NCBI RefSeq assembly: GCF_002305875.1
Contig: NZ_CP022098.1
Span: forward strand, 9,672,001 to 9,736,000
DNA from: Cystobacter fuscus
Lineage (GTDB): Bacteria > Myxococcota > Myxococcia > Myxococcales > Myxococcaceae
Length of the DNA stretch: 64,000 nucleotides
Direction of reading: 5' to 3'
Numbering within the stretch: position 1 is the stretch's first letter; each line of letters opens with the position of its first letter. The notes below the pieces were generated by a model. The model ran no database searches and was not told the DNA's origin. It saw only the letters and a program-made list of their open reading frames with translations. This document shows positions 1 to 64,000 of this stretch, piece after piece. Position numbers and translations under genes: made by a program.

Positions 1-12
1 CTTACAACAACT

Positions 13-40
13 CGGGGCGCCGGCTCATGCCAGCGCCCCG
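13..40 (-). terminator. Hairpin terminator after rpsO
   Basis: An 8-bp perfect inverted repeat (CGGGGCGC at 13-20, GCGCCCCG at 33-40) lies just past the rpsO stop. The cleanest T-run (43-47) follows on the plus strand. On the minus strand the tail is only moderately T-rich, so it may be bidirectional or serve a convergent gene to the left. Confidence 0.55.
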
Positions 41-53
41 GGTTTTTCAAGGC

Positions 54-326
54 CTACTTGCGGATGCCGAGGCCCTCGATGAGCTTCTTGTAGCGGTTGG
101 CGTCCTTGCTGCGCAGGTAGTCGAGCAGGCGGCGACGCTGACCGACCAGCTTGAGCAGACCGCGGCGGGAGTGGTGGTCCTTCTTGTGCGTCTTGAAGTG
201 CTCGGTGAGCATGGTGATGCGCTCGGAGAGCAGCGCCACCTGCACCTCGGGGGAGCCCGTGTCGGTCTCGTGGGTGCGGTACTTCGAGACGACCTCTGCC
301 TTGCGGTCCTGATGCAATGCCGACAT
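54..326 (-). CDS. rpsO: 30S ribosomal protein S15
   Basis: The 90-residue product matches S15 over its whole length. It contains the H-x-x-D-x-G-S-x-E-V-Q motif near residues 19-30 and the basic stretch [21 protein letters not shown] typical of the family. S15 binds 16S rRNA helices 20-22 early in 30S platform assembly. It is the last member of the translation operon seen here; pnp often follows in other bacteria but would lie outside the left edge. A terminator-like hairpin at 412-446 separates it from the upstream genes, so it probably has its own promoter or depends on read-through. S15 autoregulates through its leader in several bacteria; no specific site could be assigned here. Confidence 0.97.
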
Positions 327-411
327 GTGATTCCTTCGCTTCTCTGCCCGCTCCGGAGTGAGGTACTGCGGTCGCCACGGTCCGCGGAGGGGTACAGACC
401 GGGTCTCCTTC

Positions 412-446
412 TTCTAATAAACCGGGCGCTTATAAGCGTCGCCCGG
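412..446 (-). terminator. Intrinsic terminator between MoaD-like gene and rpsO
   Basis: CCGGGCG (422-428) pairs with CGCCCGG (440-446) around an internal palindrome GCTTATAAGC (428-437). Read on the minus strand, the stem is followed by TTTATTAG, a T-rich tail. It sits 14 bp past the stop of the MoaD-like gene and 86 bp before rpsO, so it should uncouple or attenuate rpsO from the truB transcript. Confidence 0.6.
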
Positions 447-460
447 ATGAGCGGTCAACC

Positions 461-781
461 TTAAGCGCCCGAGGGACCGCTCGGAGGGGGACGCGACAAC
501 AGGAAGAGGTGGAGCCGCCGTCCAGTCGACAGTCCCGTTCCCCCCAGGGCGAGTTCCTCGAGGGAATGGGAGTCCAGGGCCAGGTGCACGTAGGAGCCGC
601 CCGTGGCGGGCCTGTCCCCGGCGAGGTGCTGGCGCAGCCGGGGGTAGAGCGAGAGCAGGGTCTCGAGCACGTCGCCCACGCCGGCATCGCCGGGCACGCC
701 GAGGCTCACCTCGCGGCGGCCCTCGAAGAGGGGGCGCAGGGGCGGGGGAATCACCACGTTGACGTCGAGCGCCCGGGCCAC
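461..781 (-). CDS. MoaD/ThiS-like beta-grasp protein without GG tail
   Basis: A product of about 106 residues is predicted from a GTG start one base after the truB stop, which is why this start is preferred over longer in-frame ones that run into truB. The pattern IPPPLRPLFEGRREVSL, then VLETLLSLYPRLRQHL, then YVHLALDSHSLEEL and LHLFLLSR, follows the ubiquitin-like fold of MoaD/ThiS sulfur carriers. Those carriers end in a Gly-Gly that is adenylated and thiocarboxylated; here the end is PPPSGPSGA with no GG. It may therefore be a structural relative or need processing. Family assignment is by eye. Confidence 0.6.
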   Translation of the reverse strand: MARALDVNVVIPPPLRPLFEGRREVSLGVPGDAGVGDVLETLLSLYPRLRQHLAGDRPATGGSYVHLALDSHSLEELALGGTGLSTGRRLHLFLLSRPPPSGPSGA

Positions 782-782
782 G

Positions 783-1652
783 CTAGACGAGCACACGCAG
801 GTAGCGCAGCCGGCCGCGGACCACCTCGGCCACCGCGAGCAGCACGCCCGAGGGTCCCACCACGCGCACCCGGCCCGGATGCGAGGGGGCCTCGACGGGC
901 ACCCCATGGGACACCCGCTCCGCGTCCGCCGCGCTCACCAGCACCGCGGGCAGGTCCACGAGCGCCTCGGACACGGGCAACAGGCGCCGCACCAGGGCCT
1001 CGGGCTCGCGCACCAGCGCGGGCACGTCCGCCAGGGGGAGCGCGTGGGTGAGGGAGAAGGGCCCGCTCGCGGTGCGCCGCAGCGCCTCCAGATGGGCTCC
1101 GCAGCCGAGCGCCCGGCCCAGGTCATAGGCGAGCGTGCGCACGAAGAAACCCTTGGAGCAGCGCACGGACAGGCGCAGCTGGGTGGCGTTGAAGTCGCGC
1201 AGCACCAGCTCGTACACCGTCACCTGGCGGCTGGCGCGCTCCACCTCCTCACCCGCGCGGGCCAGCTCGTACAGCCGCTTGCCGCCCACCTTCACCGCCG
1301 AATACATGGGCGGCACCTGCTCGAAGGTGCCCCGGAAGCGGCCGAGCACGTCCTCGAGCAACGAGGCGGTGAGCGGGGGCACGGGCGCCTCGGCGACCAC
1401 CTTGCCCTCGGCGTCCTGCGTGTCCGTCTCCGCGCCCAGGCGCACCACGGCGTCATAGGCCTTGTCGCCCTCGGTGATGAAGCCCGCCACCTTGGTGGCT
1501 TCCCCCAGGCACAGGGGCAGCACCCCGGTCGCCATGGGATCCAGCGTGCCGGTATGGCCCACCTTCTTCACCCGGAGCAGACCACGTACCTGTCGAACCA
1601 CGTCGAACGACGTGGGGCCCTTGGGCTTGTCGATGACCAGCACGCCGTCCAT
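783..1652 (-). CDS. truB: tRNA pseudouridine(55) synthase
   Basis: TruB isomerises U55 in the T-loop of elongator tRNAs and also acts as a tRNA chaperone. The N-terminus GVLVIDKPKGPTSFDVV is diagnostic. The catalytic motif follows as GHTGTLDPMATGVLPLCLG, with the Asp of LDP as nucleophile, then YDAVVRLGAETDTQDAEG, and the protein ends in a PUA-like region. The ATG at 1652 gives 289 residues and the canonical start; a TTG two codons upstream directly follows the rbfA stop and is an alternative. Spacing to rbfA is a few bases, so the two genes are translationally linked. Confidence 0.96.
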   Translation of the reverse strand: MDGVLVIDKPKGPTSFDVVRQVRGLLRVKKVGHTGTLDPMATGVLPLCLGEATKVAGFITEGDKAYDAVVRLGAETDTQDAEGKVVAEAPVPPLTASLLEDVLGRFRGTFEQVPPMYSAVKVGGKRLYELARAGEEVERASRQVTVYELVLRDFNATQLRLSVRCSKGFFVRTLAYDLGRALGCGAHLEALRRTASGPFSLTHALPLADVPALVREPEALVRRLLPVSEALVDLPAVLVSAADAERVSHGVPVEAPSHPGRVRVVGPSGVLLAVAEVVRGRLRYLRVLV

Positions 1653-1658
1653 GCTCAA

Positions 1659-2018
1659 CTACCCACCTTCCTTCTCCTTCATCTCGCGCAGCAGCCGCTC
1701 GATGCGGTCACCCCGCTCCAACGACTCGTCGAAGGTGAAGAATACTTCGGGCGACACCCGCATGTTCACCGCCTCGGTGATCTGCCGGCGGATGAAGCCC
1801 TTGGCCGCCTCGAGCCCCTTGTGGGTCTCCTTGCGCTCCTGCTCGCTGCCCATCATCGAGTAGTAGATGCGCGCGGTCTTCAGGTCCGGCGACACCTTGA
1901 CGCCGGTGATGGTGATGTAGCCAATGCGCGGATCCTTCAGCTCGCCCCGGGTGAGCATCCTCCCCATGGCGGCCTGGATCTCCTGTCCCACGCGCTCCGG
2001 CCGATTGCTCGTACTCAT
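1659..2018 (-). CDS. rbfA: 30S ribosome-binding factor A
   Basis: RbfA is a KH-fold assembly factor that binds the 16S 5' region during 30S maturation. The 119-residue product has [14 protein letters not shown], then [26 protein letters not shown], then [21 protein letters not shown], all typical. The ATG at 2018 overlaps the upstream DUF503 stop as ATGA, which fixes this start over the in-frame ATG four codons upstream and implies coupled translation. The family size is about 110-130 residues. Confidence 0.95.
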
Positions 2019-2614
2019 TTCTTCTCCCACTCCCTCGGATTGCGCAGGCTCCGGGCACGCGCCCGGACCTCGTCCTCGGACAGCGAGCCCCGCCGTTCCG
2101 GGGTGACGCTCGGCTGTCCGCCCTCCCGTTTACCGGGCCGACGCTCCCAGTCCACCATGCCCTCGGCTTCGGCCATGGAGCGGTCTCCCCGGCCCATGCC
2201 GGCGATGAGTTCCTCCAGGTCCGCCTCTGGCCCCGCCTCGTCTCCATCCCCGTCGAACCCGCCCGCCTCCTCGGCCTCCTCGTCCCGTGCGGCGGACGCG
2301 GAGCGCGTGGGGGTGTAGAGCGTGTCGCCAAAGCCCATGATCTCCGTCTGACGGGAGATGAGGGGAGCGACGTACATTTCCTCGACGAAGTGGATGACCT
2401 TCTCCATCTGCTCGTCGACGTGGCGACGGTCGTTGCCCACCACCGTCAGCCCGAGCGTGGCCTTCTGCCACAAATCCTGATCATCCACCTCGGCCACGGC
2501 CACGTTGAAGCGGGCCTTCAAGCGATCCGTTACCCGGCGGAGGACCTGTCGTTTGGCCTTGAGGGAGCCACTTTCCGGAATCTGGAGGGTCAACCGCGCG
2601 ACACCCACGAACAT
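2015..2614 (-). CDS. DUF503 (YlxP-like) protein with long acidic C-terminal extension
   Basis: The first ~95 residues ([22 protein letters not shown] onwards, then [25 protein letters not shown]) match DUF503/YlxP, a small ferredoxin-like-fold protein usually encoded between infB and rbfA and inferred to assist 30S maturation. The usual family length is about 95 residues. This product has 199, with a C-terminal tail rich in Asp, Glu, Gly and Arg (about residues 110-199) that looks disordered. It overlaps rbfA by 4 bp. The role of the tail is unknown. Confidence 0.88.
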
Positions 2615-2658
2615 GACTCAACGCCCCTCGTCCCGGTGACCGCGCCACGAGGGGCGGG

Positions 2659-2680
2659 CCACCGGGAGCAATCCCGGTGG
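2659..2680 (-). other. Intergenic hairpin with GCAA loop between infB and DUF503
   Basis: CCACCGGGA (2659-2667) and TCCCGGTGG (2672-2680) form a perfect 9-bp stem around a 4-nt loop. It lies in the 91-bp gap after infB. No T-tract follows on the transcribed strand, so it is more likely an RNA processing or stability element, or a pause site, than a full terminator. Confidence 0.5.
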
Positions 2681-2705
2681 TGGAGCACGACGACCCCGAG
2701 CGGGA

Positions 2706-5700
2706 CTAGCTCAGGCTCGGCCGCGTCTCCTCGATCTCGTAGGCCTCGATGATGTCGCCGGGCTTGAGATCGCTGTAGTTCTCGATGCCGATACCGCACT
2801 CGAAGCCCTGGGCGACTTCCTTCACGTCGTCCTTGAAGCGTCGCAGCGAGGCCATCTTCCCCGAGTACATCTGCTTGCTGTCGCGCAGCAGGCGGATGAA
2901 GGCGCCACGCTTCATGACGCCATCGAGCACCGCCGCACCGGCGATGGTGCCCAGCTTCGGCACGTTGAAGGTGTTGCGCACCTCCGCACGGCCCAGCTTG
3001 CGCTCGGTGCGGATGGGCTCGAGGAGGTCCTCCATGGACTTCCGGACACCGTCGATGAGCTCGTAGATGATGCCGTAGGTCTCCAGCGTCACTTCCTGGG
3101 CCTTGGCGGCGGCCTCGGTGCCGGACTCGGGCTTCACGTTGAAGCCCACCACCATGCCCTTGGAGGCGGCCGCGCGCATCACGTCGCCCTCGGTCATGGC
3201 GCCCACGCCCGCGTGGATGATCTCCACCCGGACCTTGTGCGTGGACAGCTTCTGCACCGCTTCCTTGACGGCCTCGGCCGAGCCCTGCACGTCCGCCTTG
3301 ATGACGAGCCGCAGTTCCTTGGGACCGCCACCCGCCTTCGTCTTGGCGAAGAGCTGCTCGAGCGTCTCGCGGGTGTTGGCCTTGCCCAGCTCCGCCTCCC
3401 GGCCCTTCATGGCGCGGTGGGTGGCGATCTCCTTGGCGGCCTTCTCGTCCGCCACGGCGTTGAGCGTCTCGCCGGCGGTGGGGACACCGGACAGACCGAT
3501 GACCTCCGCCGAGTAGCCCGGGAGCACTTCCTTCACGGCCTCGCCACGGCTGTTGTTCATGGCGCGCACGCGGCCGAAGTGGGTGCCGGTGACGACGGCG
3601 TCGCCCACCTTGAGCGTGCCCTCCTGCACCAGCACGGTGGCCACGGGACCGCGGCCCTTCTCCAGCTTGGCCTCGATGATGGCGCCCACCGCCGGACGCG
3701 ACGGGTTGCTCGTGAGCTCGAGCACCTCGGCCTGCAGCGCGATGTTCTCCAGCAGCAGGTCGATGCCCATCTTCTGCTTGGCCGACACGGGGACCATGAT
3801 GGTCTCGCCGCCCCACTCTTCCGGAGTGAGCTCGTGGTTGGCCAGGTCCTTCTTCACGCGGTCCGGGTTGGCGCCCGGCACGTCCATCTTGTTGATGGCG
3901 ACGACGATGGGCACCTCGGCGGCCTTGGCCTGCTTGATGGACTCGATCGTCTGGGGCATCACGCCGTCATCGGCGGCCACCACCAGCACCACGATGTCCG
4001 TCACGTTGGCGCCGCGGGCGCGCATGGCCGTGAAGGCCTCGTGGCCCGGCGTGTCGAGGAAGGTGATGTCGCCGCGCGACGTCTTCACCGAGTAGGCGCC
4101 GATGTGCTGGGTGATGCCACCGGCCTCGCCCGCGGCCACGTTGGCGGCGCGGATGGCGTCGAGCAGGCTCGTCTTGCCGTGGTCGACGTGGCCCATGACG
4201 GTGACGACCGGCGGACGCGGACGCTCGTCCTCGGGGCGCACCTGGACCTCGGGCAGGAAGTCCTCGACCTCGAAGCCCGCCTTCTCCACGCGCCAGCCGT
4301 AGTCGGTGGCGAGCAGCTCGGTGGTCTCCGCGTCGATGACCTGGTTGGCCGTGGCCATCTTGCCCAGGCCCATGAGCTTCTTGATGAGCTCGTTGGTGCG
4401 CACACCCATGCGCTGGCCCAGGTCGGACACGCTGATGCCCTCCTGGATCTTGATGACCTTCTTCTCCTCGGCCATCTGGGTGATCTGCGTCTTGGCGCCC
4501 TTCTTCGTGGGCTTCTTCTTCTTGCCCCGGACGGGGATGGTGACGCGGCCCCACACCAGGTCCGTCATCTCCTGCTTGGAGATGCCGCCCTCGGTGCCCG
4601 GAGCGCCCTTCTTGCCACGCCCGCCTGCCTTCTCCTTCTCCTTGTTCTTGGAGACGTCGACGAGCTCGCGGCCCCGGCCCAGGTGGTCCGGAACGACCTT
4701 GTACTCGCGCTTCTCACCGATGGCGCTCTTGCCGGGCGCCATGGGGTACTGCCGGCCCGCGCTCGTGGTGGGCGTGACGCGGCGCACCTGGATGAGCGGG
4801 CGCGAGATGACGACGGCCTGGGTGGCCGTGGGACGCAGCGAACGCGGATCCTGCGCGACCTGCTGGTGGGGAACACCGCCCACCATGTGGGTCGGCGACG
4901 CAGGCGTCGCCCCGCCAGCGGGAGGAGCCCCCTGGGCGCCCACCGGAGTGCCCGGAGACGAAGGACGCACCGGCGCCGAGGACGGGCCACTGCGCTGGTA
5001 CTGGCTCGGCCCACCGCGCTGGTACTGGCCAGGGCCACCCGGACGGCCACCCTGACCACCGGGTCCACCCGGACGGCCACCCTGACCACCGGGTCCACCC
5101 GGACGACCACCCTGACCACCGGGTCCACCCGGACGGCCACCCTGACCACCGGGTCCACCCGGACGGCCAGAGCCCGACATGCCGGGTCCTCCCGAGGAAG
5201 AGGACCGCTGGGGTCCAGAAGAGGGATGCGAAGGCGTCCGGACAGCGGGCGGAACCGCCGAAGGCGGCGGACGGGTAGGCAAGTGGGGTGACTCCTTGAA
5301 AGAGGATGCCGGCCGCGAGGCGGCGGGGGCTGGGGTCGGAGCCCGAGGGGGCTCCACCGCCCGGGGCGCCTCGGCGGCGGCGACGGGAGGCTGCGGGGCA
5401 GCAGGGGTGGAAGGCGTCGCGGCCGCCACGGGGGCCGGCGTCTCGACGCGGGGCGCCTCGGCGGGAGCCGGGGCGGCGGCCTCGGCCCGGGGGGCCTCGG
5501 CGACAGGAGCAGGCGGAGGAGGCGGCGGCGCGGCCACCGGGGCGGGAGCCTCCGGGGCGGCCGACACCGGCGCGGTCACGGCCGGAGCGGGCGCGGCCGG
5601 GCTCTCCGCCACGGGGGCGGCGATGGGCGGGGCCTCGGCGCGAGGGGGCTCGGGAGGCGCGACCACCACGGCGGCGGCGGCCTCGGTGGCGGCCGGCTCG

Positions 5701-6026
5701 GTGACCTCACGCGGCAGGTCGACGGAAGCGGTCGGAGCCGCGGAGGCGGGTGCCTCGTCGGGCTGCTCGGCGGAGGGCGCGTTCGACGGGGCCTTGCGGC
5801 GCACCACGAAGCCCTTGGCCGCCACGGGCGCGGCGGCCTGCTTCGGCTTGCGCTTGTCGAGGATCCGCTGCACGGCGGAGGTGGCCTGATCGTCCTCGAG
5901 CGAGGACGAGTGGCTCTTGACGTCGTAGCCGAGCGCGACGAGCTCGGTCACGACCTCTTTGTTGTCGAGCTCGACCCCGTGGTCCTTGAGCTCCTTGGCA
6001 ATCTCGTGAACTCGCTTCTTCGACAT
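2706..6026 (-). CDS. infB: Translation initiation factor IF-2
   Basis: IF-2 is the GTPase that brings fMet-tRNA to the 30S P site and promotes subunit joining. The 1106-residue product begins with an IF2N domain ([17 protein letters not shown]). A long Ala/Pro/Glu-rich segment (about 70-280) and four near-identical 10-residue [10 protein letters not shown] units (about 287-328) follow. Next come a second IF2N-like segment, the G domain with GHVDHGKTS (near residue 612), DTPGHE and NKMD, and domains II-IV. It is longer than the E. coli protein (890), almost entirely because of the linker, as in other myxobacteria. It sits downstream of ylxR and nusA in the usual order. Confidence 0.98.
5041..5164 (-). 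repeat. Four tandem 30-bp units inside infB
   Basis: Four consecutive 30-bp units (5041-5070, 5071-5100, 5101-5130, 5131-5160) differ by a single base, G to A in the third. They encode [10 protein letters not shown] in frame. The near-identity at the DNA level suggests recent expansion by slippage or unequal exchange. They are coding repeats and not a CRISPR array. Confidence 0.9.
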
Positions 6027-6098
6027 ACCTTGCTTGGCCTTTTGCTCCGCCGGCTACCAGGCGCAGCACCCTAATCCAAAAACGTGTGTGAGTGGGTG

Positions 6099-6452
6099 CT
6101 AACGCCCACTCCCTCCGGTCGCTCCACCCCGGCCCGAGACCGACTCCAGCGCCTGTCCCAGGAGCGACGGGTCGACCGGACCCGCCTTTCCCCGGAAGGC
6201 CCTACCGAAGGCCTTCCGCTTCACCGCCGCCGCCAGGCACCCCACCCCACAAAGATAGGCCCCCCGTCCAGGGAGCTTCCTCCGCCCATCCACCACCACG
6301 CCCCCTTCAGGCCCCACCCCCAATCGGATGAGTTCCTCCTGGCCACGCCTCGCGCCGCACCCGATGCAGCTTCGCACCGGTCCGGCCCCCACCGGCAACT
6401 CTTCTCTACTATTAGTACTGGAGCGGGCTTTCAGGCGCATCCCCTCAGCCAT
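6099..6452 (-). CDS. YlxR/RnpM family RNA-binding protein (DUF448)
   Basis: This small basic protein of 117 residues has the family's two signatures: RSCIGCGARRGQEELIRL (about 27-44) and GRGAYLCGVGCLAAAVKRKAFGRAF (about 62-86). YlxR homologues bind RNA, and in Bacillus the protein (RnpM) modulates RNase P. Its position between nusA and infB is conserved across bacteria. A short Gly/Ser tail follows the domain. A second in-frame ATG four codons in (about 6440) is an equally possible start. Confidence 0.93.
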   Translation of the reverse strand: MAEGMRLKARSSTNSREELPVGAGPVRSCIGCGARRGQEELIRLGVGPEGGVVVDGRRKLPGRGAYLCGVGCLAAAVKRKAFGRAFRGKAGPVDPSLLGQALESVSGRGGATGGSGR

Positions 6453-6480
6453 CCAAGCGAGCTTACGACATTACCGCGAA

Positions 6481-8169
6481 CTAAGCGCCCGCCGGCTCGG
6501 CGGAAGGCGAGGAGGCGGACGAGCCCCGTTCCGCGTTGAGTTCCGCCCGGAGCCGGGCTTCCTCCACCAGATAGTTCTCCGCCGCGCTCTTGAGCTGGCG
6601 GGCCTTCTTGATGCCCACCCCCGGCACGTCCCCCAGCCGGGCCAGGTCCTTCTCGTTGGCGATGTCCTCCACCGACTTGTACCCGGCCAGCACCAGCTGC
6701 TCGATGGCCTTCTCGCCCATGCCCCTGACACGCGCCATGCGCTCGGTCTGACTGAGCTCGTCCGGATGACGGCGCGCCTCGGCCTGGCGGGCCTGCTCGC
6801 GCTCGCGCTCCATGCGGGAGAGCTCCGCGGCGTCCAGCCCCATCTGCTTGCGCGCCTCCTCCTGCATGGCCGGCACGCGCGAGGGATCCACGCCCGGAAT
6901 CTGCGACAGCACCTCCGCATTGGCCTCGGCGATGTCCTTGGCCTGACGGAAGCCGTGGGCGTAGAGCGTCTCCACCAGCATCTCGTTGACGCCGGGCAGC
7001 GCGCCCAGGGAGCGGTTGGCGAACTCGCGCATCTCGCGCACGCGGCTCTCGCTGTTGATGTCCAGCTTCCAGCCGGTGAGCTGCGCGGCCAGGCGCACGT
7101 TCTGGCCCCGGCGGCCGATGGCCAGCGACAGCTGGTCGTCCGGCACGATGAGCTCCATGGCGTGGTTGGCCTCGTCGATGATGACGCGGCTGACCTCGGC
7201 GGGGGCGAGCGCCGAGCACACGAAGCGCGCGGGGTCCTCGTCGAAGGGGACGATGTCGATCTTCTCCCCGCGCAGCTCCTGCACCACCGCCTGCACGCGG
7301 CTGCCCTTCATGCCCACGCACGCGCCCACCGGATCCACGTCCGCGTCGCGGCTGGACACGGCGATCTTCGCCCGCCCGCCCGGCTCGCGCGCCGCCGCCT
7401 CGATGACCACGATGCCCTCGGCGATCTCCGGCACCTCCATCTCGAAGAGCTTGGTGAGCAGGTTGACCGAGGCGCGGCTGAGGACGATCTGCGGGCCCTT
7501 GGACTCGCGCAGCACGTCGAGCACGTACGCCTGGACGCGGTCACCCGCGCGGTACGTCTCGCGCGGCACCTGCTCGCGCACCGGCAGCACCGCCTCGGCG
7601 CGGCCCAGGTCCACGATGATGTTGCCGCGCTCGAAGCGCCGGGCGATGCCGGTGACGATCTCGTTCTTGCGGTCCTTGTACTCGTTGAAGACGTTCTCGC
7701 GCTCGGCGTCGCGGGTGCGCTGCAGGATGACCTGCTTGGCCGTCTGGGCCGCGATGCGCCCGAAGCCGCGCCGGAACGTCTTGAGCCGCAGGATGTCCCC
7801 GTACTGGTTGTCCTGGGCCTTGGCCTCCTCGGCGTCCTCGTCCCGGTAGAAGATCTGGAACACGAGCTCGTCGCCCGGCTCCACTTCCATGCCCTTCTTG
7901 TGGGCCTCGTCGAGGGGAATCTGGTTCACCGCCTGGATGGGATCGGTGATGATCTCCACCACGGTGATGGCCTGGAAGAGCTCCACCACGCCCTTCTCGG
8001 CGTCGTACTTGGCCTCGAGGTTGCGCTCCTGGCCGAAGTGCTTCTTGGCCGCGGTCGTCATCGCGTCCTCGAGCGTGGAGATCAGCACGCTCCGCTCGAT
8101 GCCCTTGTCCTTGGCCACCTGGTCCAGGACGAGGTTGAGGTTGATGGTGGGATTGGCTGGCGTGGGCAT
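6481..8169 (-). CDS. nusA: Transcription termination/antitermination factor NusA
   Basis: NusA binds RNA polymerase and nascent RNA and modulates pausing, termination and antitermination. The order is an N-terminal RNAP-binding domain ([28 protein letters not shown]), an S1 domain ([25 protein letters not shown]), two KH domains ([38 protein letters not shown]) and a helix-hairpin-helix C-terminus ([20 protein letters not shown]). The ATG at 8169 gives 562 residues and has GGAG six bases upstream; the TTG at 8181 is less likely. An AR-type acidic repeat as in E. coli is only partly recognisable. Confidence 0.97.
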
Positions 8170-8230
8170 CTTCTTCTCCAAAAGGTTCCACGGGCGCGCC
8201 CGCGCGAGGGCGCCCCCTGTATGTGGACTG

Positions 8231-8713
8231 CTAGAACTCGAACTCCAGATTGGCCTTGGCGATGTCCTTGAAGGGGATGCGGAAGCTGCCCGCTCCTTCC
8301 ACGTCCACGCTGATGGCGTCGGCCGCCACCTCGGTGAGCGTGCCGGTGAAGTTCTTGCGTGGCGGCTCCCCGATGGGCCCGAAGGTCTTCACCTTCACCC
8401 GCTGGCCCTTCACCCGCTCGTAATGCTGCGGCTTCTTCAGGGGACGGTTCACGCCCGGGCTGGACACCTCCAGGTTGTACTCGTGGGGAATCAGGTCCTC
8501 CACGTCCAACACCGTGTCCACCGCCCGCGACACCTGCGAACACTCATCCAGGCCCACCCGCCCACCGGGCTTGTCGATGAACAGGCGCAGGACCCAGCCC
8601 TCGTGCTCGCGGACGAACTCCACCTCGAGGAGCTCCAGCCCCTCGCCCGCAACGATGGGCTCGAGCACCGATTGTGCCCTCGCCTCCACCGTCTGCTTGA
8701 TGTTCTCCGCCAT
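8231..8713 (-). CDS. rimP: Ribosome maturation factor RimP
   Basis: RimP helps 30S assembly before S19 and the 3' domain join. The 160-residue product contains ARAQSVLEPIVAGEGLELLEVEFVREHEGWVLRLFIDKPGG, then DECSQVSRAVDTVLDVEDLIPHEYNLEVSSPGVNRPLK, both characteristic of RimP. The ATG at 8713 (MAENIKQ) matches the family start; upstream in-frame codons would run through a leader hairpin. It is the first gene of the operon and is followed by nusA after about 60 bp. Confidence 0.95.
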   Translation of the reverse strand: MAENIKQTVEARAQSVLEPIVAGEGLELLEVEFVREHEGWVLRLFIDKPGGRVGLDECSQVSRAVDTVLDVEDLIPHEYNLEVSSPGVNRPLKKPQHYERVKGQRVKVKTFGPIGEPPRKNFTGTLTEVAADAISVDVEGAGSFRIPFKDIAKANLEFEF

Positions 8714-8739
8714 AGGCCGCTTCGAAAACTCCGGACTCC

Positions 8740-8778
8740 CAAAAACACGAAAAGCGGGCACGGACGGCCCACTTTTCG
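8740..8778 (-). terminator. Terminator-like hairpin in the rimP leader (possible attenuator)
   Basis: CGAAAAG (8748-8754) pairs with CTTTTCG (8772-8778), with an inner GGGC/GCCC stem (8756-8759, 8767-8770). On the minus strand it is followed by TGTTTTTGGG, an intrinsic-terminator pattern. It lies about 35-65 bp upstream of the rimP ATG in the gap that also holds the divergent promoter region. Because nusA lies in this operon, NusA-sensitive attenuation is an inference worth testing. Confidence 0.5.
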
Positions 8779-8931
8779 AGGAACTGCGTCGAAAAATGTC
8801 GGCGGCGTCCCTAGCACACGCCACCTCGGGGTGTAAAGGAAGACGCACCCCATGCTCCGTCAGCAAAACACTCCCCCCGGGCACAAGGATTCCCGGGGTT
8901 TCCGCGACAAGGAGGCGGTTATAACGGCGCC

Positions 8932-9735
<804 letters not shown>

Positions 9736-9809
9736 AGCGACCAGGCGGTTGGAGCATGCCCCCCTGGGTCCCGGTTGCATTCCCCGGTACACTGAGGGCT
9801 GGACCCCCC

Positions 9810-10280
9810 GTGAACAACCGCTGGTATTCGATGATGTTCGTCCTCGCCCTCTCGGCCCTCGGCGTGGCCTGCCCCGCCGACGAGAAGCCCGTCGCGCCGG
9901 TGCACGTGCCGGCCGTACCGCCCCCGGTGCGCCGCGCCCAGCTCAAGGGGATGCATGGGGACGTGAAGGTCAAACGCGCGGCCGGAGACGAATGGCTCCC
10001 CGCCCAGGAAGGCATGGCGCTCTTCGAGAATGACAAGGTACGGACCGTGGCGGGAGCTGGAGCGCAGGTCGTCTTCGTGCAGGGCAGCGTGGTGAACCTG
10101 GGCGAGGACGCGTTGATCGGCATCGCGGAGACGCGGCCCCGCCCCGGACAGGAGCGCACGGACCTGACGGTCTTGCGCGGACGGGTCGACGCCGAGCTGG
10201 AGGACTCCTCGCGCCAGGCGCTCTCCGTCACCACCCCCGCGGCCACGGTCCGGGCCGGAAGGGACATCGTGTTCCAATGA
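9810..10280 (+). CDS. FecR-domain lipoprotein
   Basis: This is a small exported protein of 156 residues from a GTG start. That start gives a compact signal peptide (NNRWYSMMFVLALSALGVAC) with a lipobox-like end and Cys about residue 21. A FecR-like beta domain follows: GDVKVKRAAGDEWLPAQEGM, then ENDKVRTVAGAGAQVVF and VNLGEDALIGI. FecR domains in myxobacteria occur in periplasmic or envelope proteins well outside iron sensing, so the role is not inferred. An upstream ATG at 9732 would add an unlikely Pro-rich leader. It overlaps the next gene as ATGA. Confidence 0.72.
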   Translation: MNNRWYSMMFVLALSALGVACPADEKPVAPVHVPAVPPPVRRAQLKGMHGDVKVKRAAGDEWLPAQEGMALFENDKVRTVAGAGAQVVFVQGSVVNLGEDALIGIAETRPRPGQERTDLTVLRGRVDAELEDSSRQALSVTTPAATVRAGRDIVFQ

Positions 10281-11155
10281 GGCTCTACCTTCTGATGGCG
10301 TTGCTGTCCCTCGCGCCCGGCGAGGTCGAGGTTCGCGCCGGCGAGTCGCTGGACCAGGTCGCCGAGCGGACCCTGGGCCGCGACGGAGCCAGTGAGCTCA
10401 AGGCGATCAACAAGTTGAAGGGCGACACGCTCGTGCCCGGCACGAAGCTGAAGCTGCCAGGGCCCGATCGGGAGCGGGCGCAGATGGCGCTGAAGTCGGC
10501 GCGCAACTCGGTGGAGCAGTCCGATCCCAATTCGCCCCAGCACGAGGAGGCCCTGGCCAAGCTCAAGGAGGCCGAGTCCCACTTCCACAGCGCGCGCTAC
10601 GAAGAGGCCGCGCAGACGGCCGACGACGCCTGGAAGCGGCTCGCCGAGCGTCCCGCCCAGCCCACCCGGCTGAGCGTGGTGGTGAACGATCGGGGCGACA
10701 CCGTGGTGAAGGCCGTGTCCGGCCGGGTGTCCGTGGAGGGCGGCGGCACCACCCAGGTCATCGAGGATGGGGCCAGTGTCCAGGTGGAGAAGGGCCAGGC
10801 GCCGCGGCTGGTGCTGGGCGTGCCCCGCCCCACCCAGCCCCAGGACAAGCAGCGGCTGAGCGTCAAGCCCGTCAAGAGCGGTCTGCAGCCCGTGCTCATC
10901 TCCTGGAAGGCGGTGCAGGGCGCCGAGAGCTACGAGGTGGAGCTGGTGCCCGCCCAGGGCGAGCGCCGGGTGATGCCCGCTCCGAGCAACGAGTTGCAGG
11001 TGCCGCTCGCCGCGGGCACCTACCGCTGGAGCGTGCGTGCCCTCTCGCGCGACTCGCGTTCCGAGGCCTCGGCCGAGCGGGACTTCGAGGTGGAGGTGGC
11101 GGAGGTCCCCGCCAAGCGCCTGCGCGTCAAGGTGCAGTCCTCGAAGTGGAAGTAG
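10277..11155 (+). CDS. LysM-domain envelope protein with FecR-like and fibronectin-like C-terminal part
   Basis: The 292-residue product starts with a short hydrophobic leader (MRLYLLMALLSLAPG). A LysM motif follows (about 18-60: VEVRAGESLDQVAERTLG, then LVPGTKLKLPG), a peptidoglycan-binding fold. Next is a charged helical segment rich in Ala/Glu (about 65-120), a FecR-like segment (about 135-180), and a C-terminal SYEVELVPAQGERRV...AGTYRWSVRALSRDSRSEAS region that resembles a fibronectin III or ligand-binding beta-sandwich. It overlaps the FecR gene by 4 bp and is followed after 18 bp by the HD-GYP gene, so the three likely work together at the envelope. Confidence 0.75.
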   Translation: MRLYLLMALLSLAPGEVEVRAGESLDQVAERTLGRDGASELKAINKLKGDTLVPGTKLKLPGPDRERAQMALKSARNSVEQSDPNSPQHEEALAKLKEAESHFHSARYEEAAQTADDAWKRLAERPAQPTRLSVVVNDRGDTVVKAVSGRVSVEGGGTTQVIEDGASVQVEKGQAPRLVLGVPRPTQPQDKQRLSVKPVKSGLQPVLISWKAVQGAESYEVELVPAQGERRVMPAPSNELQVPLAAGTYRWSVRALSRDSRSEASAERDFEVEVAEVPAKRLRVKVQSSKWK

Positions 11156-11173
11156 CAGGGAGGTCCATCCCCC

Positions 11174-12874
11174 ATGCGGCTCTTCAAGACGCTCCTGCTG
11201 TTGATGCTGGTGGCCAGCCTGGTGCCCACGGTGATGGTGGGCCTGCTGTCCGTGTCCGACACGCGCGAGCTGCTGGTGCGCGATGCCCAGGAGATGGCCC
11301 AGGAGCGCGTCAAGCAGCTCAAGCTCAAGGCGGAGACCTTCCTGGCCGAGCCCACGCGCGCGGTGATGGGCATGGCGCGCGTGCCCCAGTTCTTCTCCCT
11401 CCCCCTGGAGCAGCAGCAGACCTACCTGCGCTCGGTGCTCAACCAGCGCCGGGAGATCCAGGCCATCACCGTCCTGGGACTGGATGGCCGACGGCTGCCG
11501 GGCCTGCAGGCCTTCGCCGTCAATGACGTGCCCCCCACGGCGCTCGCCGAGCACGAGGCGCGCGCCATGGAGCTGCTCGAGGGGCTCAACGGCCTGCGCT
11601 ACGCGGACGTGGTGGGGCGCACCGACGGCGAGGCCGTGGTGACGTTCGCCATCTCCGTGGGCGAGCCCATCCAGGGCTACATCGCCGCGGACGTGTCGCT
11701 CGGGGAGCTGCAGACCATGCTCGCCCAGGAGCGCGTGGGCAGCACCGGCTTCGTCTACCTCACCGATGCCCGGGGCCTGGTGATCGCCGGCGGTGGCGGA
11801 CTCGTGGCCCACCAGGACGCCTCCAAGCGGCCCGTGGTGGCCTACCTCCTCCAGGACGTGTCACGCACGCAGGACACGGACATCCTCCACGTGGGCAACT
11901 TCGGCGAGGGCGCGGACGCCGTGGTGGCCGCCTACGCCACGCTGGCCGAGCCGACCTGGGCCATCATCTCCGAGCAACCGGTGGCGCTCGCCTACAAGCA
12001 GGTGGAGACGATGGAGCGGCGGCTGTTGCTCACCGTGCTCGCCGCCACGCTGGTGGCCCTGGGGCTCGCCGCCTTCTTCTCGCGCGGCGTCACCCGCCCC
12101 CTCAAGGGCTTCACCGAGGGCGCGCTGCGGCTGGCCCAGGGCAAGTTCGGCCTCGAGGTCAACGTGCCCCAGAAGAACGAGCTGGGCGACCTGGCCCGGA
12201 CGTTCAACTACATGAGCAAGCAGCTGCTCGCGTACGACCACGAGAACCGCGGCCTCTACGAGAGCCTCGAGCAGGGCTACCTGGAAACCATCGTCGCGCT
12301 GGCCAACTCCATCGACTCCAAGGACTCGTACACCCGCGGCCACAGCCAGCGCGTGGGCGACGTGGCGGTGGAGATCGGCCGGGAGCTGGGCCTGTCCGAG
12401 CGCGAGCTCAAGCAGTTGCAGTTCGGCGGCATCCTCCACGACATCGGGAAGATCGGCATCGTGGAGTCCATCCTCTGCAAGCAGTCGCGGCTCACCGACG
12501 AGGAGATGGCCGTCATGCGTGGCCACCCGGACATCGGCGACACCATCATCAAGCCCATCAGCTTCCTGGGCCCCATGCGCGCGTGCGTGCGCAGCCACCA
12601 CGAGCGCTGGGACGGCACCGGCTACCCGGACGGGCTCAAGGGCGAGGACATCCCCCTGCTCGCGCGCATCGTCGGGTGCGCGGACACCTTCGACGCCTGC
12701 ACCTCCACCCGCCCCTACCAGAAGGCCATGCCGCTGGAGAAGGCCATGGAGATCCTCGACAACCTGAGCGGCCGGCAGTTGGACCCCGCCGTGGTGGAGG
12801 CGCTGCGCCGGGTGCTCAAGAAGCGCGGCGTGCGCGTCGAGGGACACCGCCTGCCCGTGAAGCTGGCGTCGTGA
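11174..12874 (+). CDS. Membrane sensor HD-GYP phosphodiesterase (CACHE-HAMP-HD-GYP)
   Basis: The 566-residue product has a transmembrane helix at about 5-27, a periplasmic CACHE-like sensor domain (about 35-280), a second membrane helix (about 283-303), HAMP (about 304-355) and an HD-GYP domain (about 370-550). The active-site motifs are complete: HD at 422-423 (GGILHDIGKIGI), H450, HH at 475-476, and GYP at 483-485 (WDGTGYPDGLKG). HD-GYP proteins hydrolyse cyclic di-GMP to GMP, and some hydrolyse 3',3'-cGAMP. Its ligand is unknown. It lies 18 bp downstream of the LysM gene, suggesting that envelope state is read into second-messenger turnover. Confidence 0.92.
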   Translation: MRLFKTLLLLMLVASLVPTVMVGLLSVSDTRELLVRDAQEMAQERVKQLKLKAETFLAEPTRAVMGMARVPQFFSLPLEQQQTYLRSVLNQRREIQAITVLGLDGRRLPGLQAFAVNDVPPTALAEHEARAMELLEGLNGLRYADVVGRTDGEAVVTFAISVGEPIQGYIAADVSLGELQTMLAQERVGSTGFVYLTDARGLVIAGGGGLVAHQDASKRPVVAYLLQDVSRTQDTDILHVGNFGEGADAVVAAYATLAEPTWAIISEQPVALAYKQVETMERRLLLTVLAATLVALGLAAFFSRGVTRPLKGFTEGALRLAQGKFGLEVNVPQKNELGDLARTFNYMSKQLLAYDHENRGLYESLEQGYLETIVALANSIDSKDSYTRGHSQRVGDVAVEIGRELGLSERELKQLQFGGILHDIGKIGIVESILCKQSRLTDEEMAVMRGHPDIGDTIIKPISFLGPMRACVRSHHERWDGTGYPDGLKGEDIPLLARIVGCADTFDACTSTRPYQKAMPLEKAMEILDNLSGRQLDPAVVEALRRVLKKRGVRVEGHRLPVKLAS

Positions 12875-12959
12875 AGCCGTCACCTTCCGCCGCCCATCCC
12901 CCCACGCCCGGTGGTAAGCAGCACCCGGGCCGACTCCTGGCCCCGAGAGAGGAATCGTC

Positions 12960-13298
12960 TTGAGCTTCTGGGATCGCATCAAGCCCGCCGAGCGCCCCCT
13001 GTCCGCCTCCGAGGCGGAGACGTCCGCGGACGGCCTCCGCCTGCGCCTGCTCTGGGAAGACGGGCTGAAGACGGACACGAGCGCGCAGCACCTGCGCCAG
13101 CAGTGCCCGTGCGCGGCGTGCGTGGACGAGTGGACCAACAAGCGCACGCTGGACGCGTCCCAGGTGCCCGCCTCGCTGCGCATCACCCAGGTGCAGCCCG
13201 TGGGCAACTACGCGCTCAGCTTCGTCTTCAGTGACGGGCACTCCACCGGCATCTACCCCTGGAAGCTGCTGCGCGAGCTCACCCAGCCCCGGGGCTGA
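12960..13298 (+). CDS. DUF971 (GBBH-like N-terminal domain) protein
   Basis: The 112-residue product starts from TTG with GAGAGAGG just upstream. The pattern LRLLWEDGLKTDTSAQHLRQQCPCAACVDEW, then SLRITQVQPVGNYALSFVFSDGHSTGIYPWKLLREL matches DUF971, the domain also found at the N-terminus of gamma-butyrobetaine hydroxylases. The CPCAACVDEW cluster resembles the family's Cys-containing zinc site. In other bacteria such stand-alone proteins lie near Fe-S or ApbC/Mrp genes, but no such neighbour is present here. Confidence 0.85.
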   Translation: MSFWDRIKPAERPLSASEAETSADGLRLRLLWEDGLKTDTSAQHLRQQCPCAACVDEWTNKRTLDASQVPASLRITQVQPVGNYALSFVFSDGHSTGIYPWKLLRELTQPRG

Positions 13299-13318
13299 GC
13301 CGTCCGGAGGCGCGCCCC

Positions 13319-15040
13319 GTGAACGAGTCCCGCTACCGTCTGGTGCGTCCGCTCGCCGTGGGAGGCATGGCGGAGCTGTTCCTCGGCAGGGCGCGGGGCG
13401 CGGGCGGCTTCGAGAAGCCCGTGGCCATCAAGCGCATGCTGCCGCACCTGGCCAGGGATCCCACCCTCGCCCGGATGTTCCTCGCCGAGGCGCGGCTCGC
13501 CACGCACCTGCAGCACCAGAACATCGCCAGCGTCTACGACGTGGGCAGCGGCGACGAGGGTCTCTTCCTCGTCATGGAGCTGGTGGAGGGGTGGGACTTG
13601 AGCGTGCTGCTCGACCACGCCCTGCACCACGGCCAGCGCTTCCCCCCGCACCTGGTGGCCTTCATCGGCACCCAGGTGCTCGCCGGACTCGTGCACGCCT
13701 ACCGCCGCCTGCACGAGGGCCGCCCCGTGCTCACCGCCCACCGCGATGTCTCGCCCTCCAACATCCTCGTGTCGCGCGAGGGCGAGGTGAAGGTGACGGA
13801 CTTCGGCATCGCCCGCATGGAAGGCATCTCCCTGGGCACCCAGCCCGGCACCTTCAAGGGCAAGCTGCCCTACTCCGCGCCCGAGGTGCTCCAGGGCGAG
13901 CCCGCCACCGCCGCGAGCGATCAATTCGCGCTCGGCGTCGTGCTCCATGAGCTGCTCTCCGGACGCCATCCCTTCGAGCCGGGCGATTCGGCGGAGCCCA
14001 TGGCGCTCGCCCTCTCCATCATCCAGCAGGAGCCCGCGCCCCTCCCGGAGGTGCCCACCCCCTTGAGCGCGATCATCCTCCGCGCCCTGGCCCGAGCCCC
14101 CGCCCAGCGCTTCCCCCGGCCCGAGGACATGGCCGAGGCCCTGTCGCGCTACCTCGCCCAGAGCGGCGAGCCCGCCAGTTCGCACGCCCTGGCCGCCTTC
14201 ATCGCCCAGCTCCACCCGCCCCCGACCCTGCTCGAGCAGGAAGCGCCCGCCGAGCAGCCCCACGCGCAGACCCACACCCTGCGTCACCCGACCCTCCCCT
14301 CCGACGTCATGAAACCTTCTGACTCCGAACTCCCCCCCGAGGAGGACTGGGATGAAGTGCCAGGCGGCCCCGCACTCAGCACGAGTGGACAGGTCATCCG
14401 GACCACGCCCGCGTCCCCCCCTCCGCTCGCCTCGCACTGCGGCCATTGCCATGCCCCTCTTCCCGCGGACGGAGCCCGGTGCCCACGGTGCGGTCAGACG
14501 CAGCCTCCCATTGTCTCTCCCCTCGGCCGGGACGACACCCCGCTCGAGCTCGCGTCCCCGCCCCAGACACCGGACCGGGCGGAACGCTCCCCGCTGGAGC
14601 TCGACGGGCCACGGGCCGCCCCCTCCGAGCCCCTGCGACTCGCCGAGCGGGCCCCCCGGGCCGGGAACACCTATGTGCCCGTCGACATGCGCGGCCCCTG
14701 GCGCCGACGCCTGCGCTCCCTGCTGACGACCCTGCTCGTGCTGGGAGGCATCGGAGGAGCACTCTGGGTGGCCTGGCCCCACGCGGGGCCCCTGCTCGCG
14801 CGGGTGCGCGCCCCCCTGGGCCTCGCGGCCCCCACCGCCATCCTCTCCATCCAGAGCACCCCCACGGGCGCCACGGTGAGCGTGGACGGCAAGGTGGTGG
14901 GCACCACGCCCCTGTTCATCGACAACACCTACCCCGAGCAGTCCATCCCCGTGCGGCTCACCCTCAAGGGCTACAAGCCCTGGAAGGGCACCTTCACGGG
15001 AAGCCAGCCGGAGTCGCTCGACATCCAGCTCAAGCGCTGA
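13319..15040 (+). CDS. Eukaryote-like Ser/Thr protein kinase with zinc ribbon, membrane helix and PEGA domain
   Basis: The 573-residue product starts from GTG 20 bp after the DUF971 gene. The kinase domain (about 5-280) has a glycine loop (VGGMAELFLG), K38 (VAIKRM), E57, catalytic HRDVSPSN (141-148), DFG (161-163) and an APE-like motif. A Pro-rich linker leads to a zinc-ribbon-like CGHCHAPLPADGARCPRCG segment (about 377-395). A single membrane helix (LLTTLLVLGGIGGALWVAW) and a C-terminal PEGA domain (IQSTPTGATVSVDGKVVGTTPL) follow. It is therefore a membrane kinase with an extracytoplasmic PEGA module, a common myxobacterial layout. Substrates are unknown. Confidence 0.93.
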   Translation: MNESRYRLVRPLAVGGMAELFLGRARGAGGFEKPVAIKRMLPHLARDPTLARMFLAEARLATHLQHQNIASVYDVGSGDEGLFLVMELVEGWDLSVLLDHALHHGQRFPPHLVAFIGTQVLAGLVHAYRRLHEGRPVLTAHRDVSPSNILVSREGEVKVTDFGIARMEGISLGTQPGTFKGKLPYSAPEVLQGEPATAASDQFALGVVLHELLSGRHPFEPGDSAEPMALALSIIQQEPAPLPEVPTPLSAIILRALARAPAQRFPRPEDMAEALSRYLAQSGEPASSHALAAFIAQLHPPPTLLEQEAPAEQPHAQTHTLRHPTLPSDVMKPSDSELPPEEDWDEVPGGPALSTSGQVIRTTPASPPPLASHCGHCHAPLPADGARCPRCGQTQPPIVSPLGRDDTPLELASPPQTPDRAERSPLELDGPRAAPSEPLRLAERAPRAGNTYVPVDMRGPWRRRLRSLLTTLLVLGGIGGALWVAWPHAGPLLARVRAPLGLAAPTAILSIQSTPTGATVSVDGKVVGTTPLFIDNTYPEQSIPVRLTLKGYKPWKGTFTGSQPESLDIQLKR

Positions 15041-15042
15041 GG

Positions 15043-15060
15043 GCGGGCCCGGAAGCCCGC
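15043..15060. terminator. Possible convergent terminator hairpin
   Basis: GCGGGC (15043-15048) and GCCCGC (15055-15060) form a short stem in the 23-bp gap between the kinase and sspB stops. No T-tract follows, so the assignment rests on position. Confidence 0.35.
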
Positions 15061-15063
15061 GCC

Positions 15064-15591
15064 TCACTTCACCAGACGCAGGTGGCCCCGCCGGGGCTCG
15101 GGCGGCTCGTCCTTGGGGCCCTCGGCCTCGGAGGGCGGCAGCGGCGCCTCGGACTCGGGCGGAGGCAGCACCTCGCGCAGCACGGCCCGGGGACGCTCCA
15201 CGGGCGCCGGGGGCGGGCTCGCCGGCTCCGGCACCCCTTCGGGAACCTTGGTCGTCACCATCGACTGCTGGAGCAGCTCGATCGGCATGTCGTCCGGATA
15301 GGCCCAGGACTCCTTCGTCACGTGGCTGGTGACGGCGAAGAGCGCGGACCAGGGCACCGCCACCTTGAAGCGGCTCCCCGAGAAGCTCAGCGTGCAGCGC
15401 ACGCCCCACTCCCCCACCGTCAGGTCCGGCGGATCGAACCGGTAGGAGAGATTGAGGCGCAGGTGGGACTCATTGCGCAGCGAGTGGGGGACGAGCACCC
15501 CCGGACGGCGCGCGTCCAGGTGGATCATCACCATCCCCTTGTCGAGCGCGGCGAGCAACCGCGCCTTCTTCTCGGGAACCTTATTGTCCAT
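15064..15591 (-). CDS. sspB: SspB-like ClpXP adaptor
   Basis: The 175-residue product's first ~105 residues (KKARLLAALDKGMVMIHLDARRPGVLVP, then LRLNLSYRFDPPDLTVGEWGVRCTLSFSG, then VAVPWSALFAV) match the SspB fold. SspB tethers ssrA-tagged and some other substrates to ClpX. The C-terminal part (about 115-175) is Pro/Glu-rich and ends in the basic RRGHLRLVK, comparable with the flexible tail and XB motif by which SspB binds the ClpX N-domain. It lies 28 bp downstream of smpB. SmpB with tmRNA adds the ssrA tag, so the pair couples tagging with delivery. Confidence 0.85.
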   Translation of the reverse strand: MDNKVPEKKARLLAALDKGMVMIHLDARRPGVLVPHSLRNESHLRLNLSYRFDPPDLTVGEWGVRCTLSFSGSRFKVAVPWSALFAVTSHVTKESWAYPDDMPIELLQQSMVTTKVPEGVPEPASPPPAPVERPRAVLREVLPPPESEAPLPPSEAEGPKDEPPEPRRGHLRLVK

Positions 15592-15619
15592 CGCCGTCGC
15601 CGGCGGGAGGGGGGGCGTC

Positions 15620-16117
15620 TCAGCGACGGCGCATCGCCCGGTCCATCTCCCGCTTCGTCTCCCGTTCCTTGATGTCCTGCCGTCTGTCTTCGTGGGTCTT
15701 TCCGCGGCACAGCCCGAGCTCCACCTTGGCCCGGCCCTGCTTGAAATACATGAGCAACGGGATGATGGAATAGCCGCGCTCGCGCACCTTCGCCATCCAC
15801 CGATCGAGCTGCTCGCGGTGCAGCAGCAACTTCCGGCCCCGGAGGGGCTCGTGGGAGAAGAAGCTGGACGGGTTGTAGGTGCCGATGTGGGCGTTGAGCA
15901 GGAAGAGCTCGTCGCCCTTGGGCAGCGCGTACGCGTCCGACAGGTTGACCGTGCCCGCCCGCAGCGCCTTGACCTCGCTGCCGGTGAGCATCAGGCCCGC
16001 CTCCAGCTTCTCGTCCACGGAGTAGCTGGCGCGCGCCTTGCGGTTCTCCGTGATGATCTTGATGCCGGGCTCACCCGTGCCGCTCTTCCCGCCACCCTTA
16101 CCCTTCGCACCCGACAT
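15620..16117 (-). CDS. smpB: SsrA-binding protein SmpB
   Basis: SmpB binds tmRNA and places it in the A site of stalled ribosomes. The 165-residue product contains IITENRKARASYSVDEKLEAGLMLTGSEVKALRAG, NLSDAYALPKGDELFLLNAHIGTY, and a basic tail rich in Arg/Lys that acts as the decoding-site helix. A Gly/Lys-rich N-terminal extension of about 17 residues precedes the domain. It lies between panC (14-bp gap) and sspB. The tmRNA gene itself was not found in this window. Confidence 0.96.
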   Translation of the reverse strand: MSGAKGKGGGKSGTGEPGIKIITENRKARASYSVDEKLEAGLMLTGSEVKALRAGTVNLSDAYALPKGDELFLLNAHIGTYNPSSFFSHEPLRGRKLLLHREQLDRWMAKVRERGYSIIPLLMYFKQGRAKVELGLCRGKTHEDRRQDIKERETKREMDRAMRRR

Positions 16118-16131
16118 TCGCGCGTGTCCCT

Positions 16132-16986
16132 CTAGCCGCCGATGGGCTGGTTGTCGATGAGCCGGGTCTTCCCGGCGAAGGCCGCGACGATCATCCTCGC
16201 GGGCTGCCCCGGCGTCACGGCCGACAGCGGCTTCAACGACGTGGCATCCACCAGCTCCACATAATCCTCGCGCAACCCCGCCGCCGCCAGTTCACGGCGC
16301 ACCACGTCGACGAGCGCCGTGGCCTCGCGGGTGCCCCGCTGGTGGAGCGCCTGGGCGGCCGCCATTCCCCGCGACAGGGCGAGCGCCCGGTGACGCTCCT
16401 CCGGCGACAGGTAGGCATTGCGCGAACTCATGGCGAGCCCGTCCGGCTCACGCACGGTGGGCAGGCCGACGATCTCCACCCCCAGGCACAAATCACGCTC
16501 GAGGGCGCGGATGACCTGGAGCTGCTGGTAGTCCTTCTCCCCGAAGAGCGCCACCCGGGGCTTGAAGAGGCACAAGAGCTTGGTCACCACCGTGGCCACG
16601 CCCTGGAAGTGGCCGGGCCGGCGCGCGCCGCACAGGCCCTGGCTCACCTCCCCCACCGTCACCGACGTCTGGAAGCCGGGCGGGTACATCTCCGCCGGCT
16701 CGGGGGTGAACACCGCCTCCGCGCCGGCACTGGCGCACTTGGTCAGGTCCCCATCCAGGTCGCGCGGGTAGCGGGACAGGTCCTCGTTGGGACCGAACTG
16801 GGTGGGGTTGACGAAGATGGAGGCGGCGACGACGTCGGCCCGGCGGCGTCCCTCGCGCATCAACGACAGGTGGCCCTCGTGCAGGTAGCCCATGGTGGGC
16901 ACCAGGGCCAGGCTCCGGCCCGAGCGGCGAAGCGACTCCACCCAGGCCACGGTCTCGGCGACGGTGCGAAGGACGAGCGGGGCCAT
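16132..16986 (-). CDS. panC: Pantothenate synthetase
   Basis: PanC condenses pantoate and beta-alanine with ATP to form pantothenate, the coenzyme A precursor. The 284-residue product shows the HIGH-like motif VPTMGYLHEGHLSLMREG (about 30-47), SIFVNPTQFGPNEDL, GVATVVTKL, FGEKDYQQLQVIRAL and the SSRNAYLSPEERH loop, all family hallmarks. The gene starts 3 bp after panB, so the two steps are co-expressed. Confidence 0.97.
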   Translation of the reverse strand: MAPLVLRTVAETVAWVESLRRSGRSLALVPTMGYLHEGHLSLMREGRRRADVVAASIFVNPTQFGPNEDLSRYPRDLDGDLTKCASAGAEAVFTPEPAEMYPPGFQTSVTVGEVSQGLCGARRPGHFQGVATVVTKLLCLFKPRVALFGEKDYQQLQVIRALERDLCLGVEIVGLPTVREPDGLAMSSRNAYLSPEERHRALALSRGMAAAQALHQRGTREATALVDVVRRELAAAGLREDYVELVDATSLKPLSAVTPGQPARMIVAAFAGKTRLIDNQPIGG

Positions 16987-16989
16987 GGG

Positions 16990-17895
16990 CTAGACCGGGG
17001 CTCCGTAGATGGGACCCAGCTTGTCACCCACCTCGGCGGGCAGCGCCTCCGTGGCGGCCGGCTGCGTGGGCATCAACCGCACGGGCTGCTTGCCCTTGAA
17101 GGAGTGCTCCTCGTCCGGGAAGTTGCCCGCGCGCACCTCGGAGAAGTAGGCGCCCGCCGCCTCGGTGATGGAGCCGTGCAGGTTGGTGAAGCGCTTGACG
17201 AACTTGGGCTTGAAGTCCGGATTCATCCCCAAGAGGTCGTAGCAGACGAGCACCTGGCCATCGCAGTGCTTGCCGGCGCCGATGCCGATGGTGGGGATGG
17301 TGAGCTTCTGGGTGATCTGCCGCGCCAGGTCCAGCGGCACGCCCTCGAGCACCAGCGCGAAGCACCCGGCGCGCTCCAGCGCGAGGGCGTCGTCCACCAT
17401 CTTGCGCGCGGCGTCCTCGTCGCGGCCCTGCACCACGTAGCCACCCATCTTGTGCACCGACTGCGGCGTGAGGCCCAGGTGCCCCATGACGGGGATGCTG
17501 GCGCGCACGATGGCCGACACGACGTCGGCGAACTCCGCGCCTCCCTCGAGCTTCACCCCGCCCACGTTGCCCTCGGCCACCAGGCGGCCCGCGTTGCGCA
17601 CCGCCTCCTGCGCCGACACCTGGTAGCTCATGAAGGGCAGGTCGCCCACCACCAGCGCCCGCTTCGTGCCCCGGGCGACCATGGCCGAGTGGTACACCAT
17701 CTGATCCATGGTGACCGGGAGGGTGGAGTCATGACCCTGGACGACCATGCCCAGCGAGTCTCCGACGAGCAGCACGTCGGCTCCGGCCTCGTCGAACAGC
17801 CGGGCGAAGGTGGCATCGTAGGCCGTGACCATGCAGATCTTCTGGCCGGCCTGCTTCTGGCGCTTCAGCGTATGGATGGTGACCTTGTCCTTCAC
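16990..17895 (-). CDS. panB: 3-methyl-2-oxobutanoate hydroxymethyltransferase
   Basis: PanB transfers a hydroxymethyl group from methylene-THF to 2-oxoisovalerate, giving ketopantoate. The 301-residue product has [72 protein letters not shown] and the [14 protein letters not shown] motif; metal and substrate ligands are conserved. The start is GTG, supported by a near-perfect Shine-Dalgarno sequence. A ~35-residue C-terminal tail extends past the usual end. It heads the panB-panC-smpB-sspB run. Confidence 0.97.
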
Positions 17896-17898
17896 GGT

Positions 17899-17907
17899 TC
17901 ACCTCCT
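17899..17907 (-). promoter_or_regulatory. Strong Shine-Dalgarno deciding the panB GTG start
   Basis: On the minus strand AGGAGGTGA lies three bases before the GTG at 17895, an almost full complement to the 16S rRNA 3' end. It fixes the GTG as the panB start and suggests high translation of the operon's first gene. Confidence 0.8.
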
Positions 17908-18058
17908 GTGGTGAGGGGTAGGGTTCCTGCGGTGCGAGCATGGACGTCCTTCAGCGTCCCCGAGGGGGATCGCCTTGGACGGCCACCGAGGAACACTCTA
18001 ACGCCCTTGAGCACGCCGTGGGGTCCTCTTTGAAACCGGGCGGGCGAACGGGCGCCGC

Positions 18059-18682
18059 TCAGGCGCGCTTACCTTGCGACACCCGCGCCTGGTCGATGGA
18101 CGCCAGCAGACCCTTCAGGTCCCCTTCGTCGTGGACGAAGTCGATGTCCGACGTGTCCACCACCAGCAGCGGCGTCTCCGTGTAGCGGGAGAAGAAGTCG
18201 TTGTAGGCGTGGACGAGTTCCTCCAGATAGCCCGCGTCGAACTGGCGCTCGAACTCGCGGCCCCGCTTCTTGATGCGGTGGAGCAACACGTCCAGGCGGG
18301 CCTTGAGGTAGATGACCAGATCGGGCCGGGTCACCCGCGGCGCGAGCGCCTCGAAGACGCGCTCGTAGAGGGCCAGCTCGTGCGAGTCCAGCGTCAGGCA
18401 CGCGAAGATGCGATCCTTGGCGAACAGGTAGTCGCTGACCGTCACCGACTGGAACAGGTCCGTCTGGAACAGCGCCTGCTGCTGCTTGAAGCGCGAGAGC
18501 AGGAAGAAGATCTGCGTCTGGAAGGCGTACTTCTGCCGGTCCAGGTAGAAATTGGCGAGGAAGGGATTCTCCTCGACGACCTCGAAGACGCGCCGCGCGC
18601 CGAAACGCTCGGCGAGGATGTTGGAGAGACTCGTCTTGCCGACGCCGATGGGCCCCTCGACCACGATGTAGCGGTTGTCCAT
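18059..18682 (-). CDS. Deoxynucleoside kinase (dNK/dGK family)
   Basis: The 207-residue product has a P-loop VVEGPIGVGKTSLS (about 7-20), EENPFLANFYLDRQKYAFQTQIFFLLSRFKQQQ and SDYLFAKDRIFACLTLDSHELALYERVF, followed by the LID-type RGREFERQFDAGYLEEL. These are typical of bacterial deoxyadenosine/deoxyguanosine kinases, which phosphorylate salvaged deoxynucleosides. The ATG at 18682 gives the canonical MDNRYIVVEG start; longer in-frame starts would add an unrelated Arg-rich leader. Substrate preference cannot be told from sequence. It sits 163 bp upstream of panB on the same strand. Confidence 0.9.
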   Translation of the reverse strand: MDNRYIVVEGPIGVGKTSLSNILAERFGARRVFEVVEENPFLANFYLDRQKYAFQTQIFFLLSRFKQQQALFQTDLFQSVTVSDYLFAKDRIFACLTLDSHELALYERVFEALAPRVTRPDLVIYLKARLDVLLHRIKKRGREFERQFDAGYLEELVHAYNDFFSRYTETPLLVVDTSDIDFVHDEGDLKGLLASIDQARVSQGKRA

Positions 18683-18896
18683 CCGCTTCGAGACCTCCCG
18701 AACTCCGCTGGAACTCCACCCGGAAGCGCGGCCCCACGGCCACTGCCCACGGTGGGGCGGGGATAAGAGCACGGGACCCGCGAGCGGGCAATGTTCGCGC
18801 TCCTCGCGGGCACGCCGGGCTTGACGGCCCAAGAGGCGTCCACTACCAGGGATGCCCACGCGCGGAAGCGAGCGGGACACGCGAGGACCTGGAGCG

Positions 18897-19163
18897 ATGA
18901 GCCGACGTCAGCGAGCGAGGACGATCACCGAGCTGGAGCCCTCCCCGGCCCCGGCCACCGGCACGACCGAGCCTCCCCCTCCGCCGGATCCCCTCTACGG
19001 CGTGGCCCTGCTCAAGATGGCCCTGGAGCTCAAGCGCCAGCGCGAGCGCTCCCCGGAGGAGATCCTCCGCGGCGTGCTCGCGCGCATGCGGCTGTCCGAA
19101 GAGGAGTTCCGCGCCTGGCTCGCGCACCAGGGCGAGCTGGCCAAGGTGTTCGGCGGCCCCTGA
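18897..19163 (+). CDS. Small uncharacterised protein, helical C-terminus
   Basis: The 88-residue product starts from an ATG with GGAG upstream. The first third is Pro/Thr-rich and probably disordered (SPAPATGTTEPPPPPDP). The rest is strongly helical: LYGVALLKMALELKRQRERSPEEILRGVLARMRLSEEEFRAWLAHQGELAKVFG. No known motif was recognised. It is the only plus-strand gene between 18,059 and 28,300 and lies between divergent and convergent neighbours. The coding-like composition and RBS support a real gene. Confidence 0.6.
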   Translation: MSRRQRARTITELEPSPAPATGTTEPPPPPDPLYGVALLKMALELKRQRERSPEEILRGVLARMRLSEEEFRAWLAHQGELAKVFGGP

Positions 19164-19184
19164 GCACAGGGCCCCCGAGCCCGC

Positions 19185-19583
19185 TCAGCGCGCGGCCAGC
19201 CAGCCCAGGAGGACGGTGTCCACGGCGTTGCTCAGGGACTTGCAGAACGAGTACTCGGTGCGAAGCCGCTCCACGGGTGAAGCCGCCTCGAAGCGCCGCG
19301 TCTCGAAGAAGAGCGCGTACACCACCTGATCGCCCACCTTGGAGCGGATGCCCAGGTGCTCACCCTGTACGTCCATCTGCGGCAGCAACATCCTATCCAA
19401 CGAGCGGTACACCCGGGCCATGTCCCGCGTGGCGCCCACGAAGGCGTTCTCGTCGAGGACCGGAATGGGTGCCGGATCTCCCCACTGCAGGAGCACCTGT
19501 CCCTCCACGCGCGCGAACACCGCGTACACCACGCCGAAGCGGTGGAGGATGGGCTCCAGGGTCTCCACGGGCAGGGGCTTCAT
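19185..19583 (-). CDS. Uncharacterised protein coupled to rsmA (possible roadblock/LC7-like fold)
   Basis: The 132-residue product's ATG overlaps the rsmA stop as TGATG. Alternating hydrophobic strands (VVYAVFARVEGQVLLQWGDPAPIPV, then GEHLGIRSKVGDQVVYALFFETRRF) and a helical end (LRTEYSFCKSLSNAVDTVLLGWLAAR) are compatible with a roadblock/longin-like alpha-beta fold, common in myxobacterial GTPase regulation. That is a guess from pattern only. No catalytic motif was seen. Confidence 0.65.
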   Translation of the reverse strand: MKPLPVETLEPILHRFGVVYAVFARVEGQVLLQWGDPAPIPVLDENAFVGATRDMARVYRSLDRMLLPQMDVQGEHLGIRSKVGDQVVYALFFETRRFEAASPVERLRTEYSFCKSLSNAVDTVLLGWLAAR

Positions 19584-20425
19584 CACGCGCCGCGCCCCTC
19601 CTCCACCGGTCCCAGCGCGCGCTCGAGGGCGGCGAACTCCACGGACGAGAGCGTCTCCGCGCGACGCGTGGGATCGATGCCCGCCGCCGCCAGGGCCGCG
19701 AGGAGCTGCTCGTGCGTGCCCAGCGACTTGTCGGACTTGAGCGAGTTGATGAGCGTCTTGCGGCGCTGGGCGAAGCCCGCCTTCACCACGCGGATGAAGC
19801 GCGCGCCATCCACCACCGGCGCCAGGGGCTCGGGGCGGCGGATGAGCCGCAGCACCGCCGAGTCCACCTTGGGCGGCGGATGGAAGCGCTCCGCCTCGAT
19901 GTCGAAGAGGTTCTCCGCGCTGAAATAGAGGCCGAGGATGGCGGTGAGCAACCCGTACTCCCGCCCACCCGGCTCCGCCGACAGCCGGTCCACCACTTCC
20001 TTCTGCAGGGTGAAGACGGCGCGCGTCACGTGCTCGCGCTGCTCGAGCACCTGGAAGAGGATGGAGCTCGTCAGGTGGTAGGGCAGATTGCCCGCGACCT
20101 TCACCTCGGGAGCACCCGCCACCTCGGCGAAGTCCACCGTGGCCGCGTTGCCATCCACCACGCGCACCCCGGGGATGGCCTCCTTCTCCAGCACCGCGAT
20201 CATGTCGCGGTCCTTCTCCACCACCGTCACGGCCGCGCGCGTGGCGGCCAGGAAGCGCGTGAGGTGGCCCAGGCCCGGACCCAGCTCCACCACGGGCTCG
20301 CCCTCGCGCAACTCCAGCGCGTCGGCGATGGCCTCCAGCACGTCCGGATCTCCCAGGAAGTTCTGCCCCCAGCTGTGCTTGGCCCTCAGGCCGTGGCGCT
20401 GGAGGATTTCACGAGGTGTCTCCAC
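19583..20425 (-). CDS. rsmA: 16S rRNA dimethyladenosine transferase
   Basis: RsmA (KsgA) dimethylates A1518 and A1519 of 16S rRNA late in 30S assembly. The 280-residue product begins with the family's LRAKHSWGQNFLGDPDVLEAIA. The SAM motif VVELGPGLGHLTRFLA, VVEKDRDMIAVL, and the NLPYHLTSSILF motif that accepts the adenine follow, then the C-terminal helical domain with FAQRRKTLINSL. The GTG at 20425 with GGGAGA upstream is preferred to a longer in-frame start inside tsaD. It lies 13 bp past the tsaD stop region on the same strand. Confidence 0.95.
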   Translation of the reverse strand: METPREILQRHGLRAKHSWGQNFLGDPDVLEAIADALELREGEPVVELGPGLGHLTRFLAATRAAVTVVEKDRDMIAVLEKEAIPGVRVVDGNAATVDFAEVAGAPEVKVAGNLPYHLTSSILFQVLEQREHVTRAVFTLQKEVVDRLSAEPGGREYGLLTAILGLYFSAENLFDIEAERFHPPPKVDSAVLRLIRRPEPLAPVVDGARFIRVVKAGFAQRRKTLINSLKSDKSLGTHEQLLAALAAAGIDPTRRAETLSSVEFAALERALGPVEEGRGA

Positions 20426-20438
20426 GGAGTCTCTCCCT

Positions 20439-21443
20439 TCACATGCGCCAGGCGGGATCCGCGGACAGACTGAAGTCACCCCTCAGTCCCCGCCTCCAGG
20501 CCTCGTAGCCCGCCACGGCGATCATCGCGCCATTGTCCGTGCACAACCGCACCGGGGGAAGAAAGAGCTTCAGGTTGCGCTCCCGCGCGCGCTCCAGGCA
20601 GAGCGAGCGCAGACGCGAGTTGGCCGCCACACCGCCGCACACCACCAGGCGCTGCAGGCCGAGCCGACGCGCCGCGGCGACGAACTTGCGGCTGAGCGCG
20701 TCCGCCACCGCCTCCTGGAAGGAAGCACACAGGTCCGCCAGGGCCTGACCCTCGGGCATGCCGTGCTTCTTCACGTGGTGCAGCACCGCCGTCTTCAACC
20801 CGGAGAAGGACCAGTCGAAGTTCTCCGCGCCGGGCAGCGCGCGGGGAAACCGGATGGCCTCCGGGTTGCCCTTCTGGGCGAGCTGATCGATGGGCAGGCC
20901 CCCCGGATAGGGCAGGCCGAGGATGCGCGCCGTCTTGTCATAGGCCTCGCCCGCGGCGTCGTCGCGGGTGCTGCCCACCAGCCGGTAGTGGCCATAGTCG
21001 CGCACCTCGTAGAGGCTGGTGTGCCCTCCGGACACCACGAGCCCGAGGAAGGGCGGCTCCGGGGCGTCCTCCAGCAGCCGGATGGCGAGCAGGTGGCCCT
21101 CGAGGTGGTTGGCGCCCACGAAGGGCTTGCCGGTGGCGAGGCTCAGCGACTTGGCCACCTGCACGCCCACCAGGAGGGCGCCGATGAGGCCCGGGCCCGA
21201 GGTGACGGCGATGAGGTCCACGTCGTCGAGCGTCTTGCCCGCGCGCGTCAGCGCCTCGTGCAGCACGGGCATGACCTGCATCACGTGGTTGCGGCTGGCG
21301 AGCTCCGGCACCACCCCACCCCATCGCCGGTGGATGTCCACCTGGGTGGAGACGACGTCGGAGAGCACCCGCCGACCGTCCTCGACGAGGGCGGCGGCGG
21401 TTTCATCACAGGAGGTTTCGAGTCCGAGTACGAGCAAGGGCAC
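20439..21443 (-). CDS. tsaD: tRNA N6-adenosine threonylcarbamoyltransferase
   Basis: TsaD transfers threonylcarbamoyl to A37 of ANN-decoding tRNAs with TsaB/TsaE. The 334-residue product opens with LVLGLETSCDETAAALV and has metal-binding H113 and H117 (ANHLEGHL), GLVVSGGHTSLYEV, FSGLKTAV and VVCGGVAANSRLR. Length and all motifs are normal. It lies upstream of rsmA in the same direction and 27 bp downstream of the response regulator gene's stop. Confidence 0.97.
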   Translation of the reverse strand: MPLLVLGLETSCDETAAALVEDGRRVLSDVVSTQVDIHRRWGGVVPELASRNHVMQVMPVLHEALTRAGKTLDDVDLIAVTSGPGLIGALLVGVQVAKSLSLATGKPFVGANHLEGHLLAIRLLEDAPEPPFLGLVVSGGHTSLYEVRDYGHYRLVGSTRDDAAGEAYDKTARILGLPYPGGLPIDQLAQKGNPEAIRFPRALPGAENFDWSFSGLKTAVLHHVKKHGMPEGQALADLCASFQEAVADALSRKFVAAARRLGLQRLVVCGGVAANSRLRSLCLERARERNLKLFLPPVRLCTDNGAMIAVAGYEAWRRGLRGDFSLSADPAWRM

Positions 21444-21470
21444 CTCTCTACCAGGAGCCCGCCGTCGCGC

Positions 21471-24104
21471 CTACTGGCCGAGCACCTTGAGGGAGGCCCG
21501 CGCGTCCGGAGCGTACTTCCCGGAGGGTTCCAGGGTGAGATAGCGCTTGTAGGCCTCGATTGCCTTCTTGTTCTGCCGGGACTGCTCGCGGGCCACGCCG
21601 AGGAACAGCCAGGCGCTGGCGTTGCGGGGCTGCTCCCGCGTCACGTTCTCCAGCAACTCGATGGCCTCCCGGTACTGCCCCGTCTCGCCGCGCACGAGCG
21701 AGATGCCCAGTCCCGCCTTGGCCTCGGTGGAATCCGGCTTGAGCGTGAGCATCTGACGGTAGCTCCGGGCCGCGGCCTGATAACGCTCGCCGGCCAGGGA
21801 CTTGCGCGCCTGGCGCACCAGCTCGGCGTACTGGGCCTCGGGATCCGGCGCGGCCGTCCCCGCGACCGGCTCCTTGGTGTCCTCCACCGGGGGCGTGCCG
21901 TTCGCCGCGGCGGCGCCGGTGGGGGGCGTCGCTGGCTGGGCGGGGGCCTGGGCCTCCGGCTTCGGCGGCTCGGGCTGCTTGGGCTCGGACGGAGGGGGCG
22001 TCTTGGGAGGAGTCGCCGTGGAGGCGGGCACGGTGCTCGGCACCGGCGCGGGCGGAGGCGTGCTCTCGCCACCCGATCGGGTCATCACCACCACCCCGGC
22101 GGCCAGGGCGATCACCGCGACCCCCACGCCGATGAAGAGGCCCGTCCGCTTCGGCGCGACGGGCGCCTCCGGCTTGCGCTCCGACGGCACCGGACGGGGC
22201 CTGGGCTCCGGCCGGGCCTCCACCTTCGGCTCGGGCCGGGGCTCGGGCTTCGGCTCGGGCCGAGCCTCCACCTTCGGCGCGGGCATGGGCTCGGGCAGGG
22301 CCTCCAGCACGGGCTCCGGCAGGGCCTCCAACACGGGCATGGGCTCCGGCTCGGGCATGGGCTCCGGTATGGGCTCCAGCACGGGCATGGGCTCCGGCTC
22401 GGGCATGGGCTCGGGCTGGACCTCCAGCACGGGCATGGGAGCCTCGACAGGCGCCGGAGGCTCGGACACCGGCGGCGGAGCCGGCTCGATCACCGCGCTC
22501 GACACCAGGGTGACTTCCTCCGCCGGACCCGCGGGCTCGGGAGGAAGCACCACGGGCAGCGGATTGGGCTCCACCGCGGCCCCTCCGAAGATGGGACCCC
22601 GGGACATGGAGGAGGAGGACAACTCCCCGAGCGACATGGAAGCCGCCGTGGAAGCGGCCGTGGCTCCGGCGGCGGACACGGGAGCCGGAGCGCGCGGAGC
22701 CGGGGACCAGCCCGGGCCCCAACCCCCCGTGGAGCCGAGGCCATCCTCATCCACCCGGTTCCAATCGAGCAGCAGGCTGCGCTGCGCCTGCTCCTTGGCA
22801 CGGTGCGCGGGGGCGGGATCCACGAGGAACGAGGAGCCCTCGGCGGTGCGCGGGGGCGCGATGATGTCCGCCTCGGGAGCGGAGGGCGAGCGACGCCGGG
22901 ACTCGAAGACGACCACGTTGGCGAGCCGCGGGGGAACCTCCGCCTCGGAGGGCGGCGGGAGCGAGGCGCGCACCTCGGGGGCCGGCGGCACGACGGGCGC
23001 CGCGGTGACGGGCGCCTCCACCATGAGCGTGGGGGCCTCGGGCACGGGCGCGAGAGTCGGCGCGGGAGCCGGCGCCGGCTCGACGGGAGCACTCGGCGCG
23101 GGCGCGTTGTGCAGCCACTCCTCGATGCCCGGCTTGCCGCTCTGCACGGGCTCCTGCGAGACACTGCCCAGCTCGCGGATGAGGCCCTCGAAGTACAGCT
23201 TGCTGATGATGCCCAGCGCCGCCAGGTCGTCGAAGTCCGAGTCCTCCACCACGCGGCTCAGGGTGCGCTTGCCATCGAAGAGGCGCAAAAGCCCGTTGAC
23301 CTCGTCCGGAATCTCCGAGAGCCGATCGGCCAGCTGGTGGTAGTCGATCTCGAACACCGTCTCCAGGGGCGGCAGCTGCTCGAGCATGCGGCCCCACTCG
23401 TCCAGCCGGCGCATGCCCTCCATGAGCAGGCCCTGGGTGGAGACCTCGATGCGCTCGGAGCGATCCAGCGCGGAGAACTGCACCTCGAACTCGCCCTCGG
23501 TGGCGTTGAGCAGCCGGTAGAAGGCGTTCTCGCCCTTGAGCCGACCCATCTCCGCGTCGATGACGCGGCCTTCCTTGAAGTAGATGGTGGCGACGCGATC
23601 GCCCTTGATGGAGATGGTGCCCGTCTTGCGGCCGATCTCGAACGTCTGCACCAGGTCCACGACGCCCATGTCGACCAGGTTGCCCGCGAACCCACCCTTG
23701 GTGGTCTCGCGCCGCTCGATGCGCTCCTTGTCCGCCTTCTGGAGGATCATCGTCACGCGGGTGACGATCTCCTTGATGTAGATGGGCTTGGTCAGATAGT
23801 CGTCCGCCCCCATCTCCAGGCCCTTCACCTTGGCCTCGACCGCCTTCTGGTTGGTGAGGAAGACGAAGGGAATGTGCTTGTAGCGCTCCTCGGATTTGAG
23901 CGTCCGGCACAGCTCCAGACCGTCCATCTCGGGCATCTTCGTGTCGGACAGCACGAGGTCCGGCGTGCTGATCTGCACCTTCTCGAGCGCGTCCTTGCCG
24001 TGAACAGCGGTCGTGACGGAGAAGCCAGCCTTCTTCAGGCTGACCTCCATGACACGGAGACTCTTCGGGTCACTATCGACCAGGAGCAGGTGCTGCTTGG
24101 CCAC
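21471..24104 (-). CDS. Response regulator-DUF4388-TPR membrane protein
   Basis: The 877-residue multidomain product starts with a receiver domain (1-120) with D54 as phospho-acceptor, T84 and K106. A DUF4388 (PATAN-like) domain follows (about 137-210: [29 protein letters not shown]). Next is a long Pro/Glu/Ala-rich linker with [12 protein letters not shown]-type repeats (about 555-640), a membrane helix ([20 protein letters not shown], about 675) and C-terminal TPR units ([28 protein letters not shown] onwards). It is probably a two-component output or scaffold protein with a periplasmic or cytoplasmic TPR end. The partner kinase is not adjacent. The next gene upstream also has a DUF4388-like start and a TPR end. 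Confidence 0.85.
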
Positions 24105-24296
24105 GTTCGATTGCCTTTCGCTGCGGACGGCCTACCAGGGAAGGCCGGCGCCGAGAAAGCGGGATGATCGGGCCCGCTCTCCTGGGCTGTCAATGGTCGT
24201 GGGAGAGGGAACTCGCCGAGCATCCAGGAGGACGAGCACGTGCCCGGCGAGGCCGGACACCGGGAACCCGGACGTGGCGAGCCCTCCCGGCGCGGT

Positions 24297-27200
24297 TCAG
24301 CGGAAGAGGCCACCCTTCTTGGTGGGAGGCGGATTCTTCTTGCGCATCTCGATGAGCCGCAGCTCCTGGTTGGCCTCCAGATGCTTGGGACTCGCACGGA
24401 TGGCCTCGCGGAAGTGCCGCTCGGCGCGCTCCATGTCGCCCTCGACCCGGGCAATCACCCCGAGCTGGTAGTGGGCCCGGTCGCAGCGCGGATCCATCTT
24501 CAGCGCCTCGGCCATCATCTGCCTGGCGCGGGAGACCTCGGCCTTGCGCTGGGGGTCCATGTAGATGGCCCAGCCCCGAGCGGCCAGGTACACGGCGCGG
24601 GGCTCGGCCTGGAAGGCGCGGTCGAAATGGTCGGCCGCCGCCACGAAGTCGCGCTTGCGGAAGAAGATCTCCCCCGCCTTGAAGAGCTCGTTGGGATCTT
24701 CCCCGGAGGACCGTTGCGGCGGCGGTTGGAACGAGCCCTTGGAGCGCAGCTCCTGGAGGTAGGCCGCGCGCTTCGCGTCGTCGTAGAGAACGTCATAGGC
24801 CTCGCGGACGGCCTCGTAGACGAGGGTCATGCGCGGAGCGAGCGCGGAGAGCGATGGCGGCAGACGATCCGGGTGGAAGCGCTTGGCGAGCGCGACGAAG
24901 GCCGTCTTCACCTGCTCGCGCTTGACGTCCGGGCCGATGGCGAGTCCCAACAGGGAGAAGTAATCCTGCTTGGACTGCACGTCGGCGTAGCGCTTCTCGA
25001 TGAGCTGGGCGAGCTGCTGCTCCTCGTCGAGGCCCTGCGCGGACGCCGCGGCGGGCGCGGGCACTGGCGGAGTGGGCGAGAGTACCGGCGCAGACACCGG
25101 ACGGGCTCCAATGTCCATGGCCCGCTGAGGCGGGGGCTGAGGTTCGACGGCCCGCGGGTCGCCAGCGGGAGGGCTCGGAGCCTCGTTCTCGAAGGGCAGA
25201 TCGACCCATTCCGCGAGCGAGTCGGCCTCATCGATCAGCGGCGCGGCAGCGGGCGACGCGACCACGGGCTGGGAAACCGGCTCGGCGGGAGGCGGGGCGG
25301 CAACGACGGCCGCCGAGGGCACCTCGACCTGAACGAACGACTCCAGTTGACCGTCGACCTGCTGCAGCGCGGCCTCGAACGAAGCGCTGATGTCCCCCGG
25401 AGCCTCGCCCGGCTGGGACTTGCCGAACCCCATGCTGCCCCATTGGGCGTCCTCGAGCATGGGACGCGGGGCCTGGACGCCCTGGGGAGCGGGAGGAGGA
25501 GCAGCGGGAGGAATACCCCGCGTGGACAGGTTCGGAGGAACGACCGATTCCGGAGCGGGTGGACGAGGAGCGGACGGAGGGGCGCCAGCCGAGGGCGAAC
25601 GCATGCCCGGCGGAACGGAGGTCGTGAACGGGCGAGCGCCAGCCGAGGGCGAGCGCAGCCCTGGCGGGACGTCGGCACGAGGAGCAACGGCTCGGGACGG
25701 AACGGCCACGGGAGGCGGAGTGATGAGGGGCTCGGACCAATCGGTGGCGGTGAGCATGTCCCAGGATTCTTCTGGAGCGGGAGCCACGAGCGTGGGCGAT
25801 GGGGGAACAGGTGCCGTGACGGTTTCCGCGGTGGTGGGAACGAACGCCGCGACCCCCTCGCCGGGGGTGGAAACGGGCTCCTCGATGAGCCAGTCCTCGG
25901 GAGGACTGCTCCCCGTCCGACGCAGTGCCTCCTGCATGTCCTGCATCCGCGCGGCATCGGCCTGCGCACGCGCCAGTCGGAGCCCCTCCGTGTCTTCGTG
26001 CCCGGGCAGTTCGGCGGCCACCGGGAGCTCGAAGTCCACGGCGATGTTCTCCTCGGGGGGAGGCACGGCCGCATCCGGGAAGGCATTGAACCAGCCCTCG
26101 GACGAAGGAGCGATGTCGGCGAGCGACACCTCGATCTGCGGACCCGAACTGGACTCAGGCACTTCAGGAGTGACCGGGGCCGCGGTGAAGAAAAACTCCC
26201 CGTCTCCCAGTTGGGCCAATTCGGCGAGCTGAGCCACATCCGACAACTGCGAGACTTCGACAGGACCTCGCGCCTCCGCGACACGAGCGGTCTCCGCGAG
26301 GCGTGCCCACTCCTCCGCTCGACGCCATGACTCCTCGGCCTGCCGGGCCTCTTCCGCCTGCCGGACCTCTTCCGCCCGTCGCGCGGCTTCGACCTGCTGG
26401 GCCTCTTCCGCCAGCCGGGCCTCTTCGGCCAGTCGCGCGGCTTCAGCCTGCTGGGCCTCTTCCGCCAGCCGGGCCTCTTCCGCCAGTCGCACGGCTTCGG
26501 CAAACCGGACCTCTTCCGCCAGCCGGGCCTCTTCCGCCAACCGGGCCTCTTCAGCCTGCCGGGCCTCTTCAGCCAGTCGCACGGCTTCGGCAAACCGGGC
26601 CTCTTCCGCCAGCCGGGCCTCTTCCGCCAACCGAGCCTCTTCAGCCTGCCGGGCCTCTTCCGCCAACCGGGCCTCTTCCGCTAGCCGTGCCTCTTCAGCC
26701 AGCCGGGCCTCCTCAGCCAGTCGCACGGCTTCGGCAAACCGGGCCTCTTCCTCGAGTCGAGCGGCTTCCGCCAACCGGGCTTCTTCCTCGAGTCGTGCCT
26801 CTTCGGCCAGTCGAGCGGCTTCCGCCTGCCGAGCCTCCTCAGCCCGTCGCGCCTCCTCAGCCCGCCGAGCCTCTTCGACCCGCCGCACCTCTTCGGCCAA
26901 CCGGGCTTCTTCCGCCCGTCGCGCCTCTTCCGCCAAACGGGCCACTTCCGCCCGTCGTGCGTCTTCCGCCCGTCGCGCCTCTTCCGCGAGTCGCGCCTCT
27001 TCGGCCAACCGGGCCTCTTCGGCCAACCGGGCCTCTTCGGCCCGCCGTGCCTCTTCGATCAACCGGGCTTCTTCCGCCCGTCGCGCCTCTTCGGCCAGCC
27101 GCGCCTCTTCGGCCAGCCGCGCTTCTTCCGCCAACCGGGCCTCTTCCGCCCGCCGAGCCTCCTCGGCCAGCCGAGCCTCCTCGGCCAGCCGAGCCTCCTC

Positions 27201-28301
27201 GGCCAACCGGGCTTCTTCCGCCCGTCGCGCCTCTTCGGCCAGCCGAACCTCTTCCGCCAACCGGGCCTCTTCGACCAGCCGGGCTTCTTCCGCCAATCGG
27301 GCCTCTTCCGCCCGTCGCGATTCTTCCGCTCGTCGCGCCTCTTCGGCCAACCGAGCCTCTTCGGCCAACCGAGCCTCTTCGGCCAACCGGGCTTCTTCCG
27401 CCCGTCGCGCCTCTTCGGCCAACCGAGCTTCTTCCGCCCGCCGCGCCTCTTCCGCCCGTCGCGCCTCTTCGGCCAGCTGAGCGGCTTCCGCCTGCCGAGC
27501 CTCTTCGGCCCGTCGCGCTTCTTCCGCCAACCGAGCCTCTTCCGCCCGTCGCGCCTCTTCGGCCCGTCGCGCTTCTTCCGCCAACCGGGCTTCTTCCGCC
27601 CGTCGCGCCTCTTCGGCCAGCCGCGCTTCTTCCGCCAACCGGGCCTCTTCCTCCCGTCGCGCGTTCTCGCGCGCCATCCAGTCCTCGACGGACAAGGACT
27701 CGACGAGGCCCTCACGCTCCAGCACATGAAGCAGCGTCCGCGAGCCGAGCGTCAGCCCCTCCAACCTCTTGAAGTCCACCAACGACGAGAGAAACGCCAT
27801 CTCGTCCTCGCCCGACACCCAGGGAGCGCAGGCCGCCGCATCCGCGCAGCGGAACATGCGTGGCGCGGAGGGCTCGCCCTCGACGGGCTCCAGCGCGGCA
27901 CGCACGACGCGCGCGCCCGCGATGGGGCGGAACATCGCCTCGATCCCGTCCTCCTCGAAAGCGGCATGCTCGGCGAGCTGGCTCAGGCGCCGCACCTCGG
28001 CGAGCACCTGCTGCTCGGCCACCCTGCCCGGCTCCAGTCCCAACTCCTCCAGCAGGTCCTCGTCCGGGGAGCCCGCGCTCTCCCGGGCCCAGAGCGCATC
28101 CAGCAGTCCGGCGTGGATGCGGCCAGCCTGTACCAGGGCCTGCACCGGGGTCTGGAAGCCGAAGCCGAGCCGGGTTCCCACCAGGTCACCTCCCTGGAGG
28201 AACAGCAGCGACTGCCGGCCGCCGGCGCTCAGCGTGAGGCGGCCGGTGGCGCGGGACTTGTGGGCGGAGTAGAGGGTTTCAGCGACCTGCGAAGCGGACA
28301 T
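24297..28301 (-). CDS. Giant DUF4388-like / EAR-repeat helix / DnaJ / TPR protein
   Basis: The 1334-residue product's first ~200 residues (ATGRLTLSAGGRQSLLFLQGGDLVG, then LVQAGRIHAGLLDALW) resemble DUF4388. From about 215 to 665 it is an almost pure 6-residue EARLAE/EARRAE repeat. A low-complexity Pro/Ala/Ser region leads to a J domain (about 1110-1185) with an intact HPD near 1142 (LAKRFHPDRLPP), then TPR-like helices (about 1210-1320). Arg and Glu spaced i to i+3/i+4 predict a rigid single alpha-helix of some tens of nanometres. J domains stimulate Hsp70, so it may recruit DnaK to a scaffold. The biological role is unknown. Confidence 0.85.
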   Translation of the reverse strand: MSASQVAETLYSAHKSRATGRLTLSAGGRQSLLFLQGGDLVGTRLGFGFQTPVQALVQAGRIHAGLLDALWARESAGSPDEDLLEELGLEPGRVAEQQVLAEVRRLSQLAEHAAFEEDGIEAMFRPIAGARVVRAALEPVEGEPSAPRMFRCADAAACAPWVSGEDEMAFLSSLVDFKRLEGLTLGSRTLLHVLEREGLVESLSVEDWMARENARREEEARLAEEARLAEEARRAEEARLAEEARRAEEARRAEEARLAEEARRAEEARQAEAAQLAEEARRAEEARRAEEARLAEEARRAEEARLAEEARLAEEARLAEEARRAEESRRAEEARLAEEARLVEEARLAEEVRLAEEARRAEEARLAEEARLAEEARLAEEARRAEEARLAEEARLAEEARLAEEARRAEEARLIEEARRAEEARLAEEARLAEEARLAEEARRAEDARRAEVARLAEEARRAEEARLAEEVRRVEEARRAEEARRAEEARQAEAARLAEEARLEEEARLAEAARLEEEARFAEAVRLAEEARLAEEARLAEEARLAEEARQAEEARLAEEARLAEEARFAEAVRLAEEARQAEEARLAEEARLAEEVRFAEAVRLAEEARLAEEAQQAEAARLAEEARLAEEAQQVEAARRAEEVRQAEEARQAEESWRRAEEWARLAETARVAEARGPVEVSQLSDVAQLAELAQLGDGEFFFTAAPVTPEVPESSSGPQIEVSLADIAPSSEGWFNAFPDAAVPPPEENIAVDFELPVAAELPGHEDTEGLRLARAQADAARMQDMQEALRRTGSSPPEDWLIEEPVSTPGEGVAAFVPTTAETVTAPVPPSPTLVAPAPEESWDMLTATDWSEPLITPPPVAVPSRAVAPRADVPPGLRSPSAGARPFTTSVPPGMRSPSAGAPPSAPRPPAPESVVPPNLSTRGIPPAAPPPAPQGVQAPRPMLEDAQWGSMGFGKSQPGEAPGDISASFEAALQQVDGQLESFVQVEVPSAAVVAAPPPAEPVSQPVVASPAAAPLIDEADSLAEWVDLPFENEAPSPPAGDPRAVEPQPPPQRAMDIGARPVSAPVLSPTPPVPAPAAASAQGLDEEQQLAQLIEKRYADVQSKQDYFSLLGLAIGPDVKREQVKTAFVALAKRFHPDRLPPSLSALAPRMTLVYEAVREAYDVLYDDAKRAAYLQELRSKGSFQPPPQRSSGEDPNELFKAGEIFFRKRDFVAAADHFDRAFQAEPRAVYLAARGWAIYMDPQRKAEVSRARQMMAEALKMDPRCDRAHYQLGVIARVEGDMERAERHFREAIRASPKHLEANQELRLIEMRKKNPPPTKKGGLFR
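26310..27655 (-). repeat. Degenerate 18-bp coding repeat array (EAR helix)
   Basis: About 1.35 kb of tandem 18-bp units encodes hexapeptides of the form EARLAE, EARRAE and EARQAE, about 75 in all by estimate. Units vary at synonymous and at Leu/Arg/Gln/Phe positions, and blocks recur at larger scale (for example the segment around 26490-26560 reappears near 26590-26640). Such arrays are prone to length change between strains. Confidence 0.9.
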
Positions 28302-28334
28302 GCGGGCCTCAGTGTAGTCGCTCCGCCCCTCCTC

Positions 28335-28838
28335 TCAACTCGGCGTGTCCGCCCGCCCGCCCGGGAGGCCGAAGCCCACCTGGCGCAGGGCCTCGTAGGC
28401 GGCGATGCCCACGGCGGTGGACAGGTTCAAGCTGCGGCGCTCGGGCAGCATGGGCAGGGTGACGGCCGTTCCCGAGCCCCCGGTCATCACCTCGGGGGGC
28501 AGGCCCTGCGTCTCCGAGCCGAAGACGAGGTGATCTCCCTCCTCGAGGCGCGCGGCGTACAGGGATGTAGCGGCGCGGGCGGAGAAGAGCCAGCGCCTGG
28601 CCGAGGGCCACTCGGCCAGATAGGCGCCGTAGTCCGGGTACAGCTTGAGGAAGACCTTGTCCCAGTAGTCGAGCCCGGCGCGCTTGAGGTGCCGGTCATC
28701 GATGGAGAAGCCCAGGGGCTCCACGAGGATGAGGCGGCAGCCGGTGACGGCGCACAGCCGGGCGATGTTGCCGGTGTTGGGGGGAATCTGCGGGGAGACG
28801 AGGACGAGGTGGAAGGGGCGCGCCAGGGGCTGGAGCAT
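28335..28838 (-). CDS. trmL: tRNA (cytidine/uridine(34)-2'-O)-methyltransferase
   Basis: TrmL is a SPOUT enzyme that methylates the wobble ribose of certain leucine tRNAs. The 167-residue product contains FHLVLVSPQIPPNTGNIARLCAVTG, LVEPLGFSIDDRHLKRAGLDYWD, LVFGSETQGLPPEV and LPMLPERRSLNLSTAVGIAAYEALR, the knot-forming SAM site. Only a few extra residues precede the conserved start. The ATG at 28838 lies 18 bp from the divergent DUF192 start and has no clear RBS. Confidence 0.95.
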   Translation of the reverse strand: MLQPLARPFHLVLVSPQIPPNTGNIARLCAVTGCRLILVEPLGFSIDDRHLKRAGLDYWDKVFLKLYPDYGAYLAEWPSARRWLFSARAATSLYAARLEEGDHLVFGSETQGLPPEVMTGGSGTAVTLPMLPERRSLNLSTAVGIAAYEALRQVGFGLPGGRADTPS

Positions 28839-28856
28839 TGGAGTAGAAAGCGCGAC

Positions 28857-29213
28857 ATGCGCCTGAGAGTGAACAATGTGACACGAGACCGCCTGCTGGC
28901 GGATCGCGCCGAGCGGGCCACGAGCTTCCGGGACCGATTCGTGGGGCTGATGGGGCGGCGCTCGCTGGCGCTGGGCGAGGGGATGCACATCGCGCCCTGT
29001 AACTCCATCCACACCTTCTTCATGCGCATCCCCATCGACGTGGCCTTCCTCGACCTGGACGGGGTGATCGTCAAGCAGTTGGTGGCCCTTCCACCCTGGC
29101 GGGCGACGTCTGTGTACTTCCAGGCGAAATCGGTGCTGGAGCTGCCCGCGGGGACGCTGGAGGCCAGTGGGACGCGGGAGGGGGACAAGCTGGTGTTCGA
29201 GCCCGTCCCGTGA
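28857..29213 (+). CDS. DUF192 family protein
   Basis: The 118-residue product follows the DUF192 pattern: ADRAERATSFRDRFVGLMGRRSLALGEGMHIAPCNSIHTFFMRIPIDVAFLDLDG, then AKSVLELPAGTLEASGTREGDKLVF. The family is small, often exported in other bacteria (here without a signal peptide), and of unknown function; the conserved C-N-S-I-H-T-F-F-M stretch is its hallmark. It is transcribed divergently from trmL and followed after 115 bp by the PP2C gene. Confidence 0.9.
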   Translation: MRLRVNNVTRDRLLADRAERATSFRDRFVGLMGRRSLALGEGMHIAPCNSIHTFFMRIPIDVAFLDLDGVIVKQLVALPPWRATSVYFQAKSVLELPAGTLEASGTREGDKLVFEPVP

Positions 29214-29251
29214 GCCGCCGGGGGGGCACCTCAACCTGGAGCGCTTGGGTT

Positions 29252-29281
29252 TTGACCCTCCTTGGGACGCTTTGTTAACCT
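29252..29281 (+). promoter_or_regulatory. Possible sigma-70-type promoter for the PP2C gene
   Basis: TTGACC (29252-29257) is followed after 18 bp by TAACCT (29276-29281). The -35 is good and the -10 weak. It lies 48 bp upstream of the PP2C ATG in the 115-bp gap after the DUF192 gene. Confidence 0.35.
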
Positions 29282-29328
29282 ACTTCCTCCGTCCACGCAT
29301 ACATGGACACGCTGGAGAATTCCCGAGC

Positions 29329-30093
29329 ATGCGCATTGAGGTCGTTGGCCACACCCACGTCGGGATGAAGCGCAACCACAACGAGGACAACTACCTCATC
29401 CTGCCGGAGGAGAACCTGTGCTGCGTCGCCGACGGCATGGGCGGACATTCCTCGGGGGAGATCGCCTCGAAGATCGCGGTGGACGAGCTGGCCGAGTTCT
29501 TCCGGATGACGGCGAAGGATCAGGACGCCACCTGGCCCTTCAAGATGGACAAGGCGCGCAACTACGACGAGAACCGGCTGGCCACGGGCATCAAGCTGGC
29601 CAACAAGAGCATCTACGAGAAGGCCAGCAACGAAACGAAGTACAAGGGCATGGGGACGACGATCGTCTCGGTGCACTTCACCAAGGACTCGGCCTACGTG
29701 GGGCACGTGGGCGACAGCCGGGTGTACTTCTTCCGTCAGGGCGTGCTCAAGCAGCTCACCGAGGACCACTCGCTGCTCAACGACTACCTCAAGGCCAAGA
29801 AGCTCACGCCCGAGGAGATCGAGAACTTCCCCCACAAGAACGTCATCGTCCGGGCGCTGGGGATGAAGGAGCTGGTGCAGGTGGACGTGACGAAGGTGGA
29901 GCCCCAGCAGGACGACATCTTCCTGCTGTGCTCGGACGGCCTGTCCGGCATGGTGACGGATCCGCAGATCCAGGAGCTGCTGGCGCGCACGGAGGAGCTG
30001 GAGACGGCGTGCTCGCAGCTCATCGACCTGGCGAACGCCGCGGGCGGCACGGACAACGTCACGTGCGTGCTCGCGCGCTTCCACACCAACTGA
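29329..30093 (+). CDS. PP2C-family Ser/Thr protein phosphatase (Stp1/PppA type)
   Basis: The 254-residue product has all metal-site motifs: RNHNEDNY (about 15-22), VADGMGGHSSGE (about 34-45), VGHVGDSRVYFFR, LLCSDGLSGMV and AAGGTDNVTCV. PP2C enzymes dephosphorylate Ser/Thr and reverse kinases such as the one at 13,319. An insertion (about 65-95: AKDQDATWPFKMDKARNYDENR) between the core motifs is longer than in minimal members. The ATG at 29329 gives the typical MRIEVVGHTHVGMKRNHNED start. It converges on the nucleotidyltransferase gene with a 7-bp gap. Confidence 0.95.
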   Translation: MRIEVVGHTHVGMKRNHNEDNYLILPEENLCCVADGMGGHSSGEIASKIAVDELAEFFRMTAKDQDATWPFKMDKARNYDENRLATGIKLANKSIYEKASNETKYKGMGTTIVSVHFTKDSAYVGHVGDSRVYFFRQGVLKQLTEDHSLLNDYLKAKKLTPEEIENFPHKNVIVRALGMKELVQVDVTKVEPQQDDIFLLCSDGLSGMVTDPQIQELLARTEELETACSQLIDLANAAGGTDNVTCVLARFHTN

Positions 30094-30100
30094 CGGGACG

Positions 30101-31120
30101 CTAGAGCGGCGCCGCCACCCGGTGGGCGCCCCAGGCCAGCACCTCCACGAGCGACTCTCCGGGCGCCACCTCGGTGCCCTCCAGGACGGCGGCGCGCTCC
30201 AACCGGGCGCCCTCCCCCACCCGGACACCGGCGCCCACGGACACGCAAGCGCCCACGTGCGCGCCGCGCGCCACCGTGCACCCCGCGTCGAAGTGCGCCG
30301 GTCCCACCACCCGCCCCTCCACCCGGGCCGAGGCATGGGCCCAGGCGTTCTCCGGCCCCTTGGGCGCCAGGGCGAAGGGAGAGTCCCCGCCCAGCCCCTC
30401 CAGGGACACCTGTCCGGAGAGCACGTCGCGCACGGTGGCCAGGTAGCGCGACGGCGTGCCCAGGTCCGACCAGTACGCGCGCACGCCCTCGCCCCGGACG
30501 GGTACGCCCGCCGCCATCATCCGCACGTAGACGTCGCGATTGATGTCCTCGGGCCCCTCGGGCGTCATGAAGTCGAAGACGCGCGGGGTCATCACGTGCA
30601 CGCCCGTGAAGTGCCAGGGGGTGAGCCCCTCGCCTCCGGGCCCGAAGCCCGCGATGCGCCGCACCTGGCCCCGCGCATCCACGTCCACCGAGGCGTACTT
30701 CTCGTTCTCCGGCATGGGCAGGAGCACCATCGTCGCCGCCGCGCCCGACGCCCGGTGCGCCTGGACCACCGGGCGCAGGTCCACCGGGAAGAGGATGTCG
30801 CCGTTGAAGACGAGGAAGTCCTCGCCCGACAGGAAGTCCCTCAGGCCGCGGATGCCGCCGCCGGTGCCCTGGATGACGGGCTCGTGCACCACGTGCAGCG
30901 TGAGTCCCGCACGCTCGCACTCGGCGCGAGCGGTGGCCGCCATGACGTCTGGCAGGTGGTGGGTGTTGATGCCCACTTCCCGCACGCCCGCGCCGCGCAG
31001 CACCGCCAGGTGGTAGCGGAAGAGGGGCTGGCCGAGGAACGGCAGGGCCGGCTTGGGCCAGCGCTCGGTGAACGGACGCAGGCGCGTGCCCAGCCCCGCG
31101 CAGAGAATCATCGCCTTCAT
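30101..31120 (-). CDS. murU: MurU-like sugar-1-phosphate nucleotidyltransferase with extra C-terminal domain
   Basis: The N-terminal ~230 residues are a nucleotidyltransferase: MILCAGLGTRLRPFTERWPKPALPFLGQPL (GXGTRXRPXTXXXPK signature), VHEPVIQGTGGGIRG, FLVFNGDILF and FTGVHVMTPRVF. MurU makes UDP-MurNAc from MurNAc-1-phosphate in the cell-wall recycling route described in Pseudomonas. This assignment relies on the AmgK-like kinase directly upstream (29-bp gap). Members are usually about 220-230 residues; here about 100 more follow with left-handed-helix-like turns (VGACVSVGAGVRVGEGARLERAAVLEGTEV). A GDP-mannose or other NDP-sugar role remains possible. Confidence 0.75.
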   Translation of the reverse strand: MKAMILCAGLGTRLRPFTERWPKPALPFLGQPLFRYHLAVLRGAGVREVGINTHHLPDVMAATARAECERAGLTLHVVHEPVIQGTGGGIRGLRDFLSGEDFLVFNGDILFPVDLRPVVQAHRASGAAATMVLLPMPENEKYASVDVDARGQVRRIAGFGPGGEGLTPWHFTGVHVMTPRVFDFMTPEGPEDINRDVYVRMMAAGVPVRGEGVRAYWSDLGTPSRYLATVRDVLSGQVSLEGLGGDSPFALAPKGPENAWAHASARVEGRVVGPAHFDAGCTVARGAHVGACVSVGAGVRVGEGARLERAAVLEGTEVAPGESLVEVLAWGAHRVAAPL

Positions 31121-31149
31121 GTGCGGCCCCTCTCCTTCTCGTGCGGCGT

Positions 31150-32187
31150 TCAGCCCAGCTCGGGCACGTACTTCGCCACCAGCTTGCGCAGCCCGCCCAT
31201 CTCCGGCCGCCGCTCGAAGGCGTCGCGCACGTAGCGCAGCGACGCGGGGATGGACACCAGGAAGCCCGGGTTGCCCTTCACGCGGTTGATGAACTCGAAG
31301 CGGCCCGCGTCCTTCATCTTGCGCTGCAGCGTGAGCAGATCGAAGAAGGCCTTGAAGCCCTGGGGCTCGATGCGCTCGCCCGTGAGCTGCGCGAACGTGG
31401 CGATGTACCGGTCGAGCATGGCGTCCACGAAGCCGCGGTCCAGCTCCACGTAGCTGTCGCGCAGCAGCGCCACGAGATCGTACTGGCGCGGGCCCTGGAG
31501 CGCGTCCTGGAAGTCGATGACCACCAGCTCTCCGTCCTTCACCATGATGTTGCGGCTCTGGTAGTCACGGTGCGTGAAGCCCCGGGGCGCGGCGGCCAGA
31601 TGCCTGGCGATGTCGCGGAAGACGCGGTCCAGCTCGGCGCGCTCGGCGTCCGTGGGCTTCTTCCCGCTCCACGCCTCCATGCCCCACTCCCGGAAGTGGT
31701 GCAGCTCCCAGTCGTAGAGGTCCTCGTCGAAGGCGCGCGTGAAGGCGAGGCACTGGGGGTCCACGTGGCGCTCGGCCTGGGCGCGCAGGCGCGCGAGCAG
31801 ATCCACCGCCCGGGTGTACAGCTCGTCGCGGTGCTTGCCGCCCTCGAGCGCCGCCTCGAACGTCCTGTCCGTCAGGTCCTCCAGCACCATCATCCCGGCG
31901 GGCTCGTCGTAGCGCAGGATGCGCGGCACGCGGATGCCCAGTCCCTCGAGGTAGCGGTGCACGTTGATGAAGGGCAGCTCCTTGGACGGCTCGCCCTTGG
32001 ATGCCTCCTCGCTCTTCTTCGAGGCATCGAGCGGCATCACCATCAACACCCAGCTCTCTGGCGCGGTGCCCACACGGTAGTACGAGCGGTTGCTCGCATC
32101 GCCCTTGAGCTTGGTGATGGGAGCCTGGGGCACGGGGCGGCCAATGGCCTTCCCGACCTGGTCGCGCAGCGCGGCCTCGAGTTCCAT
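31150..32187 (-). CDS. amgK: AmgK-like sugar kinase (aminoglycoside phosphotransferase fold)
   Basis: The 345-residue product has the APH-type kinase core: KGDASNRSYYRV near the start, MVLEDLTDRTFE (hinge), the catalytic loop FTHRDYQSRNIMV and the DFG-equivalent VIDFQDALQGPRQYDLVALLRDSY. These match AmgK, which phosphorylates MurNAc and GlcNAc at the anomeric position for peptidoglycan recycling. The partner MurU-like gene follows directly. The ATG at 32187 (AGGAG 12 bases upstream) is preferred to an in-frame TTG at 32208. In other species the pair lets cells bypass the fosfomycin-sensitive step. Confidence 0.8.
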   Translation of the reverse strand: MELEAALRDQVGKAIGRPVPQAPITKLKGDASNRSYYRVGTAPESWVLMVMPLDASKKSEEASKGEPSKELPFINVHRYLEGLGIRVPRILRYDEPAGMMVLEDLTDRTFEAALEGGKHRDELYTRAVDLLARLRAQAERHVDPQCLAFTRAFDEDLYDWELHHFREWGMEAWSGKKPTDAERAELDRVFRDIARHLAAAPRGFTHRDYQSRNIMVKDGELVVIDFQDALQGPRQYDLVALLRDSYVELDRGFVDAMLDRYIATFAQLTGERIEPQGFKAFFDLLTLQRKMKDAGRFEFINRVKGNPGFLVSIPASLRYVRDAFERRPEMGGLRKLVAKYVPELG

Positions 32188-32391
32188 AGGGATGCGGTTC
32201 TCCTGCAACGGGTGGGTGAAAGCGGCGCGCGAGTATGGGAGCGCGCGCGGACCGGGTCAAAACCCCTGCGCCGGAGCGCGTCATTCCCTTCACTCGCGGG
32301 ACGTGAATCGTGTCCACTTCCGCGCTGCGCCGCGTCGGAACACGGGGAATCCAGCGGAGTGTTGAATGGGGCCGGGGGGATGACTTCGGTC

Positions 32392-32424
32392 GGGGTCGAC
32401 CCCACCCTCACAGAGCGGTAATAA
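32392..32424 (+). promoter_or_regulatory. Candidate CBS promoter overlapped by a 12-bp palindrome
   Basis: TCGACC (32396-32401), 17 bp, then TAATAA (32419-32424) is a plausible promoter 37 bp upstream of the CBS start. The perfect palindrome GGGGTCGACCCC (32392-32403) covers the -35 and would suit an operator. No regulator is identified. Confidence 0.4.
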
Positions 32425-32460
32425 GGGCGCGCCGCTCCCTACCCCAAACGAGAGATCCCG

Positions 32461-33828
32461 ATGGACATCCACGACAACATCCTTTCGGCGATTGGCCACA
32501 CCCCCCTGGTCAAGCTGCAGCGCCTGGTCGGTCCGAACGACGCGACGGTGCTGGTGAAATGCGAGTTCATGAATCCCGGCGCGTCCATCAAGGACCGGAT
32601 GGCGCTCTACATCATCGAGAAGGCCGAGCGAGAGGGGAAGCTCAAGCCTGGCGGCACCATCGTGGAGAACACCTCGGGCAACACGGGCATGGGCGTGGCG
32701 CTGGCCGCGGCGGTCAAGGGCTACAAGTGCATCTTCACCATGCCGGACAAGATGTCGCTGGAGAAGATCAACCGCCTGAAGGCCTTTGGCGCGCAGGTGG
32801 TGGTGACGCCCACGAACGTGCCGGCCGAGGATCCGCGCAGCTACTACGAGACGGCCAAGCGCATCCACCGGGAGACCCCGGGCGCGTTCATGCTCAACCA
32901 GTACCACAACCCCGACAACATCGAGGCGCACTACAAGATCACCGGGCCGGAGATCCTCGAGCAGACGGAGGGGAAGATCGACTACTTCGTGTCGGGCCTG
33001 GGCACGGGCGGCACGATGAGCGGCGCGGGCAAGTTCCTCAAGGAGAAGATCCCCGGCCTGAAGAACGTGGGCGTGGATCCGGAGGGCTCCGTCTACGAGG
33101 GCTACTTCAAGACGGGCAAGCTGACCGAGCCGCACGTCTACAAGGTCGAGGGCATCGGCGAGGACATGCTGTGCGGCGCCATGGACTTCAAGGTGCTGGA
33201 CGACGTGCGCCAGGTGGATGACCGTCAGAGCTTCGTGGCGGCGCGGCGGCTGGCGCGCGAGGAGGGCATCTTCGCGGGTGGCTCGGCGGGCGCGGCGGTG
33301 CACGTGGCGGTGCAGCTCGCCAAGGAAGTGGGCAAGGGCAAGACGATCGTCGTCATCCTCCCCGACACCGGCATGAGCTACATCAGCAAGTTCCACTCGG
33401 ACGAGTGGATGCGCGACAACGGCTTCATGGAGGAGAAGGGCGCGGGCACGGTGCGCGATCTGCTCCAGGGCAAGAAGAAGGACGTCATCACCGCGCGCAA
33501 GGGCCAGCGCGTGGACCAGGTGGTGGAGACGATGCGCCAGCGCGGCATCAGCCAGATGCCGGTGCTCGCCGAGGACGGCCGCGCGCTCGGGATGATCCAC
33601 GAGTACGATCTGCTCAACGCGCTGGTGGCCAACCAGGTGAAGTTCGCGGACACCATCGACAGCATCGTCACGCCGCTGCAGGGCGTGGTGGCGCCGGAGA
33701 CGAGCCTCAACCGGCTGCGCGAGGTGTTCAACCAGGACAAGGTCGCCGTGGTGAAGGAGGGCGAGAAGGTGCTCGCCGTCATCACGAAGATCGATCTCAT
33801 CGAGCACCTGCACCGCGTGGCGGGCTGA
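32461..33828 (+). CDS. Cystathionine beta-synthase
   Basis: CBS joins serine and homocysteine to cystathionine with PLP. The 455-residue product has the fold-type II core with K44 (MNPGASIKDRM), the TSGNTGMG loop (about 76-83), GTGGTMSGAGK and GGSAGAAVH. A pair of CBS domains follows (about 340-455: TARKGQRVDQVVETMRQRGISQMPVLAEDGRALGMI, then KVAVVKEGEKVLAVITKIDLIEHL). No heme-binding N-terminal extension is present, as in yeast and bacterial forms. With the gamma-lyase/synthase at 34,996 it could give reverse transsulfuration from homocysteine to cysteine. Confidence 0.94.
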   Translation: MDIHDNILSAIGHTPLVKLQRLVGPNDATVLVKCEFMNPGASIKDRMALYIIEKAEREGKLKPGGTIVENTSGNTGMGVALAAAVKGYKCIFTMPDKMSLEKINRLKAFGAQVVVTPTNVPAEDPRSYYETAKRIHRETPGAFMLNQYHNPDNIEAHYKITGPEILEQTEGKIDYFVSGLGTGGTMSGAGKFLKEKIPGLKNVGVDPEGSVYEGYFKTGKLTEPHVYKVEGIGEDMLCGAMDFKVLDDVRQVDDRQSFVAARRLAREEGIFAGGSAGAAVHVAVQLAKEVGKGKTIVVILPDTGMSYISKFHSDEWMRDNGFMEEKGAGTVRDLLQGKKKDVITARKGQRVDQVVETMRQRGISQMPVLAEDGRALGMIHEYDLLNALVANQVKFADTIDSIVTPLQGVVAPETSLNRLREVFNQDKVAVVKEGEKVLAVITKIDLIEHLHRVAG

Positions 33829-33837
33829 GCACGCCCC

Positions 33838-34059
33838 GTGGAGGTGAACGACGAAGCGGTGAAGGACGCGGTGCGGCGGGCCTGTGAGGACGTGGGCCTG
33901 CCACCCGCCTACCGCTTCGCCGTGAGTCAGTTGCTGCGCACCCCTCCCGCCGACTGGCCCACGTGCTGCGGCGAGGGGTGTTTTCCCTGCTCCCAGTCCC
34001 TGGCGGACGCGGCGGCCCGGGCGCTGGAGCTGCTCGGCCAGCCGCTCCCGGCGCGCTGA
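33838..34059 (+). CDS. Small Cys-rich protein downstream of CBS
   Basis: The 73-residue product starts from GTG nine bases after the CBS stop. It has an Arg/Ala helical start (VNDEAVKDAVRRACEDVGLPPAYRF), then PTCCGEGCFPC and a helical end. The CCGxGCxxC cluster recalls the Cys signature of 'oxidoreductase-like' N-terminal domains (DCCGSGCxxC) and may bind a metal or Fe-S centre. Its stop abuts the stop of the converging TPR gene with no base between. Function unknown. Confidence 0.6.
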   Translation: MEVNDEAVKDAVRRACEDVGLPPAYRFAVSQLLRTPPADWPTCCGEGCFPCSQSLADAAARALELLGQPLPAR

Positions 34060-34980
34060 CTAGGACAGGCGGGACAGCAGCCGCTCCGCCTGCTCCCGGA
34101 TGCCCTTTGGCCCCCGCGCCTTGGCCCGGAGCGCGTGCTCGCGTGCCTTGGGCACATCACTGTCGGCGAGCGCCAGCGCCATGTTGAGGTTCAGGCTCGG
34201 CTCGTCGGGATGGGCCCCGAGCGCCAACCCCAGGAGCTGCACGGCCTGGGCCGAGCCCCCGGGCCGGGACATGAAGAGCACCGCCAGCTCGTTCGCAGGC
34301 CCCGGCGCCTGGGGATCGAGCTTCCAGGCCTCCTCCAACCACTTCAGCGCGCCCACCTCGTCGCCCTCCATGCGGCGCATGTTCGCCAGCGCCAGGCGCG
34401 CATCGAGGCCCTTCGGGTCCAACGACAGCGAGGCGTCCAACAACCGCTCGGCCTCCTGCGTGTGGCCCATCATCATGTTCGTCAGGCCGTGCAGGTAGGC
34501 CGCCTCGGCACTGCGCGGGCTGTGCGTGCGGAACTCGGCGGCCGTGCGCATCGCGCCCTTCGTCTCGCCCAGCAGCAGATAGAGCTTGATGAGCTCGGGG
34601 TAGAGCTCCGCCTTGTCCGGCACCCGCTCCAGGGCCTGCTTCATCATCGCCAGGGCCCGGTTGAGCTGGCCCTGATGGACGAGCAGCCGCGCGGCGAGCA
34701 GGGGCGCCCGGTAGTCACCCGGGTCCACCTCGGTGGCCTTCAGGAAGTGCCGCAGGGCCTCCTCTCCCTTGCCTAGCGCCTGCCGCGCCATGCCCAGGGA
34801 GATGAGGCCCGAGGGCTCCTCGGGTTGCAGCCGCAGCGCGCGCTCGAACGCCGCCGCGGCGTCCTCGAACCGCCCGCGAGTCAGCAGGGCATGCCCGAGG
34901 TTGAGCCACGCGAAGGCATCCGCGTCCTTCCTGCCCGCCAGTTCCCGCAGCGCCTCGAGCGCCTTGTCGTCGTTCGCCAT
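34060..34980 (-). CDS. TPR-repeat protein
   Basis: The 306-residue product is built almost wholly of tetratricopeptide units of about 34 residues, for example AFAWLNLGHALLTRGRFEDAAAAFERALRLQPEEP (about 22-56), SGLISLGMARQALGKGEEALRHFLKATEVDP, APLLAARLLVHQGQLNRALAMMKQAL, and further units to the end. There is no signal peptide or membrane helix, so it is probably a cytoplasmic protein-interaction scaffold. It follows the gamma-lyase/synthase gene by 15 bp. Partners are unknown. Confidence 0.88.
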   Translation of the reverse strand: MANDDKALEALRELAGRKDADAFAWLNLGHALLTRGRFEDAAAAFERALRLQPEEPSGLISLGMARQALGKGEEALRHFLKATEVDPGDYRAPLLAARLLVHQGQLNRALAMMKQALERVPDKAELYPELIKLYLLLGETKGAMRTAAEFRTHSPRSAEAAYLHGLTNMMMGHTQEAERLLDASLSLDPKGLDARLALANMRRMEGDEVGALKWLEEAWKLDPQAPGPANELAVLFMSRPGGSAQAVQLLGLALGAHPDEPSLNLNMALALADSDVPKAREHALRAKARGPKGIREQAERLLSRLS

Positions 34981-34995
34981 GGACAGCCACCTTCC

Positions 34996-36138
34996 TCACG
35001 CCACTTCGAGCGCCTGCTTCAGGTCGTCGATGAGGTCCTGCGCGTCCTCGATGCCCACGGACAGGCGGATGAGCCCATCGGAGATGCCGAGCAGCTCGCG
35101 CGTCTCCTTGGGGACGGAGGCGTGCGTCATGATGGCCGGGTGCTCGATGAGCGACTCCACGCCACCGAGCGACTCGGCGCAGGCGAACACCTTGACGGCC
35201 TTGAGGAAGCGGCGCGCGGAGTCCAGACCGCCCTTGATGTCGAAGGTCATCATGCCGCCAAAGCCCTTCATCTGCTTGCGGGCGAGCGCGTACTGGGGGT
35301 GGCTCTCCAGACCCGGGTAGGTGGCCTTGCCCACCTTGGGGTGCTTGACGAGGAACTCGGCCACCTTGTGGGCGTTCTGCGCGTGGCGCTCCATGCGCAC
35401 GCCGAGCGTCTTGACGCCGCGCAGCACCAGGAAGCAGTCCATGGGGCCGGGCACGCCACCCACCGCGTTCTGCAGGAAGCCCATGCGCTGGGCGAGCTCG
35501 TCATCGCTCGTGCACACGAAGCCGCCCACCACGTCGCTGTGCCCGTTGAGGTACTTCGTGGTGGAGTGCGCCACCACGTCGAAGCCCAGCTCCAGCGGAC
35601 GCTGGAAGTACGGGGTCATGAAGGTGTTGTCACACACCGAGAGAATCCCGCGCTTCTTCGCCGTCTCGGCGATGCGCGCCAGGTCGATGAGCTTGAGCAT
35701 GGGGTTGGTGGGCGACTCCACCCACACCATCTTCGTCTTCGGGGTGATGGCGGCCTCGAAGGACTCCGGGCGGGACAGGTCCACGAAGGAGAACTCCAGG
35801 CCATGGCGCCGGAACACCTTGTCGAAGATGCGGAAGGTGCCGCCGTACACGTCGTCCGAGACGACGACGTGGTCGCCCGCGTTGAGCAGGTGCATCAACA
35901 TGGCCGTGCCGGCCAGGCCCGAGGCGAAGGCGAAGCCGTGCTTCGCGCCCTCGAGCGCCGCCAGACACTCCTGGAGCGCCTTGCGGGTGGGGTTCTGGGT
36001 CCGGCTGTACTCGTAGCCCTTGTGCTCACCGGGACCATCCTGGACATAAGTGGAGGTCAGGTAGACCGGCGTCATGATGGCACCGGTGGTGGGATCCGGC
36101 TCCTGGCCGGCGTGGATGGCGAGGGTGTCGAAGCGCAT
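34996..36138 (-). CDS. Cystathionine gamma-lyase/gamma-synthase family PLP enzyme
   Basis: The 380-residue product belongs to the Cys/Met metabolism PLP family. Seen are FDTLAIHAGQEPDPTTGAIMTPVYLTSTYVQ, YSRTQNPTRKALQECLAALEGA, ASGLAGTAM, VWVESPTNPMLKLIDL, D170 (VCDNTF) and the PLP lysine K195 (AHSTTKYLNGHSDVVGG). Gamma-lyase and gamma-synthase cannot be separated by eye; CBS in the same locus favours the lyase and cysteine formation. It is divergent from the RlmK-like gene. Confidence 0.9.
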   Translation of the reverse strand: MRFDTLAIHAGQEPDPTTGAIMTPVYLTSTYVQDGPGEHKGYEYSRTQNPTRKALQECLAALEGAKHGFAFASGLAGTAMLMHLLNAGDHVVVSDDVYGGTFRIFDKVFRRHGLEFSFVDLSRPESFEAAITPKTKMVWVESPTNPMLKLIDLARIAETAKKRGILSVCDNTFMTPYFQRPLELGFDVVAHSTTKYLNGHSDVVGGFVCTSDDELAQRMGFLQNAVGGVPGPMDCFLVLRGVKTLGVRMERHAQNAHKVAEFLVKHPKVGKATYPGLESHPQYALARKQMKGFGGMMTFDIKGGLDSARRFLKAVKVFACAESLGGVESLIEHPAIMTHASVPKETRELLGISDGLIRLSVGIEDAQDLIDDLKQALEVA

Positions 36139-36272
36139 GACGGCGGACTAGCACACTCCCCATGTCCCCGGGAGGCCGGGCGAACCCGGGACGGTGTGGG
36201 TTCGGAACGCTTGCCGGCTGGTGAAGAGTCGGAGAAGAGAGGGAGCAGGCACACGGGAGAGGACACGTCGGG

Positions 36273-37250
36273 ATGACGACAGCGGACCAGGGCGCCAAGG
36301 CGGGGGAAGGAATGTTCGCCAACCGCCTGCGCAAGAACGTGCGGCACTTCCGCAAGTGGGCGAAGGCCCGGGGGCTCACCGCCTTCCGCGTCTATGACCG
36401 GGACATCCCCGAATACCCCTATGCCGTGGACCTCTACGGCGAGCGGGTGCACCTGGTGGAGTACCCCCGCCGCAAGGCCATCAAGGGAGGGCTGGAGGAG
36501 CAGCGCGAGGAGGTGCTGGCGGCGGTGAAGGAGGTGCTGGACGTGCCGGCGGCGTACATCCACGTGAAGACGCACCTGCCCCAGCCGTGGGGCCGCTCGC
36601 AGTACGGGCGGGTGGGCGAGAGCGGCGAGCGCTTCGTGGTGGAGGAGCAGGGACTGAAGTTCTGGGTGAACCTGGGGGACTACCTGGACACGGGCCTGTT
36701 CATGGACCACCGGCTGACGCGGGCCCGGGTGCGGGAGGAGGCCCGGGGCAAGAGCTTCCTCAACCTGTTCTGCTACACGGGCGCCTTCACCGTGTACGCC
36801 GCGGCGGGCGGGGCCACGCGCACCCTGAGCGTGGACCTGTCCAATACCTATCTCGACTGGGCCGAGGACAACCTGGCGCTCAATGGCCTGTCCAATGCGC
36901 GCCACACCCTGCTGCGCGGGGATGCGCTCGCCTGGGTGCTGTCCCAGAAAGACAACCCCGAGGAGACGTTCGACCTGGTGGTATGCGATCCGCCCTCCTT
37001 CTCCACGTCCAAGCGCATGCAGGGGACCTTCAACGTGCAGAGGGATCACGTGCGCATGTTGGAGGCGCTCGGCGCGCTGATGTCGCCCGGCGGAGTCCTC
37101 TACTTCTCCACCAACTTCCTGGGCTTCGAGCTGAAGGACTCCGCCGTGCGCCACTACGCGAAGGTGGAGGAACTCACCCCGGGCTCCATCCCCGAGGACT
37201 TCCAGCGCCAGCACATCCACCGCTGCTGGCGCATGGTGGCACCCCGCTGA
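36273..37250 (+). CDS. RlmK-like 23S rRNA methyltransferase (stand-alone)
   Basis: The 325-residue SAM methyltransferase matches the C-terminal half of the E. coli RlmKL fusion: MFANRLRKNVRHFRKWAKARGL, FRVYDRDIPEYPYAVDLY, GLFMDHRLTR, the SAM motif FLNLFCYTGAFTVYAAAGGA and catalytic-loop CDPPSFSTSKRM. RlmK makes m7G2069 in 23S rRNA; RlmL (m2G2445) is absent here, so the fusion is split. It has its own divergent promoter region of 134 bp shared with the gamma-lyase gene. Confidence 0.87.
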   Translation: MTTADQGAKAGEGMFANRLRKNVRHFRKWAKARGLTAFRVYDRDIPEYPYAVDLYGERVHLVEYPRRKAIKGGLEEQREEVLAAVKEVLDVPAAYIHVKTHLPQPWGRSQYGRVGESGERFVVEEQGLKFWVNLGDYLDTGLFMDHRLTRARVREEARGKSFLNLFCYTGAFTVYAAAGGATRTLSVDLSNTYLDWAEDNLALNGLSNARHTLLRGDALAWVLSQKDNPEETFDLVVCDPPSFSTSKRMQGTFNVQRDHVRMLEALGALMSPGGVLYFSTNFLGFELKDSAVRHYAKVEELTPGSIPEDFQRQHIHRCWRMVAPR

Positions 37251-37404
37251 GCGTCCGTCTGGCAAGCGCCATGAGACGGTCCAACACCTCGCCAGCCCGC
37301 GGCGCATCTGTTAGGAGCGCGGGAGTCGGAAGCGCCGGGCAGTTCCGGTGGGCTTCCGCGGCCTGCCCTCCAAAGAACGCTCTTCTCCGACTGGGACAAC
37401 GCGA

Positions 37405-38733
37405 ATGAAAACCGAAGACCTGGCGTTCCTCCGCTCCTTCTTCCGCGTGGTCACCGACCAACCCATCGAGTTCAAGGCGAGCGATACGAACCGCTACGTG
37501 CCGCTCTATGACACGCCGGAGCTGGCCCCGCATGACCCCGTCAAACTGCTGGCGCGGCCCATCCAGTTCGCCCTCGGGCAGAGCGTGCAACTCTTCTCGG
37601 GCTTCCGGGGGAGCGGCAAGAGCACCGAGTTGCACCGCCTTCGCAAGTACCTGAGCGAACAAGGCGACTACAAGGTCGTGCTGTGCGACATCGAGGACTA
37701 CATCAACCTGTCGCAGAGCGTCGACATCATCGACTTCCTCCTGGCGGTGGCTGGCGCCTTTGGAGACGCGCTCCAAAAAGAGGGCTTCCTCCCGGATGAT
37801 TCCTCGAAGGAAGGCTATTGGGAGCGCTTCACCTACTTCCTCAAGCGCACGGACCTCAAGGTCCCGGAGATGTCGACGGTAGGAATCAAGGTTGCCCTCA
37901 AAAGCGACCCTTCGTTCCGGGAGACGCTGCAGAAGCGCATGGCCGGACACCTGGGCGCGCTGGTCGAGGATGTCCGTACCTACGTCACGGGTTGCGTGAA
38001 GAAGGTCAAGGAGCGGCATGGCCCCGATACAGAGGTCGTGCTCCTGCTGGACTCGATGGAGCACATTCGCGGGACATCGACCAACGCGACGGCCGTCCAG
38101 GACTCGGTGGTGAACCTGTTCACCAGCCACAGCGACAAGCTCCATTTCGATCACCTGCATGTCGTCTACACGATCCCCCCCTACTTGAAGGTGCTGTACC
38201 CCAACCTGGGAACGCTCTACTCCCCGGGCGGAGTCCAGGTGCTACCCGCGTTGAAGGTGCGAGACAGCGAGAGAAATATCTTCCAACCGGGGCTCGACTT
38301 GTTGGAGCGGCTCATCTCCGCGCGAGGCGACTGGCAGCGACTGTTGGGCCCGGAGCGCGAGACGCTCGATCGGTTGAGCCTCCTGTCTGGCGGACACCTG
38401 CGCGACTTCCTGCGGTTGTTCTCTGAGATCATCCGCCGGGCCGATCGGCTGCCGGTGCCGGAAACCACCGTGGATGCGGCCATCGCCCAGGTCCGCACCG
38501 AGTTCCTCCCCATCGCCGACGCGGATGCGAAATGGCTCCACTTGATCGCCACCACACATGGGGTCGCGCTCCCCGACATCAAGCTGCTGCATGATCTCGC
38601 GCGCTATCTCGATACCCACCTCGCGCTCTACTACCGTAATGGAAACGAGTGGTACGACGTGCATCCACTCGTGCGCGACGTGGTGAAAGCTCAAGCGGAG
38701 GAAGCCACCAGGCGCCAGACGCAGTCCCACTGA
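37405..38733 (+). CDS. P-loop ATPase, STAND/AAA-like, with C-terminal winged-helix region
   Basis: The 442-residue product has Walker A GFRGSGKS (66-73) and Walker B VVLLLDSMEH (211-220). A distinctive N-terminus precedes the P-loop (residues ~20-60, EFKASDTNRYVPLYDTPEL), and the C-terminal part carries ALYYRNGNEWYDVHPLVRDVV, which looks like a winged helix-turn-helix. These features resemble signalling ATPases of the novel STAND class often found in conflict systems. It is followed after 19 bp by a TPR protein whose GC content is visibly lower, so the two probably form one module. Role not known. Confidence 0.75.
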   Translation: MKTEDLAFLRSFFRVVTDQPIEFKASDTNRYVPLYDTPELAPHDPVKLLARPIQFALGQSVQLFSGFRGSGKSTELHRLRKYLSEQGDYKVVLCDIEDYINLSQSVDIIDFLLAVAGAFGDALQKEGFLPDDSSKEGYWERFTYFLKRTDLKVPEMSTVGIKVALKSDPSFRETLQKRMAGHLGALVEDVRTYVTGCVKKVKERHGPDTEVVLLLDSMEHIRGTSTNATAVQDSVVNLFTSHSDKLHFDHLHVVYTIPPYLKVLYPNLGTLYSPGGVQVLPALKVRDSERNIFQPGLDLLERLISARGDWQRLLGPERETLDRLSLLSGGHLRDFLRLFSEIIRRADRLPVPETTVDAAIAQVRTEFLPIADADAKWLHLIATTHGVALPDIKLLHDLARYLDTHLALYYRNGNEWYDVHPLVRDVVKAQAEEATRRQTQSH

Positions 38734-38752
38734 CAGGGAGGCAGGGAACGCC

Positions 38753-40765
38753 ATGAAGCCCGGCACCGAAGCGGACATCGGCCCCGGAGGCGAAGCGGAG
38801 TGGCAGAGATTGCGGCGTCAGGTGGAACTGGCCGAGGGGTTCTGGCTGGGCTTCGTCTTTTCGCCTTCTCCGTTGTCATCAGGAGTGCTCCGTCGACGTA
38901 CAGAGCGACTCCTCCGCGGGCAGACACGCCGGTTGGCATCGCTCCATCCCGAAGCACCCCCGGACCTCCTGAGCGTGCTTCCCACCCTGTTCACCCCAGA
39001 ACTCGCGGATGCGGGATGTACATGGGTCGAAGCCCTGCACCTCGACCCGAGTGGTGGAGCAGCATGGCCATGGAAGGAGGCGTGGCTGGAACTGGTCTCT
39101 CGCATGAACGAGCGGCGTGATGCCTTGCGCAGGCACCTGCACGGAGGTCTCGTACTCGTCGCCTCTCCCGAGATGAAACCCTTCATACGGGACGCGGCTT
39201 CGGACCTCTGGTCCATTCGGGCGTTGGTAGTCGAACTTCCCCCCGTGGCGGAAAGGGAACCACGGGAGTCCTACCGGAACCAGGAGATTTTTTCAGCTCG
39301 GGCCGAGAGAGAAAAAAGCTCGGAGGCTGAAGCGCTCACGGAGTTCACTCTCGCCGAGTCGGAGCGACTTCTGGCGAAGTCATTCGTCGACGTCATAAAC
39401 AAGGTGGAGGTTTTGCATTCTCGGGCTGATGCGCTGCTTTCAGCCGGACGAACGGGCGAGGCCGTCGAAGCAGCTCGACAGGCACGGGAGCTGACCCTCA
39501 AGAGTACTCAGAGCGAGCCACTCCTACATGCGATGTCGCTCCAAAAACTCGCCCAGGCCGAAAGGGCGCATGGAGATCCGGCCGCAGCCGAAGAGCACTT
39601 GGAGCAGGCGGCCAAAGTCCTTGGGAATGGCAACAGCAGTTATCGCATACTGCTGATGGATGAGCTGTCAGACATTGCCATCTCCCGGGGCGATCTCGAT
39701 TCAGCCCTGACTGCCTACAAAGAATCGCTCGCCCTCACCCGCCAACTCCGCGCCACACAGGGCGATACCCCTGAAATCCTCCGGGCTCTCTCTGTATGCC
39801 TCCATAACGTGGGTGACGTTCAGCAGCGTCTCGGCCACCTTCCGTCCGCCAACGTTGCCTATGAGGAATCCCTCGTACTCACCCGCCAACTCCGCGCCAC
39901 CCTGGGTGATACCCCCGAAACCCTCCGTGCTCTGGCCATTTCCCTCGACAAGGTCGGGACCGTACAACAACGCCTGGGTAACTTTTCAGCTGCCAGCACG
40001 GCCTACGAGGAGTCCCTTGCTATCATCCGCCAACTCCGGGCCACCCTGGGCGATACCCCCGAAACCCTCCGCGATCTCTCCGTCTCGCTGAATCATCTGG
40101 GTAGCATACAGCGGCGTTTGGGCAACGTTGCATCTGCCAACACCATGTATGAAGAGTCCCTCGTCCTCCGTCACCAGCTTCGCGCCACCCTGGGTGACAC
40201 GCCTGAGACGCTAGCCGATCTATCCACTGCCCTCGATGGAGTGGGAAGTGCGCAAAGGCACCTGGGTAATTTTTCAACTGCCAGCGCCGCATACGACGAG
40301 GCCCTCTCGCTCCGTCGCCAGCTTCGCGCCACCCTGGGTGACACTCCTGAGACGCTGGCCGAGCTATGCATTGCCCTCGATAGAGTAGGAGACTTGCAGA
40401 AGCACTTGGGCAATCTTTCAACCGCCAGTGTCGCCTACAACGAGGCCCTCTCGCTCCGCCGCCAGCTTCACGCGGCCTTGGGAGATACACCCGAGGTTCT
40501 CCGTGGCCTTGGTATATCCCTCGATAGGTTAGGCTACGTCCAGATGCTTCTAGGCGATCTTACAACGGCAAGCGCATCCTATGAGGAAACCCTCACCCTC
40601 GCTCGCAAGCTCCGTGAACTCATGGGAGACATCCCACAAACCATTGAGGATCTCGCAGCATCCCTCAATAATGTCGCGAATATACGTCAAGTCCTTGGTG
40701 ATAAAAATGGCGCTGCACGCGCTTGGGAAGAAGCTCAAGTGCTTCGCAGCCAGTTAAAGGAATGA
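38753..40765 (+). CDS. TPR-repeat protein with unknown N-terminal domain, paired with the ATPase
   Basis: The 670-residue product's residues 1-190 form an alpha/beta domain (FWLGFVFSPSPLSSGVLRRR, then GLVLVASPEMKPFIRDAASDLWSIRALVVELPP) that I do not recognise; it may be an effector or adaptor for the upstream ATPase. Residues 313-648 are seven 48-residue units with the motif YEESLxLxRQLRATLGDTPETL, i.e. long TPR-type helical pairs. No signal peptide. Codon use is more AT-rich than in flanking genes, especially in the repeats, which suggests transfer or rapid evolution. Seven near-identical units suggest recent expansion. Confidence 0.75.
   Translation: MKPGTEADIGPGGEAEWQRLRRQVELAEGFWLGFVFSPSPLSSGVLRRRTERLLRGQTRRLASLHPEAPPDLLSVLPTLFTPELADAGCTWVEALHLDPSGGAAWPWKEAWLELVSRMNERRDALRRHLHGGLVLVASPEMKPFIRDAASDLWSIRALVVELPPVAEREPRESYRNQEIFSARAEREKSSEAEALTEFTLAESERLLAKSFVDVINKVEVLHSRADALLSAGRTGEAVEAARQARELTLKSTQSEPLLHAMSLQKLAQAERAHGDPAAAEEHLEQAAKVLGNGNSSYRILLMDELSDIAISRGDLDSALTAYKESLALTRQLRATQGDTPEILRALSVCLHNVGDVQQRLGHLPSANVAYEESLVLTRQLRATLGDTPETLRALAISLDKVGTVQQRLGNFSAASTAYEESLAIIRQLRATLGDTPETLRDLSVSLNHLGSIQRRLGNVASANTMYEESLVLRHQLRATLGDTPETLADLSTALDGVGSAQRHLGNFSTASAAYDEALSLRRQLRATLGDTPETLAELCIALDRVGDLQKHLGNLSTASVAYNEALSLRRQLHAALGDTPEVLRGLGISLDRLGYVQMLLGDLTTASASYEETLTLARKLRELMGDIPQTIEDLAASLNNVANIRQVLGDKNGAARAWEEAQVLRSQLKE
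39689..40696 (+). repeat. Seven tandem 144-bp coding repeats
   Basis: Seven in-frame 48-residue units start at 39689, 39833, 39977, 40121, 40265, 40409 and 40553. The central part (CGCCAACTCCGCGCCACCCTGGG and what follows) is nearly unchanged at DNA level in units 2-5, so the array is under recent expansion or gene conversion. The final unit and the tail are more diverged. Confidence 0.88.
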
Positions 40766-40892
40766 CCTTCCACGTCCATCAGTCCTGCCGACATATACTC
40801 CGTATACGGACGACAGGAGACAAGACAGGAGAAATACATTCACCAGCACTTCCACGATCACTGACGTCTGGAGACTCCCGCTGGGCATCAAA

Positions 40893-41678
40893 TCATGGCT
40901 TGGCAGATTGCGGCGGACGGCCCCCGCTCCGGTCCTTCGAAACTGGTGCGTAGCACTTGCCCTGGTACTCCGCCACGACATCCGCGCAGGGCGGCTTCTG
41001 AGCGAGTTCCATCCAACACCCGCCATTAATCTCCAGTTCAATGGATTTGGGCTTACAGGGTGCCGTTGCCTGATTGCGGAAGGGCCGCGAGGGCAATGGA
41101 TAGGAGAGAGTCACTGGGGCCCCTTCGTCCGCATTGATCAAGAATGGGGCATCTGTCTTGGATGACACCTCCAAGGGCGAGTCCGATACCAAGCGTCTTG
41201 GGTCCTCTGCGTTGCTCGACAAGAACAGCCAGACGCCCAGACCCAGCACGACCACGGCAAGGGCCACGGCGGACATCGCCGCCCGGAAGCGCCTCGTCCC
41301 ACGTTCTCGCGCGGCCCGCCGCACCGGGGGCTTCACAGCTCCCTTCAACAGGTGGGCTCGAGCCTGGGGATTGTCCTCCACGCACTGCACCGCGGTGGAC
41401 ATCATCACCAGGATGTCCGCCAGTTCCGTCAGGTCAAGAGCAGCGGGCGAGCGATCCACCATCACGGTGACGGAGGGGGCATTGGGCTGGCAGGAGAACC
41501 GCACATCCCAGGGCCCGTCTGGTTTCCATTCCACGCGATCCGATGGAAACAGAAGCAAGGCCGGACGCCCCGTCCCCGCATGCCAAGCCTCGTGGAGACG
41601 ACCCAGCCCAGGTTCCACCTCTTCGTACCTCTTCCCGAGGTGGAAGGGCCCCTGCCCCTCGTCCTTCTCGTCCGCCAT
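40893..41678 (-). CDS. Single-pass membrane protein of myxobacterial kinase-associated type
   Basis: The 261-residue product's N-terminal part (FHLGKRYEEVEPGLGRLHEAWHAGTGRPALLLFPSD, then VRFSCQPNAPSVTVMVDRSPAALDLTELADILVMM) resembles the cytoplasmic region of small proteins seen near myxobacterial Ser/Thr kinases. A basic stretch then leads to a membrane helix (about 133-153: AAMSAVALAVVVLGLGVWLFL) and an outer Cys-containing domain (APCKPK, GGCWMEL, PPCADVV, GKCYAP). The ATG at 41678 is preferred to GTG 41726. It converges on the ATPase/TPR module and no kinase is adjacent. Function unknown. Confidence 0.65.
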   Translation of the reverse strand: MADEKDEGQGPFHLGKRYEEVEPGLGRLHEAWHAGTGRPALLLFPSDRVEWKPDGPWDVRFSCQPNAPSVTVMVDRSPAALDLTELADILVMMSTAVQCVEDNPQARAHLLKGAVKPPVRRAARERGTRRFRAAMSAVALAVVVLGLGVWLFLSSNAEDPRRLVSDSPLEVSSKTDAPFLINADEGAPVTLSYPLPSRPFRNQATAPCKPKSIELEINGGCWMELAQKPPCADVVAEYQGKCYAPVSKDRSGGRPPQSAKP

Positions 41679-41817
41679 GTGCTGGCCCTCCGTGAATGTG
41701 CGCCTCACGTCCACCGGCTCGTGCACCGATGACGTGGGCGCCCACTGGAGCGGACTTGACTCCCCAAGTCAAGTCCTCTGACGGCTCCTGTTGGGTTGAG
41801 CGACACCGCCAGCGCCG

Positions 41818-42837
41818 CTACTTCTGCGCGGGAGAGCGGTTCTGGCCCTGGCGGTCCAACATCCAGCCCGGGTACTCGGCGGGGAGCGCCGAGACGGTCT
41901 CCAGCGCGGCGAGCTCCTCGGGCGAGAGCTTCAACTCGGGCGCCGCGAGGTTGTCCTCGAGCTGCTCGGCCGTCTTGGCGCCGATGACGATCGTCGTGAC
42001 GTGCGGCTGGTGCAGCAGCCACGCCAGCGCCACCCGCGCCACCGAGCTGGAATGCGCCTTGGCGATGCCATCCATCACGTCGATGACGGAGTAGGCCCGC
42101 TCCTGGTTCACCGGGGGGAAGTCGAACTGGAGGCGGCGAGCACCCTCGGGCCCCTGGGCTCCCCGGCGGTACTTGCCGCTCAGGAAACCACCCGCCAGCG
42201 GGCTCCACACCATCAAGCCCACCTGCTGATCCTTCATCAGGGGCACCAACTCCCGCTCCAGGTCCCTGCCCGCGATGCTGTAGTAGGCCTGCAACGACTC
42301 GAAGCGCGCGAGCCCCCGGTGCTCGCTGATGCCCAACGCCTTCATCAACTGCCAGGCCGCGAGGTTGGAGGCCCCGAGGTAGCGCACCTTGCCCTGACGC
42401 ACGAGGTCATCGAGCGCGCGCAATGTCTCATCAATGGGGGTGACGGCATCGAAACCATGAATCTGGTACAGGTCGATGTAGTCGGTGCCCAGCCGCTTCA
42501 AGCTGGCATGCACCGAGTCCATGATGTGTCCACGAGAGAGGCCGACCTCGTTGGCACCGGGACCCATGCGCCCGCGCACCTTGGTGGCAAGGACGACATC
42601 CTTGCGCCGCTCCCCCAGCGCCTTGCCGAGGATCTGCTCGGACAGGCCGTTGGAATAGACGTTCGCGGTGTCGAAGAAGTTGATGCCCGTGTCCAGGCAG
42701 CGGCCCACCAGCGCATCGGCCTCGGACTGGCCCTGGGTCCCGATGGCCTTGAACCAGCCCTCGCCGCCAAACGTCATCGCTCCGAAACACAGCTCCGACA
42801 CATACAGGCCCGTGCGGCCCAGCATCCGGTAGTTCAT
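41818..42837 (-). CDS. Aldo/keto reductase
   Basis: The 339-residue product is an NADPH-dependent oxidoreductase of the YhdN/potassium-channel-beta-like AKR group. Seen are MNYRMLGRTGLYVSELCFGAMTFGG, FFDTANVYSNGLSEQILGKAL (catalytic Asp and Tyr), VLATKV (Lys) and IDLYQIHGFDAVTPIDETLRALDDLVRQGKVRYLGASN (His). The ATG at 42837 lies 11 bases after GGAGG; an in-frame TTG nine bases upstream is less likely. Substrate unknown. Confidence 0.93.
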   Translation of the reverse strand: MNYRMLGRTGLYVSELCFGAMTFGGEGWFKAIGTQGQSEADALVGRCLDTGINFFDTANVYSNGLSEQILGKALGERRKDVVLATKVRGRMGPGANEVGLSRGHIMDSVHASLKRLGTDYIDLYQIHGFDAVTPIDETLRALDDLVRQGKVRYLGASNLAAWQLMKALGISEHRGLARFESLQAYYSIAGRDLERELVPLMKDQQVGLMVWSPLAGGFLSGKYRRGAQGPEGARRLQFDFPPVNQERAYSVIDVMDGIAKAHSSSVARVALAWLLHQPHVTTIVIGAKTAEQLEDNLAAPELKLSPEELAALETVSALPAEYPGWMLDRQGQNRSPAQK

Positions 42838-42915
42838 GTGCGTCAACCCCTCCAGGCAATGGGAGGGGCGTGACTTAACGCGTCCCTCCCTCCACCGCAG
42901 GGGTTTTCGGGCGCC

Positions 42916-44406
42916 CTACCCCTTACAGGGCAGGTACAGGCCGAGCTGGGCATCCACCTGCACGTAGATGCGCAGGAAGGAGGGATGCGGGTAGACGCCC
43001 GTCACCTCGGAGCGCAGCACCTGGCCGCGCACACAGCCCAGGCTGTCGTCGAAGGACACCTCGGTGGACAGCTTGTCCTTCACCGCCGCGAGCCGCTCGG
43101 AGACGTCCACCCGGAGCGCCTGCCGGGCCTGATCGCGGATGGACGCGTAGTCCAGGGCGAACTTGAGCTTCACCAGCTCGCTGGCCGTGCCCGGGGTGAT
43201 CTCCAGGTCCGGCACGGAGAGCTGGTTGTCGATGACATGGGGGTGTCCCGCGAAGAACAGCTCGCCGCCCACACCCACCGAGTAGTCCCCCACCCGGGCC
43301 CTACCCCCGAGGTTCATCCGGATGACCACCGTGTCATCCGAGGGGTAGACCTGGGGCTTCTCCATGTACAGCTCGGGGTTGGATTCGGAGAAGAACAGCC
43401 GCCCGTTCATGGAGGACTCGAGCGCCTTGGACAGCTCCTCGTAGCGCGCGGCCACGGGCACCACCACCTTGAAGGGACCCGAAGGCAGGGTGGAGACGTT
43501 CTGCAGCAAGGGCATGCGCACGTCGCTGGCCACGACGCCCCCGTCCGCCGGGGTTCCTCCATCTCCGGAGGAAGCGCCAACCACGTAGGTGGCCGGCTGC
43601 GCGGAGGCGTCCGGGGTGCCACTCGCGAGCCGGGTGTCCGTCCCGGCGTCGGGGGCCTGGGCGAGGCTGGCCACCGGGGTGCAGGGCAGCGTCACCGAGG
43701 GCATCACGACGATGCCGAGGTCCTTCTCGAAACCATCGGCGAGCACCGTGGGCGAGGCCTCCAGGTTGGTCACCTTCAGCTCGGCGCACGCCACCTGATC
43801 CCCCACGGGAATCTCGATGGGCCGGGCGAGCCGGGAGAAGGCGTTGGCCACCATCGGGCGCACGTCGAAGCGGAAGTCGTCGAGCGTCTTGCCCACGAGG
43901 CTCCGCAGCTTGTCCTCGATGGCCCGGTTGACGGTGTCCACCGGTCCGGAGGCCACCACCTGCACCTCGGTGGACTGCAGGAGCGCCTTGAAGTCGGCCG
44001 TCATGACCGGCTCGCCGGCGATGGTGAGGGAGATGGGCATCTGCCGCTCCCCGAGCATGTTGAAGCGCCCGAGGACATTGACGCCCACCACCACGCGGCC
44101 GCGATCGAACTTGAGCGTCACCGGCTCGCGCTGCCAGGTGTAGTGGATCTTCTGGCCCGCCAGCAGGTCGGCATCCCCCTCACCCGAGCGGGGCAGGCTC
44201 TCGGCCATCTTCCGGATGAGGGCCTCGCGGAAGATGGTGGCGTGGATGACGATGCGCGAGGGCGGAGGATCCGACACCGGCCGGCCCCCATTGGAGGCGG
44301 GCGGAGGTGGCTGGAGGCTCTGCGCCTCGAGACGGGGACCCCCACAGGACACGAGGGCAAGGGACGCGAGGAGCGCGGGAACGGGACGAAGGCGCGAACG
44401 AAGCAT
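42916..44406 (-). CDS. DUF4403 family lipoprotein
   Basis: The 496-residue product has a lipoprotein signal peptide ([20 protein letters not shown], Cys 21). The body ([23 protein letters not shown], then [29 protein letters not shown], then [21 protein letters not shown]) follows DUF4403, a family of unknown function whose repeated beta/helix pattern suggests a lipid-binding tubular fold. A Pro/Gly/Ser-rich insert with Thr/Asp near 290-330 interrupts the domain. Longer in-frame starts upstream would destroy the signal peptide. Confidence 0.75.
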
Positions 44407-44714
44407 GGGAAGCAAGGGCACGAGAAGTGCGGCCCGCACTATACCCCAACCGGCCGCCCCGGTTCCCAGCGGGACCCGAGGGCGGGCGGCACACGGGTCC
44501 CCCCTTCCGGCCTTCACGACGGAAGGGGCAGAATCCCCGCCCCCCTCGTTCCCCCCCGCTTCGCGGGCACCCCACCTTCAACTTTCCGTCTGGAAAGCCT
44601 TGGATGAAGCGGACGAAAGCAAGACGTACAGATGCGTCTTGTTTGTCTGAACAAGAAGTGTTTCATTTGTTCAGCCGTCCCCCCGCTGTTCTCCCGGAGA
44701 AGGAGCACGAGTCA
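44407..44714 (+). promoter_or_regulatory. 308-bp divergent intergenic region with three hairpins
   Basis: No gene is seen. Three perfect inverted repeats stand in tandem: CCCCTTCCG/CGGAAGGGG (44501-44509, 44520-44528), CAAGACG/CGTCTTG (44620-44626, 44635-44641) and CTGAACAA/TTGTTCAG (44647-44654, 44667-44674). The last two lie 41-95 bp before the kelch start and would fall in its promoter or 5' leader. They may be operators or RNA structures. No clear -10 or -35 was found. Confidence 0.5.
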
Positions 44715-46376
44715 ATGATTCCATCCGTGTTTCACGAGAGACGTTTGTCTGGAATAGCCAACCAGACCCTGGCGACCTGCGCCCTGTTGATCTCCACGGC
44801 GTGCGGAGGTGTCACCTCCACCGACAATGGCTTGACGGGTGAGTCCGTGACGCCTTCGTCGGTGAGCACCTCGTCCCGGAACCTGGCGGACGACGGCTGC
44901 TCGCCCGACGTGACGCCCCCCGTCGTGACATGCGATGCCTATGGCGGCGTGGTGGAGTGCGGCGGGTACATCGACGAGGTTCCCAACCTGCAGTACTCAG
45001 ACAACTGCTCCATTCAATACGTCTCGACATCCTACGCCTACAAGATGGTGGGAACCGTCTATACGGGAGCCGGCGTCTGGGACGGATTCAACAGCGCCAG
45101 TTGCACGACCGAATGGACGGTGGTCGATACCCTGCCGCCGGACATCTATCTGGAGGGCGGGGATATCACCATTCCCGCGGGCTCACCGTTCACCCCCCAG
45201 GAGGCCATTGCCCACGATGCCTGCATGCATGGCGGGCTGGGGTTCAGCTTCGTGACGGCCGAGGGCACGGTCAACACGAACGTTCCGGGCACCTATACGC
45301 TCACCTATTCGCTGACGGATCCCTCCGGCAACAAGGGCACCAAGACCCAGCGGGTGCACGTCGTCGCCACGACGCCGATCTCCGTCCCCACCGCCAACAC
45401 CCTTCAACCGCGGCTGCGGCACACCGCGACCCTGTTGCCCACGGGCCGGGTGCTCGTGCTCGGTGGCTACGGCCGCACCGCGGAGGAGTACGACCCCACC
45501 ACCAGGATCTGGTCGGCCGTGGGCAACCCCATCGCCACGCACCGCGCCCATACCGCCACCCCCCTGTACAACGGCACGGTGCTCGTCGCCGGAGGGGCCA
45601 GAGCCGGCTCCGCCAGCGTCGAGGAGCTGTACGAGCCCCTCCAGGGCGTGTGGTCCCCCACGGGACGGATGAGCACCCTGCGCTATGATCACACCGCCGT
45701 GGCGCTGTCCGATGGCAAGGTGCTGGTGGCGGGAGGCGGTACGGGGGAGAGCGCCGGTGGCGTGCTCGCCACGGCCGAGCTGTATGACCCGTCCACGCGC
45801 CAGTGGACCCTCACCGGCTCGCTCCTCACCGCTCGCCGCAACCACACCATGACCGTGCTGAGCGATGGCCGGGTGCTGGTCGCGGGGGGCACCGGGGCGG
45901 AAGGCCAATCCCTGGCGTCCGCGGAGCTCTACGATCCCTCCACCGGAACCTGGACGAGCGTGGCCGACCTGAGCACGGGCCGCTCCGCCCACACGGCCAC
46001 CCTGCTGGACAACGGGACGGTGCTGGTGGTGGGCGGCCTGACCGGGGACATGTACCTCGGTGTCACGGCGGAGCTGTTCAATCCCGCCACGTCCACCTGG
46101 TCCTCGGCGGGCACGCTGAACTCCCCACGCCGGGAGCACGCGGCCACGCTCGTGCACGGCAAGGTGCTGGTGACCGGTGGGTACCACACGCTGACGGGAA
46201 TCAGCGCCACCTCCGAGGTCTATGACCCGGCCACGAACACGTGGAACCTCGAGGCGTCACTGAACGTGGCCCGCTACAAGCACTCGGCCACGAAGCTCGA
46301 CGAGAAGACCGTGCTGCTGGTGGGAGGATACACCCCCCTCGAGTACAGCACGGCGGAACTCTACTCCTTCCCCTGA
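44715..46376 (+). CDS. Kelch-repeat lipoprotein with HYR/Ig-like domain
   Basis: The 553-residue product has a signal peptide with lipobox STAC (Cys 30). Residues ~60-225 form a Cys-containing Ig-like segment with [13 protein letters not shown] and [27 protein letters not shown] (HYR type). Seven kelch repeats follow ([16 protein letters not shown] pattern, each with YDPxTxxW), predicting a beta-propeller. It is probably an outer-membrane, surface-facing protein. No enzyme motif was seen. The coding strand changes at the next gene, so its partner is uncertain. Confidence 0.85.
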
Positions 46377-46384
46377 TACGACGA

Positions 46385-46411
46385 GGGCGGCCCCGACGAG
46401 AGGGGCCGCCC
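46385..46411. terminator. Convergent terminator hairpin
   Basis: GGGCGGCCCC (46385-46394) and GGGGCCGCCC (46402-46411) form a perfect 10-bp stem around a 7-nt loop in the 42-bp gap between the kelch and di-heme genes. There is no T-tract, but the position suits a shared terminator. Confidence 0.6.
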
Positions 46412-46418
46412 TGGTCAA

Positions 46419-48593
46419 CTACAGCGACTCGAGGAAGGCGAACAACGCGTCGCGGTCGGCCTTGGGGAGCGCGGAGAACCGGTCGCGGCTGCCCGTCGCC
46501 TCACCGCCGTGCCACAGGATGGCCTCGGACAGCGTGCGGGCGCGGCCGTCGTGCAGGTAGCGCACGTTCTGCGCGCCGCCCTGCACGAACTTCAGCGAAC
46601 CCAGGCCCCACAGCGGCTGCGTGCGCCACAGGTTCGGGGTGGCCTGGCCCTCGCTGAGCGTGTCCGCCAGCTCCGAACCCATGTCGTGCAGCAGCAGGTC
46701 CGTGTACGGGCGGATGGTCTGGTTGCGCAGCTCGGCGAACGGGTGGTTGTTGCTCGTGGTCAGCTGCGCGGTGTGGCACGAGGTGCAACGGGCCTCGGCG
46801 AAGACGGCGCTGCCGCGCTGGATGAGCGTCGGGTTCACGTCGTGCTCGGGCGAGACGCGGATGCCCTCGGGGTAGCCGCTGCGCAGGCTGCGCTGGGCCG
46901 GCACGCCGATGAGCGACAGGTAGTCCGACATGCGCTGGAGCTCCGTCTCCGACACCGCCGTGGCCGCCGTGGTGGCGCGGCAGTCGGGCGAGCCCTTCTG
47001 GCAGCTCACCGACGGGAACACCGGCGAGGTGACACCCATGTCCTTGACGAGCGCGTCACCCACCTGGTGGCGCACGCTCGCCTTGGTGGCCTTCCAGCCG
47101 AAGCGGCCGAGGTGCACCTTGCCCGTCTCGGGGTTGTTCACCCAGTGCGGCACACCGCGCACGCCGTCACCGTTGGCGTCATCGGGATCGGCCAGCGCCA
47201 GGATGGTGGGCTCGGCCACGGCCTCCAGCAGGCCCATACCGATGACCTGCGGGGCCTGGCGCACGGAGTAGAGCGACGGCACAGGACCCGAGAAGGAGTA
47301 GACGGGCCTGGCCAGCTCGACCTGCGTACCATCGGCCAGCGTGCGCACCGTCTTCGTGTAGGACGCCACGCTCACCCCGTAGCTGGGCCCCGAGGCGGAA
47401 CCCGGCACCTGCTGCACGTTCCAGCCATAGGTGGGATCGGGCAGCACCGTGTCTCCGGCCCCCGCGGCGCCAGTGAGCACCGACAGGGTGGCGAGCCGCG
47501 CGCCCGCCGCCGGCGCCGCGCTGCGGCCGTTGGCCGTGTGGCACTCGATGCAGCGCGCCTGGTTGTAGCGGGGGCCGAGCTGCCCCTTGTGCTCGGTGAA
47601 CACCGGGTTGGAGGTCGGGTGCTCGGAGTGCGTGCCGTCCGCGAACGAGGTGTGGAACAGCCGGCGTCCCTGCACGAAGCTCTTGGTGTTCTTGATGCCG
47701 ATGTTGTTGGCCATCTGCTGGAACACCCGGTGCGGCTCCTCCGAGTAGTTGTAGGACACGCTGGCCTGGCCACCCAGCAGCGTCTCGTCGGGCAGCGGCT
47801 CGGAGTCCAGGTTGGGGGCGATGCCGTACCAGGGGCGCATGCCCTTGCCCACCACGTAGAGCTGCTCGAACGAGTAGTAGCGCTCACCGCCGCCGTCGAT
47901 GGCCGGGGAGATCAGGCGCGGCGCGGGGGCCAGCTCGATCTTGTCGCCAATCTTCAACGGGCTGTGCGGGGACGTGCGCCAGTTGGAGGTGAACGACATC
48001 ATGCAATCGCGCGTGCCGGCGTGGCAGATGGGCTGGTTGGCCTCGAGCGGATTGTTGAAGCCGTAGTTGAGCGACCAGCCGAAGTCGCGCACGTTGGGGT
48101 TGTTGATGTTGCGGAACAGGCTGAAGGTGGTGCCCCGGAACGTGCCATCGTTGACGTGCAGGTACACCGAGATCTTCTGGCGGCCGGCGGGCACCTCGTC
48201 GCGGATCTCCAGACCGAAGGTGCGGTTCTGGAAGTAGAAGGTGGGGAAGGTGAAGTAGCGACCCGGGCCCGTGTCGGGAGCGTCCCACGCCTCGCCGCGC
48301 TCACGCGCGTGGCGCTCGGTGGGACGCGCCCCCATGAAGGTCACCAGCGTGCCGTCCGGCTCGGTGTACTGGAGCTGCTCGACGGCCTCGGTGCCAGGCT
48401 CGTACAGGGGCGAGTACGCGGCCGTCACACCGGTGCCCGGAGGGGTCATGACGACGGCCGTGTCCGCACCCGCGCCAGCGCCCTCGCCTCCGCAAGCCGT
48501 CAGCGAGACGGCCGCGGCAACCGCCGTCAGGGCGGAAGCGGAGAGGGAACCAAACGGCACAGGGGGCGGTGTTTTTGATGTCCTGAGTTTCAA
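46419..48593 (-). CDS. Di-heme oxidoreductase/cytochrome-c-peroxidase-like lipoprotein
   Basis: The 724-residue exported product is predicted from a TTG start with GAGG upstream and a lipobox LTAC (Cys 34). Two c-type heme motifs are present, CIECH (348-352) and CTSCH (603-607). The C-terminal heme domain ends FVQGGAQNVRYLHDGRARTLSEAILWHGGEA, matching the di-haem oxidoreductase family (DUF1111/PF06537), related to MauG and bacterial cytochrome-c peroxidase. A large N-terminal segment (about 50-330) is extra. It probably acts at the outer membrane or periplasm. Its physiological substrate is unknown. Confidence 0.85.
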   Translation of the reverse strand: MKLRTSKTPPPVPFGSLSASALTAVAAAVSLTACGGEGAGAGADTAVVMTPPGTGVTAAYSPLYEPGTEAVEQLQYTEPDGTLVTFMGARPTERHARERGEAWDAPDTGPGRYFTFPTFYFQNRTFGLEIRDEVPAGRQKISVYLHVNDGTFRGTTFSLFRNINNPNVRDFGWSLNYGFNNPLEANQPICHAGTRDCMMSFTSNWRTSPHSPLKIGDKIELAPAPRLISPAIDGGGERYYSFEQLYVVGKGMRPWYGIAPNLDSEPLPDETLLGGQASVSYNYSEEPHRVFQQMANNIGIKNTKSFVQGRRLFHTSFADGTHSEHPTSNPVFTEHKGQLGPRYNQARCIECHTANGRSAAPAAGARLATLSVLTGAAGAGDTVLPDPTYGWNVQQVPGSASGPSYGVSVASYTKTVRTLADGTQVELARPVYSFSGPVPSLYSVRQAPQVIGMGLLEAVAEPTILALADPDDANGDGVRGVPHWVNNPETGKVHLGRFGWKATKASVRHQVGDALVKDMGVTSPVFPSVSCQKGSPDCRATTAATAVSETELQRMSDYLSLIGVPAQRSLRSGYPEGIRVSPEHDVNPTLIQRGSAVFAEARCTSCHTAQLTTSNNHPFAELRNQTIRPYTDLLLHDMGSELADTLSEGQATPNLWRTQPLWGLGSLKFVQGGAQNVRYLHDGRARTLSEAILWHGGEATGSRDRFSALPKADRDALFAFLESL

Positions 48594-48872
48594 GGGCGCC
48601 TCTTTGTCTTGGGTTTGTCCTGGGCGGCGCCTCTTTCTCTACGCTAACACCATCGATGAGGCGATGGATTTCTCATATCAATCCGTGTAAATCTCGCTTT
48701 CCCCAACTCTTGAGATTCAAGAGATGAGTCTTCAGCGGGGCCCTGTTGCCGTGACACTGTTTTTACAAATTTTCCCGCCTCACCGTCATTTTTATTCTCC
48801 AAGGTATTGATACTTAAGCCGGAATTCCGCATTATGCGGCCTCCGCGCAGCATGTCCCCAGGAGGACATCGG
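48594..48872 (+). promoter_or_regulatory. AT-rich divergent region with palindromes
   Basis: The 279-bp gap between the di-heme and DUF1800 genes is visibly AT-rich against its surroundings. It holds CTCTTGA-GAT-TCAAGAG (48707-48723), CGGAATTCCG (48820-48829) and CCGCAT-T-ATGCGG (48827-48839), all operator-like. No gene fits. A strong AGGAGG (48860-48865) precedes the DUF1800 ATG by 7 bp. Confidence 0.55.
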
Positions 48873-50528
48873 ATGATACGTCGCACCGCCCTCGCCCTCG
48901 CCCTGTGTGCCACCGGTTGCGCACCAGAGGAGGGCCTCACCGGGGAGAACCCCGTCGACAGCCTCGAGCAGGCCGAGTCGCTCACCGAGCCGTCCGAGGC
49001 CAATGCCATCCGGTTCCTCGAGCAGGCCACCTTTGGACCCCGTCTCGCCAATGGAGTGAGCCCGCTGCCCATCGACAGCGTGGAGCACGTGGTGGACGTG
49101 GGCATCACCAAGGCCATCTCCGAGCAGCTCTCGGCGCCCCGCTACACGTACGACGGGACGACCACGAGCAAGGATCTCGGCTCCCAGTTCTTCTACAACG
49201 CCGTCATGGGCAAGGATCAGCTCCGGCAGCGGGTGGCCTTCGCGCTGAGTCAGATCCTCGTCGTGTCACAGAATGGCATCGCCGACATCCAGGCCACTCC
49301 CGAGTCGGAGCCCAAGGTGGCGCTGGCGGGCTATCTCAACCAGCTCTCCGCGAATGCCTTCGGCAACTTCCGCACCCTGCTGGACGCCATCACCCGCGAT
49401 CCCGCCATGGGCAACTACCTGGACATGGTGAACAACCGGGCGTTCGACACGGCCGGCAAGGCCATCGAGCCGAACGAGAACTACGCCCGGGAGCTGCTCC
49501 AGCTCTTCACGCTCGGGCTGCACAAGCTGAACGACGACGGCACCGTGAAGCTCGACGCCAACGGCGTGCCGCTCCCCGCGTACACCGAGGCCCAGGTCCA
49601 GGCGTTCTCGCGAGCCCTCTCCGGGTGGACCTTCGCCAGCGCCACGGGCTGCCCCACCAAGGGCCGCAGCAACCCGGCCGATTACACCCAGCCGATGGTG
49701 GGCTGCGATGTCAATCACGACTCCTCCGCGCAGACGCTCCTTCGGGGCGTGGTGACGACCACGGGAGCGGGCGCCACGGCGCACCTCAAGGAGGCGCTCG
49801 ACAACATCTTCGCCGACCCGAACCTGCCTCCATTCATCTGCAAGCAGCTCATCCAACACCTCGTCACCAGCAATCCCAGCCCCGCGTATGTCAGCCGGGT
49901 GGTGGCGGTCTTCAAGAACAATGGCAGTGGTGTGCGGGGAGACATGAGCGCGGTGGTCCGGAAGATCCTCGAGGACACCGAGGCGCGCGGGCCCCAGCCG
50001 CCCCTGTCGCTCTACGCCACCTTCGGCCGGCTCCGGCCGCCCGCGTTGTTCATCACCTCGACCATCCGGTGGTTGAACGGCACGATGGATCAGACGGCGG
50101 ACAAGAATCCGGGAGGCAAGCTCAACTCCTGGAGCAAGTCGCTCGGGCAGGATGTGCCCAGGCCGTCCTCGGTCTTCAGCTACTACCCCCCCAACGCCCC
50201 CGCTCCTGGCGGCAACGGGCTGCTCGGCCCCGAGTTCGCCATCCTGGACACCGCGACGGCCACCGCGCGCGCCAACTTCGTGCACGACCTGCTCTTCTCG
50301 AGCACGGCGGCGACCAATGGCATCGTGCTCGATCTGACCCCACTGCCCGCGGACCCGAGTGACCTGGTGTACTGGCTTGGCCGCTACTGGCTCCATGACG
50401 CGGCGTCCTCGAACCTCCAGCTCGCGGTCTACAAAGCCATCACCGATCCCCGCGCCGGCAGCACCCGCCGACAGAAGCTGGCCATCTACCTCACGTCGCT
50501 CTCCCCCGAGTTCCAGATCCAGAGGTAA
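48873..50528 (+). CDS. DUF1800 family lipoprotein
   Basis: The 551-residue product starts with a lipobox (RRTALALALCATGC, Cys 16). The body has the DUF1800 signature: AIRFLEQATFGPRLANG, RQRVAFALSQILVVSQNG, NENYARELLQLFTLGLHKLNDDG and RALSGWTFA. The family is widespread and of unknown function, and is very commonly encoded next to DUF1501, as here (4-bp gap). It is exported, but no enzyme motif was seen. Confidence 0.88.
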   Translation: MIRRTALALALCATGCAPEEGLTGENPVDSLEQAESLTEPSEANAIRFLEQATFGPRLANGVSPLPIDSVEHVVDVGITKAISEQLSAPRYTYDGTTTSKDLGSQFFYNAVMGKDQLRQRVAFALSQILVVSQNGIADIQATPESEPKVALAGYLNQLSANAFGNFRTLLDAITRDPAMGNYLDMVNNRAFDTAGKAIEPNENYARELLQLFTLGLHKLNDDGTVKLDANGVPLPAYTEAQVQAFSRALSGWTFASATGCPTKGRSNPADYTQPMVGCDVNHDSSAQTLLRGVVTTTGAGATAHLKEALDNIFADPNLPPFICKQLIQHLVTSNPSPAYVSRVVAVFKNNGSGVRGDMSAVVRKILEDTEARGPQPPLSLYATFGRLRPPALFITSTIRWLNGTMDQTADKNPGGKLNSWSKSLGQDVPRPSSVFSYYPPNAPAPGGNGLLGPEFAILDTATATARANFVHDLLFSSTAATNGIVLDLTPLPADPSDLVYWLGRYWLHDAASSNLQLAVYKAITDPRAGSTRRQKLAIYLTSLSPEFQIQR

Positions 50529-50532
50529 TCCC

Positions 50533-52056
50533 ATGACCTCCTCACGACGCCAGTTCCTCCGGGCCACGGGCCTGCTCACCGCCGCCGCCACCCTTCCCCG
50601 CTGGTGGGGGGAAGCGCGCGCCGCCACCGCCGCCGGCTACGCGGGCCACCGCGCCGCGGTGTGTGTCTTCCTTCTGGGCGGCAACGACTCCAACAACCTC
50701 ATCGTTCCCCGACTCGCGACCCCCCATGCGCAGTACCTCGCGGCGCGGCCGAACATCGGCATCAAGCTGGCGGACCTGCTGCCCATCAACCCCGTGGGGA
50801 CCGCCACCGGCTCCTATGGACTGCACCCCTCGCTCACGAAGCTCCAGGCGCTCTTCGAACAGGAGAAGGCCGCGGTGGTGTGCAACGTGGGGCCGCTCGT
50901 GTTGCCCATGAAGAAGACGGACTACACCTCGGGCACGGTGGTACGGCCAGACAACCTGTTCTCCCATTCCGACCAGCAGGATGCCTGGGCGAGCGGCATC
51001 GCGAACCCCTCCAGCGTCATCCTCCCCCTGTCGCTCATCGGCAAGGTGACGGGATGGGGCGGCCGGACCGCGGACAAGCTCAGCGGACTGAACCCCGGAG
51101 AGTATCCGGAGGTGACCTCGTTCGGCGGTAAGGGGCTCTTCTCCCTGGGCGCCTCACGGCAGCCCATGTCGGTGGCCAGCAATGGCACGCTCGGCTTCCG
51201 GGCGACGACCGACGCCGCCTTCGGAGCCCTGCAACAAGAAGCGCTCGCCGAGGTGCTGGCCCTCCACAACGATGTCACCCTGGAGTCCTCCTATGGTGAC
51301 ACCTTCTCCATGGCGCAGACCTTCGCCAACTCGCGCACCACCGCGCGGGAGGCCGCCTGGAACCTGCTCCCGCAGGCCACGCGCGAGGCCATTGATGCCC
51401 TGTTCGTCCTGCCCACCGACGGCGGGGGCTGGTCCCTGCCTACCCAGCTCTACCAGGTCCTCCGGGACATCGTGGCGGGAGCGACTCCCGTGGCGAGCGG
51501 CGGCCTGGGCCTCAGGCGCCAGATGTTCTCGGTGGGGTTGGGAGGCTTCGATACCCACACCGGGCAGGACTCGGCCCAGCGCTCGTTGTTCAAACAGCTC
51601 GACTTCGCGCTCGACGCCTTCTACCGGGCGCTCGTGCTCGTCCAGACGGCCTTCGGTGCCAACGCGCCGCAGGCCACGCTCTTCACGATGAGCGACTTCA
51701 GCCGCACCCTCCGGGAGAACTCCGACAAGGGGACGGACCATGGCTGGGGAAGCCATGCCCTCATCCTCGGGGATCGCGTCCTCGGGCGCCGGTTGTATGG
51801 GACGTTCCCCAACCTGGACCTGTCCAACAACGCGGTGAACAACCCAGACACCGTCGACTCGAAGGGGCGTTGGATTCCCACGTTGTCCGTGGACCAGTAC
51901 GCCCACTCCCTCGTGTCGTGGCTGGGTTTGTCGACCACGGCGGAGCGCGACTACGTGTTCCCCAACATGAAGGACTACCTCGCCGCGGCGACCGCCAACG
52001 GCTTCCCGACCGCCGCGCGGCAGTCCAAGATCGCGTTCATGATGGCAGACACGTAA
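50533..52056 (+). CDS. DUF1501 family protein with Tat signal
   Basis: The 507-residue product begins with a twin-arginine signal (SSRRQFLRATGLLTAAAT). The body contains RAAVCVFLLGGNDSNNLIVP, LPMKKTDYTSGTVVRPDNLFSHSDQQDAWASG, FSVGLGGFDTHTGQD, FTMSDFSRTLRENSDKGTDHGWGSHALILG. DUF1501 proteins are related to the alkaline-phosphatase/sulfatase superfamily. The His/Asp residues in the last motif would be metal ligands. Co-transcription with DUF1800 suggests a joint exported complex. No substrate can be assigned. Confidence 0.88.
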   Translation: MTSSRRQFLRATGLLTAAATLPRWWGEARAATAAGYAGHRAAVCVFLLGGNDSNNLIVPRLATPHAQYLAARPNIGIKLADLLPINPVGTATGSYGLHPSLTKLQALFEQEKAAVVCNVGPLVLPMKKTDYTSGTVVRPDNLFSHSDQQDAWASGIANPSSVILPLSLIGKVTGWGGRTADKLSGLNPGEYPEVTSFGGKGLFSLGASRQPMSVASNGTLGFRATTDAAFGALQQEALAEVLALHNDVTLESSYGDTFSMAQTFANSRTTAREAAWNLLPQATREAIDALFVLPTDGGGWSLPTQLYQVLRDIVAGATPVASGGLGLRRQMFSVGLGGFDTHTGQDSAQRSLFKQLDFALDAFYRALVLVQTAFGANAPQATLFTMSDFSRTLRENSDKGTDHGWGSHALILGDRVLGRRLYGTFPNLDLSNNAVNNPDTVDSKGRWIPTLSVDQYAHSLVSWLGLSTTAERDYVFPNMKDYLAAATANGFPTAARQSKIAFMMADT

Positions 52057-52250
52057 GGCCAAGGGGGCCCGCGGGAAGTTTGCCGCGGGCACCATCGGCT
52101 GGGGCTCGGGAGCGCCGGAGCCTGGAGCCCATCGCTCACGAGCGCCCGGTGGCGTGCTGGAACACCGGGCCGCCACGAATTGTGAGGCGTCGAGCAGGAA
52201 CGGGAGGACACCGTCAACCTGACTCAACGCGCGGTGGTAACCTCGGGTGC

Positions 52251-52784
52251 ATGCTCCCACTCATTCTCCTGCTCGTCGTGACACAGCTCCCCTGCGTCCA
52301 GGGTGACTCCACCGCTGTGTGTAGATGCAAGCAGGGCAGTGCCAGCGGCTGTGCCGCCCTGGATCCCCGGAAGGCAGCAGAGATCGCACAGGCGATCCAT
52401 GAGCTGAAAATCGACGAGGAAGCTCGCCAGAAGCAGGCTGCCAGCTCAACCAGCGCAAAAGTCCAGGAGTCCTCCGATGCGCCCGAGCCGCCCGACTGCA
52501 AAGGCCAGCAGCATCACGTCATCTCCAAGCCCATCGCCAAGGAACTGGAACTCCACCCTACACTCATGGGCGTTTATGAACCCCGGGACTCACGTTTCGT
52601 CACCAAGGCCGTCGACGAAGCAGCACATTGCGGCTACCAGGATTGGCACCGGAAAATCGATGCGGAGGTCATCAACTACTGGCTGCGCACGCACAAGTCC
52701 GCGACCGCAAAGGAGTTCGAAACGTTCCTGCGCTCCGTCTACAACCGTCCCGACATGAGGGCGAGGTTCCCCCGTGGGTTCTGA
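52251..52784 (+). CDS. Probable contact-dependent toxin (SitA6-like), HHH/HNH nuclease-type C-terminus
   Basis: The 177-residue product has a hydrophobic leader (MLPLILLLVVTQLPC) with an unclear lipobox (Pro at -1). A Cys-rich start (AVCRCKQGSASGCAALD) is followed by a charged helical linker. Residues ~85-177 carry HHVISKPIAKELELHP, FVTKAVDEAAHCGYQDWHRKIDAEV with His 88, 89, 126 and 133, and a C-terminal RSVYNRPDMRARFPRGF. This resembles polymorphic toxin nucleases of the Sit group in Myxococcus. The next gene overlaps by 11 bp and looks like the immunity protein. Confidence 0.65.
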   Translation: MLPLILLLVVTQLPCVQGDSTAVCRCKQGSASGCAALDPRKAAEIAQAIHELKIDEEARQKQAASSTSAKVQESSDAPEPPDCKGQQHHVISKPIAKELELHPTLMGVYEPRDSRFVTKAVDEAAHCGYQDWHRKIDAEVINYWLRTHKSATAKEFETFLRSVYNRPDMRARFPRGF

Positions 52785-53448
52785 AGGCCACTCCGCACCG
52801 CGCTTCTTCGTCCTCGGTCCTGCCCTCGACTCCAACCACGACACCTCTTTCGAGCGGAGTGGAGGAACCATTGGCGATGCCCCACGATGTCCTGACTGCG
52901 GCGCGTTCACCGGCATGCGAACGTGGTTGCCCCCACTGCGCGGCGAATTGAAGTTGAACGGCAAGGAGTTCGGGGACTTCGTGGGAGGACCTGGCGGCGG
53001 ATACCTCGTCACCAATCGCTTCGTAGAGTCCTTCTGCAGGGAAGGCCTGACCGGGCTGTCCGGCTTTCAGCCGGTGGAACTCGTCCGCGTGCGCGGTCGG
53101 AGGCGCACCACTGACTCAGCCTCCGCTCCCCGATACTTCTACACCACGCCCGTCTTTGGCGGCGCGGCGGTGGATGAGGCCAGGAGCCGCATTCGGCGCG
53201 CATCCCCCATCACCTGTGATGCCTGCCGGGAGACGAATGTGGACACCATCCACGGCTTCACCCTGGAGAAGGAGACCTGGCACGGCGAGGATGTGTTCTA
53301 CGCCCGCGGCATGCCCGGCAGTCCTGTGGTTTCCGAGCGATTCGTCCACTTCGTGGAGCGGCACCAGTTGACGAACATGCTGCTGACCCCCACTGAGGAG
53401 TACACCTGGGATCCCCTGAAGCTGGGACCGCCACGTCCCGTACTGTGA
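52774..53448 (+). CDS. SitI6-like double-CxxCG immunity protein
   Basis: The product has 224 residues from a GTG overlapping the toxin gene. Two CxxC pairs are present: CPDC (39-42, in APRCPDCGAFTG) and CDAC (148-151, in ITCDACRETN), with RFF near the start and the domain ending YTWDPLKLGPPRPVL. These fit the myxobacterial 'double-CXXCG motif' proteins, known as immunity partners of Sit toxins. Metal binding is inferred from the Cys pairs. Order and overlap with the toxin gene support co-expression so that the producer is protected. Confidence 0.75.
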   Translation: MGSEGHSAPRFFVLGPALDSNHDTSFERSGGTIGDAPRCPDCGAFTGMRTWLPPLRGELKLNGKEFGDFVGGPGGGYLVTNRFVESFCREGLTGLSGFQPVELVRVRGRRRTTDSASAPRYFYTTPVFGGAAVDEARSRIRRASPITCDACRETNVDTIHGFTLEKETWHGEDVFYARGMPGSPVVSERFVHFVERHQLTNMLLTPTEEYTWDPLKLGPPRPVL

Positions 53449-53465
53449 ACCCGCTCCGGGCCCGC

Positions 53466-54227
53466 TCAAGACTTCAGCTTGTACCCCGTCTTGAAGATCC
53501 ACCACACGCCGCCAAGGCACAGGGAGAGGAACATCAGGGTCATGCCGAGGCTGACCCCGACATTGACGTCGGAAGCTCCGTAGAAGCTCCAGCGGAAGCC
53601 GCTGATCAGATACACCACCGGGTTGAACAGGGTGATCCTCTGCCAGAGGGGCGGCAGCATGTGGATGGAGTAAAAGGCGCCACCAAGGAAGGTCAGCGGA
53701 GTGACCACGAGCAGCGGGATGATCTGCAGCTTCTCGAAACCGTCCGCCCAGACACCGATGATGAAGCCAAACATGCTGAAGGTGACCGCGGTGAGCACCA
53801 GGAAGCCCACCATCCAGAACGGATGCGCGATCTCATAGGGAACGAAGATCCGGGCCGTCGCCAGGATCAGCATGCCCAGCATGATCGATTTGGTGGCCGC
53901 CGCCCCCACGTAGCCAATCACCACCTCGACGAAGGACACCGGCGCGGACAGCACCTCGAAGATCGTTCCCGACCACTTCGGCATGTAGATGCCGAACGAG
54001 GCATTGGAAATGCTCTCGCTCAACAGCGACAACATGAGCAGGCCCGGAATGATGAAGGCCCCGTAGCTGACCCCGTCGATCTGACCCATGCGCGAGCCGA
54101 TCGCCGAGCCGAACACCACGAAGTACAGCGAGGTGGACAGCACCGGCGAGGCGATGCTCTGCATCAGCGTGCGGAAGGTGCGTGCCATCTCGAAGCGGTA
54201 GATGGCGCGGATCGCATACACGTTCAT
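53466..54227 (-). CDS. ABC-2 type transporter permease
   Basis: The 253-residue product has about six membrane helices and no large soluble domain. The start [44 protein letters not shown] and a final [18 protein letters not shown] (EXE-like loop) match YadH/NodJ-type permeases. Its ATG overlaps the upstream ATPase stop as ATGA, so both are translated together. These exporters move polysaccharides, lipids or drugs; the substrate here is not given by sequence. Confidence 0.92.
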
Positions 54228-55153
54228 GACCGGGCCCTCACGAGGCTGACGAAGATGTCCTCCAGCGAGCTCTCACTGGAATGCAGATCCTTGAAGTCGA
54301 TGCCGTGCTCGCCCAGCCGCCGCAACAGCGTCGCGATGCCGGTCTCCTCCTCCTTCTGCGTGTCGAAGGTATAGACCAGCGTGTTCCCATCCTCGGACAG
54401 CTCGAGCGCGAGCCCGGCCAGCGCCTCGGGGATGCGCTCCAGCGGACTGCGCAGCCGCAAGGTGAGCTGCTTCGTGCCGAGCTTGCGCATCAGCACCGCC
54501 TTGTCCTCCACCAGGATGAGCTCGCCCTTGTGGATCACCCCGATGCGGTCGGCCATCTTCTCCGCCTCCTCGATGTAGTGCGTGGTCAGGATGATCGTCA
54601 CCCCGCGCTCGCGCAGGCCCCGCACCATCTCCCACATGTCGTGGCGTAGCTCGACATCGACGCCCGCGGTGGGTTCGTCGAGGAAGAGGATCCGCGGCTC
54701 GTGCGACAGCGCCTTGGCGATCAACACCCGGCGCTTCATGCCGCCAGACAGCGTCATGATCCGCGAGTCCTTCTTGTCCCACAGCGACAGGTCGCGAAGC
54801 ACCTTCTCGACATGGGCCGGGTTGGGAGGCTTGCCGAACAGGCCGCGGCTGAAGTTCACCGTGGCCCAGACGCTCTCGAACGCGTCGGTCGACAGTTCCT
54901 GCGGCACCAGCCCGATCTTCGCCCGGGCCGCGCGGAAGTCCGTCACGATGTCATGCCCGTCGGCCAGCACCGTGCCTCCGCTCGGGTTGACGATCCCGCA
55001 GATGATGCTGATCAGCGTGGTCTTGCCCGCCCCGTTGGGCCCGAGCAGGGCGAAGATCTCCCCACTCCGGATCTCCAGGTTGATGGACTTGAGCGCCTGG
55101 AATCCCGAGGCGTACGTCTTGCTGAGGTTCTTGACGGAAATCACCGGCTGCAC
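54224..55153 (-). CDS. ABC transporter ATP-binding protein (ABC-2/CcmA type)
   Basis: The 309-residue product has Walker [16 protein letters not shown], signature LSGGMKRR, Walker [17 protein letters not shown] and a switch His (TTHYIEEAE). A C-terminal DUF4162-like segment of about 80 residues follows. The start is GTG with AGGAGGGG upstream. It energises the permease encoded next. It is divergent from the blaI-like gene, with a shared 141-bp promoter region. Confidence 0.95.
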
Positions 55154-55231
55154 GAGACACCCCTCCTACCCACGAACATCCCACGGTAGAGCACCCGCCT
55201 GGTGGAGGCCAGAGACCGTCCTCCCTCGAAC

Positions 55232-55273
55232 TACGAAGGGCTTCGTTGACATCTACGAAGATGTTCGTATAAA
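55232..55273 (+). promoter_or_regulatory. blaI-like promoter with two tandem operator palindromes
   Basis: TTGACA (55246-55251), 16 bp, then TATAAA (55268-55273) is a near-consensus promoter. ACGAA-N4-TTCGT occurs twice: 55233-55246 (in TACGAAGGGCTTCGTT) and 55255-55268 (in TACGAAGATGTTCGTA). Their centres are 22 bp apart, two helical turns, and the second lies in the promoter spacer. They suit autorepression by the BlaI-like gene at 55295. The left copy may also affect the divergent ABC transporter. Confidence 0.7.
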
Positions 55274-55294
55274 CAGGGGATGGGAGGACGAGCG

Positions 55295-55690
55295 ATGAGT
55301 GAACCCAAGCTGCCCCGCCCGACGGACGCGGAGCTGGCCATTCTACAGGTGATGTGGGAGCGCGGCCCGAGCACGGTGCGCGAGGTGCACGAGGCGTTGA
55401 ACAAGGGCGACGCCAGCACGGGCTACACGACGGTGCTCAAGCTGATGCAGATCATGACGGAGAAGGGGCTCGTCGAGCGGGACGAGTCCCAGCGCGCGCA
55501 CGTGTACCGCACGCGGGCCTCGCAACAGAAGACCCAGCGCCAGTTGGTGACGGACCTGCTCAATCGCGCGTTTGGCGGCTCGCCCGCGCGGCTGGCCATG
55601 CAAGCCCTGTCGACGAAGAAGGCCTCGGCCGAGGAGCTCGCCGAGCTGCGGCAATTGCTGGACACCCTGGAGGAGGAGGAGAAGCCATGA
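55295..55690 (+). CDS. BlaI/MecI/CopY-family transcriptional repressor
   Basis: The 131-residue product follows the winged-helix repressor pattern: RPTDAELAILQVMWERGPSTVREVHEALNKGDASTGYTTVLKLMQIMTEKGLVERDE, then a dimerisation tail (LLNRAFGGSPARLAMQAL...KKASAEELAELRQLL). In BlaI/MecI the repressor is cleaved by a BlaR1/MecR1 peptidase. Its stop overlaps the M56 peptidase start as ATGA. GGGAGGA precedes the ATG. Confidence 0.94.
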   Translation: MSEPKLPRPTDAELAILQVMWERGPSTVREVHEALNKGDASTGYTTVLKLMQIMTEKGLVERDESQRAHVYRTRASQQKTQRQLVTDLLNRAFGGSPARLAMQALSTKKASAEELAELRQLLDTLEEEEKP

Positions 55691-57636
55691 GCACGCTGGT
55701 ATGGCAGTCCCTGGGCTGGGCGTTGTTGCACCTGTTGTGGCAGGGAACCCTGGTGGCCGTGGCCCTCGCGGTGGCGCTCCAGGTGGTGGATCGCCGCGCG
55801 GCCTCGCCGCGCTACCTGCTGGCCTGTGGCGCGCTGGCCCTCATGCTCGTGCTGCCCGTGCTCACCGGCTGGCACCACGTCCTCACCCATCCGCGCACCG
55901 GCTCCGCACCGGAAGCCACCGCGCTGGCGGGTCCCTCCGAGCCACGTCCCCTCCCCACGTCCGCTGCCGCCGCGACGAGCCCCCACGCGACAGGCGACAC
56001 CGGACTCGCCTCGGTGATGGGGCGAGCCCGCTCCGTGGTGGGTGGGAACCTGCACGGGCTGGTGCTGGCCTGGGGGCTGGGGGTGGTGTTGTCCTCGCTC
56101 CGGCTGCTGTCCGGGTGGCTGAGGCTGCGCCGACTGGTGCGCGAGGCCGAGCCCGCCCCCGTCGAGTGGCAGGAGGCCCTGGAGCGGCTGGCGCGGCAGC
56201 TCGGAATGACGCGGCCGGTGCGGCTGCTGCGCTCGGCGGCGATCGACGTGCCCGCGACCCTGGGCTGGTTGCGGCCGGTGGTGCTGCTGCCCGTGACGGT
56301 GCTCACGGGGTTGTCGCCACGCCAGCTCGAGATGGTGCTCGCGCACGAGCTGGCCCACATCCGCCGCCATGACTTCGCGGTGAACCTGGTGCAGACGTTG
56401 GTGGAGACGCTCTTCTTCTACCACCCGGCGGTGTGGTGGATGTCGCGCGTCATCCGCGCCGAGCGCGAGAACTGCTGCGATGACATCGCCGTGGGCACCA
56501 GTGGCAACGCGGTCTCGTATGCCCGGGCCCTCACGGCGCTGGAGGCCCTGCGCGAGCTGCCCGTGTCGGGTCCGGCGATGTCCGCCCTGGGCGGCTCGCT
56601 CACGGCGCGCGTGCGCCGGCTGGTGGGCCGGCCCGCCACGCGGTGCGCGTCGCGCTGGGAGGCGGGCGCCCTGCTGCTCACGCTGATGAGCGGCCTGGCC
56701 GTGGCCGCCCCCCTGGTCGCCCTCGCCCTGCCCGCCTCGCCCCCCCTCCAGGCCCACGCGAACCCCCCGATGGAGGTCGCGCTCGCCGTCGCCCCAGCGC
56801 CCGCCGCTCCCGCGCAGCCGCCCGCGCCGCTCGCCTCGGGCTCCGTGCCCATTCCCGTTCCCCAGCCGAGCGCTCCCGCCGGGATCGCCGGGAAGCCCGC
56901 CCCGAAGGCCCAGGCGAAGGAGCCCCTGCGGCTGGGATTGAAGGGGCCGTTCACGGTGGACCAGCTCGTCGAGCTCAAGACGGCCGGGGTCTCCATGGAG
57001 CAGAAGCGGCAATGGGAAGCGCTCGGCTACACGCCCACCGTGGAGGAGCTGGTGCAGCTCGGCCATGCCAACGCGACACCCGAGTACATGAAGGAGATGA
57101 CGGACGCGCTCGGCGACAAGCCCACGCTCGAGGAGCTGGCCCAGATGCGGTTCCTGGGCGTGAGCGCGCGGAAGGTGAAGGCGCTCGCGGCGGCCGGCCA
57201 TCGCGCGCTGTCCGTGGACCAGGTGACGCAGGCGGCGGCGCTCGGCATGGACGAGGAGTTCCTCCAGGAGATGCGCGAGGCGGGCCAGGGCTCGCTCACC
57301 TTCGACCAGCTCATCCAGTTCCAGGCCCTCGGGGTGAAGGGGCCGTACATCCAAGCCCTCAAGGACATGGGTTACGACAAGCTCTCCGCGGACGAGCTGG
57401 GGCAATTCAAGGCACTCGGCGTCTCCCCCGAGTACCTCCGCGAACTGCGTGAGGCGGGATTGGACAAGCTCGACCCGGAGGCCGTGGTGAAGCTGCGCGC
57501 CCTCGGCGTGGACGCGAGCGACCTGCGCAAGCTGCGCGACGAGGGCTTGGACAAGCTCTCCGTGGACGAGTTGATCCGCCTGCGCTCCTCTGGCGTGGAC
57601 GCCGACTTCATCCGGGAGTTGCGCGAGGAGCCGTGA
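55687..57636 (+). CDS. BlaR1-like M56 membrane peptidase with C-terminal 29-residue repeats
   Basis: The 649-residue product has N-terminal membrane helices and an M56 zinc peptidase with HELAH at 220-224 (LAHELAHIRRHDF) and a downstream Glu in RAERENCCDDIAV. BlaR1 normally ends in a beta-lactam-binding domain; here none is present. After a membrane helix (about 337-357) and a Pro/Ala linker, residues about 420-649 form about eight repeats of roughly 29 residues (LRALGVDASDLRKLRDEGLDKLS type). It probably senses something other than beta-lactams and cleaves the BlaI-like repressor. The signal is unknown. Confidence 0.85.
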   Translation: MSTLVWQSLGWALLHLLWQGTLVAVALAVALQVVDRRAASPRYLLACGALALMLVLPVLTGWHHVLTHPRTGSAPEATALAGPSEPRPLPTSAAAATSPHATGDTGLASVMGRARSVVGGNLHGLVLAWGLGVVLSSLRLLSGWLRLRRLVREAEPAPVEWQEALERLARQLGMTRPVRLLRSAAIDVPATLGWLRPVVLLPVTVLTGLSPRQLEMVLAHELAHIRRHDFAVNLVQTLVETLFFYHPAVWWMSRVIRAERENCCDDIAVGTSGNAVSYARALTALEALRELPVSGPAMSALGGSLTARVRRLVGRPATRCASRWEAGALLLTLMSGLAVAAPLVALALPASPPLQAHANPPMEVALAVAPAPAAPAQPPAPLASGSVPIPVPQPSAPAGIAGKPAPKAQAKEPLRLGLKGPFTVDQLVELKTAGVSMEQKRQWEALGYTPTVEELVQLGHANATPEYMKEMTDALGDKPTLEELAQMRFLGVSARKVKALAAAGHRALSVDQVTQAAALGMDEEFLQEMREAGQGSLTFDQLIQFQALGVKGPYIQALKDMGYDKLSADELGQFKALGVSPEYLRELREAGLDKLDPEAVVKLRALGVDASDLRKLRDEGLDKLSVDELIRLRSSGVDADFIRELREEP

Positions 57637-57751
57637 CAGGTCGGGAGGCCGCGACGGCGCCAGGGGCCCATGCCTCTGGCGTCGGAGCCTGGTGCTTCGT
57701 CAGCCCTCGGGCCGCGAGCATGTCAACAGCAGAGGAGGAAGCGACCCGCGA

Positions 57752-58984
57752 ATGAGCACCCCGTCCACGCCCCAGGAGCCCGGCCTGTATTCCAACCTCT
57801 GGAAGCTCCAGGGCATCCGCCTGCTGTTCTGGATGCACTTCTTCTCAGCCGTCCTCGTGCCGTTCTACACGGATTGGGGAGGCCTCTCGCTCGCCCAGGT
57901 GCTCTACCTCAACGCCTGGTTCTTCCTGTGCAACTTCCTCTTCGAGGTCCCCACCGGCAGCGTGGCGGACTTCCTCGGACGCAAGGCGTCCCTGGCGCTC
58001 GGCAGCGCGGTGGGCATCGGCGCGGCCCTGATCTACGTGTCCCGGCCCTCCTTCCTGGTGTTCATGGCCGCCGAGGTGCTCTTCGCCATCGCCTACACCC
58101 TGCACTCCGGTGCCGACGAGGCGCTCGCCTATGACAGCCTCAAGGCGAACGGCCTGGTGGAGCGCGCGCCCCAGGTGCTCGGCCGCATGGAGTCCTTCAA
58201 GCTCGGGGGCATCATCACCGCCACCCTCGCCGGAGGCTTCATCGCGAGCACCTTCGGCCTGAGCGCCCCCATGCGCGCCTATGTCATTCCCGCCGCGCTC
58301 GCCCTGCTGCTCTCCCTCACCCTGCGCGAGCCCCCCGTCCAGGCGAGCGAGCGCAAGGAGCGCCTCCCCTACACCCGCATCATCACCGAGGGGGGCCGCT
58401 ACTTCCTCGGCCACAAGGTGGTCCTGCTGCTCGCCGTGGAGCTCGCCCTGACCAATGCCCTCGCCTGGGGCCTCATCTGGTTGTTCCAGCCGCTGCTCGA
58501 GCGCGCCGGACTGCCCCTGCGCTTCTTCGGCGTCGTGCACGCCCTGTCCTGCGTCGGGCAGATCCTCTTCCTCGGCAACTCCGCGCGGCTCGAGCGCTGG
58601 AGCGGCTCCATGCGCCGGCTGCTGCTCGGAGCCACCGTGCTCGCGGGCCTGAGCTTCCTGCTGCTCGCCAGCACCCGGTGGCTGCCCCTCGTCATCGTGG
58701 GGATCATCGTGGGCTTCACCTTCAGCCTGCCGCGCATCCCCCTGTTCAGCGCCTACATCAACCACCACGTGCCCTCGGAGCGGCGCGCCACCGTGCTCTC
58801 CTTCGTGTCCATGGTGCGCACGCTGGGGATCGTGGTGATGAACCCCCTCATCGGGCTGCTCGCCGAGTGGTCGCTGTCCGGGACGATGGCCCTGTTGGGG
58901 GCGGGACTGCTCGCGCTGGCGGCGGGCTCGCGAATCGAGGAGCGGCACTTGAGCCTCCCCTCCGAGCCCCCCGCCGCGGGTTGA
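57752..58984 (+). CDS. Major facilitator superfamily transporter
   Basis: The 410-residue product has about 12 membrane segments. The intracellular loop after TM2 carries PTGSVADFLGRKASLALGS, the MFS G-x-x-x-D-x-x-G-R-K signature. The symmetrical second half includes FSLPRIPLFSAYINHHVPSERRATVLSFVSM. Drug or metabolite efflux is possible, but no substrate motif was seen. The start follows AGAGGAGG 12 bases upstream. It converges with the DUF1579 gene after 5 bp. Confidence 0.9.
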   Translation: MSTPSTPQEPGLYSNLWKLQGIRLLFWMHFFSAVLVPFYTDWGGLSLAQVLYLNAWFFLCNFLFEVPTGSVADFLGRKASLALGSAVGIGAALIYVSRPSFLVFMAAEVLFAIAYTLHSGADEALAYDSLKANGLVERAPQVLGRMESFKLGGIITATLAGGFIASTFGLSAPMRAYVIPAALALLLSLTLREPPVQASERKERLPYTRIITEGGRYFLGHKVVLLLAVELALTNALAWGLIWLFQPLLERAGLPLRFFGVVHALSCVGQILFLGNSARLERWSGSMRRLLLGATVLAGLSFLLLASTRWLPLVIVGIIVGFTFSLPRIPLFSAYINHHVPSERRATVLSFVSMVRTLGIVVMNPLIGLLAEWSLSGTMALLGAGLLALAAGSRIEERHLSLPSEPPAAG

Positions 58985-58989
58985 GCCGC

Positions 58990-59502
58990 TCAGCGCGAGG
59001 GAGCGCGCCGCCGGTACTCCGTCTCGACGGCCTTGGTCTCCGGGCCCTGGCCCTCGGGCGGAATGTTGTAGTGGGTGATGAGCAGCCGATCCGGCTCGGG
59101 CTGATGGATCTCCGTGCGCCAGCCCCAGGGCGGACCGGAGGGCGCCGCGTAGCTGCCCTGGACGGCGTAGCCCTGGCCGCCCCGGCTTCCCGTGGAGAAC
59201 ATGATGCCAGTGCCGCTGTGGAAGCTGTCGACCCAGGCCATTTCGTAGCGCTCGGGATCGAGGTGATAGCCATAGATGGCCATCCCGGCGAGCGGCTTGC
59301 CCTTGAAGGCGCCCTCGTACTCATGCACCACGAAGCGCCCCCCGAGCACGGGACGGATCGTCCCGCGCCAGACGGACTCGTCTTCGAGCGTGTCGGGCTC
59401 GAACCACGTCCGCGTCACGCCCTCCCACTCGCCCACGAGCTTCGACAACTGATGATGGAGACCACCCTCCGCCTGGGACTGCTCCAACGATTGTTTCGCC
59501 AT
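58990..59502 (-). CDS. DUF1579-like protein
   Basis: The 170-residue product contains HHQLSKLVGEWEGVTRTWFEPDTL, GGRFVVHEYEGAFKGKPLAGMAIYGYHLDPERYEMAWVDSFHSG and ITHYNIPPEGQGPETKAVETEYRR, the lipocalin-like pattern of DUF1579. The family has no established function. The ATG at 59502 lies 11 bp downstream of the Cys-rich lipoprotein gene, so they are probably co-transcribed. Confidence 0.85.
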   Translation of the reverse strand: MAKQSLEQSQAEGGLHHQLSKLVGEWEGVTRTWFEPDTLEDESVWRGTIRPVLGGRFVVHEYEGAFKGKPLAGMAIYGYHLDPERYEMAWVDSFHSGTGIMFSTGSRGGQGYAVQGSYAAPSGPPWGWRTEIHQPEPDRLLITHYNIPPEGQGPETKAVETEYRRRAPSR

Positions 59503-59513
59503 GGGCGGCGAGC

Positions 59514-60347
59514 TTACAACTGGCAGGTGCCTTCCACGCACCGCTCGCCCGAGGGGCAATCACAATTGACGGAGCACTCCGCGCCGCTGCCCGGGGAGTC
59601 GGAGGGCTGGCAGTAGCCCACCTTACACACGGAGCCCGTGGCGCACGTGGTGGTGGAGGTGCAAGGCACGCGGCAGGAGCCGTCCACGCAGTCCGAACCC
59701 GAGGCGCACTGCGAGGCACTGGTGCACGAGGGCTCCGCGCGAGGACGGCACAGTCCGGCCGAGCACTGCTGCGCGGCACCGCAGTCGGAGTCCGCCGAGC
59801 AGCCCCGCACACACGCGTTGTTGATGCAGTAGTTGCCCGAGGGGCAGTCCGCGTTGCGCACGCACACGGCCGAGCCCGCGTCGATCGGGGTGCCCGTGCC
59901 GCCGTCCGTGGGCGGACGCGGGCAGCCCGAGCCGCCATCCACCGGAGGCAGCCCGCCATCCGTGGGCCTCGTGCCGCCATCCGTGGGCTTCGTGCCCGCG
60001 TCGGGACGCGACGTCACCTGGCAGTAGTACCCGTCACAGTAGCCGCCGTTGGGGCAGTCCGCGTTGCGCTTACACGACTGGTTGCACACGCCGTTGACGC
60101 ACGTGTCGCCGCGCGTGCAGTCCCCCGCCGAGCGACAGGTCTCCGCCTGCGCGTCCAGGTCCTCACATTGGCCCCTCATACAGTACTGGTTGGAGCGACA
60201 GTCCGAGTTGTCGTCACATGCGTATTGCCCGGGACGGCCGTAGCCATCGTCGTCGTCGTGGACCAAGACACATCCAGCGAAGAAGCCCACGATGAGGGCG
60301 AGCATCGGGGGCAGCAGAGACACCTTCTGGGACGGAACGGTCGACAT
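59514..60347 (-). CDS. Cys-rich EB-module lipoprotein
   Basis: The 277-residue product has a lipoprotein signal (PPMLALIVGFFAGC) and an acidic start (VHDDDDGYGRP). Multiple DxDCxxxxxCxxGxC units follow, as in EGF/EB-module (for example SDCRSNQYCMRGQC, ADCPNGGYCDGYYC, ADCPSGNYCINNAC and CDCPSGERCVEGTC), with a Gly/Thr/Asp/Pro-rich linker (KPTDGGTRPTDGG). Such repeats form disulfide-stabilised surface domains. The ATG at 60347 has GGAG 8 bases upstream and is preferred to longer starts. Function unknown. Confidence 0.8.
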   Translation of the reverse strand: MSTVPSQKVSLLPPMLALIVGFFAGCVLVHDDDDGYGRPGQYACDDNSDCRSNQYCMRGQCEDLDAQAETCRSAGDCTRGDTCVNGVCNQSCKRNADCPNGGYCDGYYCQVTSRPDAGTKPTDGGTRPTDGGLPPVDGGSGCPRPPTDGGTGTPIDAGSAVCVRNADCPSGNYCINNACVRGCSADSDCGAAQQCSAGLCRPRAEPSCTSASQCASGSDCVDGSCRVPCTSTTTCATGSVCKVGYCQPSDSPGSGAECSVNCDCPSGERCVEGTCQL

Positions 60348-60493
60348 GGGGCACTCCATCGGGGGGCCGGATCCGGGCGAGTTGGGGCGGATGGCCACCG
60401 CTCATCTCGCAATAGGAGCAGAGATTCTACCCGACAGCAGGGCGATTCCGGACGCCCCGCCATCTTCTGAACGCACGCGCTCCCACGTGCCAG

Positions 60494-61174
60494 CTACCGC
60501 CTCCCGAACCCGAACCCGAACGCCCAGGCCGGAACGACCGTGGCGGCCACCCCCGCGCCCCACCCGTACAGCAGCTCGTCGAGTGGAACGCCGAGAAACC
60601 GGCCCGGGAGCAGGAGGCTCGGCCTCCAGGTGCGCTCGAAGACCCCGGGCACGAGCCCCGCGAAGATCAGGCACAGCCCCAGGTAGATGACCGCCGACAC
60701 CAGCCCCCCGAGCAGCCCCGGCCCCCACAGGTCCGGGCGCACCCACAACAGACCCGCCGCGCACACCCCCATCGCCACCACCGAGGCGTAGAGGATGGGC
60801 ACCCCCACCCCTCGCAACAGCCCCGCCAACCCCAACACGAGTCCCAGGGCCCCCACGGCCCGTAACAGGGAGCGCACGGCAGCTCCTCGTGGCACCACGG
60901 CCCGGCGGAACGCCACGGCATAGGCGGTGGAGGCGAAGGCCCCCAGCCCGGCGACGAACAACACGTCCTCGAGCCCGAAGCCGATCCGATCGGCCAGATC
61001 GAACAGGAACCGGGGCGTCCAGTACTCCGGATAGAAGAGCCACTCGGTGGTGGCGAACGGGAGCGAAAAGGGCACCGTCCGCTTCATCAGCCAGCGCAGG
61101 TCCGGGCGGACGAACCAGATGAGCGCTCCGGGCACGAGGAACAGGAGCGACAACACCAGGAACTCGTACGTCAT
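60494..61174 (-). CDS. Lycopene cyclase domain membrane protein
   Basis: The 226-residue product has about seven hydrophobic segments and two repeats of the lycopene cyclase domain: WFVRPDLRW...FGLEDVLFVAGLGAFAST and WVRPDLWGP...VPLDELLYGWGAGVAATV. These match the (E/D)-E/D-x-L-x-x pattern of CrtYc/CrtYd and archaeal CrtY. It is the last gene of a four-gene overlapping operon with two UbiA enzymes; the start overlaps the UbiA stop as ATGA. Cyclisation or modification of an isoprenoid is inferred, but the acidic residues vary from those of known cyclases. Confidence 0.8.
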   Translation of the reverse strand: MTYEFLVLSLLFLVPGALIWFVRPDLRWLMKRTVPFSLPFATTEWLFYPEYWTPRFLFDLADRIGFGLEDVLFVAGLGAFASTAYAVAFRRAVVPRGAAVRSLLRAVGALGLVLGLAGLLRGVGVPILYASVVAMGVCAAGLLWVRPDLWGPGLLGGLVSAVIYLGLCLIFAGLVPGVFERTWRPSLLLPGRFLGVPLDELLYGWGAGVAATVVPAWAFGFGFGRR

Positions 61175-62079
61175 GGCCACACCAGCCCGAGCAGCGGCCA
61201 CGCCACCATGGCCAGGGTCGCGGTGATCGCGGCGGCCACCCGGGCCTGGATCCGCCACGAGCCCGGCGGCGCGGGACGTACCCCCACCACCGCGAGCGTC
61301 GCGGCCATGGGCACCCCCAGTGCCGCCCCCACCTCCAGCCCCACCGACGCCAGCCCGCGCGGCGCCAGGGCCCAGGTGAGCCCGTTGAGCGCCACGATGA
61401 CCCAGGCGGCCCGCTCCCCGCCCACGCGGACCGGCAGCGTGCGCTTGTCGCTGTCCCGATCCGAGGGCTCGTCGGGGAGCGCGGTGGCGATGGAGCACGC
61501 GAGGTGGGTGGGCCACAGCATCACCGTGAGCGCCCAGGGGAAGTCCGCGAGCGCTCCGCCCTGGGCGAGGTACCCATACAGCGGCAACACCCCGGCCACG
61601 CCCAGCATCTGCAACAGCTCGCCGCCGCCCCGGTAGGACAGCCGCAACGGCGGATAGCTGTAGGCCCACAGCAGCGCCACCGCCGCCACCGCCAGCACCC
61701 CGAGCAGCGGCGCGCGGTGCACCACCGCCAGCCCCACCGACACACCGACCAACGCCACCGCGCAGACGATCGCCGCCGTCCCCAGCGCCCTGGGGGAGAG
61801 CCGGCCCTCGACCAGCACCCGTGAGCCCCCCGAGAACACCGTCGCCGTGCGGTTGCGGCGATCCGTCTCCTGGTCCGCCCAGTCATTGGCGTAGACGATG
61901 AAGAGCTGATCCAACACCCCGAAGAGCTGCACCGCGACGAGTGTCCCCATCCGCAACGCGCCACCCGTCGCGTGCACCGCGATGAACTGCCCGAGCAGCA
62001 GCGGAAGCGCGATGTACGACTGGGAGGGCAGCCGCGACGCCTGGAGCCAGGCCCGGAGGCGCGCGAGGCCCGGGCTCAC
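61171..62079 (-). CDS. UbiA-family prenyltransferase (first copy)
   Basis: The 302-residue product has about nine membrane segments and the two Asp-rich motifs of UbiA enzymes: NDWADQETD near 85-93 and DEPSDRDSDKRT near 200-211. The Tyr/Arg-rich region SYPPLRLSYRGGGELLQM between them is also typical. UbiA members transfer a prenyl chain to aromatic, glycerol-1-phosphate, heme or other acceptors. The start is GTG, overlapping the unknown gene's stop as GTGA. Acceptor unknown. The second copy at 62,792 is clearly related (RLNYRGGGELLEM). Confidence 0.9.
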   Translation of the reverse strand: MSPGLARLRAWLQASRLPSQSYIALPLLLGQFIAVHATGGALRMGTLVAVQLFGVLDQLFIVYANDWADQETDRRNRTATVFSGGSRVLVEGRLSPRALGTAAIVCAVALVGVSVGLAVVHRAPLLGVLAVAAVALLWAYSYPPLRLSYRGGGELLQMLGVAGVLPLYGYLAQGGALADFPWALTVMLWPTHLACSIATALPDEPSDRDSDKRTLPVRVGGERAAWVIVALNGLTWALAPRGLASVGLEVGAALGVPMAATLAVVGVRPAPPGSWRIQARVAAAITATLAMVAWPLLGLVWP

Positions 62080-62795
62080 GACGCGTCTTCCCGCGCGAGC
62101 CCCAACCGCTCGGCGACCTCGGCGCGCAGCTCGGTGAAGGGCAGATCCCAGCGGCGCTCGCCATCCAGGCGCCACGCCTTGACCGGGATGAGTTCCTCGC
62201 GGGCGAGCACCTGGTGCAGCCGTGCCTCGTCCCGGGGCTCGCGGCGGAAGGAGAAGGGATTGCGGAAGGCCCGGCCCTCGAGCGGCCCGTACTTGGCGTC
62301 GTGGTCCGCGATGAGTTCACGCAGCTCCTGGAGCCGCGTGTCCAGGTAGTCGAGGAACACTGGATCGAAAGGCCCGATGCCCGCACGCGCCTCGGGCTCG
62401 CGCGCCACCCAACGGGCCCAGTCGTAGCCGAACAGGAAGTCATGGGCGTAGCGGAAGCGCAGCTCGGACTTGTTGCCGAAGCCCCGGCACAACGCCACCA
62501 CCCGCCCGGCGAACGCGCGCATCTCGTCCGGTCCACCCGTCTTCCACAGGCAACAGGCCAGGTAGTCCAGGTCCCAGAAGATGTTGTCCGGAAAGTCCTC
62601 GACGAGCACGCCCACCACGTCGGCCAGTGCCTCGGCGAAGGCCCGCCGTCGCGCTTCCTCGCCCGCCATCAAACGCTCCGCCAGTTCCACGGGCAGCGGC
62701 GCGCGCGCACGGGAAGGATCCAACGAGGCACGCGCCCCCAGGGCGGGCCCCAGGCGCACCAGCCGCTCGAGAAGCATCCGGACATCACTGATCAC
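62076..62795 (-). CDS. Uncharacterised helical protein of the UbiA operon
   Basis: The 239-residue product starts from GTG overlapping the upstream UbiA gene by 4 bp. It is largely helical with no membrane segment and no recognised motif. Notable stretches are LVEDFPDNIFWDLDYLACCLWKTGGPDEM, ALCRGFGNKSELRFRYAHDFLFGYDWARWV and a C-terminal LPFTELRAEVAERLGL. Its place between two UbiA enzymes suggests a substrate carrier, hydrolase or structural partner of that pathway. Confidence 0.75.
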   Translation of the reverse strand: MISDVRMLLERLVRLGPALGARASLDPSRARAPLPVELAERLMAGEEARRRAFAEALADVVGVLVEDFPDNIFWDLDYLACCLWKTGGPDEMRAFAGRVVALCRGFGNKSELRFRYAHDFLFGYDWARWVAREPEARAGIGPFDPVFLDYLDTRLQELRELIADHDAKYGPLEGRAFRNPFSFRREPRDEARLHQVLAREELIPVKAWRLDGERRWDLPFTELRAEVAERLGLAREDAS

Positions 62796-63721
62796 CGAGC
62801 ACCTCCCCACCAGCGCTCCACGAGCACCAACCCGGACAACACCAGCGTGCCCCACCAGATGGCGCGGTGGAGTTCCAACTTGTAGGCCCCTTGCGCCGCG
62901 AACGCATTCGTCACCGCTTCCGGACTCTTGCGCCACGCGCGTGCGCTGAAGAACACCACCGGGAGCGCCGCCAGGGACCCCCACTGCCCCATCCCGAGCC
63001 AGAGCACGGCCCCCGCCAACAGCAGGCCCTCCGAGGCCCGCCGGACCGCCGCGTTCCCCAGCCACGTGGTGAAGGTGCGCTTGCCTCCGGCACGGTCACT
63101 CTCCTCGTCGGATAGCCCACTGGCGAGCGCGCTCGCCAGGCAGAGCGCCAGCAGTCCCGGAGCCCAGGTGAGCAGGGCCTGTGGCGCCCACTGTCCACAT
63201 TGCGCATAGGCATGCAACACGGGAAGCACCCCGCCCACGCCCACCATCTCCAGCAGCTCCCCACCCCCCCGGTAGTTGAGCCGCAGCGGAGGCAGTGTGT
63301 AGGCGGCGAAGATGAACAGGCTCAGGGCCGCGAGCGGCAGGAGCAACGGCCGCGCGAGCGCGGCTCCGGCGGCGCCCGCCAACACCAGGGCCCCCGCTCC
63401 CGCTCCCAGTCCCGCCAGCAACAGGGCCCTCGCGGGGAGGATGCCGTCGGGGATCGTCTTCGGCGAACAGCCGCGCGGGAACATGCGGCGCTTGAGGGCA
63501 TCCACCTCGCGGTCTCCCCAATCGTTGAGCAGCACGATGAAGGTGATGTCCAACGCCGTCCACAGCACCCCCCACGCGAGCGCTCCCACCGACCACCGCC
63601 CCGCGCTCGCCGCCCCCATCGCCTGTCCGAACAACGCGGGGACGAACACCTTCGGCCAGCTCGCCGGCTTCAGCGCGTACCACCACCGCCGCGCGGCTCC
63701 CATCGACTCGACACCCACCAC
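62792..63721 (-). CDS. UbiA-family prenyltransferase (second copy)
   Basis: The 309-residue product has the UbiA motifs NDWGDREVDALKRRMFP and SDEESDRAGGKRTF, with LPPLRLNYRGGGELLEMVG between them. About eight to nine membrane segments are predicted. A GTG at 63721, six bases after GGGAGG, is chosen over the ATG at 63703. It heads the operon. The 262-bp gap upstream has a TATAAG near 63760-63765 on the minus strand but no clear -35. The pair of UbiA genes may act on successive steps or form a heteromer. Confidence 0.88.
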   Translation of the reverse strand: MVGVESMGAARRWWYALKPASWPKVFVPALFGQAMGAASAGRWSVGALAWGVLWTALDITFIVLLNDWGDREVDALKRRMFPRGCSPKTIPDGILPARALLLAGLGAGAGALVLAGAAGAALARPLLLPLAALSLFIFAAYTLPPLRLNYRGGGELLEMVGVGGVLPVLHAYAQCGQWAPQALLTWAPGLLALCLASALASGLSDEESDRAGGKRTFTTWLGNAAVRRASEGLLLAGAVLWLGMGQWGSLAALPVVFFSARAWRKSPEAVTNAFAAQGAYKLELHRAIWWGTLVLSGLVLVERWWGGAR

Positions 63722-63983
63722 GCAATGCCTCCCGGCGTACGACCTCCCTCCTCCACTTATAGCGTCGAACCGGGCCGTCCCCGTGTGCCACTTCGTGCGC
63801 TCTTCCTGTCCGCCGGTGGACACCCGCGAGAGCGCTTCCCCGAGCGAGCATCGTTCCCATCTCTGTGCTCCAGTCCACTCTCGCCCAACATCCCCGTGCA
63901 CGTGGCCGGACCATCCCTAGATTCCGCCCGCCGATGTCACCCCGGCGCGGTGAGGCCGGGGCCACACCACAGAGGAGCACACC

Positions 63984-64000
63984 ATGACGAGGAAGGCACT
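63984..64000 (+). CDS. Start of a CDS truncated by the right edge
   Basis: ATG at 63984 with GAGGAG (63972-63977) seven bases upstream opens MTRKA and then leaves the window. The 262-bp divergent gap to the UbiA gene would hold both promoters. Product unknown. Confidence 0.55.

Follow-up and report, generated by a model that had tools for sequence, protein, structure and literature searches.

Analysis of a 64,000-nucleotide stretch of the Cystobacter fuscus genome (C1:9672001-9736000 of 12.35 Mb; hereafter the window) revealed a cassette of four overlapping genes, here called A to D (Table 1). The 4-bp overlaps of the ATGA or GTGA type described for them in a first-pass annotation of the same DNA were all confirmed in the sequence. 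Of the span given there, 60494-63721, the lower end holds; gene A more probably begins at 63703, although the upstream start at 63721 could still be used. A sequence scan found no promoter-like site at the cassette and placed terminator-like sites within D.

Table 1. Genes and gene overlaps of the cassette, in window coordinates.
Feature	Position	Strand	Description
Gene A	62792..63703	minus	UbiA-superfamily membrane prenyltransferase, 303 aa, first ATG of conserved start
Gene B	62076..62795	minus	Soluble all-helical protein, GTG start, 239 aa, no family
Gene C	61171..62079	minus	UbiA-superfamily membrane prenyltransferase, GTG start, 302 aa
Gene D	60494..61174	minus	Lycopene-cyclase-domain membrane protein, ATG start, 226 aa
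A stop/B start overlap, 4 bp	62792..62795	minus	GTGA, read from sequence
B stop/C start overlap, 4 bp	62076..62079	minus	GTGA, read from sequence
C stop/D start overlap, 4 bp	61171..61174	minus	ATGA, read from sequence

The four genes were contiguous in the order A-B-C-D in 20 of 28 loci. This contiguity exceeds chance, and the cassette is a real conserved unit, as the first-pass annotation had taken it to be, and not a set of routinely separated genes. Of the 25 loci in which B and C adjoin, 24 have a 4-bp overlap between them; the A-B overlap is of this length in 18 of 26, and some of the other values reflect the start codon chosen by the script, as at the window locus itself, where the true A-B overlap is 4 bp. 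The surroundings were far less constant: 96 of the 105 pairs among the 15 loci compared had no flanking ORF in common, and no flanking gene was common across clades. We infer that the four genes contribute to a common product, of which gene overlap alone is no proof.

Proteins A and C both exceeded the Pfam cut-off for UbiA (PF01040; 73.7 and 83.2 bits, respectively, cut-off 34.2) and fell into separate clades, in agreement with the earlier view that two distinct UbiA proteins are present. They are 38% identical over 216 columns. A formed a clade of its own with support 100/100 in a UbiA tree that included the A and C sequences of two genomes discussed below (G187 and G227), and in UbiA trees built without characterised lycopene elongases both clades were separate from MenA. 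The Asp motifs of A read NDWGDREVD and SDEESD, with the clade signature SPKTIPD; those of C read NDWADQETD and PDEPSD, with the signature SGGSRVLV. Both motifs (NDxxDxxxD and DxxxD) were intact in 26/26 C sequences, Ilyobacter included, and in 25/25 true A sequences; an apparent A of Sorangium So ceGT47 was a cross-hit to C and was not counted, and remnants in G105 were left out of both counts. After the second Asp motif both proteins keep a K-x-T stretch that resembles the GKRT of MenA proteins. Neither reached the cut-off of any named NCBIfam subfamily, and among PDB sequences the only UbiA relative of C was chlorophyll a synthase (9sau/9sas, E 2.5e-6). A and C could use different acceptors, or they could be UbiA-type terpene cyclases.

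Protein B had been described as lacking a recognised family, and profile searches against Pfam, NCBIfam, PHROGs and PADLOC bore this out. It gave no Pfam match at E ≤ 1, and when 31 members were compared to Pfam only stray matches in one or two of them appeared. The stretches NIFWD, FRYxHDF, RNP and REP were invariant across these 31 sequences. The structural model was confident and all-helical (pLDDT 90.6); Foldseek returned no PDB match at E ≤ 0.001, and the best VIA match was a designed repeat (Z 6.8, rmsd 3.4, 129 residues). No relative was detected among PDB sequences (best E 0.44) or in viral contigs. One match, in G041 (E 7e-4, 85 columns), was discarded as chance.

Protein D carries the lycopene-cyclase domain previously assigned to it (Lycopene_cyc, PF18916, 44.9 bits, cut-off 27), a family match that does not show that lycopene is its substrate. 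Residues E44, E69, D70, D148 and E200 were invariant in 15/15 sequences, and no NCBIfam family was found for D or its relatives. The model (pLDDT 73.9) gave no Foldseek match at E ≤ 0.001; its top VIA match was the Insig homologue MvINS (Z 7.4, rmsd 4.8, 167 residues), which may merely reflect a common arrangement. The heterodimeric lycopene cyclase CrtYc/CrtYd likewise belongs to PF18916, and its CrtYd motif PLEELLF resembles PLDELLY in D. D differs from it as one protein of 226 aa, and genes like CrtYc/CrtYd exist apart from D in the host genome. Compared with D without a positive control, a profile built from eight CrtYd-type sequences gave no significant match (probability 1.8%). In cassette genomes the CrtYc/CrtYd pair scored 23-33 bits against PF18916 and D 36-52 bits, but paired matches in other relatives (G021, G024 and G027) reached 37-49 bits, and the score was therefore dropped as a discriminator.

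The distribution of the genes looks like that of two modules, A-B and C-D, better than that of one indivisible set. In G187, a distant relative, A-B lies on one strand, and an ABC ATPase, an ABC permease, C and D lie divergently on the other. The plasmid pILYOP01 of Ilyobacter polytropus carries adjacent homologues of D (45-47%) and C (42%) without assigned function (ILYOP_RS12535-RS12530), in the order D-C, unlike the C-D of the cassette, and without A or B; neither A nor B had a match in the plasmid collection. ACE_MYX12 contains A-B and no PF18916 gene anywhere in its genome. A-B-C without any PF18916 gene was found in G227, which belongs to the phylum of a Nostoc genome; as its completeness is not given, the absences may be assembly gaps. 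Sorangium So ceGT47 carries B-C-D, and none of its five UbiA matches (0/5) belongs to the A clade, so A is dispensable in some carriers. B has been retained in places where the other three genes are gone, and it occurs without them in Nostoc-type cyanobacteria.

The first-pass annotation had linked the locus to C50 carotenoid synthesis, noting at the same time that crtB, crtI and geranylgeranyl diphosphate synthase are missing nearby. Their absence was upheld: the window contains no PF00494 or PF00348 match and, among the matches listed, none to the CrtI family; the genome has three PF00494 matches, at 0.06, 1.41 and 4.81 Mb, and four to PF00348, at 5.4-7.6 Mb. In a C50-type modification one or both UbiA proteins would add C5 units to lycopene or a relative, and D would cyclise the ends. 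The protein families are the same as in CrtEb and CrtYe/CrtYf of Corynebacterium, and in Corynebacterium glutamicum, too, a UbiA prenyltransferase adjoins a lycopene-cyclase-domain protein. That module, however, shares its crt operon with crtE, crtB and crtI (excerpt of PMC5401885), whereas the cassette combines one D with a pair of UbiA paralogues and the added protein B, and no crt gene adjoining it was recognised in the flanks inspected by eye. In G017 and G126 a flavin-type ORF lies near the cassette; its CrtD score of 26.5-27.1 bits is far under the cut-off of 549.7. At 1.41 Mb, away from the cassette, the host has a crt cluster that includes CrtYc/CrtYd-like genes, and according to the excerpt of PMC9304148 lycopene cyclases are of the CruA family in Sorangiineae and of the CrtYc-CrtYd type in Cystobacterineae. 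The occurrence of D-C on a fusobacterial plasmid also speaks against a C50 product, as does G227, where A-B-C occurs with no SQS_PSY match and no CrtI match over the cut-off; a carotenogenic Nostoc (G195) is under the CrtI cut-off as well, yet has two SQS_PSY matches. Since G227 has no D, it is silent on the substrate of D. CrtI and SQS_PSY are both present in the host genome, G187, So ceGT47 and ACE_MYX12, and D is the sole PF18916 gene of G187 and So ceGT47, so that in these two genomes D may have a carotenoid role. Given the lack of recognised crt neighbours, the separate crt cluster and the missing phytoene/squalene synthase match in G227, the C50 link is weakened and we consider this reading unlikely.

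Tailoring of a menaquinone-like quinone, such as hydration or cyclisation of the myxoquinone side chain, would make A and C paralogues of MenA (1,4-dihydroxy-2-naphthoate polyprenyltransferase) and let D alter the isoprene tail. MenA shares the UbiA family and the Asp motifs, MenA models rank first among the NCBIfam matches of C and second among those of A, and the excerpt of PMC8955186 describes hydrated menaquinones in Cystobacterineae whose hydrating enzymes are unproven. We nevertheless judge it rather improbable, because the MenA scores of C (51.7) and A (36.4) lie far under the cut-off of 264 bits and the genome holds a separate, clear MenA at 5.66 Mb (346.2 bits). In the same excerpt myxoquinones are reported from Myxococcus xanthus and Corallococcus, within Cystobacterineae only, yet Sorangium carries the cassette, and neither Myxococcus xanthus nor Corallococcus is named among the 11 loci of a scan for B with exact peptide patterns. 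The paralogy of A and C within a cassette of overlapping genes would also suit terpene cyclases of the UbiA type, or a heterodimer of the two, that convert free prenyl diphosphate to a cyclic terpene without an acceptor, and fungal UbiA-type proteins can be terpene synthases (excerpt of PMC9835599). The MenA-like K-x-T stretch of both proteins argues against this, as does the lack of a linked tailoring oxidase, which follows from the absence of a flanking gene common across clades; it appears improbable. Archaeal-like ether lipid synthesis, with an enzyme like digeranylgeranylglyceryl-phosphate synthase, is highly improbable: C matches two geranylgeranylglycerol-phosphate geranylgeranyltransferase models weakly, at 27.4 and 12.5 bits, far under their cut-offs of 296 and 278 bits.

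Weighing for and against about equally, we propose that the operon directs synthesis of a non-carotenoid prenylated small molecule or lipid by a membrane pathway and is composed of the two fused modules A-B and C-D. The observations behind this proposal are the gene order, overlaps and conservation, the protein families with their intact motifs, the modular occurrence and the absence of a carotenoid gene from the window; prenyl transfer by A and C, cyclisation by D and the role of B are what we infer from them. A and C would each take a prenyl diphosphate, supplied by genes elsewhere in the genome, and transfer its prenyl chain to a membrane acceptor. D may then use its conserved acidic residues to protonate and cyclise a double bond in the prenyl chain of C's product, a step that would be usual in the pathway and not universal. 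B might be a soluble helper enzyme or an acceptor-binding protein, a partner of A that is also useful alone, and the operon could have arisen as a fusion of the two modules. The earlier suggestion of a probably undescribed isoprenoid pathway is thereby supported as a reading, and no description of the A-B-C-D gene set was found in the open-licence literature among the titles and abstract beginnings of the matches listed. More tentatively, a carotenoid-independent pathway may join an A-B prenyltransfer module, with B as a new family, to a C-D module for prenyltransfer and cyclisation, yielding a cyclised prenyl lipid; its genes occur, complete or in part, in myxobacteria, in one genome of the cyanobacterial phylum and in a fusobacterium.

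If such a carotenoid-independent pathway exists, a function of lycopene-cyclase-domain proteins beyond carotenoids has been missed, and B represents a new enzyme family, possibly with a new fold. Proteins like D are annotated as 'lycopene cyclase domain-containing'; should D act on another substrate, such 'lycopene cyclase' labels would be misleading, and a type of membrane cyclase would have gone unnoticed. B, a well folded family of high conservation for which no relative is known, lends itself to testing on its own, and the cassette as a whole offers, in several cultured myxobacteria, a compact four-gene target for a new prenyl lipid or meroterpenoid.

The first-pass annotation had placed here an overlapping operon of two UbiA-superfamily membrane prenyltransferase genes (A and C), a third protein of no recognised family (B) and a lycopene-cyclase-domain (PF18916) protein (D). 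The gene positions agreed, Pfam gave the same assignments, and the 4-bp overlaps (A/B GTGA, B/C GTGA, C/D ATGA) could be read from the window sequence. Neither A nor C reached the cut-off of any NCBIfam model, and B and D had no NCBIfam match at E<=1. In a simple hydropathy scan, four hydrophobic segments lay above threshold in A, five each in C and D, and none in B.

Genes of the four-gene cassette in the window
Gene	Position	Strand	Pfam match
A, UbiA	63703-62792	minus	UbiA, 73.7 bits
B	62795-62076	minus	no match
C, UbiA	62079-61171	minus	UbiA, 83.2 bits
D, lycopene-cyclase domain	61174-60494	minus	Lycopene_cyc, 44.9 bits (cut-off 27)

Downstream on the same strand, a cysteine-rich protein matching DUF7107 and Dickkopf_N (59514-60350) is followed by a DUF1579 protein (58990-59520, 122.9 bits). 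A long plus-strand ORF (55354-57636) carries C-terminal repeat units of ~25-35 residues, LGV...LREEG-like by eye.

The layout of the cassette was determined by tblastn in 28 loci, comprising 22 genomes of the phylum, four Sorangium cellulosum strains, the Myxococcales MAG ACE_MYX12 and G227, a genome sampled from the phylum of Nostoc G195. This survey of the gene order, which the first-pass annotation had proposed, found A-B-C-D contiguous in 20 of the 28, with gaps of at most 36 bp; the count includes So0008-312, where A is split into two frame pieces, and So0157-2, where an inserted ARTRPGLAA-like repeat array lengthens D to 392 aa versus ~230 (L043 11614-12789). The B-C overlap of 4 bp was kept in 24 of the 25 loci where these genes adjoin, and that of A-B in 18 of 26; for C and D, a 4-bp overlap occurs in three genomes from the genus of C. 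fuscus, and a 7-bp gap in 14. Up to five ORFs per side were compared among 15 loci (fewer than five were readable in five of them), and 96 of 105 pairs shared no flanking ORF at E<=1e-20. Eight of the nine sharing pairs fell inside one genus-like group, and the ninth was a 41% match. The cassette thus acts as a unit in varying surroundings.

All 26 C sequences, that of Ilyobacter included, kept NDxxDxxxD, PDxxxD and SGGSRVLV, and each of the 25 true A rows kept NDxxDxxxD, SPKTIPD and (S/A)DExSDR. A tree built from 31 UbiA proteins placed A in a clade of its own (100/100) and grouped C with the proteins of G227, G187 and Ilyobacter in a second clade (89/88, below the starred level); both lay within a 24-row group with MenA proteins, separate from CtaB (84/93). 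A clear MenA (346.2 bits) and CtaB (277.3 bits) are encoded elsewhere in the C. fuscus genome. Residues E44, E69, D70, D148 and E200 of D were invariant in 15 sequences, and E44, E69, D148 and E200 are shared by the Ilyobacter protein and a lone relative from Methylophaga. A lone D-type gene on a Methylophaga thalassica plasmid (L140 7992-8684, 27-29% identity) stands beside an RND efflux system, with arsenic genes farther off. The D model weakly resembled the Insig homologue MvINS (Z 7.4, rmsd 4.8, 167 residues). Among 31 sequences of B, 37 columns were invariant; its predicted model was all-helical (pLDDT 90.6) and had no PDB match at E<=0.001.

The eight non-contiguous loci include partial sets, and the cassette looks like two modules, A-B and C-D. 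In G187, from another family of the phylum, A-B lies on one strand, and an ABC ATPase, an ABC permease, C and D follow in series on the other (L098 7411-9602), so that the transporter genes stand between the two halves; the permease and C ORFs overlap by 4 bp. The ATPase scored 215 of 312 bits against the DrrA model and the permease 35 of 147 against the DrrB-family model; the transporter hints, in this one case, at export or flipping. On plasmid pILYOP01 of Ilyobacter polytropus, homologues of D (45-47%) and C (42%) adjoin with 6 bp between them, among genes without carotenoid annotation. A-B-C in G227 and A-B in ACE_MYX12 were present, and no PF18916 gene was found in either. So ceGT47 has B-C-D without A; in G002, D lies ~21 kb from A-B-C, and in G139 1425 bp, readable as two ORFs, separate C from D.

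B also stands alone. Among relatives, 8 of 59 genomes carried it (C. fuscus included), and a profile search across the phylum matched 23 of 195, one of which, G041, was dropped for its weak match. In the G195 phylum sample 12 of 194 genomes had it, G227 among them; the copy in G375 has an internal TAG. Scanning genome contigs for exact peptide patterns of B recovered 11 loci: four in Sorangium cellulosum, one each in Myxococcus sp. RHSTA-1-4, Pyxidicoccus fallax and ACE_MYX12, and four in cyanobacteria. Around the four cyanobacterial copies (flanks up to 10 kb) A, C and D were not found, none of the six UbiA genes each of G195 and G368 fell within the A or C clades, and G195-G197 had no PF18916 gene; these are the cases in which B was checked for standing without its partners. 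Cyanobacterial B (L046-L048, ~9200-11550) is flanked by a UPF0047 gene on one side and a DUF34/NIF3 gene on the other, identified by Pfam in L046 and by eye in L047 and L048. In the remaining two non-contiguous loci, B of RHSTA-1-4 (L102 7924-8625) occupies the cassette site of G139, with common flanking ORFs on both sides and A, C and D gone, and in G105 (L101 7424-8679) internal deletions have affected A, C and D but left B intact. B of G105 differed from four congeners by dN 0.168-0.181 and dS 0.349-0.488, and that of RHSTA-1-4 from three relatives by dN 0.102-0.140 and dS 0.288-0.388. The dN/dS ratios of these two copies are ~0.31-0.49, versus ~0.18-0.37 for five intact-cassette pairs, which fits continued, perhaps relaxed, purifying selection, in a comparison that also spans time before the loss.

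A carotenoid role for the operon appears improbable. The crt cluster of C. fuscus, with two CrtI-family genes, one phytoene/squalene synthase (SQS_PSY) gene and CrtYc/CrtYd-like genes, lies at 1.41 Mb. The operon, at 9.73 Mb, is separated from it by 8.3 Mb in coordinates; should the single contig be a circle, the opposite route would measure ~4.0 Mb. PMC9304148 assigns CrtYc-CrtYd to Cystobacterineae and CruA-type cyclases to Sorangiineae, so D seems superfluous for carotenoid synthesis as known; a figure legend of that paper also names a 'possible lycopene cyclase'. G187 and So ceGT47 speak for the carotenoid role: both have CrtI and SQS_PSY, and D is their only PF18916 gene. G227, however, gave no match in a search for SQS_PSY, of which Nostoc G195 has two; its lack of a CrtI over cut-off is weak alone, since G195 likewise has none. 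Despite having no SQS_PSY match, G227 carries what may be a light-response cluster about 7.5 kb from A-B-C (L159 1087-5833), with genes for a photolyase-related protein (PF04244), a flavin amine oxidoreductase, a CarH-like MerR regulator with B12-binding domains and GTP cyclohydrolase I.

These genes are most economically read as encoding a non-carotenoid prenyl pathway, in which A and C would each prenylate an acceptor and D would cyclise the product of C, while B would serve the branch of A and have some use alone. The nearest known logic is the pairing of a UbiA enzyme with a cyclase in C50 carotenoid synthesis and in fungal meroterpenoid pathways. The comparison concerns how the operon would work and claims membership in neither.
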